A DNA stretch of 39,645 nucleotides, taken from a virus. This document shows, one piece after another, positions 1 to 39,645 of this stretch. The translations under genes and the position numbers were made by a program. The notes beneath the pieces were generated by a model, which had not been told where the DNA came from, ran no database searches, and saw only the letters and a program-made list of their open reading frames with translations. Each line of letters begins with the position of its first letter. The stretch's first letter is position 1. The stretch covers positions 1 through 39,645 of the IMG/VR virus record IMGVR_UViG_3300042934_000280. The stretch is one strand, 5' to 3'.

Positions 1-138
1 AGCGATTTGCTTTCGAACAGCCAGTAGTGGAATTTCTGCCCCTAAAAGTACCAGTGATTCCAATCGACTAAGCATATCCGCAGGTGAGTTGGCATGACCG
101 GTCGATAAGGACCCATCATGCCCTGTAGGCCAGTACAT
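1..138 (-). pseudogene. cpaF: 3' fragment of host CpaF/TadA-type pilus ATPase, split by the prophage
   Basis: On the minus strand, codons from 123 down to 1 read GHDGSLSTGHANSP and then a helix ending in AVRKQIA. This is the conserved region after Walker B in CpaF/TadA ATPases of Tad pilus and type II/IV secretion systems. The gene continues beyond the window edge. The phage end supplies an in-frame ATG at 138-136 followed by codons for Tyr-Trp-Pro, so a short C-terminal fragment could in principle be translated, although no ribosome site is visible before it. The fragment lacks Walker A and B and should be inactive alone. Confidence 0.85.
122..127. other. attL core (CCTGTA)
   Basis: The hexamer CCTGTA is shared with 39519-39524 and marks the left prophage-host boundary. 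Host coding similarity runs from position 1 to this point and stops here. A short shared core is normal for large serine integrases, which recombine at a central dinucleotide in a short region of identity. Which two bases are exchanged cannot be read from sequence alone. Confidence 0.85.
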
Positions 139-161
139 ATTAGTACTATATCATGCTTAGA

Positions 162-196
162 ATAAAAAATACCCCGATCAACTAAATGACCGGGGT
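162..196 (-). terminator. Intrinsic terminator ending the late/lysis operon
   Basis: In the minus-strand RNA a 9-bp stem (arms 187-195 and 172-180, CCCCG-rich, one G-U pair) with a 6-base loop is followed by TATTTTTT. It lies just downstream of the amidase stop and just inside attL, so it should keep late phage transcripts out of the host gene. Confidence 0.9.
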
Positions 197-206
197 TATC
201 TTATGC

Positions 207-1001
207 CTATGCTAATTTATCAATCGTCTTCTTCCCAACTCTCCAACCATCGTCAGCACCATCTTTATTCCATCCAAGGGATTCCCACAAAATTAATGCT
301 GCTATCCTGGTCTTATTATCGTAAACTCCGTTCAACTCTAATGGTATGTAAATATTGCCCTTGAGTGCTTCGTTCAGCTTCGATTTAAGCCAGTTTATAT
401 CATCAGCCGACGAATTAACCGTAATCGTATTTTGCGGCCTGTATGACTCGTCCATTAATGCTTTTACATCGGCACGGAAGGTATCCATAGACTTTCCGTG
501 CTTTGGAAACCATTGCATTACATCAGCATGGTTAGAGCCATATCCTAGCTTATGGACTTCACAGTGGCAATAGATATCCTTCATCGGATCCAGTTTATAT
601 TCCTGGCTCAGATATGCAAACAGCTGTACAGCGTTGCCATATACATTAGCAAAATACTCAGCATTTTTCTTGGCATCGTATCCGACCATAGTACCGCCAT
701 TGTATTTGTGTCCGGCCGGCTCACAGATCTCTACTCCGATAGAGCAACCATTCCATGATCCCTTACTTCCCTTACCGATATGCCATCCTTTAAAGTCCCA
801 TGGAAGTGTCTGGATAATAGCGTTGTCCTGAATAAAAGCATGAACTGATACGTCAGCATCTGCTCTATCCCATAAATTTATTAATACTTGAGCATTAGGC
901 TGTGCACACCCCAGGGAATGTAGTACCAACTTCTCAACTTTGATTTTAACTGGCTTTGTATAACACCGGTTCTTAGTCATAAATCTTTTTATAATGTTCA
1001 T
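207..1001 (-). CDS. Endolysin: N-acetylmuramoyl-L-alanine amidase (Amidase_2)
   Basis: This 264-residue protein should cleave the amide bond between N-acetylmuramic acid and the stem peptide during lysis. It has Amidase_2 features: LHSLG with a putative zinc-ligand histidine at residue 28, the VHAFI strand, the core GCSIGVEICEP, and the late zinc-site region NHADVMQWFPKHGKSM. The last 60 or so residues form a separate small domain (DDINWLKSKLNEAL and onward) that resembles a peptidoglycan-binding or cell-wall targeting repeat. There is no signal peptide, so export depends on the holin encoded immediately upstream. The start has an AAGAAGG ribosome site. The gene is the last of the late operon. 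Confidence 0.93.
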   Translation of the reverse strand: MNIIKRFMTKNRCYTKPVKIKVEKLVLHSLGCAQPNAQVLINLWDRADADVSVHAFIQDNAIIQTLPWDFKGWHIGKGSKGSWNGCSIGVEICEPAGHKYNGGTMVGYDAKKNAEYFANVYGNAVQLFAYLSQEYKLDPMKDIYCHCEVHKLGYGSNHADVMQWFPKHGKSMDTFRADVKALMDESYRPQNTITVNSSADDINWLKSKLNEALKGNIYIPLELNGVYDNKTRIAALILWESLGWNKDGADDGWRVGKKTIDKLA

Positions 1002-1003
1002 TA

Positions 1004-1435
1004 TTAATCGCCTTCTTTCTTTTTCAGAACCTCAATTGCCTTGGTAATCACCGTAGGTATTGGCACTCCCATTATCCCTGCATTCTCTACAATTGAAATA
1101 AGTTCATTAATTATAAATGCTATAATCACTGCCGATCGGATATATTCTGATCCCATAACATTATCCAATTGGTGAGCCACTAAAACGATCAGGAGTGATA
1201 CACCTTTACGACATAAGCCTTTCCACATAGATATACTGTTCAATGCTCCCGTGATGGATTTTCCGCTCTTCTTCCAAAAGGCTGCTATTGCGAATCCCAT
1301 AACAATATCTACAACCATTAGTATTCCAAGTGTCTGCATGTCGCTTGTCCATCCTCCGAGTAGCTGCGCAATAAAGGCTCCCATTGCTCCAAAAACTGTA
1401 ATAAACCATAATTTTAATGTGCTGATCTTTTCCAT
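1004..1435 (-). CDS. Holin (phage_holin_4 / TcdE-like family)
   Basis: The 143-residue protein has four hydrophobic segments, roughly residues 10-28, 36-54, 78-95 and 101-118, and a charged lysine-rich tail ending KKKEGD. The arrangement and the motif around LGILMVVDIVMGF match the phage_holin_4 family, which includes the clostridial toxin-release protein TcdE. It should form membrane lesions that let the downstream amidase reach the cell wall. The gene ends two bases before the amidase start. AAGGAAAATGA precedes its ATG. A terminator lies just upstream with no clear promoter between, so expression may depend on read-through. Confidence 0.9.
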   Translation of the reverse strand: MEKISTLKLWFITVFGAMGAFIAQLLGGWTSDMQTLGILMVVDIVMGFAIAAFWKKSGKSITGALNSISMWKGLCRKGVSLLIVLVAHQLDNVMGSEYIRSAVIIAFIINELISIVENAGIMGVPIPTVITKAIEVLKKKEGD

Positions 1436-1466
1436 TCATTTTCCTTCTTTCATAATTTTTTGTATT

Positions 1467-1487
1467 AAAAAGGAGCCCGAAGGCCCC
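1467..1487 (-). terminator. Intrinsic terminator upstream of the holin gene
   Basis: The minus-strand RNA reads GGGGCC-UUCG-GGCUCC followed by UUUUU. It is a 6-bp stem with a very stable UUCG tetraloop, arms at 1482-1487 and 1472-1477. It separates the tail genes from the lysis cassette. Confidence 0.88.
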
Positions 1488-1493
1488 TAATAA

Positions 1494-1838
1494 TTAAAGT
1501 TGCTGTGCTGCTGTCAATGCTGCAATTTGCGCTTGCATTTGTTTGATCTGCAGTTCTACTGCATCGGTGCTACATTCTGCAGTGTAAACACCCGTCTCGA
1601 TATTTTTAGATATTATCTTAAGGCTCACGCAATCCGCATAAGTCATTAAAACCTCATCGGCTTCAGATAAGTACTGAATACTTGCGATGTTATCAGAATT
1701 CTTAAAATTTGCTTCGATTTCATCATAGGGTAAATCTGATTTAAAGCTAAAACTTCTCCTCTTCTGGATATCTAATGATGTGATTCCCAAAGGGATGATT
1801 TCAAAGATTGCTTCATTGCTTAGTTTAATTTTCTCCAT
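1494..1838 (-). CDS. Small phage protein with C-terminal coiled coil, tail/lysis junction
   Basis: A 114-residue product starting MEKIKLSNEAIFEI. The start at 1838 is chosen because AAAGGA lies 8 bases before it. The open frame extends further upstream only by chance. The C-terminus (VELQIKQMQAQIAALTAAQQL region) is a short heptad-type coiled coil, as found in small tail-accessory proteins that sit between tail-fibre genes and the holin in clostridial prophages. No enzymatic motif was seen. A role in tail-fibre assembly or trimerisation is inferred from position only. Confidence 0.75.
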   Translation of the reverse strand: MEKIKLSNEAIFEIIPLGITSLDIQKRRSFSFKSDLPYDEIEANFKNSDNIASIQYLSEADEVLMTYADCVSLKIISKNIETGVYTAECSTDAVELQIKQMQAQIAALTAAQQL

Positions 1839-1884
1839 GATTTTTAATCCTTTCTTGATATAAAAATAAGCCCTCTTAAGGACT

Positions 1885-2202
1885 TTGGTTAATGAGTTAA
1901 ATAATAATTTAACAGCTTTAAAATATTTCGGCACTAGCAGGCATAGAGCGATCTGCTTTAAGGGTGATAATGGTGTATTATTTGCAGTATCTATACATAT
2001 ACCGGCATTTATTACTGTATCAACATGTGTTATAAATAGTGCTGTATTGCAAGGAGTGGGCCCAATAGATGGCCTCACGGTTGCCACATTTAATATAACC
2101 ATAAATAATGGTGACCACATAATTAGCATATCATCAACCAATGCAACTACGGCAAACACGTATAACGGTAAACTCATTGAATTCGTACTGCAGATAACAT
2201 AA
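1885..2202 (+). pseudogene. Silent, inverted alternative C-terminus of the tail protein at 2207-2728
   Basis: This 105-codon open frame lies opposite to all neighbouring late genes. It begins at TTG without a usable ribosome site. From LNNNL onward it has about 101 residues, and the active tail gene has about 100 residues after the same LNNNL motif. The two frames end tail to tail, four bases apart. The C-terminal part is rich in T, N, S, I and V, as in receptor-binding beta domains (for example FNITINNGD). It is best read as a stored domain that would become the tail protein C-terminus after inversion between the 14-bp repeats. A chance open frame remains possible. Confidence 0.55.
1898..1911 (+). 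repeat. Inverted repeat, left copy (TAAATAATAATTTA)
   Basis: This 14-bp sequence is exactly repeated in inverse orientation at 2495-2508. In both reading frames it encodes the same phase of L-N-N-N-L, so inversion between the copies would keep the frame. It is entirely A/T, so a chance match has to be considered. Confidence 0.65.
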
Positions 2203-2206
2203 ATAG

Positions 2207-2728
2207 CTATTTACTAGATAAAAGCTCTGCGGTATATGTATAAGGAGCTGTACCACCGCTTGCGGCTACAGTTCCACCAGCATTAGTGACGACTGTTAAA
2301 GTTCCTGATAATCTTGTTTCAATCACAGAAACAGTAGGCTTGTATTGCATAACACCAAGATAGTATAGACCATCTGCATCTATTACGGTTACTTTTACAA
2401 TCACATTGCCACTATTATTACCTTTAATAGCACTCATCGCACTTGATAAAAACGCAGCAGATGCAGTAGAACTATATTTTTTATAATAGTTAACTAAATT
2501 ATTATTTAGCGCAGCAATAGTTTGTCCATGAGCATATGTTACTGCGGCGCTCGGATACTTTACTGTATCGTTAACAGCATCTGTCTGCACTATATTGTTC
2601 AGATGGTTTTCAAGTGCTGTATCAATGTCATCAATGCCTTTATCCATCTTATTAAGATTGGTACTGTTTAGCGGAGTAGCTGTTGACGGACTATTTTGAA
2701 ATGTTATCTTGATGTATCTCTTCGCCAT
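2207..2728 (-). CDS. Tail fibre/receptor-type structural protein
   Basis: A 173-residue product. The start at 2728 (MAKRYIKITF) is fixed by a consensus AAGGAGGT 8 bases upstream; the 14 codons before it are out of register with any ribosome site. The N-terminal half is the constant attachment type found in small clostridial tail proteins (LNSTNLNKMDKGIDDID, then helical). From about residue 78 (LNNNL) it changes to a serine/threonine-rich beta-type C-terminus ending in TYTAELLSSK. Its C-terminal segment lies between inverted repeats and faces a silent alternative on the plus strand, so this gene is probably the host-range determinant. Function is inferred from position and composition. Confidence 0.75.
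   Translation of the reverse strand: MAKRYIKITFQNSPSTATPLNSTNLNKMDKGIDDIDTALENHLNNIVQTDAVNDTVKYPSAAVTYAHGQTIAALNNNLVNYYKKYSSTASAAFLSSAMSAIKGNNSGNVIVKVTVIDADGLYYLGVMQYKPTVSVIETRLSGTLTVVTNAGGTVAASGGTAPYTYTAELLSSK
2495..2508 (-). repeat. Inverted repeat, right copy, inside the tail gene
   Basis: Exact reverse complement of 1898-1911. It lies within codons for LNNNL of the tail gene and marks the point where constant N-terminal sequence would give way to the exchangeable C-terminal part. Confidence 0.65.
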
Positions 2729-2915
2729 CCCCTTTACCTCCTTCCTCAAATGCCTTGCGCTCAGCTTCAATTGTCTGAGCGGCTATTCCATTTACTTGCG
2801 CTGATAATTCAAATAATGCCATCTGAGTTATCGCGATAGGCATATTTGCTTCATTTATAGTCTTTGTAATCTTTTCCTTCATCTCAAATATTTGTAGATT
2901 AATTCCTTTTTGCAT
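2691..2915 (-). CDS. Small helical phage protein upstream of the tail fibre gene
   Basis: A 74-residue, mostly helical acidic protein starting MQKGINLQIFEM. AAAGGATGTGAG precedes the ATG. The last 38 bases overlap the start of the tail gene and carry its GGAGG site (within codons for EEGGKGDG), so the two are probably translationally coupled. No known domain was recognised. Small proteins of this kind commonly accompany tail-fibre genes. A chaperone or connector role is only a guess. Confidence 0.75.
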   Translation of the reverse strand: MQKGINLQIFEMKEKITKTINEANMPIAITQMALFELSAQVNGIAAQTIEAERKAFEEGGKGDGEEIHQDNISK

Positions 2916-2938
2916 GTTCTCACATCCTTTTTAGGCAT

Positions 2939-2969
2939 AATAAAAGAGCAGTTCCTTTCGGTTCTGCCC
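2939..2969 (-). terminator. Probable intrinsic terminator after the Ig-like cargo gene
   Basis: The minus-strand RNA forms GGGCAG...CUGCUC and CC-GAAA-GG pairing (arms 2960-2969 and 2946-2955) with an internal AA/AA mismatch, followed by UUUUAUUAU. It closes the transcription unit of the gene at 2992-3897. Confidence 0.7.
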
Positions 2970-2991
2970 TTTGGTTTACTATTAATTTAAC

Positions 2992-3897
2992 TTATTCGGT
3001 TACTACTTCAGGAGTTGTTACATTGATATCACACCGCAAAACTATAACTTGATTTGTAGGTGTTGTAATCGTACATGTTACATAAGCGGATCCGGATCCA
3101 ATTGCTGTCACTTTACCATTGGATGAATTGACTGTAGCAACTGCTCTATTCGAGCTTACCCACCTGTATTTTGACTTAGTAACCTTATTTTCGAGATTAA
3201 TATCAAATACATTGCCTGTATCTAAATCAAGGGTTGTTTCGGTCAGTAATGGAGCGTTATCATCAATCCCTACGATTACCTCACTAACTAATGTTTGAGT
3301 CGTTGCATCCGGGAGAGTTATTTTACATGTTACATTTGCTTTTCCAGTACTCTTCGCTTTGAGTAATCCGCTTTTGGAATTTACTTCTATTATGGCAGTG
3401 TCTGAGCTCGTCCAGAGATACGAGGAGCCGGTTACTTTATTATCAAGGTTTATATCGTAGGTTGTCATGGTATCGAGCAGGACGGTTGTGGCGGTAAGGG
3501 ATGGAGTGGTTACTTCTTCTATCGGTTCGGGATCCCTTGCTCTTACATTTAATTTTATGGTACCGGTCACTGTTTCGTATGCCGGATCATCCGGAGTAAA
3601 TACCCATTCTAAGTCCCATGTACCCAATCTCATATTATCATAGTTAGGATAGGTAAATGTTCCTTTTGCTTGTTCTCCATTTTCGTCAATTATTGGTATG
3701 CCAGGAAGATCACCTATCATATTTTCGCCTTGTAGCATGCTTATACCGTTTGGTGTATCGAAATTTATTACTTTTAATTTCTTTTTAACTGTAATTTCTT
3801 CCGTTGTTGTGTTTGTTTCGGAAGCCTCTATCATTGATGGAACTATCATAGAAGTAATTAAAGCAACGATTAGTAATACGTTTAATATTTTTCTCAT
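2992..3897 (-). CDS. Secreted protein with two bacterial Ig-like (BIG2) domains; lysogenic-conversion candidate
   Basis: A 301-residue protein. Residues 1-25 form a signal peptide (MRKIL, hydrophobic core, cleavage near IEASE). An unassigned beta domain follows, then two BIG2-type Ig-like domains, recognisable from WTSSDTAIIEVNSKSGLLKA and WVSSNRAVATVNSSNGKVTA with the VTCKIT/VTCTIT strands. BIG2 domains are found in cell-surface adhesins. A signal peptide is unusual for a virion tail protein, which assembles in the cytoplasm. The start at 3897 follows GGAGGTG by six bases; an earlier GTG overlaps that site and is rejected. The gene has its own extended -10 promoter and terminator, typical of a prophage cargo gene (moron). 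Confidence 0.85.
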   Translation of the reverse strand: MRKILNVLLIVALITSMIVPSMIEASETNTTTEEITVKKKLKVINFDTPNGISMLQGENMIGDLPGIPIIDENGEQAKGTFTYPNYDNMRLGTWDLEWVFTPDDPAYETVTGTIKLNVRARDPEPIEEVTTPSLTATTVLLDTMTTYDINLDNKVTGSSYLWTSSDTAIIEVNSKSGLLKAKSTGKANVTCKITLPDATTQTLVSEVIVGIDDNAPLLTETTLDLDTGNVFDINLENKVTKSKYRWVSSNRAVATVNSSNGKVTAIGSGSAYVTCTITTPTNQVIVLRCDINVTTPEVVTE

Positions 3898-3917
3898 TTG
3901 AAACACCTCCTACCCAT

Positions 3918-3926
3918 ATTATAACA
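3918..3926 (-). promoter_or_regulatory. Extended -10 promoter (TGTTATAAT) for the Ig-like cargo gene
   Basis: The minus strand carries TGT-TATAAT, a perfect extended -10, ending 20 bases before the ATG with GGAGG in between. No good -35 is visible at the usual distance, which an extended -10 can tolerate. It lies in the 63-base gap downstream of the tail spike gene. Confidence 0.65.
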
Positions 3927-3960
3927 TAAATTTTTACAAAATCTATTCAAATTCCTAATT

Positions 3961-6348
3961 TTAACCTTTTTCTAAGCTTGCAACCCACAAAAACAACAGC
4001 GGAATAAATTCGTCATACCTTAAATTATAACTATAATCAACTATATCACTTGTCGTATCATAATCATTAAGCTCATTTTCATTTTCGTCCATTAACATTT
4101 TTTCATATATTGGGGCCTTAATTAATCCGGCAAACTCCATATCAGAAATCCCACACTCTGCCATGGCTCCCTCGATACGTTGTGCTATAAATCCTATGTG
4201 ATATCGACCACTTGTCCCATTTACCATTTGGAACGTATACGGGACAATCATCTTGGCGAATCTTAAAAACCTTTCATCTTCGCCTAAAACTTTTATATTA
4301 GTTTTCATACGCTCATCTGACGTTTGAATTGTACCATTTACAGACCATACACTAGTCCACTTTCCGTTAGCTGTACCGCAGGCTGTAGTAGCATCAAATG
4401 TAGGACGGAAATTGTATTCGGACGACACATATACTGAGTTGTATCCAGCACCTGAATAATTTATTCCGTTAGCCTTGAATGCAGTACCTGCAGTTGTTGC
4501 GTTATTCGCAAGTGGAGCGGTAATCCCATTGCTCGTAATTTGAGATTGCAGATTGTTACTTGTAATCGGTGTGTACCCATTCAGCGTAGAACATGCAACA
4601 TTACCACAATTAATATTCCCATTTGCATCAATAGACAATTTATTTACTCCAGACGCATTCCATCCCTGTATATATGATCCATCGATCTCTAGCCTTCCCA
4701 AAGAACCGACTGATTTTAATACTACGCCCTGGATTATTCCACCATTAATTCTATCGCCGCTTATCGTTCCTGCTGTAATCTGGTTAGCATTTAATGTCCC
4801 AGCATAAACCCAGGTAGATTTTACCGTGTCAGCAACTACCGTTCCAGTTTTTAGAACTGATCCGTCTATTGTAGTAAGATTTCCGTTAACGTCAAAGGTT
4901 GCAAAGCCATTGAAATTAATCTTGCTAGCCTTTATCGTTGCTGCTTCAGAAGTAAGATTAATAGCAGCAATCACGCCTGCTTTTGTTACTCTAAGCTCGA
5001 TTTGCTCGGCTGACTGTGTTATGGCGCTGCTCAATTCATCTTCTTTACCTTTTGCCCTTGTGACCTCGGAACTTATTAGATCGGCTGTCTGAGTAAATCT
5101 TGATTGAGTATCCTCTGCTAAGTCCGATACGGTAACTTCCAATCCTTCAACCGACTTTTTAATAGTCATTGCTTTGCCTTGGAGCTGGATAATTTCTTTA
5201 TTCAATCCGAAGTTCTGTGTTCGTTCTTCAGCTCCCTCGGCAATATAAGAATCCTTTAAGGCTTGTATTCCTGTGAGTGTCCTCTGAAATATGTACCCGG
5301 TAACAACATCATCCGTGCTGATTGCAATGGTATCTCCTACCTCGATATAAGGTAATCCGATATTCTCGGATTGGTACGGTCTATACGGTCTCTTTGCCAT
5401 GTTGCCAAAGGCATTTAAAGCTATGTTTTCGAGTTCGGCAGCACCTTTACCGAATACCAGGAAGTTTCCTTCGATTACATAGGTATTGGTTCCAGTACCG
5501 ACAATAGCACCGATATCATCCTCTTCCTGTCTGATTTGGAGCTTATCTATTTCTTTGACGGTATATTCCTCAAATTTAACTGACCGATACATGGCCTTAC
5601 TTACTGTCTCGGAGATAAAATCCGGCTGTACAAAGGATGTGTCTGATTCTGATACCGGATAAAGTGCATTGGATGGATATAAAGTCTCTGAGGGGTACAA
5701 TCCGTATGCCGGCTGTAATACAACATGTTTAAACTTCCCATCACGTCCAATATGCCCGAAACAGCCGTTTATTTCTTCACAGGCTTCCAACACTACCCTA
5801 CCACTTATTTGGCTTGGTTCTATCGTTTTAGTTACCGTCATTCCGTCATTAGGAAGGGTTTGTATCTCCTCTTCTAATCCAAGGAATGATAATAAGCTTG
5901 CCCTGAATGCTGCCAGTGTCATCGGGAATGGTAGCGAATTATACCAGGAAGAAACATCTACATCTATTTTTTTCATTCTGTCATAAGCAACTATATCCTT
6001 GAACCATGCATCATCTTGCTTAGTGCAGGTAGCAACTTTAAATATTCCAAGTGGCATTGTATAGATATTATTAACTTTCTGATTAACAACAAATTCTAAT
6101 CCAGTGACATCCTGTGATACATCTGCAAGAGTGAATTTAATCTGTGAAGCATCGCAAGCCCCGAATACTAAATCACTTCCAGAGTTGATACTTTCTGATA
6201 ATTCAAAGCTATCATCAACTACCTTAAGAGTATCGATTGTTAGATCCAATGAAGGAAAATAAATTTCAAGGTCCTTATCAGCCAATTGCGATACAAGAGG
6301 AAACATATCGTTTTTGTATATAGTTTTTAAAGCTTCAGCTATATCCAT
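3961..6348 (-). CDS. Tail spike/minor structural protein with S74 intramolecular chaperone
   Basis: A 795-residue protein. The N-terminal third matches the phage minor structural (tail-hub/baseplate attachment) type, with the LYPSETLYPSNALYP repeat and FISETVSKAMYRSVKFEEY. The middle (TVSDLAEDTQSRFTQTADLISSEV and onward) is coiled and fibre-like. The C-terminus is a peptidase S74 endosialidase-type chaperone: SDERMK at residues 677-682 gives the catalytic Ser and Lys, followed by the IGFIAQRIE motif. In the family this domain folds the trimer and then cuts itself off just before the Ser. GGGGATCAG precedes the ATG, which directly abuts the upstream gene stop. Confidence 0.85.
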   Translation of the reverse strand: MDIAEALKTIYKNDMFPLVSQLADKDLEIYFPSLDLTIDTLKVVDDSFELSESINSGSDLVFGACDASQIKFTLADVSQDVTGLEFVVNQKVNNIYTMPLGIFKVATCTKQDDAWFKDIVAYDRMKKIDVDVSSWYNSLPFPMTLAAFRASLLSFLGLEEEIQTLPNDGMTVTKTIEPSQISGRVVLEACEEINGCFGHIGRDGKFKHVVLQPAYGLYPSETLYPSNALYPVSESDTSFVQPDFISETVSKAMYRSVKFEEYTVKEIDKLQIRQEEDDIGAIVGTGTNTYVIEGNFLVFGKGAAELENIALNAFGNMAKRPYRPYQSENIGLPYIEVGDTIAISTDDVVTGYIFQRTLTGIQALKDSYIAEGAEERTQNFGLNKEIIQLQGKAMTIKKSVEGLEVTVSDLAEDTQSRFTQTADLISSEVTRAKGKEDELSSAITQSAEQIELRVTKAGVIAAINLTSEAATIKASKINFNGFATFDVNGNLTTIDGSVLKTGTVVADTVKSTWVYAGTLNANQITAGTISGDRINGGIIQGVVLKSVGSLGRLEIDGSYIQGWNASGVNKLSIDANGNINCGNVACSTLNGYTPITSNNLQSQITSNGITAPLANNATTAGTAFKANGINYSGAGYNSVYVSSEYNFRPTFDATTACGTANGKWTSVWSVNGTIQTSDERMKTNIKVLGEDERFLRFAKMIVPYTFQMVNGTSGRYHIGFIAQRIEGAMAECGISDMEFAGLIKAPIYEKMLMDENENELNDYDTTSDIVDYSYNLRYDEFIPLLFLWVASLEKG

Positions 6349-6753
6349 CTACTGATCCCCCTCGTATGCAATTAATGTAATCTCTAATCCTTCATATAAT
6401 GGCTGCTTATATTTATCTTGTCCCTTATGAACATATGTGACTGGAGGAACATAAAATCTTGCAGTTTTATAATCATCATCTTCATCATTCCAGTATTCTA
6501 ACGTAATAACGCTCCTTGGGATAAAAAACGCTTTAATAATTATCTTCTGTCCATAGCTAAGGCTGTCTATGGTTCTAAACTTTACCGTACTTCTTGTAGT
6601 AGAAAGGATGGTTCTGTGCAAACCACCCTTCCCATCTATGTAACTATTTTTATCTGTCTCCTGATTCGGAGTGTTCTCATAGCCACTTTTCGCTAGTAGT
6701 GAATTTGGAAATACCGTTGTTCCAACCTTTAGATAATGTCCGTCAAATGCCAT
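6349..6753 (-). CDS. Small tail protein between tape measure and tail spike
   Basis: A 134-residue beta-rich protein beginning MAFDGHYLKVG, with a clean AAGGAGGTGGGC ribosome site. By position it occupies the slot of the distal tail or hub adaptor in siphovirus operons. Its size is closer to the small prophage family annotated DUF6711 than to a full Dit protein; that family match is from memory and tentative. It ends immediately before the spike gene start, suggesting coupled expression. Confidence 0.65.
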   Translation of the reverse strand: MAFDGHYLKVGTTVFPNSLLAKSGYENTPNQETDKNSYIDGKGGLHRTILSTTRSTVKFRTIDSLSYGQKIIIKAFFIPRSVITLEYWNDEDDDYKTARFYVPPVTYVHKGQDKYKQPLYEGLEITLIAYEGDQ

Positions 6754-6765
6754 AAGCCCACCTCC

Positions 6766-9303
6766 TTAATGTACAAATACCGCTTTACCCGTTTTATTGT
6801 AGTTCTCTTTCTCGTATTTAACTACTGTTTCATATCTTACTTTTCCATCCTCGTAAACATGAAGATGCAGCTCGGTACCGCCTCCGGCTCCATTCTGGCC
6901 CGTAACTGCTTTAAATGCTGCAACAATAGTATCGAGTGGTGCTTCGATATTGGTTCCTTTTTTCTGATCACCTAGGATAGCTAAGAATTCGCTATTCGGT
7001 GGAATAACCGTTCCGGTTGCAAGTCTCGGTATCTTTGGCGCTGTTACAGTCTTAAGATTAAATCCTACTGTATATGCTTTTGAGAATGGAGTAGCAGGCA
7101 TTTCAAAGCTTATTTTATTGACCGCATTTATTACCGCATTAATGCCGGTAACAATACCACTTACCATACCATTGATAATATCGATAATTAGATTGATCGG
7201 TGTTCTAACGATGCCAACCAATGCATCAAACACGCCTTTGAAGATGTTCTTTACACCCTCCCATGCCTTTTTCCAATCACCAGTAAATACTCCAGTAATA
7301 AATTGCACAATGCCTTTCAGGGCGGTTATGATACCACTCACTGCATCAACTACACCGCCGAGAAATTCGCCGAAAATAGTAATGATATAAGATATTACTT
7401 TTGAAATCGGAGGCCCAAACTTTTCAACGAACCATTTAACTATTGGTGCGATAAATTTATTATAGATTTCTAATGCTCCGTTAACCAACTCGCCCACAAA
7501 GTCCATGAAATTCGCTAGGAGGGGTTTTAAGTGTTCCGTCCATAGTTTATCAACCGTCTTCATGAATGTATCCCAAATTGGCTTAAGGAACTTATTCCAT
7601 AGGGTTACAAAAAGGTCTGAGGTAGTCTGCCAAGCTTTTTTAATGTTATCAAATATCGGAGATCCCCACTTATTCCAGAACTCCGCTAAAACATCAACAA
7701 AATCCATCCATATTCCAGTAGCTACCGCAAGCGCTGGTGCAATTGCATCTCGCCAGATCATATCAAATATTCTTTTTACTTCTGTGAATATCACTTCGAT
7801 AAGACCCCATGACTCGGTAGCAAATTCAGCAATCATCGGCAGAATTACCGTAATAAGTTTCTCAATTGTAGGAAATACAGCAATATTCCAAATATCCGAG
7901 AATACGCGATTGAAAGTATCAAAGGTACCTACAACTATTGTGCCTACTGTAGTAAATATTTGCTGCCATGCCGCTGTAAACGACCCTGTAAAATAATTAA
8001 GTAATGGTTGCCCTAGCGTCTTAATATCTACGAACATCCCTGAAACAGTAGTTTTAAATGTTTGAATGCTTGGCTGTAAATTAGTCCAAATATTTGAGAA
8101 TATAGGAGCAAAGCTTGTAGCGAGCCATGTATTGAATAACGAAAAACCCCTCTTGATATTTTCTATTGATTTTGCCAAGCCACTGTCTAGTGCTGATGTA
8201 TCTGCATCTACTTTAGCTGTGATTCCCATGGTACCAGCACCGGTATCTACTCCACCCATCATAGCCATAGCATCTGCTGCACTTTCTGTATTATCAGCAA
8301 TATTCTCTGTAGTGTTATTAAGCATATCAAACGATGCGGTTCCACTCTTTGCATCCTTGGCCGCTTTCTTTGCTGATTTACCCATAACTGCTAATCCTGA
8401 ACTAGCATCTTCGGCTCCGGCTGCTACTTCCTCGGCATTTGCACCTGTATCACCCATGACACTCTTAATATTGAATACGGTACTTAAGATCTTTCCAACC
8501 TTGCTAGCAAATTGAGTGAGGTATGAAAGGGACGCACTCAAATACTTTACAACCGGTGATAATACTTGGATTAATCCAGTACCAAGAATTCCAAGAAACT
8601 CTTTCCACTTCTCAGATAATACCCTAGTCTGGTTCGCCCAACTATCGGAAGTCTTAGCGAAATCACCTGCAGCCAATGATGTTTGAGCCAGGAAGTACTG
8701 TTGTCTTACAAGTAGCTTTTCATTAGCAGCCATATCTCCATAAGCTTTACTAAATCCATTCTGTAAAGCAAATAATGCTAAGTTGGTTTCTGTCGCAACA
8801 AGTCCTATGGCTTTTAGTGGCTCGGTCTCTCCAGTGTAGATTGCCTTACCTATTGTCTTTACTTCTTCAGCTGTTTTATTGTAAAACGACATTATATCAG
8901 CCAACCGGCCTGTAATATTAACTGCCATATCCGATCCAACATCTGAGGCCTGACCCATTCCAGTCGACATAGCCATGAATAAGGATCCCATTTCTTTAGC
9001 TGCCAACTTCGATATACCAAAGGTCTCTATGGATGTCTTTGCAAACTCTTCCATCTTGTAAGCCATATCACCAAAAGCAGTATCAACGACATTCTGCACT
9101 TCCTGCAAATCAGAGGCTATCCCAACAGCTTCTTTTCCAAACCGAATAAGCTGTGCAACCCCGAACACTATTCCAAGAGTCTTCCCAATGCTTAACAAAG
9201 TGCCTTTAAGGCTATTAGCTTGAGATTTGATTGTGTTGGTCCCCGATTTAAACCCGGCAGTATCTATCTTGGTATCAAATTTTAAACTACCATCATAAGC
9301 TAT
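6766..9303 (-). CDS. Tail tape measure protein (apparent ATA start)
   Basis: An 845-residue protein that should set tail length and act in DNA passage. The N-terminus AYDGSLKFDTKIDTAGFKSG and the following helical repeats are typical of tape measures. Hydrophobic stretches lie in the second half (ISYIITIFGEFLGGVVDAV and neighbours) and a tail-tip-like C-terminus ends in KTGKAVFVH. The family reading requires initiation just before GCT-TAT-GAT-GGT, where the codon is ATA (9303-9301), preceded by AAAGGGGTGAG at ideal spacing and by an in-frame TAA. The only later starts (TTG at 9198 and beyond) lack a ribosome site and would remove 35 conserved residues. Confidence 0.88.
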   Translation of the reverse strand: MAYDGSLKFDTKIDTAGFKSGTNTIKSQANSLKGTLLSIGKTLGIVFGVAQLIRFGKEAVGIASDLQEVQNVVDTAFGDMAYKMEEFAKTSIETFGISKLAAKEMGSLFMAMSTGMGQASDVGSDMAVNITGRLADIMSFYNKTAEEVKTIGKAIYTGETEPLKAIGLVATETNLALFALQNGFSKAYGDMAANEKLLVRQQYFLAQTSLAAGDFAKTSDSWANQTRVLSEKWKEFLGILGTGLIQVLSPVVKYLSASLSYLTQFASKVGKILSTVFNIKSVMGDTGANAEEVAAGAEDASSGLAVMGKSAKKAAKDAKSGTASFDMLNNTTENIADNTESAADAMAMMGGVDTGAGTMGITAKVDADTSALDSGLAKSIENIKRGFSLFNTWLATSFAPIFSNIWTNLQPSIQTFKTTVSGMFVDIKTLGQPLLNYFTGSFTAAWQQIFTTVGTIVVGTFDTFNRVFSDIWNIAVFPTIEKLITVILPMIAEFATESWGLIEVIFTEVKRIFDMIWRDAIAPALAVATGIWMDFVDVLAEFWNKWGSPIFDNIKKAWQTTSDLFVTLWNKFLKPIWDTFMKTVDKLWTEHLKPLLANFMDFVGELVNGALEIYNKFIAPIVKWFVEKFGPPISKVISYIITIFGEFLGGVVDAVSGIITALKGIVQFITGVFTGDWKKAWEGVKNIFKGVFDALVGIVRTPINLIIDIINGMVSGIVTGINAVINAVNKISFEMPATPFSKAYTVGFNLKTVTAPKIPRLATGTVIPPNSEFLAILGDQKKGTNIEAPLDTIVAAFKAVTGQNGAGGGTELHLHVYEDGKVRYETVVKYEKENYNKTGKAVFVH

Positions 9304-9318
9304 TTAACTCACCCCTTT

Positions 9319-9885
9319 CTATAACGGGAGGCTATTATAATAATCAAGCTCTGCCTGTTCCTCTGCCGTGAGCTTTTCTTTTATGTCAATTAAGCTTCTA
9401 TTTTCTTTGTAAAATTCTAGTTCGTGTTTCTCGAGCTTCTTATGCTTATTTTTCTTTGAACGGATGCTGACAATCGTAGAAAAAAGTCCTTCACCAATCT
9501 CATTAAAGAGACCAACGAAAGACCACCAGTGCATATATTCTTTATCTCTAGTTTCATAGCCTGCAACCTTATTGATTGCTGAGAAGATAATCTGTTCATC
9601 TTGCTCCCAATCCATGACTTTCTTTGCATACTGATATTTTTTATTGTCTTCGACCTTGCCACCCTCGAGATACCATACTCCTTGGTTCATGGCTTCCTCT
9701 TGGTCGGCTTCCGGGATATTTTCGATATCCTCATAAAGACATTCCAACATGACTGCGGTCTTTTCTTGATCAGACAACTCCACATCGTTATAAGCTTGGA
9801 AAATTAAAAGAGCCACGCGGAAATCTGTCCGGATAGCTCTGTATGTTCCATTAATATTTAGTTCCCTGGGAAGACTCCCGATCAT
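9319..9885 (-). CDS. Gp15 family tail assembly protein
   Basis: A 188-residue protein matching the bacteriophage Gp15 family: INGTYRAIRTDFRVALLIF at the start, MDWEQDEQIIFSAINKVAGYE in the middle, then MHWWSFVGLFNEIGEGLFSTIVSIR. In related phages this gene lies between the first tail chaperone and the tape measure and is thought to be the second tail assembly chaperone. Its ATG overlaps the previous stop as ATGA, consistent with coupled translation rather than the ribosomal frameshift used in lambda. Confidence 0.85.
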   Translation of the reverse strand: MIGSLPRELNINGTYRAIRTDFRVALLIFQAYNDVELSDQEKTAVMLECLYEDIENIPEADQEEAMNQGVWYLEGGKVEDNKKYQYAKKVMDWEQDEQIIFSAINKVAGYETRDKEYMHWWSFVGLFNEIGEGLFSTIVSIRSKKNKHKKLEKHELEFYKENRSLIDIKEKLTAEEQAELDYYNSLPL

Positions 9886-10322
9886 CTTTTAACCACCCCA
9901 GTATATTTGCTGATGCGTTTCTTGCTAGCGATTTGCTGAGCCTTTACCTCTTTTTCAACAACTGGAATAATTACATTCAAGAAGCCTACATACAAGGGCT
10001 GACCACCTACCATGCTGAGAGGGCTCTGCTTGCCAAATGCCATATCACTGATAGGAGAATTAAAGATATAATCAATCTGGTTTTTAATCGTGTTGTTGAT
10101 ACCTTTTACGATTTCAGCAGCCTTTCCCAACTCTTCAAGAGGGGTCCCATCTGCTTTTAGTTCGATATCCTTATCGATAGCTGTTGCCTTGTCGATTGCA
10201 TCATAAGCTACTTTTATTCTTTCGATGATGCTAAAGTCAGAAGGATTAAACCTAATCACCTTGTTCGCATCACCATTTATAGTAAATTCCTTATATCCAT
10301 CATCAAAACTTAAATTTTGCAT
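9882..10322 (-). CDS. Tail assembly chaperone (first chaperone)
   Basis: A 146-residue, mainly helical protein starting MQNLSFDDGYKEFTINGD, placed between the tail tube and Gp15 genes, where siphoviruses encode the chaperone that coats the tape measure. The central part (FSIIERIKVAYDAIDKAT) and C-terminal lysine/arginine-rich tail fit that role. It may belong to the DUF6673-type chaperones; that assignment is tentative. Its ribosome site GAAGGGAG lies next to a pseudoknot-capable leader (10332-10387), so output relative to tail tube may be set by RNA folding. Confidence 0.75.
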   Translation of the reverse strand: MQNLSFDDGYKEFTINGDANKVIRFNPSDFSIIERIKVAYDAIDKATAIDKDIELKADGTPLEELGKAAEIVKGINNTIKNQIDYIFNSPISDMAFGKQSPLSMVGGQPLYVGFLNVIIPVVEKEVKAQQIASKKRISKYTGVVKR

Positions 10323-10331
10323 AATAATCTC

Positions 10332-10387
10332 CCTTCGTTTTTAGCCGGGCAGAGGAAAACGAAGGATGGCGAAAACCCCTACCCGAC
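10332..10387 (-). promoter_or_regulatory. Pseudoknot-capable leader masking the tail-chaperone ribosome site
   Basis: In the minus-strand RNA, 10387-10376 pairs with 10355-10344 over 12 bp (three wobbles), leaving a 20-base loop. Ten loop bases, CCUUCGUUUU (10365-10356), are perfectly complementary to AAAACGAAGG (10341-10332) just downstream, which overlaps the GAAGGGAG ribosome site of the next gene. The two helices can coexist as an H-type pseudoknot. There is no T-run, so it is not a terminator. Confidence 0.6.
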
Positions 10388-10414
10388 AAATATATTAAGT
10401 GGCCTTAATATCTC

Positions 10415-10918
10415 TTAAGCTACATCGGGTGTAAAGGTTTTTGTTGATAGTGCAAATAAGCCTTTCACTCTGTTGCCCGTGTTATGAATATTGAACGGGA
10501 TCTGTACACCAGTTGTATCTCCACCATAAGAAACAACCTCGATGATAGCATCTTCTTTATAGGCTACATAGGAGCCTTCGGGTACCCCAGTTTCCCATAG
10601 GTGAACCTCGACTGTAGAAGTCTTTAAATCATCCAACGTCTGGCGTTCGTCAGCAATCTTCTGTAATCTAACATACAGCGGATCGCCAACAACTGCATAA
10701 TATGGTTCAACCGATGCTTGTGGCTCGTATCCATCAATACTTGTAACTGTCTCATTGAGAATATTGGTTGTCGTATTGACATTGGCGTTCATCTCAATTA
10801 CATATTCCTCTAAATCGGCGCCTAATCGGTTATAAACCGCAGGACCTGCTACCGGCGCTGAGTCGATGTAATGAGCCATATATTTTCTTTTGATTTTTCC
10901 AGTAATAACTTCTGGCAT
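10415..10918 (-). CDS. Major tail (tube) protein
   Basis: A 167-residue protein starting MPEVITGKIKRKYMAHYID. It has the beta-rich composition and size of siphovirus tail tube subunits and sits between the tail terminator and tail chaperone genes. The segment VHLWETGVPEGSYVAYKEDAI and the glycine-rich GGDTTGVQIPFNIHNTG fit a tube fold. It starts one base after the preceding stop. It should polymerise around the tape measure. Confidence 0.8.
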   Translation of the reverse strand: MPEVITGKIKRKYMAHYIDSAPVAGPAVYNRLGADLEEYVIEMNANVNTTTNILNETVTSIDGYEPQASVEPYYAVVGDPLYVRLQKIADERQTLDDLKTSTVEVHLWETGVPEGSYVAYKEDAIIEVVSYGGDTTGVQIPFNIHNTGNRVKGLFALSTKTFTPDVA

Positions 10919-11356
10919 TTATAAAACCTCGCTTTCTAAGTGGTATTGAGCATAAATCTGTAGCTGATACGTCACTGGACCGCTCAGAGTGCCCTCTTGG
11001 TATCCATATAGCATACCGTTTGCACTGGTCAGCTTAGTGAGTACACCTGGTACGGAATGCTCATTAATAGTTACTTCAATGTCTTGGTTATTCGCTGCAT
11101 GTTCGAGCCAATAAGCCAAGCCCAATAAAAAAGTGCTATTTGCCAATCTCTCATAATCCGAAAAGGATTGAAAGACTGCATATAGCACGAAATTATGTTG
11201 TCTGTCTTGGTTGCCAATGATATCCTCTTTTAGCAGCTGATCACCAGTTGGATACAATCCGTAATTATCCGGTTCATCCTCGGTGTAATCAATGTGTAAA
11301 TCTGATATATTAGGGAATCCCATGACTACTTCTTTTACCAGTTCAATTATATTCAT
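10919..11356 (-). CDS. Tail terminator / minor capsid-type protein
   Basis: A 145-residue acidic protein starting MNIIELVKEVVMGFPNI. Its place directly upstream of the tail tube gene and its alpha/beta pattern (FVLYAVFQSFSDYERL, then GPVTYQLQIYAQYHL) match tail terminators that cap the finished tube. Homologues are often labelled minor capsid protein. Its ATG overlaps the upstream stop by four bases. Confidence 0.7.
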   Translation of the reverse strand: MNIIELVKEVVMGFPNISDLHIDYTEDEPDNYGLYPTGDQLLKEDIIGNQDRQHNFVLYAVFQSFSDYERLANSTFLLGLAYWLEHAANNQDIEVTINEHSVPGVLTKLTSANGMLYGYQEGTLSGPVTYQLQIYAQYHLESEVL

Positions 11357-11769
11357 CGTCCACCTGCTATCTTCTGAGTTCCACGAAGGATCTGTTCTTT
11401 TTTATCAGCCTTCATCCTCTCGAACCAAAACGGACCGGCCAGTGAATTCTTACTCGTGTTATACCTTAAGTCTTTATCGGTAAGCACCTTACTCTCACCA
11501 TGGCTCCATGCGCTTCCTGTAATAGATGATACCATTAACTTACCGTAATATTGATACCGTGCATAAGGAGTATTCTGTTTGATATCACCGCTTCCAATTT
11601 TGGTGCTTAGCGTAGCACTTTTTATAAGTACTCCGCCTAAATTCGGAGTGTACGGATCCATCAATCGAATTACTTCTTGGTCAATATATTTTTGAGTAGT
11701 TCCGTTAACTACAATACCTCTCTCTTGGCAAAGTTGCTGAATAGATTTCATTTCAAGATTGTAGTTCAC
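11353..11769 (-). CDS. Minor capsid / head-tail connector protein (Minor_capsid_2 type)
   Basis: A 138-residue protein. The motif TPYARYQYYGKLMVSSITGSAW together with FWFERMKADKKEQILRG is characteristic of the Minor_capsid_2 family found between connector and tail terminator genes. It probably corresponds to the head-tail stopper or tail-completion neck position. It overlaps the following gene by four bases (ATGA), indicating coupled translation. Confidence 0.78.
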   Translation of the reverse strand: MNYNLEMKSIQQLCQERGIVVNGTTQKYIDQEVIRLMDPYTPNLGGVLIKSATLSTKIGSGDIKQNTPYARYQYYGKLMVSSITGSAWSHGESKVLTDKDLRYNTSKNSLAGPFWFERMKADKKEQILRGTQKIAGGR

Positions 11770-11777
11770 CTTATCAC

Positions 11778-12149
11778 CTACTTACATGATATTTGATAGT
11801 GCTGCATTGAAGGGCTACCGTAAAGCTTGCCATCTGCCACGGTCACCGTATAAACATCATGAGAAGCTTTCAGAGCTGTCAGGGATGCCGATATAGTGGA
11901 CTGAGAGGTATTATCAAACTCAGCAGCAACAACACCTTTTATAACCAGATCTTTACTCGTAGTAAAATCTAGTCCATCCGTAGCACTGCCGACCGGGATG
12001 AATACCTTTACGGAATCCGCTGATATTAAGCCGGTCTTTTCGATGTTGGACTGTTTGACCTCTTCCCAGAATACTTTATTAATTACCTTTCTGGTATACT
12101 TACCATCCTTACTGCAGGAATAAAGCGTCATGTCTGCATTGGTATACAT
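11778..12149 (-). CDS. Head-tail joining/minor capsid protein
   Basis: A 123-residue, beta-rich protein read from MYTNADMTLYS. The start at 12149 is supported by GGGGGTG six bases upstream and by TAATG overlap with the preceding gene; the longer frame to 12191 has no ribosome site. Its residues (VFIPVGSATDGLDF) resemble the small minor capsid proteins that follow the gp6-like connector in clostridial prophages. A head-completion role is inferred from order. Confidence 0.7.
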   Translation of the reverse strand: MYTNADMTLYSCSKDGKYTRKVINKVFWEEVKQSNIEKTGLISADSVKVFIPVGSATDGLDFTTSKDLVIKGVVAAEFDNTSQSTISASLTALKASHDVYTVTVADGKLYGSPSMQHYQISCK

Positions 12150-12514
12150 TAACAACACCCCCGATATAGTAAGCCGATCATAGCCAGCCATGTCTCGATT
12201 ATCTGATATGATTTCAAATCTCCATTAGCGCGAACATCAACTAATTTTTCATAGCTAACGGAATACTCTCCTACTTTTTCAGATGTTTTACCGCCTGCTT
12301 CTTTTAGTTGCTTTTCGGTAGCATACAAGTGTTCTGCAAGCTCACAGCAGCACATCTTTACTTCATCAGATACAGCGTTCTCATTGATATTTCCAAATGT
12401 AAATCGTCTAATTACCTGACTTGCTGCTCTGGAATAATAATCAAAAGAGGCAGCGTCAATAACTGCCCCTTTGTATGTACCGGTATAATATGCATAGTCT
12501 GCATAATTCGTCAT
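12149..12514 (-). CDS. Head-tail connector (gp6-like adaptor)
   Basis: A 121-residue helical protein, MTNYADYAYYTGTYKG, with FDYYSRAASQVIRRFTFGNI and a long helix CCCELAEHLYATEKQLKEAG. The pattern and position directly after the coat gene match gp6-like DNA-packaging adaptors that bind under the portal. ATG at 12514 is preferred over GTG at 12520 because AGGAGG is then eight bases away. Confidence 0.75.
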   Translation of the reverse strand: MTNYADYAYYTGTYKGAVIDAASFDYYSRAASQVIRRFTFGNINENAVSDEVKMCCCELAEHLYATEKQLKEAGGKTSEKVGEYSVSYEKLVDVRANGDLKSYQIIETWLAMIGLLYRGCC

Positions 12515-12536
12515 GGACACCGCCTCCTAATTCAGA

Positions 12537-13631
12537 TTAAGCAAAGTCTACGAGTAACGATGTATCCAGTTCCTTGATACCATAGATAATATCAAAGGAA
12601 ATGGTATCCGTCTTAGTCGAGGTGTCGTAATCCATTACTACACGAACAGCTAAGCCGTTAGCGCTTGCGATATAGGCTTTGGATGCACCCATAGGAAGCT
12701 CTAGCTGACGAGTAACAAGTGCAAGGCCATTTCTGTGGAAACCGAGTGCATGAGCCTTCTTAATAACCTTAACAGCTACCGCTTCGGTGATTGTTGCAGG
12801 AATGTTCTGGTCAACCTTAAGTATGCCTGCACCGGATACAAGTGTTAAATCCTCGGTTACAGTATAAAGATAACCATTTACAATAAGCTGGTCACCTACC
12901 TTGATAGTGCCAGTTGCTGCAGATCCCTCGGATACTGTAAACTGAGTCGTATTAACTGTTCCAACTACCTTGTAGGAAGCTACTGTACCAGGAGTTGCAG
13001 CTGCAGACTGCGGACAATTTTCAGACGAGAATGTTTCGCAAGTGTAAACCTTGCCGATTTCAGCATCTCTTAATGCCTGAGAGTCGCCAGCATAAGCCTG
13101 CTTAGCAAAATTATCAAGCGTGTTGTACTTGTACTGAATTTCAGCAGGAAGAATAAGACGTCTGTTCTGTTTTGGAGCTTTGGACATATCAAGCGCCTTG
13201 CCTACACCTGCAATATCTGCGAGAACAGGTGTTCCAGATACAGTTGCAGTCTTGCCGGCTTTTTCAACTCCTACTGTAAGCAAGTCGGTATCGATTGCCT
13301 GTGCAATAGCTGATAATGCCGGAGCAACAACTTGCTCACTAAATTCTTTGATTTCAAGTGCCATTTCCTTGGATGTAACCTTTACAGTGATGTCGCGGAA
13401 ACGATCCATTTTTACATCTACTTTTCCTTCAGTGACATCCTGACCGGATACGGTCCCAGTGAAGTTTTTGGCTACGAATTTAGCAGGTTTTCTTACAGTT
13501 ATTGTATCACCAACCTGTACAAATTCTTTTGAATAGTCTCTGTGGACTAAGTTTGCCATAGTTAACTGGCTCTCAAGCACCATAAGTGCTTCATTTGCAA
13601 TTACTTGCGGAGTTAATAATACATTCGGCAT
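12537..13631 (-). CDS. Major capsid protein (P22 coat-like)
   Basis: A 364-residue protein starting MPNVLLTPQVIANEALMVLE. This start, GDTITVRKPAKF, and the C-terminal part with HRNGLALVTRQLELP match the P22 gp5-like coat family with the HK97 fold. A beta-rich segment around residues 205-290 (YKVVGTVNTTQFTVSEG and onward) is likely an inserted surface domain as in P22. The coat follows a highly charged scaffold gene, as expected for scaffold-dependent assembly. Confidence 0.9.
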   Translation of the reverse strand: MPNVLLTPQVIANEALMVLESQLTMANLVHRDYSKEFVQVGDTITVRKPAKFVAKNFTGTVSGQDVTEGKVDVKMDRFRDITVKVTSKEMALEIKEFSEQVVAPALSAIAQAIDTDLLTVGVEKAGKTATVSGTPVLADIAGVGKALDMSKAPKQNRRLILPAEIQYKYNTLDNFAKQAYAGDSQALRDAEIGKVYTCETFSSENCPQSAAATPGTVASYKVVGTVNTTQFTVSEGSAATGTIKVGDQLIVNGYLYTVTEDLTLVSGAGILKVDQNIPATITEAVAVKVIKKAHALGFHRNGLALVTRQLELPMGASKAYIASANGLAVRVVMDYDTSTKTDTISFDIIYGIKELDTSLLVDFA

Positions 13632-13638
13632 AATTTAA

Positions 13639-14316
13639 TTACCTCTCTTTCTTATTGCCCTGTCTGTAAGCCTTATATTCTTCATAAGACATATCGGCCG
13701 GAGACTTGGACTTTTGTCCTTTTTGTCTCTGACCCCAGGAACCTTTTTTGTTGTCAGTATCATCTTCATTGTCCTCATCGTCGCCATCATTATTATCAGA
13801 TTTCTTTTTCTTAGAATCCGAACCTTTGGCAAATTGAGGAAACTTCTTAACTACTTTGTCAAGCGCTTCGTCCATATCGGTATCTTCATCAACATAGGCT
13901 TTTGCAAGTGCAATCGCTTCTTTGACATATTCCTTCGCAATGTCATGATCATAGCAAAGTACTTTTTCTTCGAGTACGGAAAGTTTCTTAGTGTTGGCAT
14001 CGTCCTTGGATTTATCATCAGAACCTTTATCGCCCTGTTTATCATCCTTGGTCTGCTCCTGCTTCTTTTCTGTCTTCTTGCGCTCTCTCTTAAGGCGCTC
14101 AGAAATCATATCATCGATCTCTTCCTGAGTGTAGGTCTTGCCTTTAGTAGATTTATCCGACTTTTTGCCCTTGTCGCCAGAACCTTTATCGTCCTGATTG
14201 TCATCGCCCTGGTTGTCGTCACCATCATCACCGGTATTGTCGGTACCGTCACCGCTCTCACCTTTATTCGCGAAGAATTGTAAATTGTATCTAAGTTTCT
14301 GGTTTCTTAATTTCAT
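13639..14316 (-). CDS. Capsid scaffolding protein
   Basis: A 225-residue, extremely charged, low-complexity protein rich in D, K, E and G (runs such as TGDDGDDNQGDDNQDDKG). A predicted helical region follows (YTQEEIDDMISERLKRERKK), with a basic C-terminus ending YRQGNKKER. Size, composition and position immediately before the coat gene match phage scaffold proteins (DUF4355-like type). The N-terminal LRYNLQFFA motif is frequent in this group. GAGGG precedes the ATG. Confidence 0.85.
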   Translation of the reverse strand: MKLRNQKLRYNLQFFANKGESGDGTDNTGDDGDDNQGDDNQDDKGSGDKGKKSDKSTKGKTYTQEEIDDMISERLKRERKKTEKKQEQTKDDKQGDKGSDDKSKDDANTKKLSVLEEKVLCYDHDIAKEYVKEAIALAKAYVDEDTDMDEALDKVVKKFPQFAKGSDSKKKKSDNNDGDDEDNEDDTDNKKGSWGQRQKGQKSKSPADMSYEEYKAYRQGNKKER

Positions 14317-14400
14317 AATTACCCTCCATTTAAAGCCTGTCGGCTATCAATTTCCATGCAGTTTAATATTACTTAATGTCACCAGCACGTTTGTGGACAA

Positions 14401-14430
14401 TAAAAATAAGACGTTTAACCCAACGTCCTA
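14401..14430 (-). terminator. Intrinsic terminator inside the late operon
   Basis: The minus-strand RNA has GACGTT pairing with AACGTC (14422-14427 with 14410-14415), one more wobble pair and a 6-base loop, followed by TTATTTTTATT. It sits in the 193-base gap between the minor capsid and scaffold genes. Apart from this hairpin and a possible 16-codon frame, the gap shows nothing further. Confidence 0.75.
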
Positions 14431-14509
14431 ACTAGGGAGATTATAAAAGGATCACCTTAACCTTTCTGCTTGGATTTTTGTTTCACCTTCAAGTATGGAT
14501 CACCCATTT

Positions 14510-15670
14510 CTATGCTACTTTTCCCAATCCATCCATATAAATCCGTTCTTTCTGCTGAGGTAATTCCATCTCTTCAGAGAACTTTTTATATTGTGCCATG
14601 GTACTTCGATATTTAGCTTGTACGTTAATTAAATCATCCTCGGTAACATTTCCACCTTTAAGAAGCTTTATCTTCTGTCTCTGTGACCTCATAAGTGTTT
14701 CAAGGTTGCGTTGTCGCTGAGATGCTTCATAGGTATTGTATTCCTTGCCTCGATACTCCTTAGGCGTATTCTCTTTTGCGTTCATTTCTTCCAGTTGCTT
14801 ATCAGTGTAGGTTCTTTCGGATATGCCCTCGATAAACGGATAGTATGAATGATAACAGTTCGCTCCGCATAATCCGGTAACAGTTCCTAGACCACATACA
14901 TCTATAAGCTGCTGCTTCGTATATACTCTACCTTGCCACTCTTGGTGATCCGGTCTAGCTGAGCCGTGCCAGGACACCTCAAATTTATCTGTATCAAGCG
15001 CTTCTGCATTCATTTCATTAACCTTATTGGTTACTTGAGTAACTCCCGACATTAAAGCTCTACGAGAAGCAACTTCAATTCGATTAGTCCACCCAGAAGC
15101 ATAATCAACGGTCCTTAGTCCACTTTTAGTCATTTCATTAACAACCTTTTTAAGCATGGTATTATAATCAACTGTTCCGGTTGTAATTCCCAGGACTGCT
15201 TCATCGAGTACTTGTTGATAATATTGAGCTATTGGAGTGAATACCGTCTTGCCGTTCATTTCAAGTGTAAACCCTAACGATTGGCAAATATTAACCATAT
15301 CGGATTTAGTCTGCTTTATCGTAGCTTGAATAAGCTGTTGCAGTTCTTCATTGTCTTTGAGCTCAGTAAACGGCTTTCCTGTGGCTTCGTAAAGACGCTT
15401 ATCTCTCGCATAGCCAGATTGTATAGCTCCTTCGTATAAATTATCAATCTCAGCATCTGTAAGTTTTAAAGACTGCTGTATCTGTTGCTTTATGTACTCT
15501 GAGCTTTTACCCATCTGCTGCAAGCGGTATATTTGCCAGTCAGCTGATCGGGTAATCTCTGAATTGATATTAATTCTCCGTACGATATCCTGCATAATAT
15601 TCATTTCAAGATCAGTCATGTGCTGCTGTAATTTGATTGGTATCTGCTCTAATTGTGAAGGTGTAAACAT
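14510..15670 (-). CDS. Minor capsid/head morphogenesis protein (Phage_min_cap2)
   Basis: A 386-residue protein starting MFTPSQLEQIPIKLQQHM. It carries the signature of the phage minor capsid protein 2 family: VSWHGSARPDHQEWQGRVYT, followed by GLCGANCYHSYYPFIEG and SQRQRNLETLMR. These proteins follow the portal and are injected or internal head proteins needed for morphogenesis. The gene lies 13 bases after the portal gene. Confidence 0.88.
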   Translation of the reverse strand: MFTPSQLEQIPIKLQQHMTDLEMNIMQDIVRRININSEITRSADWQIYRLQQMGKSSEYIKQQIQQSLKLTDAEIDNLYEGAIQSGYARDKRLYEATGKPFTELKDNEELQQLIQATIKQTKSDMVNICQSLGFTLEMNGKTVFTPIAQYYQQVLDEAVLGITTGTVDYNTMLKKVVNEMTKSGLRTVDYASGWTNRIEVASRRALMSGVTQVTNKVNEMNAEALDTDKFEVSWHGSARPDHQEWQGRVYTKQQLIDVCGLGTVTGLCGANCYHSYYPFIEGISERTYTDKQLEEMNAKENTPKEYRGKEYNTYEASQRQRNLETLMRSQRQKIKLLKGGNVTEDDLINVQAKYRSTMAQYKKFSEEMELPQQKERIYMDGLGKVA

Positions 15671-15682
15671 TTAACTCACCTC

Positions 15683-17026
15683 CTAAGTAATAACTTCAAC
15701 AACCGGCTCCGGTATCATCTTTTTGGCTTCTTCTTCTGTCTCTCCATACCACTTCATACGATATTCGAGCGTAGACATTACACCAATTGCAATATCGCCT
15801 TTGTCAGTCTGTCTCTCTGACTGTTTATCCTCAATTATGCTATCATCAAAATCAATATTAACATCATTGATTTCGTTGCCTGTTAGTTGCCCCACTGCTT
15901 TAACCAAGCCTTTTAGAGCACTATCTAAAACAATCTCATGCTTCTTTAATGACTGATATAGATCTGACTTATCCGAGATAACCTCTATTTGTGTTTTCAC
16001 TACGGATCCGTTCTCAAACTTATATCTTCCAGTACCAAGTCCACATTTAAAGCTAAGCAAATCAAGTACCTTGGTCATTGCAAGATCATGTTCCACTGAT
16101 CGGAGAGTAAAGTCTATCTCTTTAATAGTATTTTTACCTTCTCGATCATCCGGTACCGCGTAAAACACAGTATCGTTTTTATCAAATACTGGTCTTGATA
16201 CTCCCTCGGTACCCATCTGTATTTTTGCCATGCTGACAGGGACTGTTATTTTCTTTTTACCTAACTCAAATTCATTCATGTATGAGTCATATACTAAATC
16301 GCAACCCTTAAGCTGTGATATACCATTGGCATATACTGAAATCCCGTAAGGACTGTCTAAGTCGATGTTGTTGACCACATTCGGAGTTATGATCTGGAAG
16401 AGCGCTATTGGAGATCCCGTATCGACTATATCAAGCATGCCTTCATCAAGTACAATATCTACTCCAGAGTCAGCATCTACAATATGGTTTTCTATGACAT
16501 ATGTTTTACTGTCACCAAATTTATGTACCTGGATATAATATTGCTTCTTACCATCGCGCTCCCTCATACTGCCGAATGCGCACTCATTGACATATCCATT
16601 GTCCCATGACAGAGGATAAATCATGCCTGCACGGATGAAATCTATGACTATCTGTCCTGATCCGTCCAAATACTCAACAAATGCTCCGGTTCCAAGTGCG
16701 AAAGCCAACTCTATAAGCTGATTTCCTTTTACTCTGAAATTGTTATATTCAAATACCTTTTCGAGTTGCTTATCAAAATCAGTACCGGTATATATCTTAA
16801 CTTTTTCATTTAGAATTAAGTTGGCCCAGTCCTCAGCAACCGTCTTGGCCATACCTAATACATAACGATCCTTACCAACCGACTCGATACCATTGTAAAC
16901 AGTGTAATGATGAAAGTCTTTAACATAACCCTCATACCAATCAAGCCACTCATCGAAATGAGATGTAGTCTCATCGGCAGCCACATTGTATCCTTGCTTT
17001 TCTAAAAATTCCTTTATCGTTGTCAA
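15683..17026 (-). CDS. Portal protein (SPP1 gp6-like)
   Basis: A 447-residue protein forming the dodecameric DNA entry ring. The N-terminal TTIKEFLEKQGY, the LNEKVKIYTG strand and the C-terminal SERQTDKGDIAIGVMS region match the SPP1-type portal family. The start is put at TTG 17026 because GAGGTGA lies four bases before it, whereas the ATG at 17041 overlaps the terminase stop and lacks a ribosome site. An acidic C-terminus is typical. Confidence 0.9.
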   Translation of the reverse strand: MTTIKEFLEKQGYNVAADETTSHFDEWLDWYEGYVKDFHHYTVYNGIESVGKDRYVLGMAKTVAEDWANLILNEKVKIYTGTDFDKQLEKVFEYNNFRVKGNQLIELAFALGTGAFVEYLDGSGQIVIDFIRAGMIYPLSWDNGYVNECAFGSMRERDGKKQYYIQVHKFGDSKTYVIENHIVDADSGVDIVLDEGMLDIVDTGSPIALFQIITPNVVNNIDLDSPYGISVYANGISQLKGCDLVYDSYMNEFELGKKKITVPVSMAKIQMGTEGVSRPVFDKNDTVFYAVPDDREGKNTIKEIDFTLRSVEHDLAMTKVLDLLSFKCGLGTGRYKFENGSVVKTQIEVISDKSDLYQSLKKHEIVLDSALKGLVKAVGQLTGNEINDVNIDFDDSIIEDKQSERQTDKGDIAIGVMSTLEYRMKWYGETEEEAKKMIPEPVVEVIT

Positions 17027-17040
17027 TTTTTCACCTCGCA

Positions 17041-18336
17041 TTATAAGTATAAAATATCACCCTGGATACTTTCAGTTGAATACTCGGTAGCATCTAAGCT
17101 ATCAATATTCATTTGACCATCATCAAGACGAACGTCTTTAGTTACTTGTTTATCATCATATACAGCACTCTCAAAAGCTTCTTTAAGATTTTTACAAGAC
17201 TTATGCATCTTATATCTCCCCTGTGACATCATTGAATTATAGAAAGCAACACGATCATTAATTGGTCCCTTAATTGCATTCTTAATCTCAATCGGTATCT
17301 TAGCTTTTATGACCGCTGCTTCCATCCCTGCAATGAGTGTCTGCTCCGCACTATCCATATATGCTTCGTAACATTTATACTTACTCTGAATTACTTTAAC
17401 GAAATCACAAAAATCAGCCTCTAATGTTGATGGGCTGATTCGCTTTTTCTTGTAATATTCTTTTATAGTTACGACCTCTTTGAAACCTTTAGTGAATCCC
17501 GTGAAGGTAAATGCATGAGCTGATTTAGTTCCACCAAAATCTACACCTATAGTTCCATAAAGGATTGGATGTTCTTTTAACCATTCATCATCTATCAGAT
17601 AATTATCTGGATCATCTGCAAATTGCTGATATATTAATCCGTCAGCAGCTACCCACAATCCAAGGATAAACCGCTTGAAGAAAACACCGGTAAACATTCG
17701 CCTAAACTTATCTTTTACCTTTTGAGATAATGTGAGATTATCATCCATAGTGAAGTGTAAATGATATACATTCTTTTCTTTCGCCTTATCAATGAATTCC
17801 TCTTTAATGTAATGGTGCGGTCCTTCTGGATTGCAGTTTAAAAATACTTTCGAACCTTCAACAGAGCATCTACCAATCATCTGATCAATAAATGACTGAG
17901 GAAATAAGGCTGCTTCATCGCCGTACGCCCCTGCAGCTGTTAAGCCTTGTAATGCATCCTGTGAAGCTTCTGTATTAGCTCCATACATGTAATATGTATT
18001 AGATCCAATCTCGATAAAGTTCTCAGACCGGTTATAGTTATATGACCATCCCCAGGCTGTCAATATTTGAAGCATTGGCTTAATAACATTACGCTTTAAT
18101 GCTCCCATTGTTTTACCGGCTAGGATGAAGCTCTCTCCTTCGAATGTTTCCTGCGACCATTGAAGAAAAGAGCATATACAAGCTATTGTCTTACCGGAAC
18201 GAATGGATCCGTCTGCTATTACTAAGTCAACATCTTTCCAAGGCGATTCCTCTCGCCAGAAATTAAGGAGTTTTAATTGTTTCAGTGAAAAAGGTTTAAA
18301 CTCGAAGGATTTATTCTTCTTGGACTTCTTCGGCAT
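17041..18336 (-). CDS. terL: Terminase large subunit
   Basis: A 431-residue packaging motor. The N-terminal ATPase domain has Walker A GSIRSGKT at residues 43-50 and Walker B-like GAYGDEAAL. The C-terminal RNase H-like nuclease has the first acidic residue in GVDFGGTKSAHAF and a second in AYMDSAEQ. This is the Terminase_3 (XtmB/PBSX-like) type. ATG at 18336 is chosen because GAGGTGA is six bases upstream, although a TTG lies two codons earlier. The gene overlaps the small subunit by 26 bases. Confidence 0.95.
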   Translation of the reverse strand: MPKKSKKNKSFEFKPFSLKQLKLLNFWREESPWKDVDLVIADGSIRSGKTIACICSFLQWSQETFEGESFILAGKTMGALKRNVIKPMLQILTAWGWSYNYNRSENFIEIGSNTYYMYGANTEASQDALQGLTAAGAYGDEAALFPQSFIDQMIGRCSVEGSKVFLNCNPEGPHHYIKEEFIDKAKEKNVYHLHFTMDDNLTLSQKVKDKFRRMFTGVFFKRFILGLWVAADGLIYQQFADDPDNYLIDDEWLKEHPILYGTIGVDFGGTKSAHAFTFTGFTKGFKEVVTIKEYYKKKRISPSTLEADFCDFVKVIQSKYKCYEAYMDSAEQTLIAGMEAAVIKAKIPIEIKNAIKGPINDRVAFYNSMMSQGRYKMHKSCKNLKEAFESAVYDDKQVTKDVRLDDGQMNIDSLDATEYSTESIQGDILYL

Positions 18337-19087
18337 TTTCAATCACCTCTTCATCTGCGAACATTGCGTTTATATCTTCCTGTGTAGGTTTAACAGCTTT
18401 AAGGAAGTCTTTTATACCAGTATTGCCTTCACCACCACCAGATAGCTGTGATACTTCATAACGAAGTTTACTGATGCGGAGTTTCTGCTCCTCTGTAGCT
18501 TTATCCCAATTCTTATGTAGCAGTTCATCATAACGAGTTATCATACTCTCCAGTGTTTTCATAGCTCTGGATTGAGCATTCATAAATGTAGCATGTTTAT
18601 CCCATGCCTGTTGTACTTCCCACTTTTCAGAGCTTCCAGTTTCGCTGAAGCCTTCGCCTATCTTTGTAGTTGTTTTATCCTCTTGATCTTTAACATACAT
18701 AAGTTTCTGAGCTCGAATAATAGCGGTATACTGCAGCATGATATTGTCCCAAAGGATATCGAGCGGATCTATCTTTTCAATGCTCTGCATAATCTCGGCG
18801 GTTTCAGCTGGCAGCCACTTAGAGAAGAAGCCATGTTTCTCCGAGTTCTTATTTTCCTCAGGAGCTCCATGGCCTACTGCATTCTTATTACCCGGCTGAC
18901 CGCCTTTATCCTTAACCGAACGTTCGCTTTTCTTATCCGAGCGTTCGCTATCCCACTTATGAGTGCTCTTCCATCTGCGAACAGTTCCTTCAGGAAGATT
19001 TAGTTGACTTGCAATATCAACCAATTTCATTCCCTGTTTATATAGCTTAATCGCTTGATCATATCTTTCATCCGGAGCTCGTGCCAT
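18311..19087 (-). CDS. terS: Terminase small subunit
   Basis: A 258-residue DNA-recognition subunit. The N-terminal helix-turn-helix (AIKLYKQGMKLVDIASQLNLPEGTVRRWK) and the following charged linker KDKGGQPGNKNAVGHGAPE are the hallmark of the XtmA/YqaS-type phage terminase small subunit. The middle is helical and oligomerising. GAGGTGGTGATGC precedes the ATG. It is the first gene of the late operon, but a terminator stands 33 bases upstream and no consensus promoter follows it. Confidence 0.93.
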   Translation of the reverse strand: MARAPDERYDQAIKLYKQGMKLVDIASQLNLPEGTVRRWKSTHKWDSERSDKKSERSVKDKGGQPGNKNAVGHGAPEENKNSEKHGFFSKWLPAETAEIMQSIEKIDPLDILWDNIMLQYTAIIRAQKLMYVKDQEDKTTTKIGEGFSETGSSEKWEVQQAWDKHATFMNAQSRAMKTLESMITRYDELLHKNWDKATEEQKLRISKLRYEVSQLSGGGEGNTGIKDFLKAVKPTQEDINAMFADEEVIENAEEVQEE

Positions 19088-19119
19088 GCATCACCACCTC
19101 AATTCGTTTGTTTTGGGTA

Positions 19120-19150
19120 TAAGAAAAGGACCATGCAACAGACATGATCC
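19120..19150 (-). terminator. Intrinsic terminator immediately upstream of terS
   Basis: The minus-strand RNA has an 8-bp stem GGAUCAUG/CAUGGUCC (19150-19143 with 19135-19128, one wobble), a 7-base loop and UUUUCUUAU. It is downstream of the 20-residue peptide gene and ahead of the late operon. Confidence 0.85.
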
Positions 19151-19230
19151 TATCGATATAAACAAAGATTATAGTTATATATTATTATTAATAAGCGGCC
19201 AACATCGTGTAGACTGCTGGCGTACTATAA

Positions 19231-19293
19231 TTACTTTTTAATAGCAATTATAATACATAACACTATCACTAAAATTAATAATACATATTCCAT
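19231..19293 (-). CDS. 20-residue hydrophobic membrane peptide
   Basis: The frame reads M-E-Y, a run of Val/Leu/Ile/Cys, then A-I-K-K. It is one predicted membrane span with a positively charged end. It has a strong AAGGAG ribosome site at correct spacing, so it is likely translated despite its length. Downstream are a weak hairpin (GCCAGCA/TGTTGGC) and a good terminator, and upstream a possible TATGAT promoter, so it forms its own transcription unit. The layout resembles holin-like or type I toxin peptides of Firmicutes, but no antisense RNA promoter was identified. It could also be a small membrane regulator. Confidence 0.55.
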   Translation of the reverse strand: MEYVLLILVIVLCIIIAIKK

Positions 19294-19337
19294 GATAATC
19301 TTCTCCTTATTCTATTTTATTGATACCTAATTAAAGT

Positions 19338-19368
19338 ATCATATGAAACAGACAAGAGCAAATGTAAA
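19338..19368 (-). promoter_or_regulatory. Possible promoter for the hydrophobic peptide gene
   Basis: On the minus strand TTTACA (19368-19363) is followed after 19 bases by TATGAT (19343-19338). The spacing is longer than ideal (18 if TTACAT is taken). The tract between 19088 and 19407 otherwise holds only the peptide gene and terminator. Confidence 0.35.
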
Positions 19369-19407
19369 TAATTCCACTTTTTAATGGCTATAATTACTTA
19401 CTGTATT

Positions 19408-20031
19408 CTATAAATAAATTGTTTTGATTTCTGCTTCCATATTCTCATTAAGTTTTTCAAAATATTTATCTCTCTTTTCATATAGATCCAACCTAGCGTT
19501 ATTTATAACTACTTCCATCCCGCTAGATGAAGCATCAATAGTCATCTGAGTATTTGAATACGTAGCTGTTTTTGGTATTAATCCCTCATATTTATTAGTC
19601 ATATCAAGTATTAAATCATAAAGTTCATTGTTTTGCTTACTATGTATAATGCTTCTTATTAACATGATATCATAAAAAATTCTTTCATAAAAATAAATGT
19701 CTCTTCCTCTGTTTTCCATGCTTTCGTATTTTGTTAGTAAAACCATATCAATCAACTTATTCGCTGTATCTTTGACATCAATGTATTGCTGCTTAATCTT
19801 TTCTTCTATAATACGACTATCAAGCATTCTTTTGTTGTATTGAATAGTGAAAAATAATACTCCTGCAGTAACTATAGCTCCTATATATGACCCCATAAAT
19901 GATAGCCACGTTTCTTTGCTGAAATTAACACCGGCAGTATTATATAATCTATTAATGATTAAGCTTATCAGAAGCGGAGTAATCGCTAAAAATACCAATG
20001 TCGTTAAAAACAAGATTTTATATTTTTTCAT
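19408..20031 (-). CDS. Two-span membrane protein with cytoplasmic coiled domain; cargo gene
   Basis: A 207-residue protein. Residues 5-25 and about 45-62 are membrane spans (ILFLTTLVFLAITPLLISLII and FMGSYIGAIVTAGVLFFTI). The rest is a charged helical cytoplasmic domain beginning YNKRMLDSRIIEEKI. The WLSFMGSYIGAIVTAGVLF motif resembles a widespread Firmicutes group of small membrane proteins of unknown function. ATG at 20031 follows GGAGGGG by six bases. It lies between terminators, outside the core operons and in more AT-rich DNA than its neighbours, as accessory genes often do. A superinfection-exclusion or defence role is plausible but not shown. Confidence 0.75.
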   Translation of the reverse strand: MKKYKILFLTTLVFLAITPLLISLIINRLYNTAGVNFSKETWLSFMGSYIGAIVTAGVLFFTIQYNKRMLDSRIIEEKIKQQYIDVKDTANKLIDMVLLTKYESMENRGRDIYFYERIFYDIMLIRSIIHSKQNNELYDLILDMTNKYEGLIPKTATYSNTQMTIDASSSGMEVVINNARLDLYEKRDKYFEKLNENMEAEIKTIYL

Positions 20032-20088
20032 TATATTCCCCTCCAATTTACCCATATACTACCACTTTCTAACATTATTTGCAAGAAT

Positions 20089-20121
20089 TAAAAAGAGCGC
20101 CTATCATAGGATAAACGCTCT
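20089..20121 (-). terminator. Intrinsic terminator upstream of the membrane cargo gene
   Basis: The minus-strand RNA has AGAGCG pairing with CGCUCU (20121-20116 with 20099-20094) enclosing a nested AUCCUAUGAU hairpin, followed by UUUUU. A further small CCTAC/GTAGG hairpin lies beside it. Confidence 0.8.
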
Positions 20122-20177
20122 ACCTACTCTCTCGTAGGCTTTGAATTATTATATGGCAGCTTGCCTAATATTAATTT

Positions 20178-20218
20178 AAAAAAGCACTCATACTTAGTAA
20201 TTTTCTGAATGCCTTTTT
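20178..20218 (-). terminator. Long-arm intrinsic terminator after the structured RNA
   Basis: Minus-strand arms AAAAAGGCAUUC and GAGUGCUUUUUU (20218-20207 with 20189-20178) pair over 12 bp around a 17-base loop, ending in a U-run. It could act in both directions because the arms begin and end in A/T runs. Confidence 0.7.
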
Positions 20219-20368
20219 GGGGAGTATAAGTATTGGGGATCCCATGAGGGGATATCAGCAGCCGGCCTTATCAACCAAACAGCCAACGGAGGTTTTGTTC
20301 AACCTTCCACAGTAATAATACCATAGGGAGAAATACCTTGTAAATTCCGTTTTTATTCCACCATTGTT
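20219..20368 (-). ncRNA. Possible structured RNA at the early/late junction
   Basis: This 150-base stretch follows the ArpU-like gene and contains no open frame of note. The minus-strand RNA can form GGAAGGUU-loop-AACCUCC (one bulge) and AUCCC-CUCAU-GGGAU hairpins and contains GC-rich patches (GGCCGGC) unusual for the surroundings. It runs straight into a terminator. It matches no RNA family known to me by eye. It could be an untranslated trailer, a small RNA or an antitermination element. Confidence 0.4.
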
Positions 20369-20911
20369 TCAAATGAGATCGACTCCATCTACCCCAAATA
20401 ATTGAATACTTACTTCCTTTGTAACTTCATTTACCCACCGGCTTATAGAAGTTTTACTTGAATAATATTCTTTAGCAGCATCATCGTAATTCACCCCTTG
20501 CATAAAACACTTGATAAATACATCATATTTCTCCGGAGTTTCTTTTTGGTTGTACTCCTCCTGAACTAGCTCAAGTGCCCTGTCAATATGTGAAATTACA
20601 ATAAGACTTTTCAATTTACTCCTACGAATACTATTGATATAAATCTCTTCATCATCTGAATATGCAAAAGATTGCTCTTCTAATTGGCTTGCCTCAGATA
20701 TGGCCTCCTCGATACTACACTTGATTTTATCATAATTCTTAAGAAGCATCTTAGTGTTATGTAGTGCCTTACGTTTTTTCTCGCTTCGCTGCTCCTTACT
20801 ATACTCCCTGATAGCCTTTTTAACTGCTTTATCAATTAAATCATCAGCTGTTACTTGATTCACTCTATCACCGTCCTTTCCCTTTCGCTTGATTGTAATG
20901 GTTATATCCAC
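20369..20911 (-). CDS. ArpU-like late transcription regulator (sigma-region-4-type HTH)
   Basis: A 180-residue protein with charged helical N- and middle parts and a C-terminal helix-turn-helix, FMQGVNYDDAAKEYYSSKTSISRWVNEV, resembling the sigma-70 region 4-like domain of ArpU/RinA-type late activators. Its position at the end of the early region, before the packaging genes, fits a late-switch role. The start is GTG at 20911 and overlaps the upstream gene by 44 bases. The ribosome site is weak, so translation may depend on coupling. Confidence 0.7.
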   Translation of the reverse strand: MDITITIKRKGKDGDRVNQVTADDLIDKAVKKAIREYSKEQRSEKKRKALHNTKMLLKNYDKIKCSIEEAISEASQLEEQSFAYSDDEEIYINSIRRSKLKSLIVISHIDRALELVQEEYNQKETPEKYDVFIKCFMQGVNYDDAAKEYYSSKTSISRWVNEVTKEVSIQLFGVDGVDLI

Positions 20912-21038
20912 AGCAATACTTTGTCTTACCGTCCTTACCGATAAACTTCCAAGTATAATCAGATCTGGTCATATGCATGGAGAATACAACCTGCTTACCA
21001 CATACCGGGCACTTTTCAGTATCCATCTTGCCCCACAT
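20868..21038 (-). CDS. Small zinc-ribbon protein
   Basis: A 56-residue protein with CPVC near the start and YCCGYNHYN near the end, giving a likely four-ligand zinc site. ATG at 21038 (MWGKMD) is chosen because GGAAG stands five bases before it. The longer open frame upstream overlaps another gene and has no ribosome site. Its gene overlaps the ArpU-like gene. Small zinc ribbons of this kind are common next to phage regulators; no specific function is known. Confidence 0.65.
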   Translation of the reverse strand: MWGKMDTEKCPVCGKQVVFSMHMTRSDYTWKFIGKDGKTKYCCGYNHYNQAKGKGR

Positions 21039-21081
21039 TTTAACTTCCGAAGGACTAAGCTCTTTTACAGTACCGGCGAAA

Positions 21082-21711
21082 CTATTTGCTTTTGCTTTGC
21101 CTGGCTGACACCTTCGTATCAAGAAAGACATCATTCTTTTTCGGTATCGCCCGGCTGATTTTATGCTTTGCCATGAAGTTGTATATATCAGACTTCTTAA
21201 CACCGTACTTATCTGCAATATCGCCAACCTTGTTTGACTCGTCTTTGCAAAGCTTAGTGATCTCATCGGTATAATGTTCTAATATCTCAGCCTTAGTTTC
21301 TTCCTTAACCGGCTTGTCCTCAATCTTCTTAGCCTCTTCCTTCAGTATGTTGGTCAGCTTCTCTTCAACCGGATCAGGTTCCTTATGCTCCTTTGCGCAA
21401 TTAACCATTTCCTTGACCGCTGCTTCAAATACCGGATTAATAGTAGCAGGCTTGCGAACTCCCATAAGTTTCTCCAGCTCTGCGGTTTTCTCGTTTTTAG
21501 CTTGAATGACAGCAACAACAGCGTTCTCTCTAAGCTCCTGCATCTTCTCCGGGGACAGGATTGTTATATAAGTTGCCCCATTGGGCCTTGAAGTAAAACA
21601 GATGTCCTCACCTTTGGATTTTTCAATCAAGTCCTCTATGACCTCCAGTTCCCTACTCAGATGATTACCTTTAATAATATGTTCATTCCATTGATCTAAT
21701 AGATTATTCAT
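21082..21711 (-). CDS. Charged helical protein with C-terminal HTH-like end
   Basis: A 209-residue protein starting MNNLLDQWNEHIIKG, preceded by GGGAGG. A short beta segment (ATYITILSPEKMQEL) is followed by a long charged coiled region. The C-terminal segment VGDIADKYGVKKSDIYNFMAKHKI looks like a helix-turn-helix. No named family was recognised with confidence. The start overlaps the upstream 59-codon gene by eight bases, so they are probably translated together. It may be a DNA-binding early protein. Confidence 0.7.
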   Translation of the reverse strand: MNNLLDQWNEHIIKGNHLSRELEVIEDLIEKSKGEDICFTSRPNGATYITILSPEKMQELRENAVVAVIQAKNEKTAELEKLMGVRKPATINPVFEAAVKEMVNCAKEHKEPDPVEEKLTNILKEEAKKIEDKPVKEETKAEILEHYTDEITKLCKDESNKVGDIADKYGVKKSDIYNFMAKHKISRAIPKKNDVFLDTKVSARQSKSK

Positions 21712-21883
21712 CCTCTTCTTCCTCCCATTCTCCATTTTCACAAACTTCAGCCGGTGACTCTATCCGGCTCCTCTCAACAAAGCAATCTGTCGACAGCTGT
21801 ACTGTTATATCCAAAGCATCTAATAGTCCATCAAGCTCGTATACTTCCTCATCGATATCAACTGTGTAAATTATCCTCTGCAT
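21704..21883 (-). CDS. Small acidic protein
   Basis: A 59-residue protein, MQRIIYTVDIDEEVYELDGL and onward, ending in the very acidic EWEEEEDE. AAAGGGG stands nine bases before the ATG. It overlaps its neighbours on both sides (26 bases upstream, 8 downstream), typical of tightly packed early genes. No domain was recognised; a beta-hairpin followed by an acidic tail could mimic nucleic acid, but this is speculation. Confidence 0.65.
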   Translation of the reverse strand: MQRIIYTVDIDEEVYELDGLLDALDITVQLSTDCFVERSRIESPAEVCENGEWEEEEDE

Positions 21884-21965
21884 CCTTCTTCGCCCCTTTC
21901 TCTATGGCTTTTTCTATAAAGCATAGTTCCAAGAATATCAAAACTAACATAAATCCTGTAAACAT
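21858..21965 (-). CDS. 35-residue single-span membrane peptide
   Basis: The frame begins M-F-T-G-F-M-L-V-L-I-F-L-E-L, a membrane span, and then turns into a charged tail EKAIEKGAKKDAED. GGGAG precedes the ATG. It overlaps the mini zinc ribbon upstream and the acidic protein downstream. Function is unknown; translation is supported by the ribosome site and the tiled overlaps. Confidence 0.5.
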   Translation of the reverse strand: MFTGFMLVLIFLELCFIEKAIEKGAKKDAEDNLHS

Positions 21966-22021
21966 TCCTTACTCCCTTCTGGGATGACTACTCCACATGA
22001 TACACATCGGTTTGCATCCAT
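21944..22021 (-). CDS. 25-residue mini zinc-ribbon peptide
   Basis: The frame reads M-D-A-N-R-C-V-S-C-G-V-V-I-P-E-G, then CLQDLC. CxxCG-xxIPEG-C-C is the exact pattern of phage and clostridial mini zinc ribbons. AAAGGA lies about ten bases before the start. It overlaps the 35-residue peptide gene by 22 bases. A competing 23-codon frame over the same bases has no ribosome site. Confidence 0.5.
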   Translation of the reverse strand: MDANRCVSCGVVIPEGSKECLQDLC

Positions 22022-22055
22022 CGGTTACGTTTCCTTTCATGAGACAAATTTTAGT

Positions 22056-22586
22056 TTACCGAGCAAGTGCTTCCTTCGCTATTTCTCTTGATAAAAACAC
22101 CGTTTTTCCAAATTCATCAATTCCACAACAATTTTCAATGCCAGCTCCGCAGTAGTGGATTTTAAGTTCATCTGAATATTCATCCTCATCATCTTCATCT
22201 ACCGCTCCCATACTGTATCCTGTAACCATACATGGTATCACCTTGCCAAAATCGATATCATATACCGTGTCACCAATCTTGCACGGAATCTTGATAAGCA
22301 ATTCATGTGCTTCAACCATTCTATCTACTTTCCACTTATCATAAAGTTTTGCATCGTCATTCGTTAGGATACGGAATCCCTTCGTCATTTCTCCATCTTG
22401 GGTTTCGATTTGTTTTAAGTACATATCCATTAATTCAAATGCAGTAAGATTAGAGCCGAATTCCTTAGTAATCCTGTCTTCTAATTCCTCGTACATTGCA
22501 AGCTTCTCTACAATCTTAATTTCATCCTTTGGCGAATAAAGAATATTTTCTTTATCCATTGGACTTCTCATTGTTAATCTTTCCAT
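22056..22586 (-). CDS. Phage protein of a common clostridial early family
   Basis: A 176-residue protein starting MERLTMRSPMDKENILY. It has an N-terminal helical region (KLAMYEELEDRITKEFG) and a C-terminal beta domain with IPCKIGDTVYDIDFGKVIPC, a pattern frequent in clostridial phage early regions. Function is unknown. ATG at 22586 has GGAG at six bases; the earlier ATG at 22598 lacks one. Confidence 0.75.
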   Translation of the reverse strand: MERLTMRSPMDKENILYSPKDEIKIVEKLAMYEELEDRITKEFGSNLTAFELMDMYLKQIETQDGEMTKGFRILTNDDAKLYDKWKVDRMVEAHELLIKIPCKIGDTVYDIDFGKVIPCMVTGYSMGAVDEDDEDEYSDELKIHYCGAGIENCCGIDEFGKTVFLSREIAKEALAR

Positions 22587-22640
22587 CCTATTCTCCATTT
22601 CTGCTCTAATGAGCTAAATCTTAATTCCCCTTACTTACCA

Positions 22641-22669
22641 TTGCAAAACCCAAACAAACGTTCTATAAT
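22641..22669 (+). promoter_or_regulatory. Strong promoter for the isolated plus-strand gene
   Basis: TTGCAA (22641-22646) is followed after exactly 17 bases by TATAAT (22664-22669). GAGGTG and an ATG follow about 20 bases later. This is one of the best consensus promoters in the window. Confidence 0.85.
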
Positions 22670-22698
22670 AATTTTATTAACTTTATGAGGTGAACTCT

Positions 22699-22980
22699 AT
22701 GCCATTCCTAAAACCCGACCATAGTCCAATAATCAGACATCCCCAAGGTCATCCTGTAGCTGTGTTAGCAGCCTTTAATACTGTTGGTGACCTTATACCT
22801 CGCTATTTCTGTGTTGAGGACGATAACTGCGAGCTGTTCAAGTTTAAGGTCGATGCTATCAATGCTATCAAGGATCAGCACATGGTTAAGATTTTTCACT
22901 GCACCTATACCGCTTATGGCTTAAGAAACAGCATAGTGTTATGCTTTGATGTCCTCAACTGTAAGTGGGTAATAGGTTAA
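22699..22980 (+). CDS. Isolated plus-strand small protein, probably expressed in the lysogen
   Basis: A 93-residue protein, MPFLKPDHSPIIRHPQGHPV, with GDLIPRYFCVEDDNCELFKFKVDAI and the C-terminal WVIG. It resembles small hypothetical proteins common in clostridial genomes; no function is known. ATG at 22699 follows GAGGTG by six bases and a near-consensus promoter. It is opposed to all flanking early genes and its end overlaps the convergent gene at 22977 by four bases. Expression independent of the lytic programme is inferred. Confidence 0.8.
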   Translation: MPFLKPDHSPIIRHPQGHPVAVLAAFNTVGDLIPRYFCVEDDNCELFKFKVDAINAIKDQHMVKIFHCTYTAYGLRNSIVLCFDVLNCKWVIG

Positions 22981-23360
22981 TCTCCGATCGTTATCTCTAT
23001 TCCAACATCTTTCCGGATCTTATCTATGTACTCTTGAAGGATGTCCATGGACCTGTCATTGTTTACGGCTTTGTATACATTAGCATCAAATGCGGCTTTA
23101 TACTTATGCATCTGGCTCCGGCTGAAACAAAATTCATCCATAAGCGTTACCAGGCTGATCGCTATTGCAACCTCCGTAGCTCTGACATGTGCTTTATAGG
23201 ATGCATCCTTAATCTCCTGCTGGGTAAGATTGAGTGATATTCCAGAGATGTTGCGATAGCTAATTTCCTTCTCCAGAGCTTGGATACCACCTTCCTTAAC
23301 GATGCGCAATGCCATAGCCATTCCTTCGTTTCGACCGGTCATCAGGTCTGATACTTTCAT
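22977..23360 (-). CDS. Small helical early protein
   Basis: A 127-residue protein starting MKVSDLMTGRNEGMAMALRI. It is helical throughout (HVRATEVAIAISLVTLMDEF). GAGAGGG lies close before the ATG, which overlaps the preceding stop as ATGA. I recall similar genes in clostridial prophages without function. The earlier open frame up to 23393 belongs to a different gene. Confidence 0.75.
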   Translation of the reverse strand: MKVSDLMTGRNEGMAMALRIVKEGGIQALEKEISYRNISGISLNLTQQEIKDASYKAHVRATEVAIAISLVTLMDEFCFSRSQMHKYKAAFDANVYKAVNNDRSMDILQEYIDKIRKDVGIEITIGD

Positions 23361-23506
23361 TGGAGCCCTCTCTTCCAGTGCATGCAATTGCACCTGTTTT
23401 TATTCAAGTTAACATTGGTATATAACACTATGCACCAGACAACTCTATACCATTTGTCTCTTTTGTGTGGTTCACAATGGATGCAATTTCTACATGTTCT
23501 CTTCAT
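23357..23506 (-). CDS. 49-residue cysteine-rich protein
   Basis: The frame begins M-K-R-T-C-R-N-C-I-H-C-E-P-H and ends with C-N-C-M-H, suggesting one zinc site from the two Cys clusters. GAGG precedes the ATG by nine bases. Its stop overlaps the next start as ATGA and it lies just after the methylase gene, so it is part of the early operon. Function unknown. Confidence 0.6.
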   Translation of the reverse strand: MKRTCRNCIHCEPHKRDKWYRVVWCIVLYTNVNLNKNRCNCMHWKRGLQ

Positions 23507-23519
23507 TGATACCATCCTC

Positions 23520-24290
23520 TCAATAATTCATCCATAATACTTCTGTTCTTGGAAGTGAGTTCTCAGCTCTGGCCGGAGTGCTTATTTTTCTCCATCCTGA
23601 CAGATATGAATTATATAAATCACTATCATATCCGGATAACATCACTGGACCAGTATGTAACAGCAATACATTTAACATATCCACATGATCCTGATCGGAC
23701 ATCTCATGCCGATACTGCTTCCTGGTACGAGTTGATAATACATAAGGTGGATCTGCATAGATTAAAACGTTATCATGATTAAATGCCTTGATCAGCTCTA
23801 CCGCAGGTTTATGTTCTATCTGTACCATTTTCAACCGGTGTGCTACATTCGTGATCACATCCGGAAGGTCATTCCAGTACCGGACCGCATATGCTGCCTC
23901 TCGACCGTATACATCTTTCTTCCAACCGCATTTCTCACAGAGCCGGAAACCATGACCCATTCCGGACCGTATAAGGAAATTCTTTGCTCTCTCGATATCT
24001 GATAGCTCATCCAAGTTTTCTGGAAAGGCTTCATTGTATTCCTGTCTGGCATATGGGGTATAAACAATCAGTTCTATCAACTCGTTCTTCTTCTCCCTAA
24101 TCACTCTGAAGAGATTCACCACGTCATCGTCCAAATCATTGATAGTCTCAATCTTGGATGGTTCTTTGTTAAGTAATACCGCAATACCTCCGGCATACGG
24201 TTCCAGGTAACTGTGGTGCTTTGGCATCTGGTCTATAATCCACGGAGCTATACGCTGCTTACTCCCGGGATATCGTAATAAAGTTCTCAT
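23520..24290 (-). CDS. DNA adenine methylase (Dam/D12 class)
   Basis: A 256-residue methyltransferase that should transfer a methyl group from S-adenosylmethionine to N6 of adenine. The N-terminal LLRYPGSKQRIAPWI, motif I LEPYAGGIAV and catalytic motif IV ADPPY match the D12 class, and the C-terminus ends LWMNY. GATC is the usual target of this class, but the specificity here is not proven. There is no restriction partner. Possible roles are protection from host restriction or control of replication and packaging. The ATG overlaps the preceding stop; AAGGAGG lies upstream. Confidence 0.92.
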   Translation of the reverse strand: MRTLLRYPGSKQRIAPWIIDQMPKHHSYLEPYAGGIAVLLNKEPSKIETINDLDDDVVNLFRVIREKKNELIELIVYTPYARQEYNEAFPENLDELSDIERAKNFLIRSGMGHGFRLCEKCGWKKDVYGREAAYAVRYWNDLPDVITNVAHRLKMVQIEHKPAVELIKAFNHDNVLIYADPPYVLSTRTRKQYRHEMSDQDHVDMLNVLLLHTGPVMLSGYDSDLYNSYLSGWRKISTPARAENSLPRTEVLWMNY

Positions 24291-24532
24291 ATCAATATTG
24301 CCTCCTTGTATCTCTGAATCCTCTTATGTACCGCATCCTTAGATATCCCGAACATTTCACCAATTTCCTTATGAGTCATTCCCTGTTGCTTCATGCGGAT
24401 CATTTCATCGATACCTTCACCCTTCGGTAAATTCTTACGTAGCCTTCCATCGATCATAAATTCTGTACTACGGTCAATTGTGAAATCCGGACGAAGGATG
24501 CAGATCAGTAATGCATAATAGTTTTCTTTCAT
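24287..24532 (-). CDS. Small helix-turn-helix protein
   Basis: An 81-residue protein with a C-terminal helix-turn-helix, IRMKQQGMTHKEIGEMFGISKDAVHKRIQRY, of the resolvase/sigma-region-4 kind. The N-terminus (YYALLICILRPDF) is short and hydrophobic. The gene overlaps both neighbours by four bases. It is probably a DNA-binding regulator or accessory to the methylase; this is inferred. Confidence 0.75.
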   Translation of the reverse strand: MKENYYALLICILRPDFTIDRSTEFMIDGRLRKNLPKGEGIDEMIRMKQQGMTHKEIGEMFGISKDAVHKRIQRYKEAILI

Positions 24533-24966
24533 GACAGCATCACCTGCAAATTCTTCTTTAACTTCTCCTTACGAACGGAATTCTGCTTGAATTCCCTACT
24601 ATATGAAATCTCAAGCCCTTTCAAGTGGTTATATTCTCTCCTCGCTTCTTTAAGGTTCAGTACTGCCAGCTTATGCGCCTGGGTTCCTCTCATTCTGTTA
24701 GCGGCCGTTTCCATGACTTTGATTCTGACTTCTGCTTCCTTTACCCTCGGGTGATTGTCTATGTACTTGTTGGCGTATTCCTTCGCCAGTTCCTCACACT
24801 GGGGGATCTCCTGTTTCATCCACCCTGTAATCTCGTCAATAACCTCCTGGCTGTGATCAGCCATTACTACCACCTTAAGCAGCTTCTTTATGTCTGCCTG
24901 TGATGCCGGAAAGAAGTGCTCCGGATAGATCGTCATGACCCCACGGTTATACTTTATTGCTATCAC
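24529..24966 (-). CDS. Helical early protein of unknown function
   Basis: A 145-residue charged helical protein, GTG start at 24966 with GGGGG six bases upstream. The segment YPEHFFPASQADIKKLLKVV and the long basic helix LNLKEARREYNHLKGLEISY are its main features. It overlaps the helicase gene and the HTH gene by four bases each. It may be a helicase partner, based only on linkage. Confidence 0.7.
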   Translation of the reverse strand: MIAIKYNRGVMTIYPEHFFPASQADIKKLLKVVVMADHSQEVIDEITGWMKQEIPQCEELAKEYANKYIDNHPRVKEAEVRIKVMETAANRMRGTQAHKLAVLNLKEARREYNHLKGLEISYSREFKQNSVRKEKLKKNLQVMLS

Positions 24967-26321
24967 TTGTAACCCCCTATTCTTGCCTTAACTGCCTCCA
25001 GTAAGGCTGCTTGTCCTGTTTCCTTTCTATCCAGGGCTTTCATGACATCCTCATCCACCGTTCCTTCGGTGATCAGATGATGCACGATAACACTCATTGT
25101 CTGTCCCTGCCTATCCAGTCTTGCATTTGCCTGTTGATATAGTTCCAAGCTCCAAGTTAATCCGAACCATACTATTATGTGCCCACCGGCTTGTATGTTT
25201 AAGCCATGGCCAACACTTGCTGGATGTGCTAACAGCAGCCTTATCTTACCTTCATTCCAATCGGATATATCCTTTGATGTTTCCAACGTCCTCGGTTCAA
25301 GGCCCTTGAAGCGTTCCATCAGCCGGTTGTAATCATGTTTGAAATTATAGAATACCAACACCGGCTCCTGGTTGAATTCAAGAATCTCCTCCAGGGCTTC
25401 CAACTTCCCATCATGAATATGTATTACATCCCTTTCAGAATTGTAGACGGATCCGTTTGCCATCTGTAAAAGCTTATTGGTTAAAGTGGCAGCAGTCAGT
25501 GCTGTTATCTCTTCGCCGTCAACCTGCAGTATCAATTCCTTTTCCAGCTCCTCATAAAGGTGCTGGGCTTTTGGCTCCATGGTCACATACACGTTATTAT
25601 TAATTCTTTCCGGAAGATCTAAGTAATCTCTCGCGTCCATACTAATGCAGATATCCTTAATCTTATTCTGTATTGCTTCCTCTGCCATGTCTTTTAAATC
25701 CCAGTCAAAGACGGTATAGCCATTTCTTCTCCCGGGTGTAAAATATCTGTCCCGGTATCCGGTTATGGTTTTCCCTAAACGCTCTCCACGGTCAAGTAAA
25801 TACATCTGTGACCAGAGATCCAGGTAACCATTAGGAGTAGGTGTACCAGTAAGACCTATCATTCGGTTAATCAATGGCGTTACTTTTTTTAATTCCCTGA
25901 AGCGCTGAGACTTATTAGACTTGAAGCTGCTTAATTCATCAATCACTACTGTGTCAAAAGGCCAACTGTTTTTATACAGATCTACTAGCCATACAACATT
26001 CTCACGGTTGATCACATAAATATCAGCAGCGGCATTCAATGCTTCAAGTCTCTGCCTCTGGGTCCCAAGTACCTTAGATATTCTAAGATGTTTCAAATGG
26101 TCCCACTTATCAATCTCCCTAATCCAGGTGTCTTCCGCTACACGCTTTGGTGCTATGACAAGAACCCTCGATACCTCGAAGCTGTTAAACATCAATTCGT
26201 CTATGGCTGTAAGAGTACACACAGTCTTTCCCAATCCCATATCAAGCAGAAGGCCTACTTTAGGTAGTTCCAATATTTTATTGATTGTGTGTTTCTGATA
26301 GGGGTACGGTTTGAATTTCAT
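24963..26321 (-). CDS. SNF2-family DNA helicase/translocase
   Basis: A 452-residue superfamily 2 ATPase. Motifs seen are the Q-like YPYQKHTINKIL, motif I LDMGLGKT (residues 26-33), motif II IDELSSFK, motif III GLTGTPTPN, and motif VI QANARLDRQGQ. It is the compact SNF2-type helicase regularly linked to VRR-NUC and VirE in clostridial phages and probably acts in replication restart or recombination. AAGGAG precedes the ATG. It overlaps VRR-NUC by 44 bases. Confidence 0.92.
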   Translation of the reverse strand: MKFKPYPYQKHTINKILELPKVGLLLDMGLGKTVCTLTAIDELMFNSFEVSRVLVIAPKRVAEDTWIREIDKWDHLKHLRISKVLGTQRQRLEALNAAADIYVINRENVVWLVDLYKNSWPFDTVVIDELSSFKSNKSQRFRELKKVTPLINRMIGLTGTPTPNGYLDLWSQMYLLDRGERLGKTITGYRDRYFTPGRRNGYTVFDWDLKDMAEEAIQNKIKDICISMDARDYLDLPERINNNVYVTMEPKAQHLYEELEKELILQVDGEEITALTAATLTNKLLQMANGSVYNSERDVIHIHDGKLEALEEILEFNQEPVLVFYNFKHDYNRLMERFKGLEPRTLETSKDISDWNEGKIRLLLAHPASVGHGLNIQAGGHIIVWFGLTWSLELYQQANARLDRQGQTMSVIVHHLITEGTVDEDVMKALDRKETGQAALLEAVKARIGGYK

Positions 26322-26598
26322 CCTTGATCTCCTTTACTAAGTCCTTTGCCTGCTCCATGCCATACACTGTTTTAAATGTTGCTCCCATCTGAAGGAACTG
26401 CTCACGCTGCCACATCTGCACCCCTGATAGTTTTCCTATAATTCTTTTCAGCTCTACGAAGTAAACCTTCCCTCCTGGAAGCAGATAAATCCGGTCAGGC
26501 ACACCAGGGTTTCCGGGACTTACGAACTTGTAAGACTTACATCCCAACTTTTTAATCTGGGAGTTCAACCATTCTTCTATTTTTGACTCTCTTTCCAT
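26278..26598 (-). CDS. VRR-NUC domain nuclease
   Basis: A 106-residue stand-alone nuclease of the PD-(D/E)XK superfamily. The key motif PGVPDRIYL followed by KVYFVELK gives the catalytic Asp and Glu-x-Lys. Stand-alone VRR-NUC proteins cut branched DNA such as Holliday junctions. AAGGAGT precedes the ATG. The upstream leader contains two of the GTTAC repeats, so its expression could be linked to whatever binds there. Confidence 0.92.
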   Translation of the reverse strand: MERESKIEEWLNSQIKKLGCKSYKFVSPGNPGVPDRIYLLPGGKVYFVELKRIIGKLSGVQMWQREQFLQMGATFKTVYGMEQAKDLVKEIKDEIQTVPLSETHNQ

Positions 26599-26612
26599 GC
26601 TTTTTACTCCTT

Positions 26613-26860
26613 GTAACTTGTAACTGATTCGCGCGTGTATATACGAATATGTGCGTTTTATGCGAAAAAACTACAAATACTATATAAAATTAATTTAATA
26701 TAGATATATTAGTTACATAGTTACAATTGCTGTTTTTGTTAGTGTTTTCAAGGCTTTCAAGTGTAACTAAGTTAGTTACAAATTGGTTACTAGTTACACA
26801 TTTTTGTAACTAGCTGGTCATTTGTAACTAATATTTTTTGCTAGTTACAATATTAGTTAC
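26613..26860. repeat. Cluster of twelve GTTAC/GTAAC iterons: candidate replication origin
   Basis: Twelve GTTAC or GTAAC motifs occur in 248 bases, starting at 26613, 26620, 26712, 26720, 26763, 26775, 26786, 26793, 26806, 26824, 26844 and 26856, with extended consensus TAGTTACA in both orientations. A nearly pure A/T stretch lies at about 26672-26712. The cluster fills the only gene-free gap in the replication module, between VRR-NUC and the PrimPol-helicase gene. It could be an origin or an operator array. Confidence 0.7.
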
Positions 26861-29265
26861 ACTTTTTCATATCCTTTTGCGACTCCATAGATCCTAAATC
26901 TCATGCTGCTTTCCGTCTTTTCCCATCCATCCAGCTTTGCCATAATGGCAGCTATCTCATTTGAGTCCTGCCTTTTCAAGCTGCCTTTGTCCTTTCCAAA
27001 GCATTCACACCAAATCTCCGCTATGCAGACATTCTTACGTTCGTTTGTGCCTTCCTTTGAATTAGTTTCAAATTCATCGCCATTTATATAAACTCTGCGT
27101 TCAAAGATATTCATGTCATCCCAGTTATCTGGAAGCCTCTTTTCTAAGAACTCACGGATGATACCCTCACGTTCATCACTCTCCATGGCCCTTTTCTGTT
27201 CTTTCTCTGCCATGGCCGACAACCTTTCACTGAGGTAGATTGATTCATGTTTCTTATAATAATTTAAAGCCTCAGCCCATAACTGCAGTAGTTCTTCTTT
27301 GGTTATACCCCAGATGTTTTTTGACCCTGCGCCCGGAACCATCACCGGCCAGAATCTTCTATTGCCTGTTGTATCCCTGAGGTATCCATTTTCTGCATTT
27401 GTGGTACCTATGAATACGCATTGTCGTAAATGCGGAGAAGTTCTTCTTCCGAAGCTTGCCCTGTATATATCATTCTGCTTCGAAATGAAACCTTTGAGTG
27501 TATCAACCTCTGCTTTTCTTAGCCCCGCCAATTCCCCTATCTCCAAGATCCAATAACCCTGAAGCTTTTCAGCTGCTGTCTTATCTTTCGTATCAGAAAG
27601 ATGTAAGCTGTCAGAAAACCATTCTCCTCCTAATTTGGCTATCAATGTACTCTTGCCTATGCCCTGAGGGCCATTTAAGACAAGCATAGTATCATACTTA
27701 CAACCAGGGTTGAGCACTCTTGCGATAGCTCCCACTAATGTCTTCCTGGTAACCGCTTTCACATATTCATTATCATCAGCTCCCAAGTACTCAATCAGCA
27801 GCATGTCTATTCTTTCTATTCCGTCCCACTCCGGGAGGGTGTCAAGAAACTCCCTGATAGGATGATAGGATCTGTCATCTGCAATCTTGGTTACTGCTAT
27901 TTCATAATTCCTAGCTGAGAAGGCTCCATATGCTAGATCGATGTATGAAATAAGTTGCGCATCATCTGCATCCCTCCAGAACTTGCTGGGGTGTTTCCAC
28001 GGTACTTCTCCTTTGATCTCCATTCCATCACTTAGTTGATTAAAAACAATTGACTTAAGGTTCTGGTCATTTCTTAATATAAGAAGCAGATTCCCGAGAG
28101 TGTTCTCCAACTCCCCTCGTTTGTTGTATTCAAGCTTTGCTAACCAGGTTGTATCATCTATAACTTCAAACTCATCCTTGGCGCTCTCCAGCTTTTCTTG
28201 CCCCATGGTAACCTTTGTAGCATCATCTTTTTGAACTAGTTCTACCATCGCCTTGTAGCTTGGCAACTCTGTTGTTTTAACATCAGCTGTAGCTTCTTCA
28301 TCCAATTCTGCAAACTTATGTAATCTTACTAGGTCAAAGGCATTACAGAGCTTTCCGCTTGCTGGATCAGTCGCATGGTTGGAATATGCGAATTTCTCAT
28401 CTTCGTATACAACCAGACCCGCTGCAGTACTTCCACCTGTGTAGGTGTACCGGTTCGGCATATCACATTTGATGTATGCCTCTGGTAAAAATGTTTCTAT
28501 TGCCTCTATAATAGTGTAGGTTCTGCAGAAAGCTCCAATTAGTCCCTGCTTCTCGCACGGATCTCCCTGCTTGTCTGCCAGCTTCTTTCTAGTCTTCACA
28601 GCTCTTGAGCTCTCTGGCCAATAGCTTGTATCCGTCCAGTCCGTGTATTTCTTTAGTGTCTTATCTGCAGACAGAAATTGATTATCCAGGTAATTATAAT
28701 AATAGTATCCATCAGCACTCACACTTGGCCAGTACATCAACCGAGAAGCTTGATAGGTGGTATCATCAAAATAATCAATTCCTATTTCCTCCGCTATCTT
28801 TCTGCTGATAGCTTCGTATTCATCTGGAGTAACCTCTCTGTCTATTGGGATTAATAATCTATACCTTGGCGCCTCCGGGCAATGTTTATGAGTGGAATAA
28901 ACGCAGCAGGCATAATCTGATAAAAGCTCCAAACCCTCAAAGAAGTCTACCGGCGCAAAGTCTAAATCTAAAGTAAGTATCTGTCTGGATGCCACGCTGC
29001 CGGCTTTTCTACTGCCACCGGTTAAGCTTCCGCCTACATAGCCTCCTACATCCTTAATCTGGTCCTGTTCATTTTTGGCCATCTTCTTGTACTCTTCAAA
29101 AGTCTCATGAGTTATAACAGGGCTTTTCAGCTTAGCCACCAGATTTGACCAGAGGATCTTCTTATTCTTCCAGCTCATCTCAAATCGGTTCTTACCGGTT
29201 GATATAGAAACCTGGCCGTCATATTTAAGCTTTAATTTATAATCCTCCAAGTTGGCCACATTCAT
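26857..29265 (-). CDS. Primase-helicase: N-terminal PrimPol, C-terminal VirE-type ATPase
   Basis: An 802-residue replication protein. The N-terminal part has archaeo-eukaryotic primase features: DLD at residues 100-102, STHKH at 124-128 and RYRLLIP at 134-140. The C-terminal VirE-family helicase domain has Walker A GPQGIGKS at 532-539, a Walker B-like ILEIGEL and the GTTNAENGYLRDTTGNRRFW sensor region. Such fusions start and unwind at phage origins. The C-terminal coding end touches the iteron cluster, consistent with local initiation. Confidence 0.9.
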   Translation of the reverse strand: MNVANLEDYKLKLKYDGQVSISTGKNRFEMSWKNKKILWSNLVAKLKSPVITHETFEEYKKMAKNEQDQIKDVGGYVGGSLTGGSRKAGSVASRQILTLDLDFAPVDFFEGLELLSDYACCVYSTHKHCPEAPRYRLLIPIDREVTPDEYEAISRKIAEEIGIDYFDDTTYQASRLMYWPSVSADGYYYYNYLDNQFLSADKTLKKYTDWTDTSYWPESSRAVKTRKKLADKQGDPCEKQGLIGAFCRTYTIIEAIETFLPEAYIKCDMPNRYTYTGGSTAAGLVVYEDEKFAYSNHATDPASGKLCNAFDLVRLHKFAELDEEATADVKTTELPSYKAMVELVQKDDATKVTMGQEKLESAKDEFEVIDDTTWLAKLEYNKRGELENTLGNLLLILRNDQNLKSIVFNQLSDGMEIKGEVPWKHPSKFWRDADDAQLISYIDLAYGAFSARNYEIAVTKIADDRSYHPIREFLDTLPEWDGIERIDMLLIEYLGADDNEYVKAVTRKTLVGAIARVLNPGCKYDTMLVLNGPQGIGKSTLIAKLGGEWFSDSLHLSDTKDKTAAEKLQGYWILEIGELAGLRKAEVDTLKGFISKQNDIYRASFGRRTSPHLRQCVFIGTTNAENGYLRDTTGNRRFWPVMVPGAGSKNIWGITKEELLQLWAEALNYYKKHESIYLSERLSAMAEKEQKRAMESDEREGIIREFLEKRLPDNWDDMNIFERRVYINGDEFETNSKEGTNERKNVCIAEIWCECFGKDKGSLKRQDSNEIAAIMAKLDGWEKTESSMRFRIYGVAKGYEKV

Positions 29266-29277
29266 CTATACTTCCTC

Positions 29278-31266
29278 CTAATCCTTCTTATAGTAGACAG
29301 TTTCATAGGTATCACCTCTTAGTGGTAATCCTGGAGCCCATGTTATATCTTTCCCCATAAGCTCTGTAATCGTTTTAGCTGCATGTGTATCCACGTTCGG
29401 AACGTCTACCACCATTTCATCATGTATATGCATTACGATGTTATATCCAGCTCTGTCAACACGCTTCATAGCAATTGCTAAACAATCCCTCGCAGCCCCT
29501 TGGACCAAATTCTCCACTAGCTTTCCGCCATATGTCTCAAGTCTTCCCCATGCTTTAGTTTCTTGATTTACACCGGCATAGGTAATCATTTCTTTACCCT
29601 TAGGGTTTGGTTCTATCATTGCATCGTAGTAAGCAAGCTTTCTGCCTCCTGGGAGCTTGATAAAGAGGATTTTATTAATGTAGCTAAACTCTAACCCGTG
29701 CTGTATCTTTACCGTCCTGTGTTCTTTAATTGCGGTCTTAGCTGCATTCTCTGTGATATACCAGAACTTTACTATCTTTGAGTTGGCCTCTCTCCAGGAG
29801 TTAACCAACATAGGAAGTTCTGATTCAGATAATCCCATATCGAGCGCTCCCATCTTTATGAGAGCTCCAACGCTTCCTTGATAGCCAAGTGCTAGCTCTG
29901 CAACCTTACCCTTCTTTCTTAATTCTCCACCTTTCCCTATTTGTTCAATTGGTACGTGGAACATCTGGGAAGCAGAAGCTTCATATATCTTGCCATGTGT
30001 TCGGAATACTTCAAGCCGCCATTCCTCACCCGCGAACCAACTAATGACTCTTGCCTCAATTGCTGAGAAATCACTTACGACAAAACGGCATCCTTCCGAG
30101 GCTATAAAAGCGGTTCTTACTAGCTGTGAAAATACAAAAGGTGTTTCTCCAAACATAAGCTCCAAAGTTTCAAAATCTTTCTCTGCTACCAGTTCTCTTG
30201 CAAGATCAATGTCCGGAATTTTATTCTGAGGAAGGTTGTGCACCTGGACTATACGACCAGCCCAACGACCTGTCCTATTAGCGCCATAGAACTGTAGGAT
30301 TCCCCTCAGTCTTCCGTCATTACAGATGGCCTTTTCCATCGCCACATATTTGGCTGTAGAAGTCTTTGACATGGCTTGTCTAATTTCTAATACTCTAATA
30401 GCTTTTTCATCCGTACAATCGTGGATTAGAGCTTTAACGCTATCCTTAGTGAGGCTATCAACATCAGTTCCTAATTTATCACTTAACCACTTCTTTAACT
30501 GTGCCGGGCTGTTTGGGTTCTTAAGCCCCGTCAAAGCTGTAGCTTCCTTTGATATCTCAGCTTGGTACTGGGTATCGTACTGAATGATTCCCTCAGCAAA
30601 ATCTAGATCTAAACAAATACCCCTATCATTCATCCGCTGATCAAAGTTCCACAGCTCCTGTTCATCCTCTGTAATTGGGTAAGGCTTGAGTCTATCAAGT
30701 ATGGCCTGTTCTGCCACAACATCCTGCTTGCAATATTCCCCGAAGAGATGCCATTTTTCTGTATCGTGTTCCGGATAGTTTCTGGTCCGTCCACCATTTT
30801 TCTGGGTGGGCTTACAAGGTTTACAGAAATAATCAATAAGCGATTTACCGATCTTGTCTTTCTGCTTATCCTGTTGGATTGCTAATGCCGCACCAACATC
30901 ACCAAGACTTCTTGGTAAACCTAACGTAGCGGCATAAACAGCTGTGCATCTCCACTGCTCCGGAGGCATAGCCTTATTGAAATACTTAGCAAGTGCTGTC
31001 CTCTCGAAATTAGCGTTAAACGCGGTCTTGATAACTTCCGGATTGTTTAGGCCTTCCCAGAAGTCTGGGTAACACGTTTCAAGGAAATCTACTGCAGCTG
31101 TTTCTTCTTCAAAGCCATGTATATCGATCAACTGCACTTCTTCTTTATCAAACTTATACGCAATGAGCAATATCTCGAAACCAGGGGCATCTACATATGC
31201 ATATGCCCCTGTTTCTCTGATATCAACACTGCTATAGGTTTCAATATCTATAGCTAATGTTTTCAT
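29278..31266 (-). CDS. Family A DNA polymerase with 3'-5' exonuclease
   Basis: A 662-residue phage polymerase. The exonuclease Exo I motif LAIDIET has D7 and E9. Polymerase motif A is DFSAIEARVISWF, motif B has KGKVAELALGYQGSVGAL, and motif C is HDE at 615-617. It lacks the 5' nuclease domain of cellular Pol I. It should replicate the phage genome together with the neighbouring primase-helicase. It ends 12 bases before the primase gene. Confidence 0.95.
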   Translation of the reverse strand: MKTLAIDIETYSSVDIRETGAYAYVDAPGFEILLIAYKFDKEEVQLIDIHGFEEETAAVDFLETCYPDFWEGLNNPEVIKTAFNANFERTALAKYFNKAMPPEQWRCTAVYAATLGLPRSLGDVGAALAIQQDKQKDKIGKSLIDYFCKPCKPTQKNGGRTRNYPEHDTEKWHLFGEYCKQDVVAEQAILDRLKPYPITEDEQELWNFDQRMNDRGICLDLDFAEGIIQYDTQYQAEISKEATALTGLKNPNSPAQLKKWLSDKLGTDVDSLTKDSVKALIHDCTDEKAIRVLEIRQAMSKTSTAKYVAMEKAICNDGRLRGILQFYGANRTGRWAGRIVQVHNLPQNKIPDIDLARELVAEKDFETLELMFGETPFVFSQLVRTAFIASEGCRFVVSDFSAIEARVISWFAGEEWRLEVFRTHGKIYEASASQMFHVPIEQIGKGGELRKKGKVAELALGYQGSVGALIKMGALDMGLSESELPMLVNSWREANSKIVKFWYITENAAKTAIKEHRTVKIQHGLEFSYINKILFIKLPGGRKLAYYDAMIEPNPKGKEMITYAGVNQETKAWGRLETYGGKLVENLVQGAARDCLAIAMKRVDRAGYNIVMHIHDEMVVDVPNVDTHAAKTITELMGKDITWAPGLPLRGDTYETVYYKKD

Positions 31267-31270
31267 AAGC

Positions 31271-31840
31271 CTAACCCAACATATCGTCTACATCGTTGCC
31301 TTCGTAGTCTTCTGCAAAATCATCTTCTGCAGACCGTCTAGCACCACCAAGAGGTTCACCATCGGTCAATTTTTGAATATTATTTAATCCAACTGCAACA
31401 CCTTTAGATCCATTAGAGTTGTAAGGGAAGAAGTTGATTGAAGCTCTACCATAGCAACCACTGTATACTTCTGTAGGATCAAGGATCTCGTTCCGGAAGC
31501 CATCAATGATGCCAGGCTTCTGATTGCTGTTTGCATTAAGAAAGAACATACCAACGTACTCCTCAGCTTCTTCGGCTCTTTCTGCATCACCATCTCTTAA
31601 TGGAAGCTTAAGACCTGCCGGAAGTTTACCGCCCCACTTATCAGCTATACCCTGCTTCTTAGCTGCTTCAATGGCTGCTTTGATCTTGGTAAGTGTATCT
31701 TTATCGGACTTGGGAATAAGTAGGCAGATACTGAACTTCTCTTCCTGCCCAGGCTGAAATGCTCTGCCCTTAAAAATATTTACATATGAAAATCTAACTT
31801 TACCTGTTACTACTTTTGTTACCTGTGCTTCTTTACTCAT
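31271..31840 (-). CDS. DUF2815 single-stranded DNA-binding protein
   Basis: A 189-residue protein matching DUF2815: TGKVRFSYVNIFKGRAF at the start, FSICLLIPKSDKDTL, and the acidic tail AEDDFAEDYEGNDVDDMLG, which resembles the protein-interaction tail of ssDNA-binding proteins. The family is regarded as phage SSB and is regularly paired with this polymerase type. It ends four bases before the polymerase gene. Confidence 0.9.
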   Translation of the reverse strand: MSKEAQVTKVVTGKVRFSYVNIFKGRAFQPGQEEKFSICLLIPKSDKDTLTKIKAAIEAAKKQGIADKWGGKLPAGLKLPLRDGDAERAEEAEEYVGMFFLNANSNQKPGIIDGFRNEILDPTEVYSGCYGRASINFFPYNSNGSKGVAVGLNNIQKLTDGEPLGGARRSAEDDFAEDYEGNDVDDMLG

Positions 31841-31853
31841 AATTTTATTTCTC

Positions 31854-32126
31854 CTATTCTTTGATTAAAATTTTTATGAAGTTATGGATCCCTCTCATAT
31901 CGGATCCGAGTATCTTACCTGTTCCTGCCCAGAACTGCTGTAGATTACCTTTTCTATCCCAAGCATGTATGTGTCCTATCGCTGGGTTCTTAATTCGGTA
32001 TTCAATGTTATTTGTACTGAGCTGCTTGATAGCAAATTCTACGCGATCTGGATTTTTGGCGACTCTTTCATCATGATTATGTTTTGCCAGATCTTCGAGA
32101 TAATCCCAAAATTCATCCTTTGCCAT
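31854..32126 (-). CDS. Small conserved phage protein
   Basis: A 90-residue protein, MAKDEFWDYLEDLAKHNHDER, with a C-terminal alpha/beta part containing HIHAWDRKGNLQQFWAGTGKI. I recognise this as a recurrent small protein of clostridial and streptococcal replication modules, without an assigned role. Histidine, tryptophan and tyrosine near the middle might form a nucleic-acid surface; this is inference. Confidence 0.8.
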   Translation of the reverse strand: MAKDEFWDYLEDLAKHNHDERVAKNPDRVEFAIKQLSTNNIEYRIKNPAIGHIHAWDRKGNLQQFWAGTGKILGSDMRGIHNFIKILIKE

Positions 32127-32141
32127 ATTGCCTCCAATCCA

Positions 32142-32345
32142 TTAATGCTGAAATACGTATCCTGGCTTAATATCCATGTTGCTATCAGCACTAAACCATA
32201 AATCTTTTACTTGACCTGGACCACCATCATCCCAATATTCCACTGTGAAAATATCGTGGACTTTACCAGGAGTAGACCAATCATCTGGCTGAGTAAACTG
32301 TTTCTTTTCTATTACCTTGGTAACATGTCCATCAATCAAATTCAT
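32142..32345 (-). CDS. Small conserved beta-rich protein
   Basis: A 67-residue protein starting MNLIDGHVTKVIEKKQF, with FTVEYWDDGGPGQVKDLWF. Short proteins with this opening are common in phages and host genomes; function unknown. It overlaps the DUF2800 gene by four bases. Confidence 0.75.
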   Translation of the reverse strand: MNLIDGHVTKVIEKKQFTQPDDWSTPGKVHDIFTVEYWDDGGPGQVKDLWFSADSNMDIKPGYVFQH

Positions 32346-33511
32346 TCAGATACCTCTGTGAAATCATCTTTGGCTGACTGTGTAGAACTGATCTCTGGCC
32401 TCTTGTCCTTTGCATCTACCAAGGTAGGTTTACCCTGAGGTTTCTCTATCAAGCTATCAAGCAGCTCCGTGAATTTCTTTTTACCAATAAGTTTCTCCAT
32501 AGCAGTAATGCCATAAAGTTTCTTCTCAAATAGGACAGCTTCATCATAACCGGCGCCTTTGAGCTTATCAGCAACCTTGATATCATCGGCATACTTACGG
32601 TTGCTTCTTCCTTCTACAAGCTTCCAGCCGTCCCACTTCTTACCGTTAATCGCTTCTGCCAGTGCGTACTCGGTGATATCTGTAACCCAGTTGGCCAGTT
32701 GCTCTGCCTTCCGGAGAACTTCACCAATTTCTTCATCCTGCAGGAGATCCGGAAGACTGAATTCCATCTTTGTAAGTTCCAGGTTGTAATCTACTCTTGC
32801 TCTGCAGATAGCTTTTGCTTTACAGAACTTGCAGTGATCACCAACTACGAAGTTACCTTCACCGGCCATAGCAAGTGCTGCTCTCGGTCTTACTTCGTTT
32901 TCTGCCCAGGTCTTCAGATCTTCAACAGATAATTCCTCTGATGTAGTCATTTCAAGCCTTGGTTGGATAATAGTTGTTTTTACTGTTGAAACATCGTATA
33001 TCATATCAAAGGCTGCCAGAGCTCCTATACCGTACAATCGGAGCTGAGGGTTGTCCTCTGCAGATACACCAACTCCCTTACCATATTTCAAGTCAATAAC
33101 ATGTAACATCTGATCAGCAATAATAACAACATCACCGGTACCGTACCCATCTTCTACATATTCAGAAAAATCAAGTCTCTGTTCGGTTAGAACAATTACA
33201 TCCTTACATCTTGCTTTTGCTTCATTGGTGAACTCCCAGATCTGCCGAACATAATCATCGATGTAATCCTGCATGTCCTGACTGTAATACTGGTTTTTCT
33301 TTAACACTTCAAACTTTTTATTGAATTCTGGTTTCTTCATATTGTGAAGATTGTAATTGATGATCAGCTCTGCCAAGCTGTGGGCGAAGGTTCCTTCGTC
33401 TGCATATGTAGAAGTGCTTTCCGGAAAGTGTTCTTCCAGAGCTACCGATGGAGTACAGGACATCCAACGTTTAGCACCACTGGCAGATAATCGTGCATGG
33501 GTACCTGGCAT
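32342..33511 (-). CDS. DUF2800 nuclease (Cas4/RecB-like PD-(D/E)XK fold)
   Basis: A 389-residue protein. RLSASGAKRWMSC gives an N-terminal Cys, GTGDVVIIADQMLHVIDLKYGKG carries the catalytic Asp and Asp-x-Lys of the PD-(D/E)XK fold, and CKFCKAKAIC gives three further Cys. Together they suggest an iron-sulphur cluster like Cas4/AddB exonucleases. It probably processes DNA ends in phage recombination with the DUF2815 protein. It shares one base with the upstream stop (TAATG). Confidence 0.88.
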   Translation of the reverse strand: MPGTHARLSASGAKRWMSCTPSVALEEHFPESTSTYADEGTFAHSLAELIINYNLHNMKKPEFNKKFEVLKKNQYYSQDMQDYIDDYVRQIWEFTNEAKARCKDVIVLTEQRLDFSEYVEDGYGTGDVVIIADQMLHVIDLKYGKGVGVSAEDNPQLRLYGIGALAAFDMIYDVSTVKTTIIQPRLEMTTSEELSVEDLKTWAENEVRPRAALAMAGEGNFVVGDHCKFCKAKAICRARVDYNLELTKMEFSLPDLLQDEEIGEVLRKAEQLANWVTDITEYALAEAINGKKWDGWKLVEGRSNRKYADDIKVADKLKGAGYDEAVLFEKKLYGITAMEKLIGKKKFTELLDSLIEKPQGKPTLVDAKDKRPEISSTQSAKDDFTEVSE

Positions 33512-33888
33512 TATAAATCACCCGCTTTCTCCATAACCGTCGCGTAATCCTTAGGATCAACGGAAGTGAGGTTAGCAGCTTTAACAGATGTAAGGATTGC
33601 TTTAACTTCTTTTGCTTTACCAGATCGGGTAAGCTGTGTCAGCTTGGCTCTAACTTGTTCCAAGGTGTATGTAACTACTGTTTCTTCTTCCTGTGCCGGA
33701 GCTTCTTCCGTATAAGGTTGATCTTCAGCGCGTTGTGTTTCTTCATCTTGTGCAGGTGTTTCCTCTTTTGCTGGCTTTGTTACTTTCGTTTCTTTCTTAG
33801 CTGCTTCCACAGGTGTCTTTCCACCAACTAATTTATTAGCAAAGCCAATCATTTCCTCATAACTCTCAAACTGTACTGTAATTCCCAT
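33511..33888 (-). CDS. Acidic linker protein with C-terminal helical domain
   Basis: A 125-residue protein. Residues 1-30 form a small domain (MGITVQFESYEEMIGFANKL). A long low-complexity linker rich in E, A, P, K and T follows, and then a compact helical end (YTLEQVRAKLTQLTRSGKAKEVKAIL). The last part resembles the C-terminal helical domain found beside phage recombination proteins. Function unknown. Confidence 0.75.
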   Translation of the reverse strand: MGITVQFESYEEMIGFANKLVGGKTPVEAAKKETKVTKPAKEETPAQDEETQRAEDQPYTEEAPAQEEETVVTYTLEQVRAKLTQLTRSGKAKEVKAILTSVKAANLTSVDPKDYATVMEKAGDL

Positions 33889-33893
33889 AATCT

Positions 33894-34106
33894 CTATTCC
33901 TCCACTTTTTCATTGAATTTGTTTACAAGTTCCTCATATTCTTCATTGCTGAAGGTCACACCCTTAGTCATTTCTGTGTGGTCCTCATTCCAACCTCTCA
34001 GGTCATATACCGGCTCTCTGTCATTCCAGGAAACCATATTCAGTTCCTTATGAAACTTTCCGGTACCCTTCAACTTGAACAGGTGACTTACTATCTTGAA
34101 TTTCAT
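33894..34106 (-). CDS. PC4/YdbC-like ssDNA-binding transcription protein
   Basis: A 70-residue protein, MKFKIVSHLFKLKGTGKFHKELN, then WNDREPVYDLRGWNEDHTEMTKGVTF and a helix. This is the PC4/YdbC pattern: a four-stranded sheet plus helix that dimerises and binds single-stranded DNA. ATG at 34106 follows GGAGG by six bases. It overlaps the zinc-ribbon gene upstream by 59 bases. Confidence 0.85.
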   Translation of the reverse strand: MKFKIVSHLFKLKGTGKFHKELNMVSWNDREPVYDLRGWNEDHTEMTKGVTFSNEEYEELVNKFNEKVEE

Positions 34107-34188
34107 CTGCATCCTCCTCTCTGCAATCACAGGATTCTCCTGGATCTAAATTCGCCCCACAGTTGGAGCATGTCCAATAATCTCTCAT
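34048..34188 (-). CDS. 46-residue zinc-ribbon protein
   Basis: The frame opens with M-R-D-Y-W-T-C-S-N-C-G-A-N-L-D-P-G-E-S-C-D-C, a full four-Cys zinc ribbon, followed by an acidic and then a basic tail. GAGGAGG about ten bases upstream lies in the end of the previous gene. It overlaps the PC4-like gene in another frame. Function unknown. Confidence 0.7.
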   Translation of the reverse strand: MRDYWTCSNCGANLDPGESCDCREEDADEIQDSKSPVQVEGYRKVS

Positions 34189-34193
34189 AAGAC

Positions 34194-34469
34194 TTATTCC
34201 TCCTCAGCCATTGCCAAAGCCATCATAAGTAACTTTTGTCTTAGTTTTTCTTTTTGACCTGGATTGCAACACTCTTCCATTTGCTTAAGACCTATGAAAA
34301 GATTTGCCATAATATCGCCAATACTACCGTTATACTCACATTTGATATTTCCATCCCCAGTATTAATGACCGAGAAGGAGGCTTTACTATCTAGTTGCTT
34401 AGCCAGACGCTTCTTGTTAATAGCATCTAATTGTTTACTCTTCATTAGCTCTAATTCATCTGCTGTCAT
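34194..34469 (-). CDS. Small helical early protein
   Basis: A 91-residue protein, MTADELELMKSKQLDAINKK, with a short beta segment (FSVINTGDGNIKCEYNGSIG) and C-terminal helices (LRQKLLMMALAMAEEE). It starts four bases after the AbrB-like gene. No family was recognised. Confidence 0.7.
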   Translation of the reverse strand: MTADELELMKSKQLDAINKKRLAKQLDSKASFSVINTGDGNIKCEYNGSIGDIMANLFIGLKQMEECCNPGQKEKLRQKLLMMALAMAEEE

Positions 34470-34473
34470 AGTC

Positions 34474-34860
34474 TTACTCCTCCGCGAACTTATCTATTAC
34501 TTTCATTCCACATCTCCGGCAAATAAGTACTCCATCAACTTCCATCAAGCTATTCTCATCATCGGATCCGCAAATTACACACTGTAGCATTTCTCTCTTG
34601 ATACAGATTTCGTCACCTTCAACATAGATATCAACCATTTCATTAAGTTCAAATCTGAGTGATCTGCGCACCTCAATCGGTATGGTATATCTACCGAGTG
34701 CATCCAGTTTTCTGCCTTTTCCTTTCTTTAGGTGAATGACCTTGTCCAATGTGTAAAGATCAAATGCTTCCTCTTCTTTTAAATCTATGGATCTTCTGTA
34801 CTCGATTGGAATCGTTGCTCGCCCCAAATCGTCAATTCTTCTAACCATACCTTTTGTCAT
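34474..34860 (-). CDS. Tandem AbrB/SpoVT-type DNA-binding protein with zinc ribbon
   Basis: A 128-residue protein. Two AbrB-type swapped-hairpin units are visible, MVRRIDDLGRATIPIEYRRS and RKLDALGRYTIPIEVRRSL, followed by a zinc ribbon CVICG...CRRCG. AbrB domains normally dimerise, so one chain may form a complete DNA-binding unit. It is likely an early transcription regulator. AAGGAGGT precedes the ATG. Confidence 0.85.
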   Translation of the reverse strand: MTKGMVRRIDDLGRATIPIEYRRSIDLKEEEAFDLYTLDKVIHLKKGKGRKLDALGRYTIPIEVRRSLRFELNEMVDIYVEGDEICIKREMLQCVICGSDDENSLMEVDGVLICRRCGMKVIDKFAEE

Positions 34861-34891
34861 AACTTATTGACCTCCTTCAATAATCGTGCTA

Positions 34892-35056
34892 TTATGCACT
34901 TAAGATAATTTTGTTTTGGGTCTTGTTGGAGCGGCAACTCCGATAGGCCCTTTTTCTTTTTGTTGCACACCTGGGACATTCGTATCCCGATCTTGGAATA
35001 TTTTGCAGGATGCTGACACCCCAATGTTGCCTGCAGTATGTACAGCGAACTTTCAT
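34892..35056 (-). CDS. 54-residue zinc-ribbon protein
   Basis: The frame opens M-K-V-R-C-T-Y-C and has CPRC near residue 27-30, then a basic tail (ATKRKRAYRSCRSNK). AAGGAGAG precedes the ATG. It overlaps the upstream membrane protein gene as ATGA. The longer frame over the same region in another phase lacks a ribosome site and is rejected. Confidence 0.7.
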   Translation of the reverse strand: MKVRCTYCRQHWGVSILQNIPRSGYECPRCATKRKRAYRSCRSNKTQNKIILSA

Positions 35057-35253
35057 GTCCACTCTCCTTCCACAAAATTCTTGCTAATCCACAAAGCATC
35101 CAACCACATAACGGCTCCTGTAATTCCCATCCAGATCAAGAACGAGGCCGGGTTAATAACCTTGCCTGTCCTAGCTCCGATCAGGAAGCACATCGCGATG
35201 ATACCGCTCATAAATAACAGGAATGCTATCAGCTCAAGTATCTTGTGTTTCAT
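35053..35253 (-). CDS. Small two-span membrane protein
   Basis: A 66-residue protein, MKHKILELIAFLLFMSGIIA, with a second span around PASFLIWMGITGAVMWLDAL. GGGAGG six bases before 35253 fixes the start; the open frame upstream belongs to the overlapping gene. Small membrane proteins in phage early regions may affect host membrane or superinfection, but there is no direct evidence here. Confidence 0.7.
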   Translation of the reverse strand: MKHKILELIAFLLFMSGIIAMCFLIGARTGKVINPASFLIWMGITGAVMWLDALWISKNFVEGEWT

Positions 35254-35410
35254 TCTTCGCCTCCCTGCATTTTTTAATAATGCTGCAAATGTTCTCAACT
35301 GCGAAGCCATCCCATCCGGCTAACCATATAAGGATCTTGGTTTCGCTTTCTGTGAGATTGATTCCGTCTACGGACTCCAACAGCATTTGTTCAAATTTTT
35401 CTCTCAACAT
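35234..35410 (-). CDS. 58-residue early protein
   Basis: A 58-residue helical protein, MLREKFEQMLLESVDGINLT, with a tryptophan pair (LIWLAGWDGFAVENI). AGAAGGCG precedes the ATG. Its 3' end overlaps the membrane protein gene by 20 bases and carries its ribosome site. I recall similar small proteins in clostridial phages without known role. Confidence 0.65.
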   Translation of the reverse strand: MLREKFEQMLLESVDGINLTESETKILIWLAGWDGFAVENICSIIKKCREAKNETQDT

Positions 35411-35425
35411 TAATCGCCTTCTTTC

Positions 35426-35454
35426 TTGTAAATTTTCCCAAATACTCCTATAAT
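35426..35454 (+). promoter_or_regulatory. Strong promoter for the small basic protein gene
   Basis: TTGTAA (35426-35431), 17 bases, TATAAT (35449-35454). The predicted start of transcription is near 35461, inside a perfect inverted repeat. Confidence 0.85.
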
Positions 35455-35458
35455 GTAG

Positions 35459-35474
35459 GTATCAGAGTTGATAC
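35459..35474 (+). promoter_or_regulatory. Possible operator/hairpin GTATCA-gagt-TGATAC
   Basis: A perfect 6-bp inverted repeat with a four-base centre covers the expected transcription start. It differs from the TTAGGA operators of the immunity region, so a different regulator or an RNA hairpin is implied. Confidence 0.5.
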
Positions 35475-35504
35475 GCTGAAATACATATGAAAGGAGAAAT
35501 TATT

Positions 35505-35633
35505 ATGGCTAATAAGCAAACATCACCAAAGGCTGCATCTGCAGCTTCGAAAGTTCTTCGGGATGGCCGCACCGGCTCTGCATCAAAGACTGCTGCAGGA
35601 AGTGCATTGTCACAAACTCCTAAAAAGAAATAG
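35505..35633 (+). CDS. 42-residue basic Ala/Ser/Lys-rich protein
   Basis: The frame opens M-A-N-K-Q-T-S-P-K-A-A-S and contains SKVLRDGRTGSASKTAAGSALSQ before a K-rich end. It has an AAGGAG ribosome site and a near-consensus promoter on the plus strand. I recognise this as a small conserved protein found in very diverse bacteria and mobile elements, of unknown function; composition suggests nucleic-acid binding. Opposite orientation to the early genes suggests expression in the lysogen. Confidence 0.8.
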   Translation: MANKQTSPKAASAASKVLRDGRTGSASKTAAGSALSQTPKKK

Positions 35634-35640
35634 TAAGTAG

Positions 35641-35823
35641 TTAAAAAACAATGCTAATAATGAATTCGGAGTTTACCATTATCTCTGTTTTGTCGACCGT
35701 TATACTGATAAGCTCCCTTTCATTTACCTTGGTGATAAATTCATCTTTGCTACCAACAAACAATGCTTTTTCGTACAAATCACCGTTAGCTAAAGCAATA
35801 CTTTTTATATGTATTTCCTTCAC
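35641..35823 (-). CDS. 60-residue early protein
   Basis: A small beta-rich protein beginning MKEIHIKSIALANGDLYEKA and ending in a hydrophobic strand. GTG start with GGAGGG upstream; that ribosome site belongs to the copied segment described for 35827-35851. Convergent with the basic protein gene, seven bases away. Function unknown. Confidence 0.65.
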   Translation of the reverse strand: MKEIHIKSIALANGDLYEKALFVGSKDEFITKVNERELISITVDKTEIMVNSEFIISIVF

Positions 35824-35826
35824 AGG

Positions 35827-35851
35827 CTTGTCCCTCCTTTCTACCGCCTAG
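35827..35851. repeat. 25-bp direct repeat, copy 1
   Basis: Matches 36244-36268 at 24 of 25 positions. It covers the end of a small early gene and the ribosome site of the next one, indicating a duplicated gene-plus-ribosome-site unit. Confidence 0.8.
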
Positions 35852-36014
35852 GCGGTTTCATCTTGCTATTTTTATTTTCTTCTGCCTTTTTAAGCTCTTC
35901 CGCTTCTTCTTCTGTAATCAGCTTTACTTTAACTTCAATATTTTCGTCTCTTTCAGATAAAATACGCTCGATTAATTTACAAAAAAGATCAGGATTGAAT
36001 TTACCATGCATCAT
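35841..36014 (-). CDS. Small early protein, paralogue A1
   Basis: A 57-residue protein, MMHGKFNPDLFCKLIERILS, then EVKVKLITEEEAEELKK and a basic end. GGAGG precedes the ATG. It is related to the product of 36265-36408 (compare FCKLIERILSERD with VFKVIAEIISDRE), so the two arose by duplication. The stop region contains the palindrome CCGCCTAGGCGG (35844-35855). Confidence 0.65.
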   Translation of the reverse strand: MMHGKFNPDLFCKLIERILSERDENIEVKVKLITEEEAEELKKAEENKNSKMKPPRR

Positions 36015-36043
36015 ATAATTGCCTCCAAGTATGATTGATAACT

Positions 36044-36241
36044 TTAATATTCCTCGGTCTCATATTTGGTATTCTCATAAGCGAAATCAACCATCTTTGA
36101 TACGATACTTCTAAGTGATTCCCCCGTTTCATCTGCAACCTCTAAAACCTTGTTGTAGCTCTCTGCATTGATCTTGATAACTACTTGTCCCGATGCTTCG
36201 AGTTGTGGACGCTTCTTGCGTTTGAATATTAAATCATTCAA
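36044..36241 (-). CDS. Ribbon-helix-helix-like small protein
   Basis: A 65-residue protein. After a basic start (FKRKKRPQLEA) the segment GQVVIKINAESYNKVLEVADETGESLRSIV has the strand-helix-helix layout of Arc/MetJ-type regulators. TTG start at 36241 with GGAGGGG eight bases upstream. It is a plausible early DNA-binding regulator. Confidence 0.65.
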   Translation of the reverse strand: MNDLIFKRKKRPQLEASGQVVIKINAESYNKVLEVADETGESLRSIVSKMVDFAYENTKYETEEY

Positions 36242-36243
36242 GA

Positions 36244-36268
36244 CTTGCCCCTCCTTTCTACCGCCTAG
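36244..36268. repeat. 25-bp direct repeat, copy 2
   Basis: Second copy of the element at 35827-35851 (one mismatch). Here the stop codon falls four bases earlier in the gene end than in copy 1. Confidence 0.8.
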
Positions 36269-36408
36269 ATGGTCTTCTGATCTTCTTTTCTCATAACAGT
36301 TTTTACAGCTACTTTTATACCCTCTCTATCAGATATAATTTCTGCAATGACCTTAAACACCCTATAAGGATCAGGCTTGGACTTATCATCCCTATTAAAA
36401 TCCTGCAT
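36265..36408 (-). CDS. Small early protein, paralogue A2
   Basis: A 47-residue protein, MQDFNRDDKSKPDPYRVFKV, related to the product of 35841-36014 but lacking its acidic tail. AGGAGGG precedes the ATG, which overlaps the stop of the Cro-like gene (TGATG). Function unknown. Confidence 0.6.
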   Translation of the reverse strand: MQDFNRDDKSKPDPYRVFKVIAEIISDREGIKVAVKTVMRKEDQKTI

Positions 36409-36605
36409 CAGCCCTCCTGTTCTCGAATTAACTCTTCCAATTCGATTCCAAGGTAATCCGCAATCTTAATTAATTTGTCTACCTTAGGAGAGCTTTTCCC
36501 GCTCTTCCAGTCACTAAATGTTGAGCCTGGTATACCAGTACCTTTTGAAACAGCATAAGCGGTTATTCCCTTTTTTCGTAAAATTTTGTCGAACTTTGCG
36601 TACAT
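36408..36605 (-). CDS. Cro-like HTH regulator, first lytic gene
   Basis: A 65-residue XRE-family protein, essentially one helix-turn-helix domain (AYAVSKGTGIPGSTFSDWKSG). The recognition segment STFSDW is identical to that of the repressor encoded divergently at 36816, so both should read the same operators. AAAGGAG precedes the ATG. It should promote lytic development as Cro does in lambda. Confidence 0.88.
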   Translation of the reverse strand: MYAKFDKILRKKGITAYAVSKGTGIPGSTFSDWKSGKSSPKVDKLIKIADYLGIELEELIREQEG

Positions 36606-36641
36606 AAAATTCTCCTTTCCTAATTTTCTACTTGATATTAG

Positions 36642-36654
36642 TTAGGAAATCCTA
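36642..36654. promoter_or_regulatory. Operator O1 (TTAGGAAATCCTA)
   Basis: Palindromic site of TTAGGA-nn-TCCTAA type, downstream of the predicted lytic start point. A half-site TCCTAA lies at 36618-36623, close to the cro start. Confidence 0.75.
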
Positions 36655-36679
36655 TATAATATGAATTGTCGAGAAACTT

Positions 36680-36707
36680 ATTATATTAGCGAAAAGTAAG
36701 GTATCAA
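36680..36707 (-). promoter_or_regulatory. Lytic (early) promoter
   Basis: On the minus strand TTGATA (36707-36702), 16 bases, TATAAT (36685-36680). It should drive the Cro-like gene and the early operon, and lies between operators O1 and O2. Confidence 0.8.
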
Positions 36708-36717
36708 TTTTACTGTC

Positions 36718-36731
36718 TTAGGATTTCCTAA
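36718..36731. promoter_or_regulatory. Operator O2 (TTAGGATTTCCTAA)
   Basis: Perfect palindrome arms TTAGGA and TCCTAA. It lies just upstream of the lytic promoter -35 and covers the position expected for the -35 of the repressor promoter. Half-sites with TCCTAA follow near 36733 and 36757. Confidence 0.8.
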
Positions 36732-36750
36732 TTCCTAATTACAGTATAAT
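36721..36750 (+). promoter_or_regulatory. Repressor promoter
   Basis: TATAAT at 36745-36750 with a poor -35 overlapping O2. A weak -35 beside an operator could mean activation or autoregulation by the repressor. Confidence 0.55.
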
Positions 36751-36779
36751 TCTGATATCCTAATTTGTCAATCACTTTT

Positions 36780-36793
36780 TTAGGATTTCCTAA
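36780..36793. promoter_or_regulatory. Operator O3 (TTAGGATTTCCTAA)
   Basis: Identical to O2, placed between the repressor promoter and its start codon. Occupation here would block repressor synthesis. Confidence 0.8.
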
Positions 36794-36815
36794 TTTTCTG
36801 CTGGAAAGGAATTGT

Positions 36816-37574
36816 ATGTATCATGTTTTTGAAAAATTATTAAAAGAATACGGTGTAAAAGCTTCGGAGGTATCAAAAGCAACTGGCATACCCCAATCTA
36901 CTTTTAGTGATTGGAAGAAAGGTAAAAGCAATCCAAAAGATGAGAAGATAAGCAAAATCGCAAACTTTTTTAAAGTGGACAAAAATATTTTTTCTGAGAA
37001 CAAATTTAGTTACTGTCTCGAATGCGGAAATAATTTCCATGAATTGGGTGAAAGTCAAGACTATCATGAAATTGAGCATGCAAAATGGAAAGCGGCAGTT
37101 CGTGTATTTGGCTTTTGCTGGCCCCGTTTGGTTTCAGAAAATGCGAAAGCCATCGCAAGAACAGATTTAATCAAAGGAGAATTAGATTTTGATGGAGAAA
37201 TAAATGCTAATATAGACATATTCAAAGCATTGTTTTCGAGAAGTGTGATTGCTAATGGCTATGATTTAAATCATGTAGATTTTAGTACTTATGTTTCCAT
37301 GCTTCTTCGACAAGATCAATTTAAGGAAAAAATTAGACCAATCATATATGATGCACTTGTTAAACAGTACGGGACTTCGGACGGTATCAAAGAAGGTGAA
37401 ACCTATTACTATGTAAATAAAAATATGTATCCCGACCTCCTAGCCGAATCAGCTCCATATTATGAAACCGTAGCCGCACACAAAGAAGATAATACAAATT
37501 GGACCAAAGAGGAACTGCGGAAAATCGAAGATTATAAACAACTGTTATTAGCGGCAAGAAAAAACAAAAAATAG
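36816..37574 (+). CDS. Phage repressor: HTH plus zinc-finger-like C-terminal domain
   Basis: A 252-residue protein. Residues 1-60 form an XRE helix-turn-helix (ASEVSKATGIPQSTFSDWKKG). A possible zinc site follows (YCLECGNNF and HEIEH), then a helical C-terminal region (KWKAAVRVFGFCWPRL and onward). It lacks the Ser-Lys autoprotease of LexA/CI, so RecA-driven self-cleavage is not expected. ATG at 36816 has GGAAAGGA upstream; the longer frame to 36765 covers operator O3. The gene for an ImmA-type peptidase follows, suggesting proteolytic inactivation. Confidence 0.85.
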   Translation: MYHVFEKLLKEYGVKASEVSKATGIPQSTFSDWKKGKSNPKDEKISKIANFFKVDKNIFSENKFSYCLECGNNFHELGESQDYHEIEHAKWKAAVRVFGFCWPRLVSENAKAIARTDLIKGELDFDGEINANIDIFKALFSRSVIANGYDLNHVDFSTYVSMLLRQDQFKEKIRPIIYDALVKQYGTSDGIKEGETYYYVNKNMYPDLLAESAPYYETVAAHKEDNTNWTKEELRKIEDYKQLLLAARKNKK

Positions 37575-37592
37575 ACAGGGTATGTCCTGTCT
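37573..37592 (+). other. Hairpin after the repressor gene
   Basis: AGACAGG and CCTGTCT form a perfect 7-bp stem overlapping the repressor stop. There is no following T-run, so it is at most a partial terminator or a transcript-stabilising hairpin between the repressor and peptidase genes. Confidence 0.45.
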
Positions 37593-37634
37593 ATGAGATA
37601 ATATTCTTTTACTATATAATAAGAGGGCGATTAA

Positions 37635-38093
37635 TTGACATATGAAGAATTACAAGATTTATATAATGATGTTTTAATTGTTGAGGCAGATTTGAGCGGC
37701 GTAAACGGACTGAAAGGGTTATATATTGATGGGTGTATTGCTATTGAAAAATCACTCACTGATGCTGAGAAAAGTTGCGTACTAGCTGAGGAAATCGGTC
37801 ACCATCTCACAAGCTCTGGAGATATCTTAGACCAGCGAAAGGCTGTTAATCGCAAACAAGAACATAAAGCTATGATGTTTGCTTATGATCTACAGGTTGG
37901 GATAGACGGAATTATTGAAGCCTACGAAGCCGGATGTGTAAATTTGTATACAATGGCTGAGCATATGGGATTATCAGAATGTTTCTTAAAACTAGCTATT
38001 GAAAGTTATCGAAAAAAGTATGGTCTGTGTGTAAAACACAGAGAATATATTGTATATTTTGAACCATCACTTGGCGTTATGCGACTGATTTAA
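37635..38093 (+). CDS. ImmA/IrrE-type metallopeptidase
   Basis: A 152-residue protein with the active-site helix CVLAEEIGHHLTSSG. In ImmA of ICEBs1 this position is HExxH; here the first ligand position is Glu, a variant I recall as common in phage members. The middle contains RKQEHKAMMFAYDL, supplying a further acidic or His residue. It should cleave the phage repressor on induction. TTG start at 37635 with GAGGGCG eight bases upstream. Confidence 0.85.
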   Translation: MTYEELQDLYNDVLIVEADLSGVNGLKGLYIDGCIAIEKSLTDAEKSCVLAEEIGHHLTSSGDILDQRKAVNRKQEHKAMMFAYDLQVGIDGIIEAYEAGCVNLYTMAEHMGLSECFLKLAIESYRKKYGLCVKHREYIVYFEPSLGVMRLI

Positions 38094-38101
38094 GAAAGCA
38101 G

Positions 38102-39490
38102 GTGATTAAAATTAAAAAGAAAACAGAGAAATCCTTAAAGCATGTTGCTTTATACTTACGCGTCAGCTCTGATAAACAGGCTAAAACAGGAGATAGTCTA
38201 AGGGAACAACTTGAAACACTTCAAGATCATGTTAATAAGCGTGATGACCTTGTTATACATGACACATATATAGATGATGGTATCTCCGGCCAGAAGCTTT
38301 TTCGGGATGAATTTACAAGACTCATGGATGATGTAAAATCTGGCAGCATCGATATTATCCTTTTTACCAAACTTGATAGATGGTTCCGTAGCTTAAGGCA
38401 TTATCTTAATACACAGGACGCTCTTGAAAAGCATGGCGTAACATGGACCGCTGTATCTCAGCCGTTTTTTGACACAACTACCGCCCACGGCAGGGCATTT
38501 GTGGCACAATCCATGACATGGGCTGAGTTGGAGGCACAGAACGACTCTGAACGAATCCTAGCCGTATTTGAAAATAAGGTGAAGAATGGTGAAGTTATAT
38601 CTGGTACCACCCCTTTTGGCTATAGAATAGAAAAAAAGCGTCTGGTACCAGACGATAATGCACAGTATGTAGTAGCAGCTTTTGAGTATTACAAGCGTAC
38701 ATCAAATCTAATAGACTTAATGAAATATATGCGTAAGGAATATGGTATCGATAAAACGGCCTCAACATACCGCAGGAGTATTTTAAAAAACCGGGTGTAT
38801 ACTGGTGAATACCGAGGTAACATAAATTACTGCACGCCTATCATAGATCGTGATACATTTGATACAGTCCAGCACCTATTATCAAAGAATATACGAGCAA
38901 ATCAAGCCAATGACTATCTGTTTAGCCGAATGGTTAAGTGCGGAGTTTGTGAGTCAGCAATGGCTGCGCATCAAGTACATGGTATTGGACACCCTCGGCA
39001 GGACGGGACGAGAAAGAAATATAAACGCAATGGATACCGCTGCAAGCGTCACTTCGACCTAAAGTTGTGCGAAAATAAAAAAATACTATTTGAAACCACA
39101 CTCGAAAAATATTTAATATCGCATTTAAGAGAAGATTTAACATCTTATATAGTCGAATATGAAATATCAACTGCTCCGATTGTCAGTGCTAATGCCAAAC
39201 GAAAACAGCTTGAAGATAAAATCGAAAAACTTAAGGACCTTTATGTTAACGACCTAATTACTATGGATGAGTTTAAGGTAGACCGCGCCAAGTATCTTGA
39301 TCAACTAAATTCCATTCCTAAACATGATGTACCGAAAAAAGACTTAACTCGAGCAAAGCTACTGATAAATAGTAATTTCGAAGAAATATATTCTACTTTT
39401 AATTTTAATGAAAAACGGCGCTTCTGGCGAGCTACATTGCAAGAAATACGCTTCTATTCAGACCGTTCTATCAAACCTATTTTTTTGTGA
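38102..39490 (+). CDS. int: Large serine recombinase (integrase)
   Basis: A 462-residue integrase/excisionase. The catalytic domain starts ALYLRVSSDKQ (nucleophile Ser in RVSS), with LFTKLDRWFRS and DRW as further active-site arginine and aspartate motifs. A Recombinase domain follows (GTTPFGYRIEKKRL, YTGEYRGN), then a zinc ribbon with CGVCESAM...RCKRHFDLKLCENK, and a coiled-coil C-terminus. It should join attP with the attB inside the pilus ATPase gene. GTG start at 38102 has only a weak AAGAAAG site. It lies next to attR. Confidence 0.95.
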   Translation: MIKIKKKTEKSLKHVALYLRVSSDKQAKTGDSLREQLETLQDHVNKRDDLVIHDTYIDDGISGQKLFRDEFTRLMDDVKSGSIDIILFTKLDRWFRSLRHYLNTQDALEKHGVTWTAVSQPFFDTTTAHGRAFVAQSMTWAELEAQNDSERILAVFENKVKNGEVISGTTPFGYRIEKKRLVPDDNAQYVVAAFEYYKRTSNLIDLMKYMRKEYGIDKTASTYRRSILKNRVYTGEYRGNINYCTPIIDRDTFDTVQHLLSKNIRANQANDYLFSRMVKCGVCESAMAAHQVHGIGHPRQDGTRKKYKRNGYRCKRHFDLKLCENKKILFETTLEKYLISHLREDLTSYIVEYEISTAPIVSANAKRKQLEDKIEKLKDLYVNDLITMDEFKVDRAKYLDQLNSIPKHDVPKKDLTRAKLLINSNFEEIYSTFNFNEKRRFWRATLQEIRFYSDRSIKPIFL

Positions 39491-39496
39491 TTATTG

Positions 39497-39645
39497 CTAT
39501 AGTGCTAATGATGCGTATCCTGTATTTAATGCCTGAAGCATATCAACCGCTGCAGCATCTCTTACTTCACCAACGATTATCCGATCGGGACGCATACGAA
39601 GGGATGTTTTTATTAAATCACGTATTGTGATTTCATTACTTCCCT
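39497..39645 (-). pseudogene. cpaF: 5' portion of host CpaF/TadA-type ATPase, truncated by the prophage
   Basis: Enters from the right edge and reads [20 protein letters not shown], then [22 protein letters not shown]. This contains the Walker B region (RIIVGEVR) of CpaF-type ATPases. After the core the frame runs into phage DNA, adds about six residues and stops at TAG (39499-39497). The protein lacks the GSLSTxHA box and the C-terminal domain, so it should be inactive until the prophage leaves. Confidence 0.88.
39519..39524. other. attR core (CCTGTA)
   Basis: Right copy of the core, 29 bases after the integrase stop. Host coding sequence resumes immediately to the right. With attL it defines the exact prophage ends. 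Confidence 0.85.

Follow-up and report, generated by a model that had tools for sequence, protein, structure and literature searches.

The locus analyzed here raises the question of whether a phage tail gene and the open frame that faces it constitute a switch between two C-termini of one tail protein and, if so, which enzyme could operate such a switch. The locus belongs to the IMG/VR contig IMGVR_UViG_3300042934_000280, a bacterial virus record of 39,645 bp which was analyzed in its entirety and is hereinafter called the window. The tail gene (2207-2728, minus strand) and the opposed frame (1885-2202, plus strand) were both confirmed as open frames, with the stop codons 4 bp apart (2203-2206). 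The tail gene encodes a constant N-terminal part of 78 residues, including an LNNNL motif (2495-2728, minus strand), which matches a minor tail protein family in PHROG (E 1.6e-5), followed by C-terminal domain A (2207-2494, minus strand; 95 residues and a stop), the form expressed in the IMG/VR record. The opposed C-terminal domain B (1912-2202, plus strand; 96 residues and a stop) is silent: its stop-to-stop frame begins outside the recombination site that bounds it, and no ribosome-binding site with an in-frame start was seen for it in the window sequence, although this plus-strand frame has the top coding score among the six frames. An exact 14-bp inverted repeat, TAAATAATAATTTA, is present at 1898-1911 (plus strand) and 2495-2508 (minus strand), and each copy encodes LNNNL, in a codon phase common to both. 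When the 611-bp segment is inverted in silico, the product is a protein of 174 amino acids that consists of the constant 78 residues and 96 new ones and ends in a proper stop. The first-pass annotation, which had been made from the sequence alone, described two frames ending tail to tail four bases apart with in-phase LNNNL motifs encoded by exact 14-bp repeats, and this description held; its proposal that inversion would supply a new C-terminus with a proper stop also held in silico, with 96 new residues as opposed to the approximately 101 claimed.

Of 2000 dinucleotide shuffles, one produced an exact repeat of at least 14 bp between the two regions (P=0.0005). Given that this value is not corrected for looking elsewhere, that the repeat is AT-rich and near-palindromic, and that a second perfect 14-bp inverted repeat lies nearby in the same 5 kb (1552-1565/2460-2473), the repeat alone is not decisive. 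The same properties are what can be said for the simplest rival explanation, namely, the chance coincidence of an AT-rich repeat with an antisense frame that happens to be open, and the existence of the second repeat meant that comparison with relatives had to decide.

The relatives were collected with searches that used the N-terminus and the neighboring genes, and later with the site pattern and in genomes that had been sampled. Nine other loci (L002, L005, L013, L016, L026, L032, L046, L071, and L073), which belong to divergent phages or prophages, mostly of the Lachnospiraceae type, proved to have the anatomy of the window locus but C-terminal domains that are unrelated. The shared layout begins with a constant N-terminus that closes with an L-N-x-N-L-like motif and continues with domain A, a stop, a short gap or overlap, the opposed domain B, and the inverted motif, and the core AAAT-NNNN-ATTTA is common to the cassettes, with the second copy inverted. 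The N-terminus of the window protein is 50-69% identical to those of the relatives, and the homology stops at or near the LNNNL motif; for example, the L002 protein is 61% identical to it over residues 1-90 and unrelated beyond. All nine B frames that were scored lack stops and are the best of the six frames by codon score. The N-terminal protein of L073, a locus beside baseplate-type genes, is a different one, and that of L071 is another still, so the cassette moves between N-termini. Both the anatomy and its conservation are thus directly observed. Three loci (L010, L035, and L134) are in single-domain states, with the B site kept and domain B lost. The domain at position A of L027, from an Anaerocolumna MAG, is homologous to the domain at position B of L073 (40% identity over 86 amino acids, E 2e-13), and domains A and B of L073 are homologous to each other. 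Separately, the site pair in L027 (970-1551; spacer AGTA in both sites) surrounds not a domain B but a whole gene of about 165 codons with its own start, which might be cargo in an invertible segment.

When the relatives were searched for the C-termini of the window protein itself, no homologue of its domain B was detected in IMG/VR, INPHARED or 397 Lachnospiraceae genomes, and so none of these collections contains a relative with this domain in the expressed position; near-identical strains of this phage in both orientations were also searched for, and none were found, although such records may be missing from the collections searched. Comparison of the site pattern with 392 Lachnospirales genomes gave two matches.

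The recombination sites can be defined from these alignments. Site A (2495-2517, minus strand) has the core CTAAATAATAATTTA, with arms TAAAT/ATTTA and spacer AATA, and the extended form TTGCTGCG-CTAAATAATAATTTA; site B (1889-1911, plus strand) reads TTAATGAG-TTAAATAATAATTTA, and its core is identical to that of site A at 14 of 15 positions. A 23-bp consensus derived from the relatives matches only these two sites in the window (0 expected from shuffling), and no further copy with up to 3 mismatches is present there. Across 22 sites, the mean identity of the 15-bp core is 84-88%, whereas the 30 bp on the outer side average 42-44% and the 30 bp on the inner side 28-32%; the excess holds in coding and noncoding copies of the core alike, and positions -8, -7, and -4 are conserved as well. 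The two 4-bp spacers of a pair agree in 9 of 11 site pairs, although the spacer varies between phages (AATA, AGTA or GATA; P=0.0008 by shuffling); in the pairs of L005 and L016, the two spacers differ at one base. The sites and the covariation of their spacers are therefore matters of observation. Against the chance explanation stand the recurrence of the cassette in many divergent phages, the codon scores of the nine B frames, and these site statistics; the comparative data refute it, and we consider it all but excluded.

A terminator-like hairpin on the strand of the tail gene (1868-1885, minus strand) lies directly outside site B, and outer sequence like that of the hairpin region of the window (taagccctc..aggact) is found in L002, L005, and L013. 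The tail-to-tail junction is occupied by a palindrome, AAATAGCTATTT (2201-2212), which contains stop codons on both strands and whose arms AAAT/ATTT are those of the recombination sites. It occurs with at most one mismatch in 8 of 11 cassettes, and when the genes of at least 150 codons in the fetched loci are compared, it marks the end of tail genes of the cassette family and of no others. Two roles are conceivable for the palindrome, that of a mere double stop and that of a third recombinase site at which domain partners could be swapped. Such mid palindromes take the form AAA-stop-(reverse complement), either AAATAGCTATTT or AAATGATCATTT, at 2201-2212 of the window, at 9196-9234 of L073, and at the junctions of L095 and L096. 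As for the surroundings of the cassette, a small gene of the MEKIK.. family (1494-1838, minus strand; phrog_12931, function unknown) has counterparts downstream of the cassette in nearly all relatives, whichever N-terminal protein they have. The product of 2992-3906, which lies among the tail genes of the window, has what looks like a signal peptide together with bacterial Ig-like (Big_2) domains and is conserved in L005, L007, L010, and L016.

An equivalent switch with its own recombinase exists in a sister form. In the locus L091, on the single 6.9-Mb contig of genome G057, the tail gene has the motif LNSDL and is accompanied by an opposed domain; the locus also encodes a XerA/C/D-like tyrosine recombinase, includes a second segment that is double-headed, and contains four sites that pair over 26 nt at 88% and over 24 nt at 96% complementarity. 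The locus L130 lies in a second prophage of the same genome and matches L091 directly in the recombinase (97%) and downstream (83%), whereas the second segment matches in inverted orientation at 554 of 561 bases (98.8%) as against 269 of 595 (45%) in direct orientation. The boundaries of the inversion fall exactly at the sites, and given that a base by which the two sites differ in their outer parts stayed with its flank, the crossover occurred inside the site. Accordingly, it is shown, for the recombinase-bearing sister form, that an equivalent double-headed segment was inverted between two prophages of one genome. Replacement of such segments in relatives that carry the recombinase is shown as well: two IMG/VR phages, L095 and L096, have flanks that are more than 99% identical and wholly different sequences in the approximately 610 bp between the sites. 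The tyrosine recombinase gene is located inside the cassette in L091 and L130; in L093-L096 and L136, it is a neighbor of the tail gene. In layout, the sites of the sister form agree with those of the window, but the spacer is AGTG or GGTG and the left arm varies more, so that they are similar, not identical, to the window sites. The recombinase tree is only weakly informative, with few outgroups. A gene of the same recombinase family, annotated as 'integrase', lies between a tail-fiber gene and the holin in Terrisporobacter phage TPELB_ph1 (PP197244.1; L138, 4836-5831), which encodes a separate large recombinase, also annotated as 'integrase', at 7720-9303. The product of 4836-5831 may be a tail invertase; examination of the inverted repeats near this recombinase gene revealed no clear cassette.

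These data bear on a second rival explanation, under which domain B is a silent reservoir that does not invert, the short, conserved linkers at the domain borders of tail genes are hot spots where phages exchange modules, and the opposed layout is a frozen by-product. In favor of this view, the L095 and L096 segments were replaced whole and not inverted, the domains differ among all relatives, and single-domain states exist. Nevertheless, a layout recurs in which domain B is open and in frame and invariably meets domain A tail to tail in inverted orientation, the sites are conserved outside the coding context, the spacers covary within pairs, and a true inversion is present in G057; we consider the reservoir explanation unlikely. 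The best explanation is that a single-segment, double-headed invertible cassette sets the C-terminus of the tail protein, as the first-pass annotation had proposed: the anatomy recurs, the homology boundaries coincide with the repeats, and a sister segment exists in both orientations. The data on the relatives turn weak repeat evidence into a strong case for such a cassette, which we consider probable, although the flipping of this particular copy is inferred, with no reads to document it. What weighs against the explanation, besides the lack of reads, is that no relative was found with the domain B of the window in the expressed position, that the sister systems in which inversion is seen have somewhat different sites, and that the spacers of two site pairs are not quite identical. 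The tail protein is probably a receptor-binding protein of the tail tip; that domains A and B bind different receptors is, again, an inference. The further suggestion that both are beta-rich receptor domains has not been established: the single-sequence structure models of A and B are poor (pLDDT 51 and 36, respectively), and the fold search with them came back empty, so that no meaningful structural comparison of the two domains could be made.

With respect to the agent of inversion, the absence of a dedicated invertase next to the cassette was confirmed, and the window encodes no recombinase other than a large serine integrase of 462 amino acids (38102-39490, plus strand), 36 kb from the segment. 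Three candidates had been named, namely, this integrase, a recombinase acting in trans, and recombination over the repeats. For the serine integrase it can be said that there is no other recombinase in the window and that large serine recombinases are encoded also in the relatives G001, G003, and G004. Against this rival, large serine integrases usually join unlike att sites, the window contains no additional site copy within 3 mismatches, G005, with the same cassette, has only a tyrosine integrase and no serine recombinase, and the G002 record has no recombinase at all; inversion by the phage's own integrase is thus very unlikely. The third candidate, occasional flipping without a dedicated enzyme, in which RecA or a phage annealing function would recombine the short repeats, would account for the presence of repeats in all members and for the lack of an enzyme in cis. 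Repeats of 14-23 bp are below the usual lengths for RecA recombination, and neither the dyad nor the covarying spacer nor the conserved outer bases would be required by homology alone, so this explanation, too, appears very unlikely.

A recombinase acting in trans is the best supported of the three. No tyrosine recombinase is encoded in the window, and hence the invertase would act in trans; none is encoded in the 38-60 kb records of the relatives G001, G002, and G004 either. Given that the enzyme-bearing cassettes carry a XerA/C/D-like recombinase and that the hsdS shufflons of bacterial type I restriction loci share the core of the site, the missing enzyme is likely, by inference, to be a tyrosine recombinase. 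Phage G003, whose early region is syntenic with that of the window, has a gene for a stand-alone XerA/C/D-like recombinase beside the homologue of the window gene 21082-21741; the corresponding gap in the window (21742-22055) holds one small unsupported frame on the plus strand and neither a recombinase nor a relic of one. Two stand-alone genes, 65-66% identical to that of G003, are present in G010, the genome that carries the cassette L026. The G003 and G010 recombinases, which are encoded within cassette-bearing phages or next to them, are closest to hsdS invertases of type I restriction loci from the human gut (40-44% identity, compared to 24-28% for XerC), and a scan of IMG/VR with the G003 recombinase found only itself. 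In G003 (L010 and L132) and in G010:C6 (L134 and L135), a stand-alone recombinase shares the phage or prophage region with an A-only tail locus, one from which domain B has been deleted (n=2). The enzyme and an intact cassette of the GATA type have not been seen together in one phage.

The link to restriction loci extends to the sites. The exact sequence TAAATGATAATTTA, which is the core of most tail cassettes as well, occurs in 4, 1, and 4 copies, respectively, in the type I restriction loci L139, L141, and L143 (less than 0.001 expected). These loci were reached via the recombinase, not via the site; HsdM and/or HsdS were confirmed in them by Pfam, and the copies sit at hsdS swap points. Compared to the core in the window, the arms and the layout are identical, and the spacer, AATA in the window, is GATA in the hsdS loci as it is in most relatives. 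This identity, which is directly observed, is in part due to the NDNL peptide that is shared by HsdS and the tail proteins; the B sites retain the core where nothing appears to be translated.

Among the known systems, the Mu Gin and P1 Cin switches, with which the first-pass annotation had compared the locus, share its logic, a constant N-terminus with two alternative C-termini in an invertible segment, and the comparison is valid as an analogy but not as kinship. Gin and Cin are small serine invertases that act on a 26-bp gix/cix site, and the window has neither; compared to a hix consensus, the window sites have 15-16 of 26 bases different, and the best match to it in the window has 8 mismatches. 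The cassette is thus not a member of the Gin/Cin group, and its closest counterparts are tyrosine-recombinase systems. In the Rin shufflon of Bifidobacterium prophages, a XerD-like tyrosine recombinase inverts C-terminal cassettes of a receptor-binding protein at short sites (PMC6109161), and a similar locus is known in Eggerthella lenta prophages (PMC8778435); Clostridial loci such as L091, L130, and L093 are of the same kind. The window resembles Rin in having a constant N-terminus and alternative C-termini between short inverted sites, but has a single segment with two domains, no flanking tyrosine recombinase, a mid palindrome, and a different site (AAAT-4-ATTTA as opposed to TTCCCTAACCC). 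The other close counterpart is the recombinase-less Bb423phi2/689b-1 bifidophage locus, where about 500 bp with two dissimilar gene ends is inverted at an 8-bp repeat without an adjacent recombinase, and for which an invertase acting in trans was proposed (PMC6109161). The window differs from it in host phylum and site; beyond that precedent, there are now many members, spacer covariation, candidate invertases, and the site match with hsdS shufflons. The gut hsdS shufflons (L139, L141, and L143) have related XerA/C/D-like recombinases and the same site core, placed at swaps of HsdS variable domains, but they change the specificity of DNA methylation, not a tail protein, and encode the recombinase within the locus. 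The likeness rests on these gut loci and not on the repeats of PsrA, the studied hsdS invertase of the cod locus in Streptococcus pneumoniae (PMC7096588). Action in trans has a parallel in RecV of Clostridioides difficile, a tyrosine recombinase of the host under whose action several unlinked segments are inverted (PMC5903667); RecV comes from a Clostridium relative and acts on bacterial switches, and the likeness lies in the trans action, not in the repeat sequence.

The mechanism that we propose on this basis is the following. The constant 78-residue N-terminus ends in the recombination site (AAAT-4-ATTTA, encoding LNNNL), and the segment between this site and its inverted copy contains both alternative C-terminal domains in tail-to-tail arrangement. 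A tyrosine recombinase of the XerA/C/D-like type that is not encoded by the phage would cross over inside the short sites and invert the approximately 611 bp, so that domain B would replace domain A in frame and A would go silent. The most likely source of this enzyme, which would act in trans, is an invertase of the kind known from hsdS shufflons, where the core is the same, or else a stand-alone copy in a co-resident prophage. The flipping of this copy, the trans origin of the enzyme, and the binding of different receptors by the two domains are all predicted from the relatives and the sites. A bolder reading, for and against which we see similar weight, is that the tail switches of Lachnospiraceae phages and the type I restriction-modification switch of their hosts share the site and the tyrosine recombinase family, such that a phage without an invertase borrows the hsdS-type invertase of the host or of a co-resident prophage.

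No such cassette in Lachnospiraceae phages is described in the open-licence literature that we searched, which is no proof of novelty. The present analysis adds Clostridial phages, in a minimal form that lacks an invertase, to those with invertible receptor-binding proteins, and provides a concrete candidate enzyme family and site. Some of the phage 'integrase' genes located next to tail genes, such as that of TPELB_ph1, may encode invertases. Given that the flip sites of the window match those of restriction switches in gut bacteria, the virus and the host may share one recombination enzyme; if the site is indeed common to tail cassettes and hsdS shufflons, one enzyme could switch both tail and restriction variation, the old idea of invertases that act on phages in trans becomes directly testable, and, should the bolder reading hold true, variation of the phage tail would be coupled to variation of host defense.

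Follow-up and report, generated by a model that had tools for sequence, protein, structure and literature searches.

How does a tailed phage with a VapE-type primase-helicase start its replication, and which protein recognises the starting point? The question is raised by a virus record of 39,645 bases, analysed here over its whole length and called the window, in which a non-coding gap of about 260 bases lies directly 3' of the primase-helicase gene and before genes for VRR-NUC and SNF2 proteins. The original prediction had read this gap as an iteron origin, with operators as an alternative. We consider it very likely that the gap is the replication origin of the phage and that its iterons are read by the C-terminal winged helix of the phage's own primase-helicase; the conserved repeats and geometry, and the homology of the neighbouring helicase to the SaPI initiator, support the prediction of an origin.

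The phage and its replication module

The window carries portal, terminase, major head and tape measure genes and also encodes a repressor-like HTH protein and a serine recombinase; its source is therefore most likely a temperate tailed phage. The replication module reads leftwards and comprises DUF2800, an Enc34-type SSB, an A-family polymerase, the VapE-type primase-helicase, a VRR-NUC-like protein and SNF2 (Table 1). A Pfam scan of the VRR-NUC-like protein at 0.001 gave no match. Residues D100, D102 and H126 of the primase-helicase are invariant, and we take them to resemble the AEP primase motif. The adjacent polymerase and SSB genes (29278-31840) recall the polymerase-SSB primase pairs of staphylococcal elements; A-family polymerase-SSB pairs are treated as putative primases in the available sections of PMC10061031, and the window has such a pair by gene neighbourhood. 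Elsewhere in the window, a 128-aa ORF at 34474-34860 matches phrog_4681, a PHROG family named antitoxin (4e-30). A megablast search with positions 20000-32000 returned no match among phage records.

Table 1. Coordinates of the proposed origin and of the neighbouring genes in the window
Feature	Position	Strand	Basis
Non-coding gap separating primase-helicase and VRR-NUC genes, proposed as replication origin	26599..26856	.	ORF list, repeats, duplex stability
Distal iteron pair AAGTTACA / CAGTTACA, VRR-NUC side of AT block, opposed to doublet	26612..26626	-	
Alternating purine-pyrimidine tract of 16 nt; the relatives' box in degenerate form	26630..26645	.	
AT block, 92% A+T, presumed unwinding element	26675..26712	.	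within least stable 50 bp of window
Iteron doublet, two TAGTTACA copies in direct repeat at 8 bp, adjoining AT block; TGTAACTATGTAACTA on primase strand	26710..26725	+	
Primase-side iteron array, 8 cores, both orientations	26762..26861	.	last core holds primase-helicase stop codon
VapE-type primase-helicase (802 aa), proposed initiator	26857..29265	-	Pfam VapE-like_dom 1e-76; phrog_256; PDB 7pds
C-terminal winged-helix domain, proposed iteron reader	26860..27060 (about residues 736-802)	-	model, fold match, column coupling
VRR-NUC-like endonuclease	26278..26598	-	phrog_93 4e-22, phrog_5702; relatives annotated or matched as VRR-NUC
SNF2-type helicase	24963..26321	-	Pfam SNF2-rel_dom 2e-24
A-family DNA polymerase	29278..31266	-	Pfam DNA_pol_A 1e-24
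Enc34-type ssDNA-binding protein	31271..31840	-	Pfam Enc34_ssDNA-bd 6e-70

An iteron array around an AT block

The sequence features on which the prediction was built were all confirmed. By the ORF list, the gap is the sole one longer than 15 bp within 24963-33511, in keeping with the claim that it is unique in the replication module. Exactly 12 GTTAC/GTAAC cores, the number predicted, occur in 26613-26860 (the gap plus the adjoining stop codon), compared with 0.33 expected per 248 bp; elsewhere in the window, the densest 248 bp hold 4. When the gap was shuffled 2000 times with its dinucleotides preserved, the count averaged 1.44 cores and never exceeded 6. Nine of the cores belong to exact copies of the extended consensus TAGTTACA (six on the plus strand, three on the minus strand), two are the variants AAGTTACA and CAGTTACA, and one (26786-26790) is a core only, so that both orientations are represented as claimed. 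The array does touch the primase-helicase gene, whose TAA stop falls within the last core (26856-26860). The gap also ranks top of the whole window in repeated 7-mer count, with 11 against 5 in the next region.

The near-pure AT stretch was likewise found beside the iterons. Among these, from 26665 onwards, lie the 50 bp with the lowest duplex stability in the entire 39.6 kb. The iterons are split into 10 on the primase side and 2 on the VRR-NUC side; the AT block is therefore flanked, not merely adjoined. An Rfam scan of the gap gave no match, and GC skew along the window showed no switch at the gap, being negative until about 36 kb and tracking gene direction.

Conservation of the gap in relatives

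Relatives were defined as tblastn-confirmed primase-helicase matches, with 80 of 336 genome contigs and 80 of 448 viral contigs kept; two copies of the window (L001 and L002) were excluded from all counts. Protein rows below 60% of the length or with internal stops were left out of the alignments, leaving 161 primase rows and fewer for other proteins. Leaving out weak-motif loci gave a covariation set of 134 of the 161, window included; 119 loci remained once those with an unclear or missing doublet, low A+T or few sites were dropped; and the tree set held 112 loci with a template score of 2.4 or more. Each of these locus filters favours clear iterons.

The neighbourhood is strongly conserved. 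For 152 of the 160 relatives, the sequence continues for 1000 bp beyond the primase; a VRR-NUC-like gene begins within 900 bp in 143 of these, and SNF2 is matched within 2.5 kb in 143 as well. With a median of 255 bp and iteron words that differ between loci, the gap is conserved in length, not in sequence. The word is TGTAACTA in the window, TGTAACCA in two relatives (L003 and L004) and TGTTCCAA and its neighbours in most, with TGTGACAA, GGACAACT and GGTTGCCG as further examples (L127, L112 and L064, respectively); 38 different 8-mers were counted over the 119 loci with a good call, some differing by register alone.

A simple 7-mer count beat shuffles in 93 of 161 gaps (window included), and a weight-matrix search scored above the best shuffle in 149 of 159 relatives, in 133 of them by a margin of 12. 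Compared with the rest of the same locus, the gap had strictly the highest 7-mer count in 86 of 158 cases and lay in the top 2% in 15 more, with 57 in neither class; some relatives have only weak iterons or none. The original prediction had named loss of the repeats in relatives with the same replication genes as evidence against an origin. Such relatives keep them beyond shuffles (the 133 of 159 given above), in other words and with the same geometry, and the origin reading therefore survives this comparison.

A search of viral contigs with the doublet TGTAACYATGTAACYAAT returned 10 contigs, including a close relative of the window (L236), one contig with a VapE-type match (L239) and one with a VapE-type protein and VRR_NUC by Pfam (L232). 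The other seven gave no match to the window's proteins; some carry GTAAC arrays. Four contigs (L230, L234, L237 and L238) have several GTAAC/GTTAC words around a TGTAACCATGTAACCAAT doublet and are without match to the window's replication proteins; these arrays are possibly origins of other replicons.

Conserved geometry and an alternating tract

The relatives share one order of elements: a direct doublet, the AT block, an alternating purine-pyrimidine tract and an opposed iteron. A direct iteron doublet at 8-9 bp is present in 123 of 159 relatives, and the 50 bp that follow are at least 64% A+T in 119 of these 123 loci. Iterons lying 60-130 bp beyond the doublet are almost always opposed to it, with an opposed to same ratio of 126:1 over the 123 loci and 72:1 over 67 non-redundant loci. 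At 80-150 bp before the doublet no preference was seen (169 opposite versus 158 same; 74 versus 95 when non-redundant), while sites nearer before it lean to the opposite orientation. The window follows this plan, with its doublet at 26710-26725 and its opposed pair at 26612-26626.

The alternating tract is itself unusual. The tract in the window is one of two of at least 14 nt in the whole record, and many gaps in the relatives (L003-L162) carry a CG-containing palindrome, TATACGCGCGTATA, between the AT block and the distal iteron. At up to 2 mismatches, this palindrome was found in 77 of 161 gaps, against a fraction printed as 0.0 of 2912 control stretches. Alternating tracts of at least 20 nt occur in 45 of 160 gaps versus 0 of 2878 controls, and those of at least 12 nt in 117 of 160 gaps versus 1.8% of controls. 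Exact copies of the 18-mer were located in 33 viral contigs. The primase lies upstream in 31 of them; another (L193) is cut at the primase position and has VRR-NUC. In the remaining one, a GC-rich contig (L177, 13432-13451), a D5_N/PriCT_1 helicase gene ends about 48 bp before the box, which stands between inverted CGTGGAACGGAT copies and may therefore not be tied to VapE helicases. A box search with CATATACGCGCGTAWAG gave 19 new contigs, of which 14 adjoin the module and 5, with a TAAAG form, do not. Four contigs (L212, L215, L217 and L220) share one identical stretch with the TAAAG box form, away from any primase found. Our guess is that the alternating tract could be structure-prone DNA that helps or stops opening.

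The primase-helicase as putative reader of the iterons

Residues 368-726 of the primase-helicase, its helicase part, match PDB entry 7pds by sequence (E 1.7e-74), an entry titled 'The structure of PriRep1 with dsDNA'. The last 103 residues were modelled with 48 sequences as a winged helix (pLDDT 91), and all six 7pds chains head its list of PDB matches (E 5.7e-5 to 7e-3); the next match has an E value of 2.5e-2, and no other falls below 0.01. A full-length model (pLDDT 86.6, pTM 0.52) has 7pds as its first match, followed by ASFV PrimPol, NrS-1 and the SaPI5 primase-helicase.

Iteron similarity was correlated with protein identity over 134 loci for the primase and fewer for the other proteins, giving a rho of.735 for the primase,.70 for SSB,.65 for SNF2,.57 for PolA and.49 for VRR. 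With VRR held constant, the partial correlation for the primase was.64. Primase columns coupled to variable iteron bases concentrate in residues 736-802 (entropy-corrected p.004 and.0004, kinship ignored), with residues 787, 791, 795, 797, 799 and 772 near the top; for example, every one of the 41 loci that read TC at iteron positions 4-5 has K as residue 787. For these two positions, residues 361-640 also score in the entropy-corrected test. Counts of iteron core changes on trees did not set the primase C-terminus apart, with 29 changes on it versus 29 on VRR over the same 105 loci, and 26 versus 26 for SNF2 over 100 loci. Because the tree count separates neither VRR nor SNF2 from the primase C-terminus, the covariation in these alignments offers moderate support for the primase as the reader.

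Comparison with known origins

In SaPIs the iterons lie immediately after the rep gene and are bound by the C-terminal domain of Rep, and SCCmec Cch2 acts alike, according to the available text of PMC7581432. Every PICI origin, according to the part of PMC6092414 consulted, lies 3' of rep and has two sets of iterons flanking an AT-rich region, an arrangement common to no other known bacterial replicon. The proposed origin in the window has these anatomical features, namely its place 3' of the rep-type gene, two iteron sets and an AT block. The likeness extends to the protein, a homologous primase-helicase (SaPI PriRep1, 7pds) with a matching C-terminal winged helix, and to position, as the gap starts at the stop codon; the iterons lie 10 + 2 around 26675-26712. 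The window differs in being a tailed phage with structural genes, with VRR-NUC and SNF2 next to the gap and a fixed doublet and opposed geometry, and its alternating tract goes without mention in the PICI descriptions available from PMC6092414. We ruled out that the whole element is a PICI. A PICI lacks phage structural genes and measures about 15 kb, whereas this 39.6-kb record encodes portal, terminase, major head and tape measure proteins; the element is therefore a phage and the origin alone is PICI-like.

Similar arrays were found in named phages. Twelve records were chosen for the similarity of their primase, and in 8 of them some non-trivial 7-mer occurs four or more times in the gap (raw count, without shuffles): Gardnerella AB1, C. 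difficile phiCDKH02, Corynebacterium Adelaide, S. aureus SA137, Paenibacillus Ted, Bacteroides Bacuni_F1, S. pyogenes Javan524 and Acutalibacter Fontainebleau. Javan630 is weaker, and Blautia NatCom_27009, Phocaeicola BV57P1 and the satellite Javan30 are ambiguous. Clear arrays of 8 to 10 copies also stand 3' of a separate VapE-type gene in another two streptococcal phages, while the record of the satellite Javan615 ends at its VapE-type gene.

Iteron plasmids and lambda-type origins also have iterons adjoining an AT-rich unwinding element. There a separate initiator recruits the helicase (in iteron plasmids a Rep that recruits DnaB, at origins with DnaA boxes), and the lambda iterons lie inside the initiator gene, whereas the presumed reader in the window is the helicase itself. 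In the record of Streptococcus phage Sfi21, an 'origin of replication, 302 bp non-coding region, phage inhibitory sequence' is annotated immediately after the gene for a Pox_D5 protein, on its 3' side. As in the window, this region follows a primase-type helicase gene directly and has GTTAC-core repeats (AGTAAC/AGTTAC) on both sides of an AT block; the helicase is Pox_D5/DUF5906, not VapE, and the next gene is not annotated as VRR-NUC. No CG palindrome was found in the Sfi21 origin region, and the common GTTAC core may be a coincidence. This region is an origin activated by infection, according to the accessible part of PMC6356513. In SCCmec Cch2, again according to PMC7581432, the C-terminal part of the initiator helicase likewise binds short direct repeats 3' of its gene, with a polymerase partner in the operon. 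By contrast with the window, there are three AAGTG iterons only, and the helicase is of a different family (Primase_Cterm/D5).

Alternative explanations

The repeats could be operators only, through which a phage regulator controls VRR-NUC and SNF2 expression while replication starts elsewhere, as the original prediction allowed. Two iterons adjoin the ribosome-binding region of VRR-NUC and promoter-like matches overlap iterons, but these matches are at chance level (2 found versus 2.1 expected), no other intergenic region in the window contains an exact TAGTTACA, and of 160 relatives only 1 has a homologue of the sigma-like HTH protein encoded downstream. Moreover, the 12-site array surrounds the least stable stretch and the opposed geometry is kept in relatives. 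We regard control of expression as the sole role as very unlikely; the iterons may have a second role as VRR-NUC operators. It is more improbable still that the repeats serve recombination, packaging or partition instead of initiation. The near-constant presence of VRR-NUC and SNF2, both of repair-type families (143 of 152 relatives each), would fit such a function, yet the iterons stand in a fixed relation to the helicase gene and the melting block, and the annotated Sfi21 origin sits in the same place.

A different question is whether the gap is an origin whose iterons are recognised by VRR-NUC, the SNF2 helicase or a host factor, which then recruits the helicase. The VRR and SNF2 trees fit the iteron words as well as the tree of the primase C-terminus does, but VRR identity adds nothing given primase identity (partial correlation -.04), and it is the winged helix of the primase-helicase that matches an initiator. 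In addition, the iterons of Javan551, IPP60 and Sfi21 lie 3' of VapE or D5 genes with no VRR-NUC annotated adjacent. We therefore consider another reader unlikely, and the best reading is a SaPI/PICI-type origin used by a tailed phage, with a fixed opposed geometry and an extra conserved tract.

Under this reading of a SaPI/PICI-type origin, the C-terminal winged helix of the VapE-type primase-helicase would bind the iterons flanking the AT block on either side; being opposed, these sites would place two helicase rings face to face across it. The AT block would then melt and the rings would load and unwind outwards, making replication bidirectional from the gap. Priming might be performed by the fused primase or by the neighbouring polymerase-SSB pair.

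Implications for phage and satellite replication

The literature searched, which took in few subscription papers, names no such origins beside phage VapE genes. Taken together, there is about an even chance that the PICI plan is a general origin class of VapE/D5 tailed phages (at least in Bacillota, Actinomycetota and Bacteroidota), that the iteron word drifts with the winged helix into mutually exclusive replication codes, and that the Z-DNA- or cruciform-prone tract is an extra, so far undescribed part of the origin. An origin and a likely initiator can be assigned to a large group of gut and environmental phages, and the proposal is reducible to one protein and one 260-bp fragment. Many iteron words are paired with one fold, and the recognition code can thus be worked out, while the strongly conserved alternating tract poses a new question. 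The PICI-type plan is apparently common to these phages, which bears on the source of the satellites' replicon.
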